Shown: positions 1 to 32,047 of the stretch, one piece after another
Layout of the letters: the number at the start of each line of letters is the position of its first letter
Position numbering within the stretch: the first letter of the stretch is position 1
NCBI GenBank assembly: GCA_031268855.1
Contig: JAIRWS010000035.1
Coordinates: forward strand, 1-32,047
Length of the DNA: 32,047 nucleotides
Reading direction: 5' to 3'
Source: Candidatus Margulisiibacteriota bacterium
GTDB taxonomy: Bacteria; Margulisbacteria; Termititenacia; Termititenacales; Termititenacaceae
Notes under the pieces: generated by a model
What the model saw: the letters and a program-made list of their open reading frames with translations, nothing else
What the model was told of the DNA's origin: nothing
The model's database searches: none
Made by a program: the position numbers and the translations under genes

Positions 1-34
1 TTTTAATTTTAACAGATTCGAGGAATTTATAGCG

Positions 35-105
35 TTTTGCGTGTCCGCGAGGTCAAGGCTGAGCGTAGCGAACTCTGCACCGGCCTTGACGGAGCAAGTG
101 CAAAA
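35..105. repeat. Nested inverted repeat (extragenic hairpin)
   Basis: GTCAAGGC (52-59) pairs with GCCTTGAC (83-90), and outside it TTTTGC (35-40) pairs with GCAAAA (100-105). The 13-mer CGTGTCCGCGAGG (40-52) recurs exactly at 20038-20050 inside another large inverted repeat, which suggests a dispersed element family. The rest of 1-314 is AT-rich with no convincing gene. A 27-codon frame at 232-315 overlaps the next start as TAATG, but I do not recognise its product. Confidence 0.55.
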
Positions 106-314
106 TATTTTTTATATAACCCACTTTAGAACCAAAAAGTATTATGAATTAAACAAAGCGAAATTAAATTAGATTGGGAAGATAGGCTGCCTTTATAGGC
201 GTTGTTTGATAAATGGTGTAAAATATTATTTATGTCTGAAGCGCTACAAGAAAAAGAAAATCAAGAGCTGCGCAGTAAAAATAGCAATTCAATAATAACA
301 AAGCAGCAAAGATA

Positions 315-774
315 ATGAAACTTGAGAAATGGGGTTCATCCGCCTATCGTAAAGACAGACCAACATTATATTATTCCATAAAAGACCCTGACGGAAATGA
401 TTTTTATCCTGAGGCTCCAGATGGAAAAGACGGACGCTGGAGAAAAAAGCCAGAAACTCTTGATAACCAACATATATTCTGGGAAAAAAGAAAAGGACAA
501 TGGAAACCTTATGAAGTTATTTATTTTGATGAGGTTGATAAGAAAAATATTAAGACCAGAAGTATTTGGTTAGAGTATGGAAACAATGCTGAAGCAACAA
601 ATGAAATAAAAAAACCCTTAGGAAACAAGGCTTTTGACACTCCTAAACCAGAAAAATTATTAGAACGAATATTACAAGCAGCAACCGATCCCGGCGATTT
701 AGTCCTCGATAGTTTTCTCGGCTCCGGTACTACCCGCCGCGGTGGCGCACAAAGGTTTTTGTTATAATAAATAA
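315..774 (+). pseudogene. Type III restriction-modification DNA methyltransferase (Mod), C-terminal fragment, frameshifted
   Basis: The translation carries the C-terminal half of a beta-class adenine methyltransferase of type III systems. It has a substrate-side segment around PEAPDGKDGRWR, then FDTPKPEKLLERIL and the AdoMet-binding motif LDSFLGSGTT near residues 130-139. The catalytic DPPY half is absent. Straight after GSGTT the frame goes wrong: dropping one C from the CCC at 733-735 restores AAVAHK, the normal continuation, but even that frame stops at 774 before the usual conserved end. The gene is therefore N-terminally truncated, frameshifted and C-terminally truncated, and cannot encode an active enzyme. 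Its AT-rich composition differs from the core genes downstream and suggests acquisition. It lies with a probable Res remnant at 1468-1669. Family assignment is secure; the exact ends of the remnant are not. Confidence 0.8.
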
Positions 775-786
775 AAAGAGGTTGCC

Positions 787-975
787 ATGTATAAACCATT
801 GACCATTGATTACACAAAATGCGCTATTATGGGCGTCGTCTTCCCTGACCTGGATATGTTAAATAGCGCCGCTAACGCTTTGGGATCAAATATGTTTGAG
901 GGCTTTGAACCGACGCCGAAAGGAATAGAAATTATCCGCGATTATTTGGCAGGTAAAATTACTTTTGTACAATAA
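787..975 (+). CDS. VbhA-like antitoxin of a Fic toxin
   Basis: This 62-residue protein has the class I Fic antitoxin signature [S/T]xxxE[G/N], seen as S34-N-M-F-E38-G39, followed by the typical EPTPKGIEIIRDYLAGKI helix. In known VbhA/VbhT pairs the glutamate of this motif reaches into the Fic active site and blocks productive ATP binding, which keeps AMP transfer off. The start has a good ribosome site (AAGAGG, 5 bases upstream). The Fic frame follows about 15 bases after the stop. Its partner appears to have lost its N-terminal helices, so the antitoxin may now have little to inhibit. The assignment rests on the motif and on position next to a Fic gene. Confidence 0.7.
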   Translation: MYKPLTIDYTKCAIMGVVFPDLDMLNSAANALGSNMFEGFEPTPKGIEIIRDYLAGKITFVQ

Positions 976-989
976 AAGATTCTTCCGCG

Positions 990-1406
990 TTGCTGGCTAT
1001 TCACAAGCATTTGTTTCAGGATATTTATGCCTGGGCAGGCCAAAAACGTACTGTAGAGATCAGCAAAGGCGGTAGACAGTTTTTTCCTTTGGCACGTTTT
1101 GCCAGCGCCTTTGCTTATATAGACAACTTGCTTGCCGAATACAAAAATATTGCCGGTAATGACCTGCTCAAAATCTCCCATAAACTTGCGGAGATCTTGG
1201 ACGCTGTAAATTTTCTCCATCCTTTTCGAGAGGGAAATGGACGCACCCAGCGGGAGTTTTTGCGCGCTCTGGCGTTGGAAAAAGGGTTTTCTCTGAACTT
1301 AAATCCGCCAGATAATGTTGATGTATATGAACGTTATATGCGGGGGACAATTAACGGTGATATAAAAATACTTGAAACCTTGATCGTGGATTTACTGGAG
1401 CGTTAA
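990..1406 (+). pseudogene. Fic-domain AMP transferase, missing N-terminal part
   Basis: The frame contains the complete Fic active-site motif HPFREGNGRTQR (residues 77-88 from a TTG at 990), the preceding helix IHKHLFQDIYAWAGQ, and the flap KGGRQFFPL that docks the target. Fic enzymes transfer AMP, or sometimes another phosphate-containing group, to a hydroxyl of a target protein. Typical Fic proteins start about 50-60 residues earlier, with a segment around YxYPGTxxLKNK that is absent here: only 24 bases separate the antitoxin stop from the codons for IHKHLF. No ATG suits the start, and the TTG has no clear ribosome site. An internal deletion between antitoxin and toxin is the simplest reading. 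Catalytic residues are intact, so low activity cannot be excluded if it is translated by coupling. Confidence 0.7.
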
Positions 1407-1467
1407 ACAACGCAATTAAAAAACTACCAGCAAAATACAATGTGCACGCCACGGAAAAGCAGAAGAA

Positions 1468-1669
1468 ATGATAAAACTACCCATCGAGCTGCGCGAACAT
1501 CTCGGCTGGGAGCGGGCGGTGGATGAAGCCATAGCCAAAAGAGAAACAGAACATCGGCGAACTCTGGGAGAAATACACCAAGGGCAAAGGTTTGTTTATG
1601 CTTGCCGAAAAGTCCAGGGGCAGATTAGACACCGCTGAACAGATCAAAGCCAGGGTTGGAGTGTTGTAA
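1468..1669 (+). pseudogene. Probable type III restriction endonuclease (Res) remnants, fused and frameshifted
   Basis: Two scraps lie in different frames. The first (from ATG 1468) reads MIKLPIELREHLGWERAV and resembles the N-terminal helicase region of type III Res subunits. Near 1549 similarity passes to another frame reading NIGELWEKYTKGKGLFMLAE and ending at the stop 1667-1669, which resembles the Res C-terminus. An internal deletion that joined both ends would explain it. The position, downstream of a Mod remnant with a Fic module between, fits a decayed type III system. The assignment comes from recalled family motifs and is moderate. Bases 1407-1467 and 1670-1720 show nothing further. 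Confidence 0.45.
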
Positions 1670-1720
1670 ATTATGGACGAATGTCACATGAGTTATTTTA
1701 TTGCCAGGTGCCTTGATAAT

Positions 1721-1766
1721 TACTTTACATTTAGCCGCATAGCTACTTTACATTTAGCCGTATAGC
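1721..1766. repeat. Tandem direct repeat, 2 x 23 bp
   Basis: Two adjacent 23-bp units (1721-1743 and 1744-1766) differ at one base (C or T at unit position 18). Both begin TACTTTACATTTAGCCG. The array ends 16 bases before the ATPase start codon and so occupies its promoter. It could be an operator or a duplicated -35 region. Confidence 0.8.
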
Positions 1767-1775
1767 TGATATGCT
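1747..1775 (+). promoter_or_regulatory. Putative promoter of the DUF4143 ATPase
   Basis: TTTACA (1747-1752) and TATGCT (1770-1775) are spaced by 17 bases. The -35 lies in the second 23-bp unit, and an identical TTTACA is in the first. Transcription would begin about at the ATG at 1782, which has no ribosome binding site, so the message may be leaderless. Confidence 0.35.
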
Positions 1776-1781
1776 GTCAAC

Positions 1782-2996
1782 ATGGTCAAAGCAAGATGGC
1801 AGGCGGCTAGAATAGCGGAATCGCTGAAAACAATGCGGGTTACTTTTTTGGCCGGAGCCAGGCAGTGCGGGAAAACAACCCTGGCTGGTTATTTGGCCAA
1901 ACAGGGCTTTGCCTACAGGACGCTGGATGATATTTTTGCTTTGAAAGCGGCTCAAGAGGACCCTCAAGAGTTTATCAGGCATAACCAAAAAACAATGATT
2001 ATTGATGAAGTACAGAGAGTTCCTGAACTATTGCTGGCAATTAAACAAGCGGTGGATGTAAACCGGCGCTACGGTCAGTATCTGATCACCGGCTCTGCCA
2101 ATATTCAGACGCTGCCTACCGTAAAAGAATCGTTGGCCGGGCGGGTGGAAAAGATCAGATTGAGGCCGTTTGCTTACGGTGAGATTTTGGGCAACGCGCC
2201 TATGTTTTTGAAAAGATTGCGGACTAGAGATTTTGTGGAGAATAAAGCTTTCACGAAAAAGAAAATATTGGAGATCGCTTTGGCCGGTGGATTTCCGGAG
2301 GCTCTAACTAAAAAAGCGACCTCACGCGGAAGATGGCACCGCAATTATGTCGAGGCGTTGATTGAAAAAGATTTGCAGGACATTGCTAATATTCGACGTC
2401 AAGATGTCTTGCGAAAACTGTTTGCGGTGATCTGCGAGTATTCGGCAAAATACATGGATAAAGCGAGCATTGGTTCGAGTTTCGCTGTGGCTAGACAAAC
2501 ACTGGACGAGTACATAAATGTGCTGGAAAATATTTATTTGCTGGACAGGGTTGCGCCGTGGCTGAATACCGGCTATGACCGAGTGGGGCGGCAGGACAAA
2601 ATATTTGTAGCCGACACCGGTTTAATGAGCGCGGTGTTAAGATGGAATTTGGCGGAGGTGGAGTTTTCCGGGGATAAAGCCGGAAAATTGATAGAGACCT
2701 TTGTTTATAACCAGCTGATCGCCCAGATCGATCTGGTCGGGGAAGCCGGTTTGTATCATTATCGGGACAACAGAAAACGCGAAATTGATTTTATTATTGA
2801 CACCAAGCGGGAAATTTTCGGCATAGAGGTCAAGGCTGGTTCCGGTATCAGCGCTACCGATTTTAAACATCTAAAATGGTTCCGCGACCGCATCAGCCGG
2901 AAAAAATTTTACGGCATAGTGTTATACGCCGGAAAACAAGCGCTGCCTTTTGGCAAAGACCTTAAAGCTGTCCCGCTGAATAATTTGTGGGAATAA
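1782..2996 (+). CDS. AAA ATPase of the AAA_14/DUF4143 family
   Basis: This 404-residue protein has Walker A GARQCGKT (25-32), Walker B MIIDEVQ with D75 and E76, a sensor-like ITGSAN (102-107), and GRVEKIRLRPF near 120 as in this family. The C-terminal part carries the DUF4143 region, with the nuclease-like pattern REIDFIIDTKREIFGIEVKAG (roughly residues 330-350, D-x(n)-ExK). Such proteins are widespread, often mobile, and of uncertain role; nuclease or DNA-related activity and toxin-antitoxin-like behaviour have been suggested. Length is normal and the frame is intact. The ATG has no Shine-Dalgarno sequence, unlike most genes here. It lies between a decayed defence island and the core ribosomal block, and probably belongs to the accessory segment. 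Confidence 0.85.
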   Translation: MVKARWQAARIAESLKTMRVTFLAGARQCGKTTLAGYLAKQGFAYRTLDDIFALKAAQEDPQEFIRHNQKTMIIDEVQRVPELLLAIKQAVDVNRRYGQYLITGSANIQTLPTVKESLAGRVEKIRLRPFAYGEILGNAPMFLKRLRTRDFVENKAFTKKKILEIALAGGFPEALTKKATSRGRWHRNYVEALIEKDLQDIANIRRQDVLRKLFAVICEYSAKYMDKASIGSSFAVARQTLDEYINVLENIYLLDRVAPWLNTGYDRVGRQDKIFVADTGLMSAVLRWNLAEVEFSGDKAGKLIETFVYNQLIAQIDLVGEAGLYHYRDNRKREIDFIIDTKREIFGIEVKAGSGISATDFKHLKWFRDRISRKKFYGIVLYAGKQALPFGKDLKAVPLNNLWE

Positions 2997-3013
2997 ATCT
3001 ACGGGCGCGCTTG

Positions 3014-3042
3014 TTGACATATTTTACGGGCTATAGTTAAAT
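3014..3042 (+). promoter_or_regulatory. Strong sigma-70-type promoter of the rpmG/secE/nusG block
   Basis: A consensus TTGACA (3014-3019) is followed after 17 bases by TTAAAT (3037-3042), 31 bases before the rpmG start. No other promoter this good was seen before rplK, so it may drive rpmG, the tRNA, secE and nusG together. Confidence 0.65.
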
Positions 3043-3073
3043 ATACCCCCTTTTTGTATGAAAGCAGGTTAAA

Positions 3074-3223
3074 ATGCGAGAGATTATTACGCTCGAGTGT
3101 GAGGTTTGCAAGCGGCGCAATTATGTGACGACGAAAGAGAAGCGCAACAACCCCGAGCGGTTGACGTTGAAAAAGTATTGTAAATGGGATAAGAAGCATA
3201 CTCCACATAAGGAAACGAAGTAG
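3074..3223 (+). CDS. rpmG: 50S ribosomal protein L33
   Basis: This 49-residue protein begins [17 protein letters not shown] and ends HTPHKETK, a clear L33, which binds 23S rRNA near the E site. L33 usually holds zinc with two CxxC pairs. Here C9 and C12 form the first pair, but the second reads C36-K-W-D39, with Asp in place of the last Cys. It may bind zinc with three Cys and one Asp, or not at all. The gene is immediately upstream of tRNA-Trp and secE, a common bacterial arrangement. Confidence 0.93.
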
Positions 3224-3245
3224 AATTCGTTTCCGGTTTGTTAGT

Positions 3246-3321
3246 AGGCGAGTAGCTCAATTGGTAGAGTGGCGGTCTCCAAAACCGTAGGTTGCGGGTT
3301 CGATCCCTGCCTCGCCTGCCA
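3246..3321 (+). tRNA. tRNA-Trp (CCA anticodon)
   Basis: The acceptor stem AGGCGAG/CTCGCCT, D-arm, anticodon stem GCGGT/ACCGT with loop CTCCAAA (anticodon CCA), and T-arm GCGGG-TTCGATC-CCTGC all fold. The 3' CCA is encoded (3319-3321). It lies between rpmG and secE and is probably cotranscribed with them. Confidence 0.97.
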
Positions 3322-3380
3322 CATATGCAGGGGTGCCGATGCGAAATGATAAAAAATTGACTAGAAAACAGGTTGGTTAA

Positions 3381-3542
3381 ATGGCGTTTTTTGCGGACTT
3401 AAAAACAGAAATGAAAAAAGTGGATTGGCCGGCGGGCGGCCGCGTGGCGCAAATGACCGTGGCCGTGTTTTTGATCGTGGCGCTGCTGACTTTTTTTACT
3501 TTTGTGCTAGATTTGATTTTGGGCGCGGTGTTTTTTAAATAA
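3381..3542 (+). CDS. secE: Preprotein translocase subunit SecE
   Basis: The product is 53 residues, the short one-helix form usual outside enterobacteria. It has the conserved cytoplasmic amphipathic segment LKTEMKKVDWP (7-17), followed by one transmembrane helix of about residues 25-47. SecE clamps the two halves of SecY in the inner membrane. It lies directly after tRNA-Trp and 12 bases before nusG, the classic secE-nusG order. The ribosome site is weak (AGGTTGG). Confidence 0.93.
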   Translation: MAFFADLKTEMKKVDWPAGGRVAQMTVAVFLIVALLTFFTFVLDLILGAVFFK

Positions 3543-3554
3543 TTTAGGGAAAAC

Positions 3555-4190
3555 ATGAGCGGATTAGAAAGCAATAATAATATGGCAGAGACCAATTTGG
3601 AAACAACGGAAACGACGCAGGACGTGTCCGCTGTTCCGGCAGAGGAAGAGCTGCGCGCCGCGAAAGGCGATTGGTATGTGTTGCAAGTGTTCACGGGCTT
3701 TGAGCAAAAAGTCTGCTCGGCGATAGAACAAAAGATCAGCGACTTCAATCTGCAGGACCGCATTTTTAAAGTGCTGGTGCCGGAAGAAGACGTTATCGAA
3801 GTCAAAAACGGTAAGCGTTATGAGCGGCGTAAAATGATGTTCCCGGGTTATGTTTTCGTCAGCATGGAAAAGGACGACGAAGCCTGGTATCACCTGCGCA
3901 CGGTCAACGGCGTGTCTAAATTTGTCGGCGCGGGCGTGCCGGAGCCGCTGCCGGATAAAGATGTGCTGCGCATACTCAATCAAGCCGGCGAAGTGGCTGT
4001 GAAACCGAAGCTGGAAATTGATTTTGAGGTTGGCGAAAACGTGAAGGTGATCTCTGGGCCGTTCCGCGGCTATGCTGGTGAGATAAAAGAAGTCCTGCCG
4101 GAAAAAGGCGCGGTCAAGGTGATGATCTCGATTTTTGGCCGTTCTACTTCGGTGGAATTAGATTTTGACCAGATCGAGAAAAACGTATAA
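3555..4190 (+). CDS. nusG: Transcription termination/antitermination protein NusG
   Basis: The 211-residue protein starts with about 35 poorly conserved acidic residues. The NGN domain follows (GDWYVLQVFTGFEQKV onward, with MMFPGYVFVSM), and then the C-terminal KOW domain (VGENVKVISGPFRGYAGEI). NusG binds the beta' clamp helices and beta gate loop of RNA polymerase and couples to Rho or ribosomal S10. The start at 3555 has AGGGA upstream; a second ATG at 3582 is possible. Since this polymerase carries a huge beta' insertion at the secondary channel, on another face from the NusG site, NusG itself looks ordinary. Confidence 0.95.
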   Translation: MSGLESNNNMAETNLETTETTQDVSAVPAEEELRAAKGDWYVLQVFTGFEQKVCSAIEQKISDFNLQDRIFKVLVPEEDVIEVKNGKRYERRKMMFPGYVFVSMEKDDEAWYHLRTVNGVSKFVGAGVPEPLPDKDVLRILNQAGEVAVKPKLEIDFEVGENVKVISGPFRGYAGEIKEVLPEKGAVKVMISIFGRSTSVELDFDQIEKNV

Positions 4191-4241
4191 AACGTTATAG
4201 ATAGCTATAGATAAAGTACAGATAGATTGTAGGAGAAAATA

Positions 4242-4706
4242 ATGGGCGAAAAAGGCAAAGGCGGAAAATCAGCGGCAGGTGGCCCCAAGCAGCTGGTCAC
4301 AGTTGTTAAGCTACAGATCGAGGCTGGCAAGGCCAATCCGGCTCCGCCGGTCGGCCCGGCTCTTGGTCAGCACGGCCTCAATATTATGGATTTTTGCAAG
4401 GCCTACAATGACCAGACCAAAGATAAGGCTGGCTCGGTCATACCGGTGGATATTTTTGTTTACAGTGACCGTACTTTTACTTTCAAACTCAAATCGCCGC
4501 CAGCCGCGGCGCTGGTCTGCAAGGCTTTGAATATTCCCAAAGGTTCAGCCGTGCCCAACAAAAACAAGGTCGGCAAAATTACCCGCGCCAAGCTGCGGGA
4601 AATTGCCAAACAAAAAATGGAAGGCCTGAATTGTTATGATGAGGAAGCCGCGGTCAAAGTTATCGCTGGCACCTGCCGCTCGATGGGCGTAGACGTTATT
4701 GACTAG
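4242..4706 (+). CDS. rplK: 50S ribosomal protein L11
   Basis: A 154-residue L11 with the proline-rich motif [26 protein letters not shown] and the C-terminal rRNA-binding domain ([20 protein letters not shown]). It forms the GTPase-associated centre with 23S rRNA and the L10/L12 stalk. It has a Gly/Lys-rich N-terminal extension of about 14 residues compared with most L11. TAGGAGAAA precedes the ATG. The 51-base gap after nusG contains short ATAGAT repeats but no clear terminator. Confidence 0.96.
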
Positions 4707-4714
4707 GAGAAAAA

Positions 4715-5404
4715 ATGACAAAACACGGCAAGAAATATAAAAACAAACTGGAGTCCTTGCAGGGCAAGACTGTGCTACCGCTGAATGAGGCGCTGGCTAA
4801 AGTCCGCGATCTGGGCGCGGCTAAATTTGATGAAACAATAGAGGCGACTTTTGTGCTGGGCATTGACCCCAAAAAGGGCGAACAAATGGTGCGCGGCGCG
4901 GTGGCTATGCCGGCGGGACTCGGCAAAAAAGTGACGGTGGCGGTGATCACCAACGGCGATAATCTCAAGATCGCGGAGAAATCTGGCGCGGATTTTGTTG
5001 GCGCGGACGATTTGGTCGAAAAAATCAACGGTGGTTTTACGAATTTTGATGTCCTGCTGGCGACACCCGACATGATGCCCAGGGTTTCCAAACTCGGCAA
5101 AGTGCTGGGACGCAAGGGTTTGATGCCGACGCCCAAAGCTGGCACTGTGGTGCAGGATGTGGCCAAAGCGATCGGCGAGCAAAAAGCCGGCAAAGTAGAA
5201 TACAAAACGGACAAAGCCGGTGTGATCCATACGATCATTGGCAAAAAATCTTTTGAGGCGGACAAGCTGAAATCCAATTATGAGGCGCTTTACGAAGCGA
5301 TCTTAAAAGCCAAGCCGTCGACAGTCAAAGGCGTTTATGTTAAGGGTATTTATTTGGCGCCGACTATGGGGCCGGGCGTCAAAGTGCTGGCGAGTGCGGC
5401 GTAA
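4715..5404 (+). CDS. rplA: 50S ribosomal protein L1
   Basis: This 229-residue L1 has the typical GKKVTVAVITNG, DMMPRVSKLGKVLGRKGLMPTP and APTMGPGVKV motifs. It forms the L1 stalk at the E site and, in many bacteria, represses its own rplK-rplA message. It starts 8 bases after the rplK stop with its own AGGAGA site. Its last 33 coding bases plus the stop are duplicated just downstream. Confidence 0.96.
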   Translation: MTKHGKKYKNKLESLQGKTVLPLNEALAKVRDLGAAKFDETIEATFVLGIDPKKGEQMVRGAVAMPAGLGKKVTVAVITNGDNLKIAEKSGADFVGADDLVEKINGGFTNFDVLLATPDMMPRVSKLGKVLGRKGLMPTPKAGTVVQDVAKAIGEQKAGKVEYKTDKAGVIHTIIGKKSFEADKLKSNYEALYEAILKAKPSTVKGVYVKGIYLAPTMGPGVKVLASAA

Positions 5405-5472
5405 TGGGTGCGAGAGAAGCCCGGACTGTAAAGCCGGGCGTCAAGGTGCTGGCGAGTGCGGCATAATGGGTG
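5371..5472. repeat. Partial duplication of the rplA 3' end in the rplA-rplJ gap
   Basis: The 40 bases at 5371-5410 (end of rplA, TAA stop and a few bases beyond) recur at 5433-5472 with only two or three changes, offset by 62 bp. Both copies run GCCGGGCGTCAA, then GTGCTGGCGAGTGCGGC, then TAATGGGTG. The second copy sits in the untranslated leader of rplJ. Confidence 0.9.
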
Positions 5473-5480
5473 TGAATTGA

Positions 5481-5531
5481 TCCAAAGAAGCCGGCAGTCC
5501 ATTGGGACATAAGACCTGCGGAGGAGTAGCA
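5481..5531 (+). promoter_or_regulatory. Possible L10-type leader hairpin upstream of rplJ
   Basis: A small hairpin GTCC-ATTG-GGAC (5497-5508) is enclosed by GCA (5494-5496) and TGC (5517-5519), with an asymmetric internal loop ATAAGACC. The rplJ ribosome site follows directly. Many bacteria autoregulate rplJ-rplL through a leader bound by L10(L12)4. The position fits, but the fold is short and I cannot match it to the known consensus. Confidence 0.3.
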
Positions 5532-6041
5532 ATGGTTAGGGAAAGCAAAAAAATCGCTGTCGAGGAGATCAAGCAAAAAATTGCGGATTCCGAACTGGTC
5601 ATGTTTTCTCAATACAGCAAATTGACCGTGGCTGATGACCGTGAGCTGCGCCGCAGCCTGCGCGGAGCCAAAGCGGATTACTGCGTTTACAAAAACACTT
5701 TGGCTTCTATCGCGTTTAAAAATTTAAATATTCCGGTTGACGAAAAACAGTTGACCGGTCCGACGGCGTATATTTTTGCCAAAGAACCGGTGGCGCCAGC
5801 CAAAGCTTTGATGACTTTTTGCAAAGACCACGAGTCTGTGACGGTCAAAGGCGGCGTGTTCCAGAAGCAGAGTATCGACGCGGCGCAGGTCAAGGAATTG
5901 GCCGCTTTGCCGGGGCGCGAAGAGCTGCTGGCCAAGCTGGTGTATGTGCTGCAATCGCCGATCAGCGGTCTGGTCAATGTGCTGCAGGGGCCGATCCGCA
6001 AATTAGTCTATGGTTTGAATGCTGTGGCGGAAAAAAAATAA
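5532..6041 (+). CDS. rplJ: 50S ribosomal protein L10
   Basis: The product is 169 residues: VRESKKIAVEEIKQKIADSELVM, then FSQYSKLTVADDRELRRSLRGA, KADYCVYKNTLASIAF and the C-terminal helix that anchors L7/L12 dimers. L10 is the base of the ribosomal stalk. I chose the ATG at 5532 because GGAGG lies just upstream; an upstream in-frame ATG at 5502 would put that site inside the gene. Confidence 0.95.
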   Translation: MVRESKKIAVEEIKQKIADSELVMFSQYSKLTVADDRELRRSLRGAKADYCVYKNTLASIAFKNLNIPVDEKQLTGPTAYIFAKEPVAPAKALMTFCKDHESVTVKGGVFQKQSIDAAQVKELAALPGREELLAKLVYVLQSPISGLVNVLQGPIRKLVYGLNAVAEKK

Positions 6042-6052
6042 CGCTAATGTGT

Positions 6053-6073
6053 AAGACCGTAATATACGGTTTT
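6053..6073 (+). terminator. Hairpin in the rplJ-rplL gap (possible attenuator)
   Basis: AAGACCGTA (6053-6061) pairs with TACGGTTTT (6065-6073) around a 3-base loop. Only a few T follow, so full termination is unlikely. It may tune or stabilise the rplL transcript, which is needed in excess over rplJ. Confidence 0.4.
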
Positions 6074-6098
6074 ACCTTGTATGAGGAGGTGAATTATA

Positions 6099-6488
6099 AT
6101 GGCAGAAGTTACTGCAGTTGCTCAAGAGATTATTGATAAAGTGGAAAAACTTTCTGTGCTGGAGCTGAACGGTCTGGTCAAAGCCTTGGAAGATAAATTT
6201 GGCGTGACCGCGGCCGCTCCCGTGGCTGTAGCCGTTGCTCCTGTAGCCGCCGCTGGCGGAGACGCCGGGGCCGCTGCTTCTACTGTCAGCGTCATTCTGG
6301 CCAGCGCCGGAGACAAAAAAATCCAGGTGCTAAAGGCGCTGCGCGAGATCACCGGACTGGGTTTGAAAGAGGCCAAGGATTTAGTGGACGGCGCTCCAAA
6401 ACCGGTCAAGGAAGACGTGTCAGCTGACGAAGCGAAGTCTATTAAGGAAAAGCTGGAAAAAGAAGGCGCTAAAGTTGAGATCAAGTAA
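6099..6488 (+). CDS. rplL: 50S ribosomal protein L7/L12
   Basis: A typical 129-residue L7/L12. It has an N-terminal dimerisation helix region ([22 protein letters not shown]), an Ala/Val/Pro-rich hinge (about 33-60), and a C-terminal factor-binding domain with [24 protein letters not shown]. It recruits and stimulates translation GTPases on the stalk. A strong GAGGAGGTG site lies 8 bases upstream of the ATG. Confidence 0.97.
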
Positions 6489-6509
6489 AGTTTTGGACAT
6501 TTAAGGATT

Positions 6510-6538
6510 CCCGGGTTTTTGTTGGACAAAGACCCGGG
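6510..6538 (+). promoter_or_regulatory. Perfect long hairpin in the rplL-rpoB gap
   Basis: A 13-bp stem, with one G-T pair, runs from CCCGGGTTTTTGT (6510-6522) to ACAAAGACCCGGG (6526-6538) around a 3-base loop. There is no clean T-run after it, so it resembles a processing site or partial attenuator more than a full terminator. E. coli also has an attenuator and an RNase III site between rplL and rpoB. Confidence 0.65.
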
Positions 6539-6573
6539 TAGTTGTGTTTTAGTCTATCTGAGGAGGCGCCAGA

Positions 6574-9500
6574 GTGGTCGCAAAAATTAAACCGAGAGTA
6601 AAGTTAAACGCGGATATTCCTGAAGAAAAATTGGACGTGCCGAAGCTCACGTCTTTGCAGTTGAAATCTTACGACAAGTTTTTGCACGAGGGCATTGAGG
6701 ATGAATTAAAGGCCATCAGCCCGATCGTGGGATTCAACGGCCGTTACGAGCTTTCGTTTTTGTATTTTGACGAGGACAAAAACGCCTACACCAAACCAGA
6801 AATCGAAGAGCCGAAATATTCGGAGATCGACTGCCTGCGCGAGGAGCATACTTACGCGCTGTCGCTGCGTGTGCCGGTGCGGCTGGTGGATACGATCACC
6901 GGCGAGATCAAGCAGCAGACGATTTACATGGGCGAGATACCGCGCATGACCAAACAGGGCACATTTATTTTCAACGGCGACGAGCGCGTGGTCATTTCGC
7001 AGTTTGTGCGGTCGTCCGGCGTGTATTTTGAGGAAAAAGTAAATTCCAAAAAGAATGAAAAATCTTTCAAAGCCAAGATCATTCCCAACCGTGGCGCGTG
7101 GCTGGAGATGGAGATCGACACCAATGGCGTGATCTGGGTTTACATCAATAAAATGAAAAAAGTCGGCCTGTCTTTGTTTCTGGCGGCGCGCGGCTACAAT
7201 GAGGACGAGATGCGCCAGGCTTTGAGCAACGAGCCGGATCCGGAAGACCTGACCAGGGTCAAACGGGTGCTCAACGGCGGCGAGTATCTGGACAAAACTG
7301 TTAAGAATAAAAAAATCGGCCCTATTTTGACGCCGAATGAGGCGCTGATCGAGCTGTACCGCAAACTGCGTCCGGGCGACCATATTACGGAGGACGGCGC
7401 CAGACAGTTTTTGGAAAATCTGTTTTTCAACCCTGACCGTTATGATCTGGGCGAGATCGGCCGCTACAAGATCAATACCAAGCTGGGTTTTGCCGAAACG
7501 CACAACGAGGATGTGCATTACCTGACCAACGAAGACGTGGCGGCGGTGGCGCGGTATCTTATTAAACTTTCTACCGCCGACGTTTCAGCTTCGGTGGACG
7601 ACATCGACCACCTGTCCAACCGCCGCGTGCGCGCGGTCGGCGAGTTGCTACAGAGGCAATTCAAGGTCGGCTTGACCCGTCTGGAAAGATTGATCAAAGA
7701 CCAGATGATGCTCAAAGGCAATGAGGACTTCATGCCGCAGGCGCTCATCAATATCCGTCCGCTGATCGCGGTGATGAAGGAATTTTTTGGCTCTTCGCAG
7801 CTGTCGCAGTTCATGGACCAGATCAATCCGCTGGCGGAGCTGGCGCACAAACGCCGCCTCTCGGCCATGGGTCCCGGCGGTGTCAACAAAGAACGCGCTG
7901 GTTTTGAAGTGCGTGATATTCAGCCATCGCATTACGGCCGGATCTGTCCGGTGGAGACACCCGAAGGTCCGACTTCCGGGTTGATCTCGCCGCTGGCGAC
8001 TTTTGCGGACGTCAATAAACACGGCTTCATTGTGACGCCGTATTTTGAAGTGGCCAACGGCGAGGTCAAAAACGGCCGGAATAATCCGCCGGTGTATCTG
8101 ACCGCCGAAAAAGAAGAAGAGTCGATCATCGCTCCTTACGATGTCAGTGTAACGCCGGACAATAAACTAAAAGGCGACATTGTGCCGGCGCGCAAAAAAG
8201 GCGAGTTCGATATGTTCGGAACTGCGGAAGTCAATTATGTCGGCGTTTCGCCCAAGCAGCTCTTTGGCGTGAGCGCCTGTCTGGTGCCGTTTTTGGAGCA
8301 TGACGACGCCAACCGCGCGCTGATGGGTTCAAACATGATGCGTCAAGCCACGCCGCTGATCTACCCAGACCGCGCTTTTGTCGGCACGGGCATGGAGAAA
8401 CACATTGGCAAAAATATTTCCACGGCGCTTTTTGCGGAGACCGACGGCGAAGTGACCGAAGTCGACGCCAATAAAATTGTGGTCAAATATTCTCCGGCGG
8501 ACGGCAAAAGAGCTTATGAGAAAAAACACGAGTTGATCAAATACCTGCGCACGAATCAAAATACCTGCCGCAATCAAAAGCCGATCGTAACGGCCGGTCA
8601 AAAAATCAAAGCCGGCGATCCGCTGGTCGAAGGCACTTGTTTCAAGGACGGCGAGCTGGCCATTGGCAAAAACGTGCTGGTGGCTTTCCTGCCTTTTGAC
8701 GGCTACAATTTTGAGGACGCGATTTTGGTGTCTGACCGTATGGTCAAAGACGATATTTTTACAACGATCCACATCAACCGTTACGAATTGGAAGTGCGCA
8801 CGACTAAAGTCGGCGCGGAGGAGCTGACGCCCGAGATCCCCAATGTCAGCGAGGAATTCCTGCGCAATCTGGACGAACGTGGCATTATTCGCTTGGGCTC
8901 GACGGTGACCGCCGGTGATATTTTGGTCGGCAAAGTCACACCCAAGGGCGAGCAGGAGCAGCCGCCGGAGGAAAAATTGCTGCGCGCGATTTTCGGCGAC
9001 AAAGCCCGCGATATGAAAGATTCGTCCCTGCGTGTATCTTCTGGTGAAGGCGGCAAAGTTGTCGATGTCCGCGTGTTCGATGAGAACAACAAAGATGATA
9101 TGCCACCCGGTGTGAAAACTATTGTGCGGGTCTACGTGGCGCAGCTGCGCAAGGTCATGGTCGGCGACAAAATGTCCGGCCGCCACGGCAATAAAGGCGT
9201 GATCTCGCGCATTTTGCCGGCGGAAGACATGCCGTTTTTGCCGGACGGCAAACCGGTGGATATCGTGCTCAATCCTCTGGGCGTGCCTTCGCGTATGAAT
9301 GTTGGCCAGATTTATGAGACGGTTTTGGGCAACGCCGCGCACGCGCTGGGCGAGTATATAGAGGCACAGCAATTTGACGAAGCGATAAACGAGACAGAAA
9401 ACCCGGAAAAAGGCGCGTCAGTGCGGGCGATCGAGGAAAAACTGCGTGAAGCGCAAAAAGCGCCGGGTTTTGAGTGGCTCAGCGAGAGCGGCGAAGTGAC

Positions 9501-9921
9501 CCTGCGTGACGGCCGCACCGGCGAGCCTTACGCCAAGCCGGTCATGTGCGGATATATGTACATGCTCAAGCTGATCCATCTCGTGGAGGAAAAAATGCAC
9601 GCGCGCGCTACCGGCCCGTATTCGCTGGTGACGCAGCAGCCGCTGGGCGGTAAAGCGCAGATGGGCGGGCAGCGTTTCGGTGAAATGGAAGTCTGGGCGT
9701 TGGAGGCTTACGGCGCCGCGTACACACTGCAGGAACTGCTGACGGTCAAGTCTGACGACGTGTCCGGCCGCGCCAAAGTTTACGAAGCGATTATCAAAGG
9801 TAAAAATCTGCCGCCGCCCGGCACGCCGGCTTCATTTCACGTGCTGGTGCGTGAGATCCGTTCGCTGGGGCTGGACATGAAAGTCCTGACCGCCGACGGA
9901 CGGGAGATCGACCGGAAATAA
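6574..9921 (+). CDS. rpoB: DNA-directed RNA polymerase subunit beta
   Basis: This 1115-residue beta subunit begins at a GTG with AGGAGG seven bases upstream. It is shorter than E. coli beta (1342) and appears to lack its large lineage-specific insertions. The rifampicin-binding region reads SQLSQFMDQINPL from about residue 409 and continues HKRRLSAMGPGG, with the usual sensitive-type Asp, His and Ser. Downstream conserved blocks include PSHYGRICPVETPEGPTSGLI, KMSGRHGNKGVISRI and the C-terminal GGKAQMGGQRFGEMEVWALEAYGAA. Nothing unusual is seen in beta itself, in contrast with its partner beta'. The rpoC start follows after 42 bases. Confidence 0.98.
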   Translation: MVAKIKPRVKLNADIPEEKLDVPKLTSLQLKSYDKFLHEGIEDELKAISPIVGFNGRYELSFLYFDEDKNAYTKPEIEEPKYSEIDCLREEHTYALSLRVPVRLVDTITGEIKQQTIYMGEIPRMTKQGTFIFNGDERVVISQFVRSSGVYFEEKVNSKKNEKSFKAKIIPNRGAWLEMEIDTNGVIWVYINKMKKVGLSLFLAARGYNEDEMRQALSNEPDPEDLTRVKRVLNGGEYLDKTVKNKKIGPILTPNEALIELYRKLRPGDHITEDGARQFLENLFFNPDRYDLGEIGRYKINTKLGFAETHNEDVHYLTNEDVAAVARYLIKLSTADVSASVDDIDHLSNRRVRAVGELLQRQFKVGLTRLERLIKDQMMLKGNEDFMPQALINIRPLIAVMKEFFGSSQLSQFMDQINPLAELAHKRRLSAMGPGGVNKERAGFEVRDIQPSHYGRICPVETPEGPTSGLISPLATFADVNKHGFIVTPYFEVANGEVKNGRNNPPVYLTAEKEEESIIAPYDVSVTPDNKLKGDIVPARKKGEFDMFGTAEVNYVGVSPKQLFGVSACLVPFLEHDDANRALMGSNMMRQATPLIYPDRAFVGTGMEKHIGKNISTALFAETDGEVTEVDANKIVVKYSPADGKRAYEKKHELIKYLRTNQNTCRNQKPIVTAGQKIKAGDPLVEGTCFKDGELAIGKNVLVAFLPFDGYNFEDAILVSDRMVKDDIFTTIHINRYELEVRTTKVGAEELTPEIPNVSEEFLRNLDERGIIRLGSTVTAGDILVGKVTPKGEQEQPPEEKLLRAIFGDKARDMKDSSLRVSSGEGGKVVDVRVFDENNKDDMPPGVKTIVRVYVAQLRKVMVGDKMSGRHGNKGVISRILPAEDMPFLPDGKPVDIVLNPLGVPSRMNVGQIYETVLGNAAHALGEYIEAQQFDEAINETENPEKGASVRAIEEKLREAQKAPGFEWLSESGEVTLRDGRTGEPYAKPVMCGYMYMLKLIHLVEEKMHARATGPYSLVTQQPLGGKAQMGGQRFGEMEVWALEAYGAAYTLQELLTVKSDDVSGRAKVYEAIIKGKNLPPPGTPASFHVLVREIRSLGLDMKVLTADGREIDRK

Positions 9922-9963
9922 GGCGGACGTTTTTTAGGTTTTGCAAATTTTAAGGAGGCATCA

Positions 9964-12900
9964 ATGTTAGTTCGTGACCCGAAAGATTTCAAGAGCATTA
10001 AGCTGGGCATCGCTTCGCCGGAACAGATCAGATTTTGGTCGCACGGTGAGGTCAAAAAACCGGAGACGATCAATTACCGCACCTTCAAGCCGGAGCGCCA
10101 CGGCTTGTTTTGCGAGCGGATTTTCGGGCCGGTCAAAGACTGGGAATGTACCTGCGGCAAATACCGGCGGGTACGTTACCGCGGCATTACCTGCGAACGT
10201 TGCGGCGTGGAGATCACGAACTCTAAAGTGCGGCGCGAACGCATGGGGCATATCGAGCTGGCCGCGCCTGTCGCGCATATTTGGTTTTTGAAAGGCGTGC
10301 CGTCGCATATCGGCCTCATGCTGGATATGCCGTACAAAAATCTGGAGCGCGTCGTCTATTACGAATCCTACATGGTTACCAAAGTGCACGAGTCGATCAA
10401 GGATCTGAAAGTCACGCAGCTACTGCAGGAAGCCGAGTACAATTATTACAAGCAAAAATACGGCCAGAAATTTCAGGCCGACATGGGCGCCAAGGCTGTC
10501 AAGGATGTGCTGGACGATATGGATCTGGACAAACTGCTGGGTAGTCTGCGCCGCGAGCTGGCCGCCTCCAAAGGCCAGACTTATCTCAAGTTGACCAAAC
10601 GCATCCGCGTGGTGGAAGCATTTTTGTCTTCCGGCAACAAGCCGTCCTGGATGGTCATGGACTGTGTTCCGGTCATGCCGCCGGATCTGCGGCCGATGGT
10701 GCAGCTGGAAGGCGGCCGTTTTGCGGCTTCAGACCTCAATGATCTGTACCGTCGTGTTTTAAACCGGAACAATCGTTTGAAAAGACTGCTGGATATCGGC
10801 GCGCCGAATATGATCGTGCGTAACGAAAAACGCATGCTGCAGGAGGCCGTCGACGTGCTGTTTGACAATGGCAAACACGGCCGCGAAGCCACCGGCACCA
10901 ACGGCCGGCCGCTGCGTTCGATTTCCAATATTATCGAAGGCAAGCAGGGGCGTTTCCGGCAAAATCTGCTTGGCAAGCGCGTGGATTATTCCGGCCGCTC
11001 GGTGATCGTGGTCGGCCCTTCGCTCAAACTGCATCAGTGCGGACTGCCCAAAGAAATGGCGATCGAGCTGTTCAAGCCGTTCATTATTCATGAGCTGGTG
11101 GACAGCGGTGAAGCGCACAATATCAAGGACGCCAAACGCAAGATCGAAAACAAAGACGTGGTGGTCTACAACGCTCTGGAAAAAGTCATTAAAGGCCACC
11201 CCGTGATGCTCAACCGCGCGCCGACGCTGCACCGTCTGGGCATTCAGGCTTTTGAGCCGGTGCTGGTCGAGGGCAAAGCGATCCAGATCCACCCGCTGGT
11301 CTGCACGGCTTTCAACGCGGACTTCGACGGCGACCAGATGGCCGTGCACGTGCCGCTGTCCACCGAAGCGCAGGCGGAGTGCCGCATTTTGCTGCGCGCG
11401 GACAACAATATTCTCTCCGCGTCCAACGGCAGTCCGATCATCACGCCGACGCAGGACATGGTTATCGGCCTGTACTGGATGACTATGGAGCGCGCGGCTG
11501 ACAAAGAAGTCAAAACATTCGACGAAAAGGCCGGGCAATTCCTATATCTGGCCAAGAGCCGTCTGGAGGAAAAAGCGCGGCCTTTTGCGAATATCAACGA
11601 GGCGATGAAAGCTTACAATCTGCATATGATCAGAATTCAGCAGCCGATCCGGATTTCCCGCAACAATTTGCTGCTCAATTTTGAGGATGTGATCAGCTTA
11701 AAGAAAAACGAAGCCGAGGACAAAGAGCAGCTTGTCAAGGACGAGGACAAATGGATCCGCACGACGATCGGTCGCTTGGTTTTCAATGACGCGATCAGCA
11801 AAGTGCTGGAGCATTTCAATAAGCCCAAAGCCAGTTATCTCAATTACCGCATGGATAAAGGCAAGATCCGCAGCCTGATCTCCGAATACTACGATATTTC
11901 CGGCGCGCAGGTCACAGCCGAGCTCTGCGATCAGCTGAAAAATATCGGTTTCCATTACGCGACCAAGTCCGGCGTATCGGCCAGCCCGCCGGAATTTGTG
12001 GCGCTGGGCCTGAACAAAGCCCGCGACATTGGCAACAGCCGCAAGCAGGTAGCCGCTTTCAACATCAATGCCGGCAAAGAAGAAGAGCGCATCGAGGCAG
12101 AAGCCGGTCTGGCGCGCAAAAAACTTAATGACTTCAATGTCCCGCTGGCCAAACTGGAAGAGCCGCTGAACGCTCTGGACGCGCATTTTGCCGTGAAAAC
12201 GATTTTGCGTGAGCTGCGTTCGCGGCGCGAACTGCTGATCTCCGTGCTGGGCGGAGCGCAGGAAAGATCCGTCAAAGACCGCGTGGAAAGATATGTGTCG
12301 CGCATCTCGCTGGATTTTCTGCGCAAGAAAAAAGACGACTATTATTATTTCAAAGACCACAAAGAATATCTGGACAATATGCTGCTGAAACCTCTGGGCG
12401 GTTACAAGACTGTGCTGGAGAGTATTTTCCGCGAGGCGCTCAAGACCAAAGAAGCGGCGGATTTTGCGGAGAGCGATTTGCTGAATATTCCCGAAGCGGA
12501 AAAAGGCAAGGCCAAGCCGAAAGACAGCACTTACGTCAAAGCGCTCAAAGGCCTGCTGGAAAACCTTTCCCGCAATCTGGAAAGCGTCAAAAAATGCGTG
12601 AAAAATGACAAAGGCCAAAATAAGATCGAGGAGTTGGCGGAGATCAAAGCGGACAACAGCAAGCAGGATAATTTTAATGCCAAATCCGTCAAAGAAGCGG
12701 TCAGCGAGTTGAAGATCAGCGAGCTGAAATCTCTGCTGGAGGAATTGCAGAAACATTATGCCAAAAATGTCGAGCTGTCCAAAAACGATCAGCCGAAAAA
12801 AAGCCTGACCCAAAACGCGATCCGCGAGATCAAGGCCGCGCTGAAAAAAATCACGGGAGTTTACGATCCGGTCAGCGAGAAAATTATTAAGATCGTGACG

Positions 12901-15900
12901 CCGAAGATCAATTCTTTGAGCGGCGCGCTGGACAAGCTGGAAGATTTTACCGCAGTCGAAAATCTAGACCTGCGCGAATTTCAGGAAGTGTACCGTCTGG
13001 ACGCGCGGGATGTTTCGGACTTGCTACAAAAAACCTTGAACGACACGAAAAAATATTTGCGGCAGTTTATTGATTCGACGCCGGAAGCCAACGTGGTCAA
13101 TAAGAAATCGGCGGAAAAACTGCTCGACCGGCTGCTGGCGCGTTTGGAGCGAGACGTACAAAAAGAATCTGGCAGCGCCGGGGAGAAAAACCGGAAAGCC
13201 TTGAAGATCTTGAACGGCTTAAACGAACTGGTCAAGGGTCTGGCTGAGCTGAAATCCGTCGAGCCAAATCATGAGCGCAAATCCGACACGCGGCACCGTG
13301 AGCGCCTGCAGATACCGCTAATCGTCCTGCGTGGCCAGCAGAGATATTTCAATGTGCTGGTCTCTCTGCACGTGCTGGAAAACCTGCTACAATCGCCGCT
13401 GGCGCTGCTGGCCGGCATGGAAAACACTGACGAGGCCGAAAATATTAAGACCAATTTGTACGAACTGCGCAATTGTTTGGAATTCTTGAAGACCGATAAA
13501 GAAGCGCGCACGGTGGTTACGGCCTTTGGCGCTTTGCAGTGGCTGAATAATTTGGATAATTACATCGAGCACATGGTCATTTCCAATGACGCGTTGTCCG
13601 TGTTGAATAAGCCCAAAACCGCGGTGGACAGCCTGCGCAAGCCGATGGAAGACCTCAACGGGCCGCTGGCCGCTTTGGAAGGCAAAAACGAAGCCGAAGC
13701 GAAACTCGACATACCGCGCGGCCTGCTCAGCGACCTGCTGGCGGAAAATCCCGACGGTAAATTGCAGTTAGATAAAATTTTGGACGAACTTGGTCAGGCG
13801 GAAGACGAGGAAGAGATCGGCAAATGTCTGGGACAAATGCGCGGCGCGTGGCTGACCGTGCTGGAGCGGCTGGAGGCCTGGAAATCTCGCAATGAATTAT
13901 TGGCTGACCGCGCCAAACTGAAAATCGGAGGCACGGAAACTCTGCGCGGCAAGGTCGCTTTGCCGCTGGCTCTGATCGAGGCCGTGGATATTGTCGATGT
14001 GCTGCTGGGCAAAGAGCAAAAAGGCGACAAGTATTTCCTCGACAGTTATCTCAAGGGAGTCGTCAAAGAAGAGGGTTTGGAAGACACCACGAAAAAAGCT
14101 AAAAATGTGCTGGAGAGCTTAAAAGAAATCCTGGTGAAATTCAAGATCATGCCGGAGCTGTGGGGCTATGTCGAACACGGCGAGTCTGGCGAGCAGTTTG
14201 AATTCAGCCAGCAGGTGGATAGGTTGCTCAAACCCAAAGAATTGCAGACCGCGCAGACTGAGTTAAGTGAAGCTCTGGAAAATCTGCAAAAAATCATTGA
14301 CAGCGAAATCTGGACGCGCATCTACAATTATATTGCCGACCAAAAACCGCAGAAATATCAAGAGCTGCGCAAAGCGGTCGACGCGCTGAAACTCCTGCCG
14401 GGGCTTTTGAATGCTTTGCAGTTTGAGGAATTCAGCGAAACTCTGAAGGCTCTGGGTAAGACTTTGGAGAGCGACGCCGGCGCGGTCAAGAGTTTGGCCG
14501 AGCAAAAAGACAACGGCAGCAAAATTGCCAAAGTCGTGGAGCGTTCGCTCAAAAATCTGAAACGGATCAGAGATTGGAAAAAAGCCGAAGACGACGAGAT
14601 TGCCGGCGCGATGATCCGCGAGCTAGGGCGCGTGAAAAAAGAGACCGAGGAAAAAGTCAATAACATTTGGCGCAACACGACCGGCGTGGTCACGGAAAAG
14701 ATGCAGAAAAACCTGGGCGAATACAACAGTGTGTTTATGATGGCCAATTCCGGCGCGCGCGGCAACATCGATCAGGTGCGCCAGCTCTCCGCGATGCGCG
14801 GTCTGATGGCCGACGCTAAAGGCCGTCCGGTAAAAGTGCCGATCACTTCCAATCTATATGACGGCATGAGCTTGACGGAATTCTTCATTTCGTCTTACGG
14901 CGCGCGCAAAGGTTTGGTGGATACGGCGATGCATACAGCCGAGTCCGGTTACTTGACCCGCCGGCTGGTCGATGTGGCGCAGGACGTGATCATCACCGAG
15001 GAAGACTGCGGCACGACTGACAGCATCACCCTGGAGCCGCTGTACGATGAGGACGGTCAGGAGCTGATCTCGCTGCGCAAAAGATTATTCGGACGCGTAG
15101 CCGCGGAAACCCTGCACAATCCGGACAACGAAAAAGAAATTTTGATTAAAAAAGGCGAGGTTGTTGACGATCAGGCCGCTAAAAAAATCGAAGCGGCCAG
15201 ATTCCTGTCGGTCAAAGTCCGTTCACCGCTGACCTGCACTACCCGCGGTGGGATTTGCCGCAAGTGCTACGGCTACGATCTGTCGACCCGCAAGCTGATC
15301 AATGTCGGCGAGGCGGTGGGCGTTATCGCGGCGCAGTCTATCGGCGAGCCGGGCACCCAGCTGACAATGCGTACTTTCCATACTGGCGGCGCGGTGCTGG
15401 GCGGCGGAGACATGGAAGAAATTGTCGCGCCGCTTGACGGCACGATTTATTTTCATGATCCGGACAGTCCGCAAAAGGCCAAAGATCAGGTGCGCCAGAC
15501 TTCGATTTTACGCGACGGCAAAGATGTGGATATTTTAGTGCATCCGCTGCTGGTGCACATCAAGCCGCCCAAAGGCAATAAAAGCGTGCTGCGTCTGCTG
15601 ACTGGCTCCGAGCTGAGTGTCAAGGACGGCCAAAAAGTAAAAAAAGGCGAGCTGCTGGCCAAGCGAGACAAGAGCGTGAAGTATATTTTTGCGATCAACG
15701 AAGGCAAGATTTCGTATCACGGCTTTGTGGAAAAACCGGTCAAAAAAGAATACGCTTCCGGCGGTTCGGAAATGATCTCGGTGGCCAACCGCAACGGCTC
15801 CCTGTTTATTCATAATTCTGACCAGTCTTTGCGTAAGCTGTACATTGTCGACGCCGATAAAGAGCTGCTGGTCAAGAAGCTGGACTTGGTTGACAATGAT

Positions 15901-16896
15901 GAGGAATTGGCGCCGGGTGTGCGCGCGGAAAGCTCCGGTTTCGTTACGGGCATCACCGAGAACGAGAACGGCACGCTGACGATCCTGCTGGAGCCGGGCG
16001 GTGTGTATCCGATCAAATCCGGCGCGCAGCTGTGTGTGCCTGAAGATCAAGCCGTGCAGTACGATCAGGTCATCGCCATCGAAAACGTGGAAGTGCAGGA
16101 CGCCGGTGACATCACGGCCGGTCTGCCGCGCGTGGAAGAAGTGTTCGAGGCCAGACACCCGCAAAAAGCCGCGGCGCTCTCGGAGATCGACGGCCAGATC
16201 GACGCCATCTCGGAGGAGAACGGCCGCCACAAGATTTTGGTGCGCAATAAGAGCCAGAAAAAAATTTACGAGATACCGCTGGGCAGCAAGCTGAACGACC
16301 TCTACACCGGCAAACAGGTCAAGATGGGCGAACAGCTGACCAAAGGCCCGATCGATCCACACAATGTCATCACGATTTTGGGCAAAAAAGCGGCGCAGTT
16401 GTTCCTGGTCAACGAAGAACTGGGCATTTATTTGCAGCAGGGTGTTTCGACCAACGATAAACACATCGAAGTGATCGTGCGCCAGATGACCAAAAAAGTG
16501 CGCATCCGCGAGATCGGCGACAGCCCGTATCTGGTGGATGATTTCGTGGACGTGTTTGACTATGAGGACACGATCAAGAGACTCAAAGAAGATGGCAAAG
16601 CTCCGCCGGTTGGCGACCATGTGCTGCTGGGTTTGACCAAGGCTTCGCTGAATACGGACAGCTACATCTCCGCCGCGTCTTTCCAGGAAACGACATCGGT
16701 GCTGACCAAAGCCGCGGTATACGGCAAGCAGGACGGCATGGCGGGCTTGAAAGAAAACGTCATCATCGGCAAGCTGATACCGGCTGGTACAGGTTTGCGC
16801 CGTTACGAGCATTTAAAATTGCTCTCCAGCGATCCGGAGATCAGCCTTGAGCCGCCGCCGGAAATACTGGAAGAAGAGGTTTTTAAACAGCCGTAA
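9964..16896 (+). CDS. rpoC: DNA-directed RNA polymerase subunit beta', giant form with two large insertions
   Basis: This is one open frame of 2310 residues, where 1150-1400 is usual for unsplit beta'. All hallmarks are present: the N-terminal zinc site (C62, C64, C77, C80), the lid/rudder region, the catalytic NADFDGD with Asp 453, 455 and 457, the bridge-helix region ([34 protein letters not shown]), the second zinc site (C1682, C1758, C1765, C1768), the trigger-loop start [10 protein letters not shown] (1800-1809), and the conserved C-terminus ending near [10 protein letters not shown]. The extra length lies in two places. About 840 residues separate GVSASPPEF (670-678) from [18 protein letters not shown] (1564 onward), which are the two sides of the rim helices. 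About 235 residues (1812-2046) interrupt the trigger loop. Neither insertion shows intein end motifs. Codon use is continuous with the core, which argues for long residence. AGGAGG precedes the ATG. Confidence 0.97.
12007..14640 (+). other. Rim-helix insertion of beta' (coding sub-region, about residues 682-1559)
   Basis: In E. coli beta' about 30 residues lie between the GVSIGIDDMVIP segment and RYNKVIDIW; here the same interval is about 880 residues. The insert is rich in Leu, Lys, Glu and Ala with almost no long Gly/Pro loops, so mostly alpha-helical bundles or coiled coil are expected. Lys-rich stretches (for example around [20 protein letters not shown]) alternate with acidic ones ([14 protein letters not shown]). 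I recognise no known domain, and there is no Cys/His nuclease or intein motif. It would project from the rim of the secondary channel, where Gre factors and DksA dock. Confidence 0.85.
15397..16101 (+). other. Trigger-loop insertion of beta' (SI3-like, about residues 1812-2046)
   Basis: Trigger-loop helix 1 ends in [10 protein letters not shown], and helix 2 resumes at [22 protein letters not shown] (from about 2046). The intervening 235 residues are beta-rich ([49 protein letters not shown]), as in the sandwich-barrel-hybrid repeats of SI3. E. coli has a 188-residue SI3 at the same site, and cyanobacteria have a much larger one. Confidence 0.75.
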
Positions 16897-16908
16897 TACA
16901 AAGACAAA

Positions 16909-16944
16909 CGTTTCGGCAAGGACTGTACGGTCCCTGCCGAAGCG
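16909..16944. terminator. Hairpin between convergent rpoC and the EF-hand gene
   Basis: CGTTTCGGCAAGGAC pairs with GTCCCTGCCGAAGCG over about 15 bp, with one G-T pair and one mismatch and a short loop. On the minus strand it is followed by a T-rich stretch (TTTGTCTTTGT). On the plus strand it lacks a T-run. It probably serves both converging transcripts, more clearly the minus-strand one. Confidence 0.55.
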
Positions 16945-16993
16945 TGTGAGCCGTTCGCTAACTGTTGGTGATTGTGCCTGCCCCTTTTTATGC

Positions 16994-19600
16994 CTAAGCA
17001 ACGTTGAATGTTGGTTGCTGTGTTTCACTGCCGTATGTCCAGCTCTGTCCATTGAAACCAAGGTAGTGGGTAACGCCATCTATGTGGAAAGAAACAGGGT
17101 TTATGCCGCTGACTTGATAGTCTTCCCCGCCAATATTAATTAAATTATCTTTAAAATTAGCGTCAAAAGTTACTAGCACTGGCATGTCGTCAATGGTTAT
17201 ATTAATGCTGCGCCGATTGTTTTCTCCTCTGGTTACCGCAATACCTTTCATTACTACGGTTGGTTGATAGGTGTTTATTTCTGTGATTATGTCTTTGCCA
17301 GCATTATCGATTGTCTCATTGTTCGTAGGTGTTCTATACTCAGGTGTAGAGACGGATTGTGCTGGTTGATTTTGATAACCTACTGCTTGTGCAAACGGTG
17401 TGGTAGCGTTTGGTGTTGTTGATTCTTCGGGTGTAGTTGTGGGTGGAGCTGACGGCTGCGGCGTTATTGTCCTCGGTATTTCTGCTTGTGCAGTTGACAG
17501 CGGTGGTTCTTCTGGCTCTGCTGCTCCTGGTGATGATGGTTGTCCTGCCTCTTGTGCGCTATTTTCGACTTGCTCAAAATTTAGAGTAAACCTTGAGGTA
17601 TCTCCTTCTGTTATTATATTTGGTCTTGACGATGCTGCTGTATCTGCTGACGCCAGCGGTGCTGGCTCAGCTGATGCCAAATTTGCTGGCGTTTCCGGTG
17701 GTGTTTCTTCTTGTACTGTGTTGCTGCTATCTGACGAGGGTACGGGCTCTGCTGCTAGTTCTTGCAATATACTTCGTGTAGCATCGTCCAACTCTTTTTC
17801 TTGATTTTCTTTATCCTTGTTCTCCGCGGCAAGTCGATTAGCGCGAGCCTCGATAAACCGATTAAACTCCGGAGCCAATTTATTGGCTAAAACACTAACA
17901 TGCACATTACCGCTTTTCTGTTTTTCTGCCAGAAACTCATGCACTATTCGTTCTGATATTCTCCCTTCTCCGATGCCGGATGATAGCGCTTCTGCTAGGG
18001 CTGTCTGACTTTCATTTAGCTTATCTTCTGAGCCAGCATTGGCGCTTCTTAACAAGTTAAAGGCGTTATTTAAAATAGTTCTTTGTTGGGATTCGGGCAA
18101 CCCGTCCAGCAAACCATTGTCTATGGCTGTGTTTAAGGCCTCAAAGTCTGGCGGCTCCTGGCTCATAAGACTGGTTGCCTTGGCCGCTCTTTGTGAGGGA
18201 GATGTTTGTGCCATTTCCGCCCGGGCAATTAACTTTAATTGTTCGGGAATGCCAGAACTTTCCTCTTGGTGATCTTCAAAACCCTCAAGATGATCACGGA
18301 AGTTCTTTAACTGATCCGGTTTTAATTCTTTTACGATACTTTCAAAACTGCTGCCGGGATCCTTGCGGATTAGCTCAAAAACACTAGTGCGTTCCCGCTG
18401 ATTGCAGGCTTTCAAAAAGTCATTTAACTTACCGTCCTTTTGCAGTTCATTTATATCCTGCATAGACACAGCGCCGGCATCGCCGTCGCGGTCAAATCTG
18501 GCGAGAGTGTTACGCACAAGCGCTGAATCCTCATTACGCACTCCGGTCAGCGCGAACTGGACAGTCATTTCAGGCGCGTTTTTTTGTGTATCTCCTAGCG
18601 GATAGTTCCTGATGTTGGTTTCTCCGATCATTATCGGCTTGCCGCTGCGTTCCGCGTTATTTATTTCCTGAAGGAAAGCCTGTTTAAAATCCGTATTCTC
18701 CGTATTCTCTATTTGTCCCGCGAGGCTCTCGAGGATCATTTCTTTTTGCGTGTCGCTGAGACTTGGGTTGCTCAAGGCTTGCGTTGTTTCGCGGGCGGTA
18801 TTCTTTTGGTCGCAGCCATCGAGCAGACCGGCATTTATCAGATAGGTTAATTTATTTTCCGTCCTAGATTCACTGATGGTAGTAGCGGAACCGCCGTTAG
18901 CGGAATATTCGCGTTCACTGCTGATAGATATAGCTATCCTTTGGCCAGGATCTTGCAAACACTCACTGAATATCTTTTGCCTGTCTGCAGGCGACATTTG
19001 TCCGATTAAGCTTTTAAATGCTTCTGGATTTTTGAGCTCATTATAGATCGGATTGCTTGGGTCGGATTCCATTCCGCGGTACAAATTTAACGCTTCTGTA
19101 GCGCTTAAATGCGGAATATCATCTTTAGTGATCTTTCCGTCTTTGGTGGAGCCAACCTCGGCTCGGTCAAACTTATCAATATCGACGGTGTTCTTAACGG
19201 TCGTAAAAGCAGCGTTGTCGGTTTGCAGAAATTGCCTAACTGCTTCTTTGGTTTCTTTTTTAGTGAAAACGCTAGGATTATTATTGATTTTATTCAGTAT
19301 ATTAGTCATGCTTAAACGTACTTCCGGCTTGTTACTATCTAACCCGGCTTTAATAAAATCAGCGCGAGTTTCCGGGAGCAGACGATCAATAAATTCCTCC
19401 TGGTCGCTTTTAGGCATCCTACTGAATTCATCCAAAGAAATTTGACCATCTTGATTAGAGTCAATCTCCTTTGTTCCAAATTTCTTAGATGTAGATTCTG
19501 TCCAAAAACCATCATTGTTATTGATCTGTTGGTTGTTCGCTATATTTCGCCTGTCTGCTGTTATGTTAGTGAATGAACCGCTATTAATATTTATATTCAT
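16994..19600 (-). CDS. Large EF-hand protein of unknown function
   Basis: The product is 868 residues from an ATG at 19600 with AGGAGGG just upstream; an in-frame ATG ten codons earlier would place that site inside the gene. The N-terminus is Asn-rich (MNININSGSFTN). A canonical calcium-binding EF-hand loop spans 47-58 (D47, N49, D51, G52, I54, E58). Degenerate EF-like loops lie near 145-160 (TKDGKITKDD) and 370-382 (DRDGDAGAVSMQD). Residues of about 90-610 look helical. A Pro/Ser/Thr/Ala/Glu-rich low-complexity linker covers about 617-770, followed by a C-terminal domain of about 100 residues (MKGIAVTRGENNRRSINITI onward). There is no signal peptide or membrane helix, so it is cytoplasmic or exported without a classical signal. 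I do not recognise the family. EF-hand pairs with a disordered linker would suit a calcium-responsive scaffold, but that is speculation. Confidence 0.75.
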   Translation of the reverse strand: MNININSGSFTNITADRRNIANNQQINNNDGFWTESTSKKFGTKEIDSNQDGQISLDEFSRMPKSDQEEFIDRLLPETRADFIKAGLDSNKPEVRLSMTNILNKINNNPSVFTKKETKEAVRQFLQTDNAAFTTVKNTVDIDKFDRAEVGSTKDGKITKDDIPHLSATEALNLYRGMESDPSNPIYNELKNPEAFKSLIGQMSPADRQKIFSECLQDPGQRIAISISSEREYSANGGSATTISESRTENKLTYLINAGLLDGCDQKNTARETTQALSNPSLSDTQKEMILESLAGQIENTENTDFKQAFLQEINNAERSGKPIMIGETNIRNYPLGDTQKNAPEMTVQFALTGVRNEDSALVRNTLARFDRDGDAGAVSMQDINELQKDGKLNDFLKACNQRERTSVFELIRKDPGSSFESIVKELKPDQLKNFRDHLEGFEDHQEESSGIPEQLKLIARAEMAQTSPSQRAAKATSLMSQEPPDFEALNTAIDNGLLDGLPESQQRTILNNAFNLLRSANAGSEDKLNESQTALAEALSSGIGEGRISERIVHEFLAEKQKSGNVHVSVLANKLAPEFNRFIEARANRLAAENKDKENQEKELDDATRSILQELAAEPVPSSDSSNTVQEETPPETPANLASAEPAPLASADTAASSRPNIITEGDTSRFTLNFEQVENSAQEAGQPSSPGAAEPEEPPLSTAQAEIPRTITPQPSAPPTTTPEESTTPNATTPFAQAVGYQNQPAQSVSTPEYRTPTNNETIDNAGKDIITEINTYQPTVVMKGIAVTRGENNRRSINITIDDMPVLVTFDANFKDNLINIGGEDYQVSGINPVSFHIDGVTHYLGFNGQSWTYGSETQQPTFNVA

Positions 19601-19735
19601 AATTCCCTCCTGAATTTTTTTAAACACCAAATGTCAACCGACCGCTTTAGCGGCGTTCAACATTCGCTGTTTTTTAGGAGAAAGAAAATAGAGAAAGGAA
19701 AATACTATATTTTTCGCGTACCTACACGAAAAATT

Positions 19736-19750
19736 GGGGGGGGGGGGGGG
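19736..19750. repeat. Homopolymer of 15 G
   Basis: Fifteen consecutive G lie 136 bp upstream of the EF-hand gene start (C on its coding strand). On that strand a -10-like TATAGT lies about 23 bases downstream of the tract, with only a weak -35. Such tracts change length by slippage and often control phase-variable promoters. An assembly or sequencing length error is possible. Confidence 0.8.
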
Positions 19751-19823
19751 TAACTATTAGTCAATATTAAATTCAAAAATTTTGGCATTATAAAACTCCA
19801 GTTTTTTGTTTCTTTGTTTTTTC

Positions 19824-19908
19824 GCGGCGGGGAATATCTTTACCTGCGTGCGCCGAGAATAGAGACGTAGCATGCTACGTCTCTATCCGGTAAAATATTC
19901 CCTGCCGC
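19824..19908. repeat. Large nested inverted repeat with a perfect 28-bp palindrome at its core
   Basis: The outer arms are GCGGCGGGGAATATCTTTACC (19824-19844, one base shorter when paired) and its near complement at 19889-19908. Inside is a perfect 28-bp palindrome (19859-19886) centred on GCATGC with arms ATAGAGACGTA. The region 19601-20230 has no gene; this and the next repeat are its main content. Confidence 0.85.
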
Positions 19909-19993
19909 TATAGCACGCTTACGGCAAAATATTCGCTCTCAAAATATCCATCAAAAAAACAAACATTTTCTATTTTTTTGTTCTACTTAGCGT

Positions 19994-20065
19994 GGCAAAT
20001 ATTTTACCCGGAGCGGACGTAACCTTCAGTGCTACGCCGTGTCCGCGAGGGTAAAGATATTTGCC
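19994..20065. repeat. Second nested inverted repeat with the same arm sequence
   Basis: The outer arms GGCAAATATTTTACCC (19994-20009) and GGGTAAAGATATTTGCC (20049-20065) match the arms of the preceding repeat. Inner arms GCGGAC (20013-20018) and GTCCGC (20041-20046) also pair. It includes the 13-mer CGTGTCCGCGAGG (20038-20050) that is also at 40-52. Further half-copies of the arm occur near 19921 and 20093. Confidence 0.8.
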
Positions 20066-20230
20066 GCGCTTTAGTTATATACCCCGTCCATTTAATATTT
20101 GCCGCGCACATGTAAGTAAATATACTTACCCTCTAAAACTCACAAGAAAGTAATTACCCACTTATCGTAAAAATATACCTTTGAAATGCATCGAATTTTG
20201 CCGTTGTTTTTTGCGGTGGAATTTTTCGGT

Positions 20231-20262
20231 TTGTCATTTTCCGCCAAAAATGGTAAAAAATA
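20231..20262 (+). promoter_or_regulatory. fba promoter with element shared with pfp
   Basis: TTGTCA (20231-20236), 17 bases, then TAAAAA (20254-20259) preceded by TGG, an extended -10 form. The stretch CCAAAAATGGTAAAAAAT (20244-20261) is almost identical to that upstream of pfp at 22101-22119. Confidence 0.6.
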
Positions 20263-20294
20263 GGCTCTAATTTTGTTGGTGAAAGGAGCAAAAA

Positions 20295-21257
20295 ATGGTC
20301 AGTTACAAAGAATTGGGTTTGGTTAATACGCGGGAGCTGTTTGCCAAAGCGGTCACGGGAGGTTATGCGCTGCCGGCCTACAATTTCAATAATCTCGAGC
20401 AGTTGCAGGCGATCATTCAGGCTTGCGTGGAGACTAAGTCGCCGGTGATCTTGCAGGTATCCAGCGGCGCGCGCCAATACGCCAATCAAACCCTGCTGCG
20501 CTACATGGCGCAGGGCGCGGTGCAGTATGCTCGGGAGCTGGGCTGCGCGATACCGATAGTCCTGCATCTTGACCACGGTGATACTTACGAACTGTGCCAG
20601 AGTTGTATCGAGTATGGTTTTTCCTCTGTGATGATCGACGGTTCGCATCACCCTTATGCGGAAAATGTTGCCCTGACTAAAAAAGTCGTGGAGTACGCGC
20701 ATCAGCACAATGTGACTGTGGAAGGTGAATTGGGCGTGCTGGCCGGCGTCGAGGATGAGGTTTCCGCTGAGACGCACACGTATACCCGTCCTGAAGAGGT
20801 CGAGGATTTTGTCCGGAAAACTGACGTGGATAGTCTGGCGATCTCGATCGGCACCTCACACGGCGCTTTTAAATTCAAGCCCGGGCAAAAACCGCAGATC
20901 CGTTTGGATATTTTGGCGGAGATCGAGAAACGCATTCCGGGTTTTCCGATCGTTCTGCACGGCTCGTCGTCCGTGCCGCAGGAATACGTGGAGCTGATCA
21001 ACAAATATGGCGGCAAAATGGAAGCGGCGATCGGCATTCCCGAGGAGCAGCTGCGCGCGGCCGCCAAATCCGCGGTTTGCAAAATAAACATTGATTCCGA
21101 CGGGCGTCTGGCCATGACCGCCGCGGTGCGCAAAGTTTTTGCCGAAAAACCGGCTGAATTTGACCCGCGCAAATATCTCGGCCCGGCCAGAGATTTATTA
21201 AAAGAGCTGTACAAACGCAAAAATATTGAGGTGCTGGGTTCGGCAAATAAAGCATAA
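20295..21257 (+). CDS. fba: Fructose-bisphosphate aldolase, class II
   Basis: The 320-residue enzyme splits fructose 1,6-bisphosphate into dihydroxyacetone phosphate and glyceraldehyde 3-phosphate with a zinc ion. It shows the class II motifs: PAYNFNN, HLDHGD with catalytic Asp93 and zinc ligand His94, EGELG, the second zinc His in GTSHGAFKF, and VLHGSSSVP with the third. Length and motifs fit the ordinary FbaA/GatY family. AAAGGAG lies upstream of the ATG. A separate promoter shares sequence with that of pfp, 1.9 kb away, so the two adjacent glycolytic steps may be co-regulated. A terminator overlaps its stop codon. Confidence 0.95.
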   Translation: MVSYKELGLVNTRELFAKAVTGGYALPAYNFNNLEQLQAIIQACVETKSPVILQVSSGARQYANQTLLRYMAQGAVQYARELGCAIPIVLHLDHGDTYELCQSCIEYGFSSVMIDGSHHPYAENVALTKKVVEYAHQHNVTVEGELGVLAGVEDEVSAETHTYTRPEEVEDFVRKTDVDSLAISIGTSHGAFKFKPGQKPQIRLDILAEIEKRIPGFPIVLHGSSSVPQEYVELINKYGGKMEAAIGIPEEQLRAAAKSAVCKINIDSDGRLAMTAAVRKVFAEKPAEFDPRKYLGPARDLLKELYKRKNIEVLGSANKA

Positions 21258-21292
21258 TACTCTGCGCGATAGGTGCCGGGTATTATTTTTTT
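21254..21292 (+). terminator. Rho-independent terminator of fba
   Basis: ATAATACTC (21254-21262) pairs with GGGTATTAT (21278-21286), 9 bp including one G-T pair, and a T-run follows to 21292. The fba stop codon is part of the stem. Confidence 0.75.
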
Positions 21293-21310
21293 AATTTTTA
21301 AAAAAACAAA

Positions 21311-21454
21311 TTAGTGATTTTGTCTGCCAATAATTTTCTGCGCTTCTTCCGCTACTACGGCGGCGTTTTGCGGACTAGTTTGGGCGATCCAGTTAAAAAC
21401 CGTTTCCAAACTGTTGATAAATTCCGGCAGGACAAATACAGAATAAATTTTCAT
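21311..21454 (-). pseudogene. Truncated ParE/RelE-type toxin
   Basis: The frame MKIYSVFVLPEFINSLETVFNW (start) to KIIGRQNH (end) is 47 residues. It matches the first half of ParE-family toxins (about 95 residues), including the IAQTSPQNAA segment, and then stops. Its ATG overlaps the antitoxin stop as ATGA, the usual coupling of such pairs. The second half, which carries the gyrase- or ribosome-directed residues, is missing, so the toxin is probably dead. The fba terminator begins just beyond. Confidence 0.65.
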
Positions 21455-21735
21455 AGGAGATGGTGTTTTTTCCTAAAATCCGCCAAAGCCTTTTTGGCAG
21501 GGATTGCTTTGCCGTCTTTTAACTCGGTCAGTCCTTGCTGGATTTTCTGCACATTACGCAAATATTCCAGCGTGTCCAGCATACTTTGATAAGATTCCGC
21601 GTCCTGCACCACCACTTCCGCGCTGCCGTTGATAGTGATAATAGTCGGCCGCTGGGTTTCCTTGATGTGTTTGATAATCTCCGCGGTATTACGCTTAAAT
21701 GTGCTAAGCGGCTTTATGTCCTGGACTATATTCAT
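21451..21735 (-). CDS. Phd/YefM-family antitoxin
   Basis: The 94-residue protein has the Phd/YefM N-terminal DNA-binding fold (IKPLSTFKRNTAEIIKHIKETQRP, then TIITINGSAEVVVQDAESYQSM) and a charged C-terminal tail that would wrap the toxin. GGAGCG lies upstream of the ATG and a near-consensus promoter beyond. Antitoxins of this kind repress their own promoter. With the toxin truncated, this may be an orphan repressor. Confidence 0.8.
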   Translation of the reverse strand: MNIVQDIKPLSTFKRNTAEIIKHIKETQRPTIITINGSAEVVVQDAESYQSMLDTLEYLRNVQKIQQGLTELKDGKAIPAKKALADFRKKHHLL

Positions 21736-21772
21736 TTTCGCTCCTTATTTAATATTTTATTTAGTGCTTAAT

Positions 21773-21800
21773 ATTATATACTAAAAAGTGTTTTTGTCAA
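21773..21800 (-). promoter_or_regulatory. Promoter of the Phd/ParE pair
   Basis: On the minus strand TTGACA (21800-21795) and TATAAT (21778-21773) are both perfect hexamers spaced by 16 bases, about 38 bases before the antitoxin start. Confidence 0.8.
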
Positions 21801-21808
21801 AAGCAAAA

Positions 21809-21837
21809 TTAAAAGGGGCCGCGCAAGCCCCTTTTAA
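21809..21837. terminator. Bidirectional-looking terminator
   Basis: TTAAAAGGGGC (21809-21819) pairs with GCCCCTTTTAA (21827-21837), an 11-bp stem with a 7-base loop. It is T-rich on the minus strand (TTTTAATTTTGC), placing it as terminator of the small minus-strand gene at 21865-22071, just upstream of the antitoxin promoter. Confidence 0.75.
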
Positions 21838-21864
21838 ATCCCACAATACTTACTTATTTGCCCA

Positions 21865-22071
21865 TTACAGTTCCAGCAGCTGTTTAGGCATTTCGCTGGC
21901 CGTCCAGATACTCTCATTGTTAAAAACATCCGGATCTGGTATCTGATTATCACCACCGGTCAGATACTTGCCGCTGCCAAAATCTGTGGGGTCAGGCAAT
22001 AACTCTTTCGTTTTGGCAATATCAAACTCCGCTTCGAGAAATCCTATCCCGTCTTTTATGCCGCGCCTCAA
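21865..22071 (-). CDS. Small hypothetical protein
   Basis: This 68-residue frame starts with TTG. It has no recognisable family, no signal peptide and no membrane helix; it is Pro/Asp-rich toward the C-terminus (LLPDPTDFGSGKYLTGGDNQ). The start has only a weak GAGAAG site, but a good terminator follows the stop. It could be a fragment of a larger lost gene. Confidence 0.35.
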   Translation of the reverse strand: MRRGIKDGIGFLEAEFDIAKTKELLPDPTDFGSGKYLTGGDNQIPDPDVFNNESIWTASEMPKQLLEL

Positions 22072-22088
22072 AACTTCTCATTGTTTCG

Positions 22089-22119
22089 TTGCCTTTTTAA
22101 CCAAAAAATGGTAAAAAAT
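22089..22119 (+). promoter_or_regulatory. pfp promoter with element shared with fba
   Basis: TTGCCT (22089-22094), 17 bases, then TAAAAA (22112-22117) with TGG before it. CCAAAAAATGGTAAAAAATT (22101-22120) repeats the fba promoter core, with one extra A. Confidence 0.6.
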
Positions 22120-22150
22120 TAAATCTTTCACCAAGGGGAGAAAAATAAAA

Positions 22151-23830
22151 ATGCTGACCGCTGATTTAAAAAAAATGGAGCAGGGCAACTCGATCTTTGA
22201 AAGAGAAGTCAGAAAACTTAACGTGCCGGTCTGCAGGCTGTTCCTGGACGAACAGGGGCAGGCCGCGCCGGTTGTTTTTAATCCCGAGGGCAAGCCGCTG
22301 AATACCGGAAACGCCGGACCGGTGGCCGCGGAATTCAGCCATATAGTCAAAGCCAGCGACAACCGGCTTTTGACCGCCAAAAGAAAAAATTTGAGTCCGG
22401 CGCTGGACCGGCGCGTGGCCGTGCTTTTTTCCGGCGGACCGGCGTCCGGCGGGCACAATGTCGTGGCCGGACTGAAAACCGTGCTGGGCGGGCAAAACAC
22501 CTTGCTGGGCGTGCGTGGCGGGCCAAAAGGTTTGCTGGAAGGAAATTTATTTACGATTGCCAGTAAAGATGTAAAACGGATTTTAAATACCGGCGGTTTT
22601 GATTTTTTAGGTTCAGACCGCACCAAAATAAAAACCCCCGAACAGTTTGCGCAGGTCAAAAAAGTCTGTGCCGAAAATAAACTGAACGCGCTGGTCATTG
22701 TCGGTGGCGATGATTCCAATACCAACGCAGCGCTGCTGGCTGAGTATTTGTATCCAGAGGTGCAGGTGATCGGCGTGCCGAAAACCATTGACGGCGATCT
22801 GCAGGTTGGCAAATTTCTGCCGATCTCTTTTGGTTTTGACACCGCGACGAAAATTTACGCCGAGCTGGTCGGCAATATTTTGCAGGACACGCCGTCCTCG
22901 CGCAAGTACTGGCATTTCATCAAGCTGATGGGACGCGCGGCTTCGCATGTGGCGCTGGAAGTGGCTTTGCAGACGCGGCCGGCGGCTGTTCTGATTTCCG
23001 AGGAGATCGCCGCTAAAAAAATCCCCCTGCGGAAAATTGTCGACGGTATCGCGCAGACCGTGATCCGGCGCGCCAAAAAAGGCATCCGGCACGGTGTGGT
23101 GGTTATTCCCGAGGGTTTGATCGAGTTTATTCCGGATTTGACCGCTCTGCTGAGGACGCTCAACCATTTGATGGCGCGGCATGCTTCCAGTTTGAAAAAT
23201 TTAACGCTGGCCAAACGCCGCGAATTTGCCGCCAAAGAGTTAAGTCCCGAACAAGCCGCGCTTTTCAAGTCTCTGCCGGATTATCTGCAGGAGATGCTTT
23301 TGCTGGACCGCGACTCACACGGCAATTTGCAGGTCTCGCAGATCCCCACCGAAAAGCTGCTGATCGACATGACGGCGGCGCGCGTTAAACAGCTCTCGCC
23401 CGCCACGCCGTTCGCCGCGAACAGCCACTTTTTTGGCTATGAAGGCCGCTGCGGCGCGCCGTCGCTTTTTGACGCGGCGTTCACTTTCAATTTGGGCTTG
23501 ATCGCCGGTTCGCTGATCCTGGACAACCGCACCGGCTACATGGCCGCTTTGAGTGATCTAAATAAAGGCGGCCGCGTGCTGGCCATTCCGCTGACCGGCC
23601 TCATTAATGTTGAAAAGCGCCACGGTCAGGACGAAATGGTTATCGAAAAAGCGCTGGTCAAAATAAATTCTCCGGCTTTCAGGTTTTTGGCGGCGCGGCG
23701 CCGGGCTTGGAGCGCGGCCGATCTGTTTACTTCGCCGGGGCCGCGGCAGCTCTGGGGTCCGGCCTCCAACCAGGTGCCGGTTTCCGTGGCGCTCAATCAG
23801 GGTTACGCCGACCTGAGTTTTAAGTTATAA
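22151..23830 (+). CDS. pfp: Pyrophosphate-dependent phosphofructokinase (PPi-PFK), long form
   Basis: The 559-residue enzyme phosphorylates fructose 6-phosphate with PPi instead of ATP, reversibly. The evidence is residue-level: SGGPASGGHN (94-103), GGDDSN (185-190) with Asp188 where ATP enzymes have Gly, and PKTIDGDL (210-217) with Lys211, the lysine typical of PPi users. MGRAASHVALE and the C-terminal GYEGRCGAPSLFD are also present. The length and insertions fit the long group II PFKs of spirochaetes, chlamydiae and plants. Together with fba it forms a PPi-saving glycolytic pair, common in anaerobes. The GGGGAG ribosome site is 11 bases from the ATG. Confidence 0.93.
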   Translation: MLTADLKKMEQGNSIFEREVRKLNVPVCRLFLDEQGQAAPVVFNPEGKPLNTGNAGPVAAEFSHIVKASDNRLLTAKRKNLSPALDRRVAVLFSGGPASGGHNVVAGLKTVLGGQNTLLGVRGGPKGLLEGNLFTIASKDVKRILNTGGFDFLGSDRTKIKTPEQFAQVKKVCAENKLNALVIVGGDDSNTNAALLAEYLYPEVQVIGVPKTIDGDLQVGKFLPISFGFDTATKIYAELVGNILQDTPSSRKYWHFIKLMGRAASHVALEVALQTRPAAVLISEEIAAKKIPLRKIVDGIAQTVIRRAKKGIRHGVVVIPEGLIEFIPDLTALLRTLNHLMARHASSLKNLTLAKRREFAAKELSPEQAALFKSLPDYLQEMLLLDRDSHGNLQVSQIPTEKLLIDMTAARVKQLSPATPFAANSHFFGYEGRCGAPSLFDAAFTFNLGLIAGSLILDNRTGYMAALSDLNKGGRVLAIPLTGLINVEKRHGQDEMVIEKALVKINSPAFRFLAARRRAWSAADLFTSPGPRQLWGPASNQVPVSVALNQGYADLSFKL

Positions 23831-23853
23831 TATAATATTAGAGGGTAAAGTTT

Positions 23854-24471
23854 ATGGCAGAAGAAGAGCTGGAAAATAAAACCGGCACGCCGTCGGAAGA
23901 ACCTAAAGAACACAACTCCCCGTTTGCCGAAGACGAGGCGTCCTTGTCCGGCATGGTGTCGTCTGTGCTGAAGCCGCAGGATGAGAAAGAACGCGAAAAG
24001 ATCGAAAGAGAATTCAAAAAACGCCAGGAACGCTTGGAGCGGCAAAAAAACGGCGCGGGTTTTGCCTGGAAGACCTTGCTGGCCTGGCTGCTGATCGTTG
24101 CCGCCGCGGCGCTGATTTGGTTTGCTGTGCAGCCGTTCAAAACTGCCGCGGTTAAATCGTGGCAGAAGATAATTTACGCCCGTCCGTCCAAAAATCTGGC
24201 GGTGCTGAAACACGATCAGCTGGTTTTTGAAGATACTTTCCGCTTCAAAGCGAGTACCAATTTGCTGGCCGACAAAGCCACGCTGATCATTTCCCGCGGC
24301 TCCAAACATGAAAGCATCGCTGGCAAAATTGTTTCCCGCGACGACCGGACTCTGGTCTGGGAATTTCTGGCCAGCCGTTTGGCCAAAGGCAATTATACTT
24401 ACAAGGCGTATTTCAAAAATACGGCCGACGCTCAATTAAAAGAAATTCATGGTGTTTTTGAGGTAAAATAA
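23854..24471 (+). CDS. Single-pass membrane protein of unknown function
   Basis: The product is 205 residues. Residues 1-65 are highly charged and acidic, ending in a basic coiled-coil-like helix (EKEREKIEREFKKRQERLERQ). One transmembrane helix follows (about 72-92, TLLAWLLIVAAAALIWFAV). The C-terminal 110 residues are probably outside the cytoplasm and beta-rich (QLVFEDTFRFKASTN to GVFEVK), like a small Ig-type domain. It starts 23 bases after pfp, with GAGGG upstream, and precedes the secreted TPR protein. I do not recognise a family. Confidence 0.75.
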   Translation: MAEEELENKTGTPSEEPKEHNSPFAEDEASLSGMVSSVLKPQDEKEREKIEREFKKRQERLERQKNGAGFAWKTLLAWLLIVAAAALIWFAVQPFKTAAVKSWQKIIYARPSKNLAVLKHDQLVFEDTFRFKASTNLLADKATLIISRGSKHESIAGKIVSRDDRTLVWEFLASRLAKGNYTYKAYFKNTADAQLKEIHGVFEVK

Positions 24472-24512
24472 TCGATATAAAGACAACTTATCTTAAAAAG
24501 GGGGAATTCTAT

Positions 24513-25280
24513 ATGTATCGAAAAATTCTATTGGTTTGGGTTTTGCTGGTCAGTTTGGTTTTGGCGCTGGGCGACAAACCGGCTGCCGCCGCCACCGCCG
24601 TGCCGCGCGGGGAAGAGCCGCTGGAGAATTTGAGCGTTGATCGCTTGTACAGCCGCGCCTATGCGGAATACGGCGCCGCTCTGGATATGATTTATGCCGA
24701 GCAGAACAGGAGAGCGATCGAAGCCTTGAGTTTATTCCTGGAAAAATATCCTGACGATTCGCGCTGTCCGGACGCGCGGTATTTTTTGCTGGTGGTTTAC
24801 GGTCGCAATAATCAGCCGCGGGAACAGGTGGAGCTGGCGGACGCTTATTTTGCCGGAGAGCCTACGGATAACGCGCTGACCGACTCGGTCAAGCTAGAGA
24901 GTTTATCCGCTTATATTTGGACCCAGAATTTAGCCACGGCCAATCTGCTGTACAGCGAACTGTTAGAGAAATATCCGACCAATAATTCAGTCTTGGCCCT
25001 GGCGTATCAGCAGTATTTACCGGCTTTGCGTTTGGCGAGAGACCTGACTGGTCAGAAAGAGGTGTTTAATTTTTTCCGCGCGGACAATAACCGCCAGTAT
25101 CTAAAAAACCCCAACAATTATTATATTTTTACCTATGAGCTGGCAATGATCTATTTTAACGAAGGCGATTTTAAGTCCGCCCGGCCTTTGCTAGCAGAGG
25201 TTGCGGCGCAGAAAGAAAACCGCGTGCTCGAAAATTTTGCTGATTCGGCGGAAAGTTATATGAAAAATCTGCCAAATTAG
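24513..25280 (+). CDS. Secreted TPR-repeat protein
   Basis: This 255-residue protein begins with a clear Sec signal peptide (MYRKILLVWVLLVSLVLALG, cleavage probably after AAA near residue 26). There is no lipobox Cys. Helical repeats follow, with TPR-type patterns such as AIEALSLFLEKYPDDSRCPDARYFLLVVYGR and ATANLLYSELLEKYPTN, then EGDFKSARPLLAEVAAQ. These resemble the tol-pal YbgF and BamD classes of periplasmic TPR proteins. A periplasmic scaffold role is likely; the partner is unknown. AAGGGGG precedes the ATG. Confidence 0.8.
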   Translation: MYRKILLVWVLLVSLVLALGDKPAAAATAVPRGEEPLENLSVDRLYSRAYAEYGAALDMIYAEQNRRAIEALSLFLEKYPDDSRCPDARYFLLVVYGRNNQPREQVELADAYFAGEPTDNALTDSVKLESLSAYIWTQNLATANLLYSELLEKYPTNNSVLALAYQQYLPALRLARDLTGQKEVFNFFRADNNRQYLKNPNNYYIFTYELAMIYFNEGDFKSARPLLAEVAAQKENRVLENFADSAESYMKNLPN

Positions 25281-25298
25281 GTTATACTTAAAAACATA

Positions 25299-26288
25299 AT
25301 GCAGAAAATTTTTATTACCGGCGGCGCCGGTTTTATCGGCTCACATCTGGCGGAAGTTTATATTAACGAAGGGCACAGCGTGGTGGCTCTCGATGATCTT
25401 TCCACCGGACGGGAAGAAAATGTCGCGCCGCTGACGGCCTCCGGCCGGTTTAAGCTGGTCAAAGGCTCGGTGCTGGATTCCGGAATTGTTGATGAGCTGG
25501 TGCGGGACTGCGCGATTTGTTATCATCTGGCCGCGGCGGTGGGCGTTTACACGATCGTGGAAAAGCCGCTCAATTCGCTGATGACCAATCTCAAGGGTAC
25601 GGAAGTCATTTTGGCGGCGGCGGACAAATATCAGAAAAAAATTCTCATTGCTTCGACCTCAGAGGTTTACGGCAAGAGCAATAAATTTCCTTTTAGCGAG
25701 GCGGACGACACGGTGCTGGGCGCGACAGACAAATCTCGCTGGTCTTACGCTTACGCTAAAGCGGTCGATGAATTTATGGCGCTGGCTTATCATCAGGAGA
25801 AAAAACTGCCGGTGGTCGTGGTCAGGTTTTTTAATACAGTGGGGCCGCGGCAGACTGGACGCTATGGCATGGTGATCCCCAATTTTGTGCGGCAGGCGCT
25901 GCTCAATGAGGACATCACGATTTTCGGCGATGGTCATCAGTCGCGCTGTTTTACTTATGTCGGCGACGCGGTTGACGCTATTAAACGTCTGGCCGGGACG
26001 CCCCGCGCGATCGGGCAGGTCATCAATGTTGGCAACAACAGCCTGGAAATTTCGATCGAGGATTTGGCCAAAAAAATTATTGAATTGACCGGCAGTAAAT
26101 CTAAATTGACTTATGTTCCCTATGCTAAGGCTTATCCGCTGGGCTTTGAAGATATGGAACGCCGCGTGCCGGATCTTTTTAAAATAAAAGAACTGATCGG
26201 TTTTCAGCCGAAAGTGCAGTTAGACGAAATACTAGAGTTAGTTATTGCGGATAAGAAAAAGAAATTAGGCGATCTGTACAAGTACTAA
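25299..26288 (+). CDS. NAD-dependent nucleotide-sugar epimerase/dehydratase (extended SDR)
   Basis: The product is 329 residues, with the Rossmann motif TGGAGFIG (7-14), a catalytic serine in STSEVYG, Y150-A-Y-A-K154, and VRFFNTVGPRQTGRYGMVIPNFV, as in UDP-glucuronate decarboxylases, UDP-glucose 4-epimerases and related enzymes. The substrate cannot be fixed from sequence. The next gene is a UDP-sugar 6-dehydrogenase, so a UDP-uronic acid epimerase or decarboxylase is plausible. There is no Shine-Dalgarno sequence; a TATACT about 10 bases before the ATG could give a near-leaderless transcript. Confidence 0.85.
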   Translation: MQKIFITGGAGFIGSHLAEVYINEGHSVVALDDLSTGREENVAPLTASGRFKLVKGSVLDSGIVDELVRDCAICYHLAAAVGVYTIVEKPLNSLMTNLKGTEVILAAADKYQKKILIASTSEVYGKSNKFPFSEADDTVLGATDKSRWSYAYAKAVDEFMALAYHQEKKLPVVVVRFFNTVGPRQTGRYGMVIPNFVRQALLNEDITIFGDGHQSRCFTYVGDAVDAIKRLAGTPRAIGQVINVGNNSLEISIEDLAKKIIELTGSKSKLTYVPYAKAYPLGFEDMERRVPDLFKIKELIGFQPKVQLDEILELVIADKKKKLGDLYKY

Positions 26289-26356
26289 ATATGGTATTGC
26301 GCGGCAAAAACGTAAAAGACATTTTGCGGACTAAACTTAAATAAGGAGATCAGGAA

Positions 26357-27685
26357 ATGTTAGCAGCTAAAATAAAAGACCAAAGCGTGAAAGTCGGCAT
26401 AATTGGCATCGGTTACGTTGGTCTGCCGCTGGCGTGTTCGTTTGCGGAAGCTGGTGTGCGCACTGCCGGCTTTGATCTGAGCCGGAACAAAGTGGACAGC
26501 CTCAACAAAGGCGCGAGCTATATTCCTGATGTGCCGTCCGAAGTAGTCCGGGAACTGGTCTTGAATAAAAAAATTTTGAGCGCCTCGACGGATTTTGCCG
26601 GTTTGCGGGAAATGGACGTGGTCTTTATCTGTGTGCCGACGCCTTTTGACAAACACAAAGCGCCTGATCTGGCCTGCGTGCGTAACGCGGCGGAATCCGT
26701 GGCCCAAACTTTGCAAAAAGGCCAGCTGATCGTTTTGCAGTCCACAACTTATCCGGGGACGACCGAAGAAGTCGTGCTGCCAATTCTGGAAAAAACCGGC
26801 CTCAAAGCTGGCCAGGATTTTTATCTGGCTTTTTCGCCGGAGCGCATCGACCCGGGTAATAAAAAATTTAACGCGCACAATACGCCGAAAGTTGTGGGCG
26901 GTATTGATAGGGAGTCGACCAAATTGACGGCTGATCTTTTCCGCGTGTTTATTGACGCGGACAAGGTGCACGAGGTCTCCTGTCCCAAGACCGCCGAAAT
27001 GTGCAAGATTTTGGAAAACACTTTCCGCGCGGTGAATATCGCGCTGGTCAATGAAATGCTGATGCTTTCCGAGCGCATGGGTATCAATATTTGGGAAGTG
27101 ATCGAGGCAGCCAGCACCAAGCCTTTTGGTTTTATGCCGTTTTATCCCGGGCCCGGTGTCGGCGGGCATTGTATTGCGGTCGATCCTTTTTATTTGTCGT
27201 GGAAAGCGCGCGAGTACGATTTTTTCACGCGCTTCATTGAGCTGGCTGCCGATACCAATATGAACATGCCGTATTATGTGCTAGACCGCCTGCGCAAGCT
27301 CTTGAGCGTTTCCGGCAAAAATATCAGCGGCGCGAAAATATTGGTACTGGGCGCGGCTTTCAAGAAAGATATTGACGACTGCCGCAACTCCGTGGCTTTG
27401 TATCTCATCAAGCTGCTGGAAGACGCCGGCGCGGATGTGCTTTACAATGACCCTTACGTGCCGAAATTTAAATTTGAGCATGAGCTGTATGCTGCCAGCA
27501 AAAATCCGCGCGAATATGTGTCGCAGGATCTGACGCCCGGGCTGTTAGCCAGTGTGGATTGTGTTTTAGTGGCGGTGGCGCACAGCGCGTATGATTTTAA
27601 TTTTATTCTGAAAAATTCCAGGCTCGTTTTCGATCTGGTCAATGGCGCGCGGGGCCGTCAGGCGGAAAATCTGCATAAATTATAG
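26357..27685 (+). CDS. UDP-N-acetylglucosamine/UDP-sugar 6-dehydrogenase (WbpA-like)
   Basis: This 442-residue enzyme oxidises a UDP-hexose to the uronate with two NAD. It has the N-terminal NAD fold with GIGYVG (17-22), CVPTPFDKHKAPDL, SPERIDPGN, the central helix KILENTFRAVNIALVNE, catalytic Cys272 in GPGVGGHCIAVDPFYLSW, and the C-terminal UDP-binding domain (LGAAFKKDIDDCRNSVAL). The GHCIAVDPFYL form is typical of the WbpA/UDP-GlcNAc dehydrogenase branch. GGAGAT precedes the ATG. It is part of the sugar cluster 25299-29248. Confidence 0.9.
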   Translation: MLAAKIKDQSVKVGIIGIGYVGLPLACSFAEAGVRTAGFDLSRNKVDSLNKGASYIPDVPSEVVRELVLNKKILSASTDFAGLREMDVVFICVPTPFDKHKAPDLACVRNAAESVAQTLQKGQLIVLQSTTYPGTTEEVVLPILEKTGLKAGQDFYLAFSPERIDPGNKKFNAHNTPKVVGGIDRESTKLTADLFRVFIDADKVHEVSCPKTAEMCKILENTFRAVNIALVNEMLMLSERMGINIWEVIEAASTKPFGFMPFYPGPGVGGHCIAVDPFYLSWKAREYDFFTRFIELAADTNMNMPYYVLDRLRKLLSVSGKNISGAKILVLGAAFKKDIDDCRNSVALYLIKLLEDAGADVLYNDPYVPKFKFEHELYAASKNPREYVSQDLTPGLLASVDCVLVAVAHSAYDFNFILKNSRLVFDLVNGARGRQAENLHKL

Positions 27686-27695
27686 GGAGCAAAAT

Positions 27696-28856
27696 ATGGA
27701 AATTTTTCTCCTGCCGACGCTGACGGTTTTTATTTTGACGCTGCTGACCGTGCCGCTGGTCAAGAGGCTGGCCTGGAAATTAAATATTGTCGATAAACCG
27801 GAAGCCCGCAAACTGCAGACGGATACTATTCCTCTGCTGGGCGGCCTGGGTATGCTGATCCCTTTTGTGCTAGGGCTGTGTTTTTTTTATAAAGGCGCGA
27901 CAGACCTTAATCTGAAAGCGGTGGTGTTTTGCGCGGCGCTGATCGCGCTGCTGGGGCTGTGCGATGACAAATACGGCTTGACCTGGAAAACCAAATTGGC
28001 CGGCCAGTTGGCGGTGTCCGCGCTGTTGGTTTTTGGTTTCGGTATCAAAACTTCTTTTATGGAGCTGGATATTTTAAATAGTCTGGTCTCAATTTGCTGG
28101 CTGGCTTTTATCACGAACTCGATCAATTTGCTGGACAATATGGACGGCTTGGCCGCCGGAGTTTCAGCGCTCGCGGCGTTTTTCTTTTTTCTCCTGTCTT
28201 ATAAAGCCGGACAGCCAGATTTGGCGATGTTCTGCGTGCTGCTGGCGGCCTGCGCGCTGGCTTTTTTGAAATACAATTTTTCGCCAGCTTCGATTTTTAT
28301 GGGCGATCTCGGCTCTTTGTTTTTGGGTTTTACTCTGGGCGCGGTGGCCATCCTTTTGCAGGTCAGGGAGATCAGCAACTGGGAGATTGTGCTTTGGCAC
28401 AGTGAGTTTTTTCAGCGTTATGAATATATTTACGAAGGTATCAGTGTTTTGATCCCTCTGTTGGTGCTGGCGGTGCCGATTTTTGACACGCTGCTGGTCA
28501 TGGTTCTGCGCACGCTTAACGGACTGGGGATTTTTACGCCCGGCCGTGATCATTCTTCGCATCGCTTAGCGCGGATGAAAGGTTTCGTGCAGCGCAGGCT
28601 GGATAAGCTGATCTTGTTTTATCTGCGTTTAGCCGGCCCGCGCCGTCCGACCCGCCAGACGGTTTTGCGGGGAGTCGCGCAGGCGCGCACGGCCTTGCTG
28701 CTTTACGCCTGCGCCGCTTTGATCGGCGGCGGCACGCTGCTGCTGGCGCAGTTATCCCTGCGCGGCCTTTTGGTTTTTACGGTGATTGTTGCGGCGGCGG
28801 CCTTTTTCAGCGCGTATAAACTCGGTCAAGTGCTGGTCTACCGGAAAAAATTATAA
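27696..28856 (+). CDS. Polyprenyl-phosphate sugar-1-phosphate transferase (WecA/TagO/MraY family)
   Basis: The 386-residue polytopic membrane enzyme transfers a sugar 1-phosphate from a UDP-sugar to undecaprenyl phosphate. Diagnostic motifs are D90-D91 in GLCDDKYGL, NLLDNMDGLAAG (D147, D150), FMGDLGSLFLG, and the cytoplasmic GRDHSSHRL. About ten membrane helices are visible. I chose the ATG at 27696, with AGGGAGC upstream; an earlier in-frame ATG lies inside the previous gene. A C-terminal extension with two extra helices (after about residue 300) goes beyond the core family. Confidence 0.9.
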   Translation: MEIFLLPTLTVFILTLLTVPLVKRLAWKLNIVDKPEARKLQTDTIPLLGGLGMLIPFVLGLCFFYKGATDLNLKAVVFCAALIALLGLCDDKYGLTWKTKLAGQLAVSALLVFGFGIKTSFMELDILNSLVSICWLAFITNSINLLDNMDGLAAGVSALAAFFFFLLSYKAGQPDLAMFCVLLAACALAFLKYNFSPASIFMGDLGSLFLGFTLGAVAILLQVREISNWEIVLWHSEFFQRYEYIYEGISVLIPLLVLAVPIFDTLLVMVLRTLNGLGIFTPGRDHSSHRLARMKGFVQRRLDKLILFYLRLAGPRRPTRQTVLRGVAQARTALLLYACAALIGGGTLLLAQLSLRGLLVFTVIVAAAAFFSAYKLGQVLVYRKKL

Positions 28857-28879
28857 ACATGGTAAAAAAAGGAGGATAT

Positions 28880-29248
28880 ATGCAGACAATATTATTGGTG
28901 TTAGTACCGGTGCTGATCGGCGTAGTCGGTCAGTTGTTTTTAAAGAAAGGCATGGCCGTGGTCGGGCAGTTTGATTTCACCGCTCTGCCGCAGCTCCTGC
29001 CGCAGTTTGCGCGCGCTTTTACTAACCCGTGGGTCTTTGCCGGTTTTGCTTTTTATTTTTTGTCGTCGCTATTCTGGATGGTCGTGCTCTCCCGCGTGGA
29101 ATTAAGCGTGGCTTATCCGATGCTCAGTCTGGGCTATGCGGTTGTGCTGCTGGCTTCGTTTTTTCTCTTTCAAGAAGCTGTTTCGCCGGCGCGCTGGCTA
29201 GGCGTGCTGGTCATCATGCTGGGCGTCGTTTTGATCTCGCGCAGCTGA
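28880..29248 (+). CDS. Small EamA/SMR-type membrane protein, ArnE-like flippase subunit
   Basis: The product is 122 residues with four membrane helices. It has the C-terminal signature SRVELSVAYPMLSLGYAVVL and a final helix WLGVLVIMLGVVLIS, as in ArnE/ArnF and EmrE-like proteins. The first helix reads VLIGVVGQLFLKKG: the membrane Glu essential for EmrE drug export is Gly here, and the VGQL pattern is that of ArnE. Flipping a lipid-linked sugar is therefore likelier than drug export, which suits the transferase upstream. AAAGGAGG precedes the ATG at 28880. Its TGA overlaps the mfd ATG. Confidence 0.8.
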   Translation: MQTILLVLVPVLIGVVGQLFLKKGMAVVGQFDFTALPQLLPQFARAFTNPWVFAGFAFYFLSSLFWMVVLSRVELSVAYPMLSLGYAVVLLASFFLFQEAVSPARWLGVLVIMLGVVLISRS

Positions 29249-31371
29249 TGAAACTGGCGCGGGGGCAGGAATACGATTTTTCCCGCATAGTGGCGGAGCT
29301 GACCGCTCTGAATTATCACCGGGTGGAATTAGTTGTCGACCACGGTGAACTGGCCGTGCGCGGCGGTATCATCGATATTTATCCGCAGGGTTACGTTACG
29401 CCGCTGCGGCTGGAATTTCTGGACAATTTGCTGGAATCGATCCGCTCTTTCAATATTCAGGATCAGCGTTCTTTGAGCCGGCTGGACGCCGCGGAGATCA
29501 ACGCCTATCAGCCGCTGCCTGACGCGCTGACCCGCGATACGGATTTTCGGGAAAGCGAGGATTATCTGCTGCCGGATTTTCAGCCGGGCGATTATGTGGT
29601 GCATGAAAATTACGGCGTCGCAATTTTTCGCGGCCTGAAGTACAAGCGTGAACATTCGGTGGCCGGTGAGTATTATGAACTGCAATTTGCGGATACGCAG
29701 ACGGTCTTTGTGCCGCTCACGCAGTCTAAGCTCCTGCACCGTTATTCCGCTGGCGATCTGCGTCCGGCGCTGACTAATTTGAGCTCCGGTTCCGGCGCCT
29801 GGGAAAAGGCCCGGCAAAAAGCCAGGACTGCGGCGAAAAATATTGCGCTGGAGTTGTTTAATCTCTACCGCCTGCGCAAAATGACCAAAGGCTGGGCCTG
29901 TCCAGAAGACACCGAGCAGCAGTTATTGGTGGAGACGGATTTTCCTTTTACGGAGACGCCAGATCAGATCAAGGCGATTACGGCGGTCAAGCAGGATATG
30001 GAAGCTGCTTTTCCGATGGACCGCTTGATCTGCGGCGATGTGGGTTTTGGCAAAACGGAAATCGCCCTGCGCGCGGCTTTCAAAATGGCTATGGCCGGCC
30101 GGCAGGCGGCGGTGCTGGCGCCGACGACAATTTTGGTCAGCCAGCATTATCATAATTTTCAAACGCGTTTCAAAAACTACGCGCTGGATATTCAAATGTT
30201 GTCGCGTTTTCACACACCGGCAGAGAACCGCAACGTCATCAAAAAATTAAAATCCGGCCAGACCAATATTGTGATCGGTACGCACCGTTTGCTGCAAAAA
30301 GACGTTGCTTTTCAAGACCTCGGCCTGCTGGTAGTCGACGAAGAGCAGCGTTTTGGCGTGGAGCACAAAGAGTTCATCAAAAAACTGACGGTCAATGTGG
30401 ATATTCTGACGCTTTCGGCCACGCCGATACCGCGCACACTGTATCTTTCGCTCTCCGGTATGCGCGATATCAGCATTTTGCGCACGCCGCCCAAACACCG
30501 TCGGCCGATCAAAACTATTCTGGCCGAGTACGCGCCGGAGAAATTAAAAGCGGCCTTAGACCGCGAGCTGGAACGCGGCGGGCAGATTTTTGTTTTGAAC
30601 AATGACATAAAATCTTTGCCTTACTGGCAGACCAAAATTCAAGAACTTGTGCCCGCCGCGCGTGTTGTCCTCTCGCACGGCAAGATGCCAAAACAAAAAC
30701 TAGAGCAGGCCGTGCTGGATTTTGTCGAAAGACGGATGGATATTTTGCTCTGCACGACGATCATCGAGAACGGCATTGATATTCCGGGCGCGAATACGAT
30801 TATTGTTTTAAACGCTGATCATTTTGGGCTGGCGCAGCTGCATCAAATCCGCGGCCGCGTGGGGCGTGGCGCGCAACAGGCTTATGCTTATCTGTTTTAT
30901 CCAGCCGCGGCGGTTTTAAATCCGGACGCCACGGCCAGGCTGCACGCGCTCAAAGAATTCACGATGCTCGGCGCGGGCTATCGTCTGGCGATGCGCGATT
31001 TGGAGATCCGCGGCTCAGGAAATATTTTGGGCGCCCAGCAGTCCGGTTTTGTCCAAAATGTCGGCTTCACTCTGTACAATAAGATGCTGGAAGACTCGGT
31101 GCGCGAAGTGCGCGGCGAAAAAATTGAGGAGGAGCAGATTTTCCGCCTGCCCACCAGACAGGAAAATTATTTACCGCGGGATTATATGGAAGAAGAAATT
31201 TTGCGCATTTCTTTTTACCGCCGGATCATGGACTCTAAAACCGCGCAGGATGTGGAAAATATCGAGCAGGAATTGATCGACCGTTTTGGCCGCCTGCCGC
31301 AGCCGTCGATTAATTTGCTGCAGGCGATCAAAGAGCAATTGAGTTTAAGCAAAACGCGCCATTTGAAATAA
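29248..31371 (+). CDS. mfd: Transcription-repair coupling factor Mfd, short form lacking both ends
   Basis: The product is 707 residues; usual Mfd has about 1100-1150. It starts within the UvrB-like region (VELVVDHGELAVRGGIIDIYPQG, about residues 28-50), so domains D1a and D2, which bind UvrA, are missing. The RNA polymerase-interaction domain is intact (PGDYVVHENYGVAIFRGL, to about 170). So is the RecG-like translocase: Walker A GDVGFGKT (263-270), DEEQ (364-367), LSATPIPRTLYLSL, TTIIENGIDIPGA, HQIRGRVGR and RDLEIRGSGNILG. The C-terminal domain D7 begins (DRFGRLPQPSINLLQ) but ends about 75 residues early, exactly where a repeat array starts. ATG 29248 overlaps the TGA of the preceding gene. 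It may still displace stalled polymerase without recruiting UvrA, or be a decaying gene; both ends deserve checking. Confidence 0.85.
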   Translation: MKLARGQEYDFSRIVAELTALNYHRVELVVDHGELAVRGGIIDIYPQGYVTPLRLEFLDNLLESIRSFNIQDQRSLSRLDAAEINAYQPLPDALTRDTDFRESEDYLLPDFQPGDYVVHENYGVAIFRGLKYKREHSVAGEYYELQFADTQTVFVPLTQSKLLHRYSAGDLRPALTNLSSGSGAWEKARQKARTAAKNIALELFNLYRLRKMTKGWACPEDTEQQLLVETDFPFTETPDQIKAITAVKQDMEAAFPMDRLICGDVGFGKTEIALRAAFKMAMAGRQAAVLAPTTILVSQHYHNFQTRFKNYALDIQMLSRFHTPAENRNVIKKLKSGQTNIVIGTHRLLQKDVAFQDLGLLVVDEEQRFGVEHKEFIKKLTVNVDILTLSATPIPRTLYLSLSGMRDISILRTPPKHRRPIKTILAEYAPEKLKAALDRELERGGQIFVLNNDIKSLPYWQTKIQELVPAARVVLSHGKMPKQKLEQAVLDFVERRMDILLCTTIIENGIDIPGANTIIVLNADHFGLAQLHQIRGRVGRGAQQAYAYLFYPAAAVLNPDATARLHALKEFTMLGAGYRLAMRDLEIRGSGNILGAQQSGFVQNVGFTLYNKMLEDSVREVRGEKIEEEQIFRLPTRQENYLPRDYMEEEILRISFYRRIMDSKTAQDVENIEQELIDRFGRLPQPSINLLQAIKEQLSLSKTRHLK

Positions 31372-31544
31372 AGTGCGCCTGACACGAGGACTTACGTCGT
31401 CTACTCCGTAGACTCGTAGGTCTCACTTCACGTCGCTCCTTTCAGTCACTTGTGAAGTTCGACACGCGCTCCGCGCTTGTGCTCCATCAGTGTTAGGGAG
31501 ACATTCTGTTCACTTAAATAACTAAAGAAAGATACGATGAAAAA
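31371..31544. repeat. tRNA-tail hairpin repeat, unit A, carrying an extra ~71-nt palindromic segment
   Basis: The unit begins AAGTGCGCCTGACACGAG, identical to the tRNA-Arg 3' region (minus strand). It closes as a hairpin with GTGTTAGG (31490-31497) and ends with a conserved tail to GATACGATGAAA. Compared with units B and C it holds about 71 extra bases (about 31393-31465) made of two palindromes: GTCTAC/GTAGAC, and ACTTCAC/GTGAAGT. Confidence 0.75.
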
Positions 31545-31634
31545 AAGTGCGCCTGACACGAGGACTGCGCGCTCCGCGCTTGTGCTCCGCCAGTGTTAGG
31601 GAGACACTCTATTTACTCAAACAACTTATAATGT
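31545..31634. repeat. tRNA-tail hairpin repeat, unit B
   Basis: It has the same start as unit A, then GACTGCGCGCTCCGCGC, TTGTGCTCCGCCAGTGTTAGG and GAGACACTCT. It then diverges into AT-rich sequence before the tRNA-like pseudogene. Confidence 0.75.
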
Positions 31635-31657
31635 CTAATGACTTTGATTTATTGATA

Positions 31658-31792
31658 GGAGTCGAACATGCGACATCCAGCTCCGGAGGCTGACGCTCTC
31701 TCCACTGACCAGAACTTAACAAGCATACGAAGTATGCGAAGTTAAGTGAGGGTAACAAGCCCACGCAGTGGGCGCCGTTTGCTACAGGCGCA
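31658..31792 (-). pseudogene. tRNA-Arg (CCG) pseudogene split by a 72-nt insertion
   Basis: On the minus strand the 5' end GCGCCTGTAGC (31792-31782 region) matches the intact tRNA-Arg at 31924-31996. After the insertion (31780-31709) the match resumes at TCAGTGGA and runs through the anticodon arm with CCG to TTCGACTCC. The 3' T-stem and acceptor strand are replaced by unrelated AT-rich sequence, so no cloverleaf can close. Confidence 0.8.
31709..31780. mobile_element. 72-nt double-hairpin insertion inside the tRNA-Arg copy
   Basis: It contains a nested hairpin CTTAAC/GTTAAG enclosing GCATAC/GTATGC, and a second, GCCCAC-GCA-GTGGGC. It joins the tRNA sequence with no base lost (CACTGA before, GCTACAGG after). 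It has no open reading frame. The size is close to that of the extra segment in unit A. Confidence 0.6.
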
Positions 31793-31816
31793 GAAAAAGA
31801 ATATTATGATGAAACA

Positions 31817-31920
31817 AAGTGCACCTGACACGAGGACTGCGCGCTGACGCGCTTGTGCTCCATCAGTGTTAGGGAGACATTCTGTTCACTTAAACAACTA
31901 AAGAAAGATACGATGAAACA
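31817..31920. repeat. tRNA-tail hairpin repeat, unit C (104 bp, complete)
   Basis: AAGTGCACCTGACACGAG is followed by GCGCGCTGACGCGC, then GTGCTCCATCAGTGTTAGGG and the tail CACTTAAACAACTAAAGAAA, GATACGATGAAAC. The next copy of the start motif is the 3' end of the intact tRNA-Arg. CCTGACAC and GTGTTAGG pair as an outer stem, and GCGCG/CGCGC forms an inner one. Confidence 0.8.
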
Positions 31921-31923
31921 AAG

Positions 31924-31996
31924 TGCGCCTGACACGAGTCGAACGTGCGACATCCAGCTCCGGAGGCTGACGCTCTATCCACTGAGCTACAGGCGC
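31924..31996 (-). tRNA. tRNA-Arg (CCG anticodon)
   Basis: On the minus strand the acceptor GCGCCTG/CAGGCGC, D-arm GCTC-AGTGGATA-GAGC, anticodon stem TCAGC/GCTGG with loop CTCCGGA (anticodon CCG) and T-arm GCACG-TTCGACT-CGTGT all fold. The 3' CCA is not encoded (A then CTTTG), unlike tRNA-Trp at 3246. Confidence 0.93.
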
Positions 31997-32047
31997 AAAA
32001 GACAATCAAGTTTATCATGAAAATGTATTGGCATAAACAACACTGCC

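Follow-up and report, generated by a model that had tools for sequence, protein, structure and literature searches.

Introduction

Large integrative elements classically land in transfer RNA genes, where they usually occupy the 3′ end and carry an integrase. In the uncultured genus of termite-gut symbionts studied here, such genes harbour small, non-coding repeats of hairpin form in the D arm, in the T loop and at the CCA end. The closest described systems are small palindromic repeats, among them the REP elements of the GTAG and CGTC super-families (Di Nocera et al., 2013, PMC3733652). REPs and BIMEs are short, multi-copy palindromes that lie for the most part between genes, frequently close to a gene's 3′ end, with compensatory variation in their stems and with some copies lying inside other palindromes, all of which holds for the present element. 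PMC3733652 also summarises Rickettsia palindromic elements (RPE), likewise small palindromic inserts tolerated inside genes. Miniature elements derived from IS200/IS605 (PATEs) and RAYT-mobilised REPINs share with the present element hairpins near both ends on one strand and the lack of a target duplication. Fungal mitochondrial double-hairpin elements consist of two adjacent GC-rich stem-loops, are thought to be mobile (Paquin et al., in PMC4618339, PMC10085805) and are mainly intergenic with some in RNA genes, as here. Dada transposons are comparable in their site-specific insertion into tRNA and snRNA genes (PMC3706591).

The window analysed here is a stretch of 32,047 nt, positions 1 to 32,047 of contig JAIRWS010000035.1 (assembly GCA_031268855.1, genome G000 below), from a Candidatus Margulisiibacteriota bacterium.

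Results

A double hairpin interrupts a second tRNA-Arg copy

An intact tRNA-Arg(CCG) gene (GCGCCTGTAGCTCAGTGG), called by ARAGORN and scoring 64.8 bits with Rfam RF00005, is accompanied in the window by a second, truncated copy that is cut between tRNA positions 11 and 12 (11|12) by an insert of exactly 72 nt, termed E1. The features concerned are as follows.

31709–31780, plus strand: E1, the 72-nt double-hairpin element; its structured strand is the plus strand of the window, antisense to the tRNA
31709–31752, plus strand: hairpin A (alpha module, 44 nt), matched by the family covariance model R1 and showing covariation
31753–31780, plus strand: hairpin B (beta module), a shorter version of the AAG/CGNN core, partially matched by R1
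31781–31791, minus strand: 5′ part of the interrupted tRNA-Arg, positions 1–11 (GCGCCTGTAGC), identical to the intact tRNA
31659–31708, minus strand: remainder of the interrupted tRNA-Arg, positions 12–61, with a broken T stem and without the acceptor 3′ strand
31923–31996, minus strand: intact tRNA-Arg(CCG), the functional neighbour and empty-site reference

The minus (tRNA) strand reads GCGCCTGTAGC, insert, TCAGTGG in that order, and the joined flanks differ from the intact tRNA at one of 23 nt, with neither loss nor duplication at the junction. The joined host copy corresponds to tRNA positions 1–61 with two mismatches (positions 20 and 53) and diverges thereafter, so that its T stem and 3′ acceptor strand are gone. 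The preliminary description had placed a 72-nt insert with two hairpins at these positions, had stated that the flanks rebuild the intact tRNA-Arg with nothing lost or duplicated and had noted that the host copy lacks its 3′ half-stems, and each of these statements was confirmed, both hairpins folding strongly relative to shuffled sequences as DNA and as RNA. As single-stranded DNA, the plus strand of E1 folds at −15.6 kcal/mol (z −3.8), which none of 200 shuffles equalled, and as RNA at −28.5 (z −3.9).

Hairpin A has the layout NNN-GA-ACTTAAC-AAG-(hairpin CATAC GAA GTATG)-CGAA-GTTAAGT-GA-N′N′N′ and scores 63.6 bits with R1, partly by construction, as E1 is among the 30 sequences from which R1 was built. 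Hairpin B gives a weaker match to the R1 core (31754–31779) of 25.2 bits, a value within the 17–27 bits reached by coding coincidences in viral contigs. E1 thus resembles a tandem pair of variants of a single motif, AC-AAG-(hairpin)-CGNN-GT, which is common to both hairpins. Given the R1 score and the recurrence of the element at the same position of other tRNA genes, E1 is far beyond chance.

The element belongs to a dispersed, structurally conserved family

The window region has 27 matches in its own genome. Reading of the genome was confined to matched stretches, and the recurring module in these is NNN-GA-ACTTAAC-AAG-(variable hairpin)-CGA(A/C)-GTTAAGT-GA-N′N′N′; at many loci the shorter form AC-AAG-(hairpin)-CGNN-GT comes next. 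Across 30 distinct copies of the larger hairpin, a 44-nt module with 16 base pairs, 10 of the 16 pairs were changed on both sides and 95.8% of cells were paired; cells changed on both sides numbered 73 compared to 22 in shuffled sequences, and covariation was 0.43 compared to 0.15 when shuffled and at most 0.05 when slid.

R1 detected 70 copies in the window genome, 87 in G001, which we equate with T. aidoneus on the grounds that its contigs and matches coincide with the BGZN records of that species, and 38, 4, 64 and 29 in four further genomes of the genus (G002–G005, respectively). The sister genus holds 28 and 15 copies in its two genomes, and a search of 47 other genomes of the phylum returned none. 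A strict pattern matched 15 times in the window genome and never as a reversed control, and the named records that it retrieved were Candidatus Termititenax and termite-gut Margulisiibacteriota, plus four stray unrelated contigs. As far as searched, the family is therefore restricted to the family of Termititenax (Margulisiibacteriota). Carriage by phages was considered and rejected: seven viral contigs match the short pattern, of which six look like coding coincidences (24–27 bits) and the seventh is only a weak 17-bit match. Rfam gave no match for the element, either in the window or across 12 loci. None of the papers searched gave an account of repeats in Termititenax; to judge from these, this two-hairpin DNA repeat of about 70 copies, which lands cleanly in intergenic DNA, is a previously undescribed family, although an earlier mention, for instance in the original genome paper of the lineage, is possible.

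Copies of the module occur in several other settings. In 38 distinct copies (e.g. L048, L078, L107 and L123), the 44-nt module lies at the centre of long palindromes (GAATATTTTGCC..GGCAAAGATATTC, roughly 100 nt), whose outermost arms vary by copy and pair almost perfectly. Longer inserts with an additional middle domain around GCTGGCTCGGTCAGCCAGC are found at L004, L007, L008, L122 and L183, and at L007 one element copy is nested inside another. In a paralogous ORF family (L019, L020, L047, L106 and L110), the C-terminus is encoded in frame by the module, stop codon included (..FYLNLTSDSEVK*), and at L058 a copy begins at the apparent groEL stop codon. Direct repeats of 20–25 bp (AAACTTC..TTTTTTGCC) border the copies at the loci scored, L027 and L039; the element is contained in the first unit, an arrangement also seen at the tRNA loci. 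L085, which in G001 is orthologous to L039, looks similar.

Copies recur at fixed positions of tRNA genes

Of 24 strict-pattern matches in the window genome, 12 have a tRNA gene no more than 500 bp away (expected fraction 0.022, tail 3e-14), as do 9 of 24 in G001. Across several genomes, 12 element-bearing tRNA copies are all interrupted at 11|12 and represent seven isoacceptors, Arg(ACG), Arg(CCG), Arg(TCT), Gly(CCC), Gly(GCC), Met and Thr(CGT); their joined flanks equal the intact tRNA with 0–3 mismatches in 23 nt, and the inserts measure 60–72 nt, except for one of 131 nt. A related hairpin insert occurs at 11|12 of Arg(CCT) as well, and inserts in tRNA-Cys and tRNA-Gln lie one to three positions earlier. 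Further copies were found in the T loop (Gly, and Arg-ACG in L063), in the variable region of tRNA-Cys (L181) and directly 3′ of the discriminator base. In the T loop and at the 3′ end, it is the tRNA strand that carries the structure, and in the D arm its complement, so that the element has no fixed orientation with respect to the tRNA.

Element-bearing 3′ ends at L125, L138 and L149 (Val-GAC, Ala-GGC and Tyr) have no encoded CCA, which their empty orthologs carry. Upstream of tRNA-Asn, tRNA-Phe and tRNA-Thr (L126, L130, L131, L159 and L164), tandem units of 99–105 nt consist of tRNA positions 1–11, a simple hairpin and a promoter-like stretch; this stretch is common to different tRNAs, and the 1–11 part always matches the host tRNA.

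The upstream partial tRNA copies carry a hairpin almost without exception, and this near-universal presence counts against a mobile reading, since nothing in simple insertion into an existing duplicate calls for it. The element might instead be a functional structured RNA or regulatory element beside tRNA genes, such as a 3′ trailer, attenuator or processing signal, kept by selection and not mainly mobile. The strong covariation of the module fits such a role, as do the proximity of half of the strict-pattern copies to tRNAs, the upstream units with their own promoter-like sequence and the orthologous tRNA-Gly(GCC) units of three genomes, in which the inner stems differ and pairing is near-perfect. 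However, orientation varies, D-arm copies being antisense and those in the T loop or following the 3′ end sense; many copies are distant from tRNAs or within other palindromes; presence differs among orthologs; the structure persists in the window even though the tRNA copy there is dead; and Rfam holds no matching family. We consider a mainly functional, non-mobile role unlikely.

Filled and empty sites are clean

Two paralogous stretches of G006 (L260 and L119), about 88% alike, differ by one element copy: the empty site reads TTCAGT|CTCTCTG and the filled site TTCAGT-CGAACTTCAC..GACGTGTAC-CTCTCTG. Downstream of tRNA-Thr(CGT), the site is filled in the window genome (L131), whereas the ortholog in G007 (L209) and a paralogous stretch of the window genome (L153) are empty. 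At tRNA 3′ ends, the Ala(GGC) site is filled in G000 and empty in G001; the Val(GAC) site is filled in G000 and G001 and empty in G007; the Tyr site is filled in G000 and G001 and empty in G007 and G004; and the Lys(CTT) site is filled in G007 and empty in the others compared (G000, G001 and G004). The right edge at these 3′ ends is less certain, because a conserved CRAGTTT follows in many copies. No target duplication was found at the filled/empty joins, where 0–2 nt are lost. A long target-site duplication, raised by repeats of the form X-element-y-X, was rejected, as the element lies inside the first copy and no such duplication is present at tRNA 3′ ends, at L260 or at the second element copy of the window (E2, below). 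A further candidate pair, L243 and L121, was also rejected, the supposed empty site being a truncated copy.

A second copy lies in an array of tandem tRNA units

The E1 locus is a tandem array of partial tRNA copies, in which E2 provides a filled site within the window. The preliminary description had noted neither this array nor E2, nor the large family to which E1 belongs. The units are as follows.

31835–31938, minus strand: tandem unit (direct repeats), the tRNA-Arg 3′ end plus about 85 nt, ending in the hairpin GAG-C-AC-AAG-hp-CGCA-GT-C
31563–31834, minus strand: tandem unit (direct repeats) holding the E1-bearing tRNA copy
31389–31562, minus strand: tandem unit (direct repeats) holding E2 and abutting the 3′ end of mfd
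31391–31464 (about; the right edge is uncertain by a few bases), minus strand: E2, second element copy, in the last 3′ tRNA unit; R1 scores 59.9 bits at 31420–31463

Two of the tandem 3′ tRNA units run uninterrupted from the hairpin through GCGCGCAGTC to CTCG, whereas the third has 70-odd nt of element (E2) at that spot. At 31389–31938 of the window and at L126, L138 and L192, tandem units consist of a tRNA 3′ end and a hairpin, the outer arm of which is complementary to the T-stem 3′ strand of the same tRNA; tRNA-Asn has three such units consecutively downstream. Positions 31929–32047 of the window and 1–119 of contig C68 of the same genome are common contig ends, apparently an assembler overlap at the tRNA-Arg repeat, and the number of tandem units in the window may thus be mis-assembled.

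Such arrays bear on a further explanation, in which the hairpins and inverted flanks would be made in place by fold-back template switching as the DNA replicates and the tandem tRNA copies by slippage, with no dedicated enzyme. The number of the roughly 100-bp tandem units differs between species, outer arms are sometimes reverse complements of the local target (GGC-GTA..TAC-GCC in tRNA-Cys and GGAC..GTCC at the tRNA-Asn 3′ units), and the outer stems of the long palindromes differ yet pair well. A constant 44-nt module at 70 unrelated sites of one genome would, however, need donor copying, and the filled and empty sites are clean, which makes an origin in place improbable.

Small circular cassettes, integrated site-specifically at tRNA segments in the manner of integrase att sites, could alternatively have left the tRNA-linked copies as relics. 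Intact tRNAs are often flanked by tandem partial copies, with 5′ pieces upstream and 3′ pieces downstream, and the T. aidoneus locus resembles a tRNA-carrying cassette inserted at 11|12. We regard cassettes as quite unlikely, since units of roughly 100 nt are too small for an integrase gene and the element also occupies sites other than tRNAs.

The insertion probably precedes the split from T. aidoneus

In G007, of the sister genus, the only tRNA-Arg(CCG) gene is bare and differs in its acceptor stem. T. aidoneus (L180) has a newer tRNA-Arg, then the element at 11|12 of an older-type gene, then mfd; its interrupted gene has a body of the G007 (ancestral) type and is full-length, with a 4–69 acceptor mismatch. 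Gene order in the window is the same, the interrupted gene being shorter and 3′ units having been added, and the stretches read in G004 and G006 have no interrupted copy. As the T. aidoneus ortholog has the element at the same spot, the insertion probably predates the split from the window genome. Between these two genomes, the outer stem of E1 has changed (TTAAC, TTCAC) and its partner has changed to match, so that the structure was kept although the tRNA is dead.

The acceptor is of the GCGGCTA type in G007 (L206), a chimera in G006 (L262) and of the GCGCCTG type in G001 (L180), G004 (L261) and G000. By these sequences, tRNA-Arg(CCG) has been replaced or recombined in the lineage. Decay of duplicated genes after insertion gives a continuum of remnants, from 6 nt to full length; it does not account for the near-perfect preservation of tRNA positions 1–11.

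The T. aidoneus locus also bears on whether E1 could be an intron, or an excised intervening sequence of a functional interrupted tRNA. The joins are exact and the rest of the T. aidoneus tRNA is almost intact. However, the T. aidoneus copy carries the 4–69 mismatch and has an intact tRNA adjoining, and the window copy stops at position 61 with a broken T stem and no acceptor strand, which argues that E1 is not an intron. Furthermore, no curated family of group I or II introns or of known ribozymes in Rfam matches, and the same element is found outside tRNAs. The intron reading, which the preliminary description had already thought less likely, is thus highly improbable.

Discussion

Considering these results, we propose that the insert is probably a copy of a dispersed, palindromic, non-coding, REP/MITE-like family of mobile repeats, and that the insertion, into a redundant tRNA-Arg(CCG) gene that has decayed since, took place in an ancestor shared by the window genome and T. 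aidoneus; from the sequences compared, we give these two statements jointly a probability of roughly 0.7. The preliminary description had suggested a tiny palindromic mobile element and a search for further copies and their target sites, naming a lack of other copies and of consistent boundaries as grounds against it. About 70 copies in the genome, further copies in relatives, fixed tRNA boundaries and clean filled/empty pairs now speak for that suggestion.

The unit, a tandem pair of hairpins that share one motif and one strand, would have inserted cleanly between positions 11 and 12 of the redundant gene. The lack of a target duplication, the hairpins near both ends on one strand and the conservation of structure over sequence fit transposition as a folded single strand. 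By analogy with IS200/IS605-type elements and REPs, it is possible, if somewhat short of an even chance, that the element moves in this form and is cut and joined in trans by a hairpin-recognising enzyme. The sole Y1 transposase gene found is a RAYT (NCBIfam NF047646, cut-off 80 bits), with one gene each in G000, G001 and G006 (81.2, 78.9 and 81.4 bits, respectively); none was found in the other five of the eight genomes, four of which are incomplete. RAYT was rejected as the carrier, as R1 finds no element copy flanking it at the three loci (L198–L200). At these different loci, the single-copy RAYT is surrounded by repeats of the GGGACAGGCA/TGCCTGTCCC type, which also occur inside an apparent miaA in L200. 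No fixed target tetra- or pentanucleotide was found 5′ of the left end, where the best flank position reached 0.69 bits, and copies away from tRNAs had no strand bias relative to GC skew (42 vs 37, p 0.65).

More speculatively, and we think this unlikely, the family might represent a new class of bacterial mobile element, in which folded, single-stranded hairpin units would recognise tRNA genes by shape and enter at the fixed points 11|12, the T loop or the CCA end, the reaction itself would include tandem duplication of the neighbouring gene segment and so always leave an intact tRNA, and the enzyme would be one as yet undescribed for such elements. The arrays are a natural record of tRNA gene duplication, breakage and replacement. 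In addition, the filled and empty sites make the movement of REP-like palindromes, a long-open question, directly testable.

Comparison with known systems

The element is, like REPs, a palindromic repeat in many copies (70) with complementary, covarying stem changes. The unpaired GTAG or CGTC tag that REPs have at the hairpin foot is missing from most copies: a loose test placed GTAG, GGAG or CGTC no more than 6 nt from the left foot in 17 of 138. Also unlike REPs, it is a two-hairpin module of 60–74 nt with AAG/CGNN and GA/GA internal loops, and it is inserted repeatedly at fixed tRNA positions, a habit without mention in the sections of PMC3733652 consulted. A RAYT gene, as for RAYT-mobilised REPINs, is present in three of eight genomes and is not flanked by the element. 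As in IS200/IS605 miniature elements, no target site is duplicated and a hairpin lies near each end on one strand; the fixed tetra- or pentanucleotide target of those elements is absent. Because the element fails the REP tag test and the RAYT-flank test, we treat it as a new family of its own, outside the REP and IS200/IS605 groups. An origin as a MITE of a DDE transposon was rejected, since clean junctions show no target duplication and each hairpin is its own palindrome, the two ends not being mutual inverted repeats. The element differs from RPE, compared by description only, in that its notable targets are tRNA genes, and from Dada in that Dada is a eukaryotic DDE transposon that encodes a transposase and makes target duplications of 6–7 bp (PMC3706591). 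The fungal double-hairpin elements differ in being mitochondrial and are compared here by architecture only, as given in the papers cited. Taken together, the element works like REPs or like the miniature elements derived from IS200/IS605, and it bears a resemblance to fungal mitochondrial double-hairpin elements.
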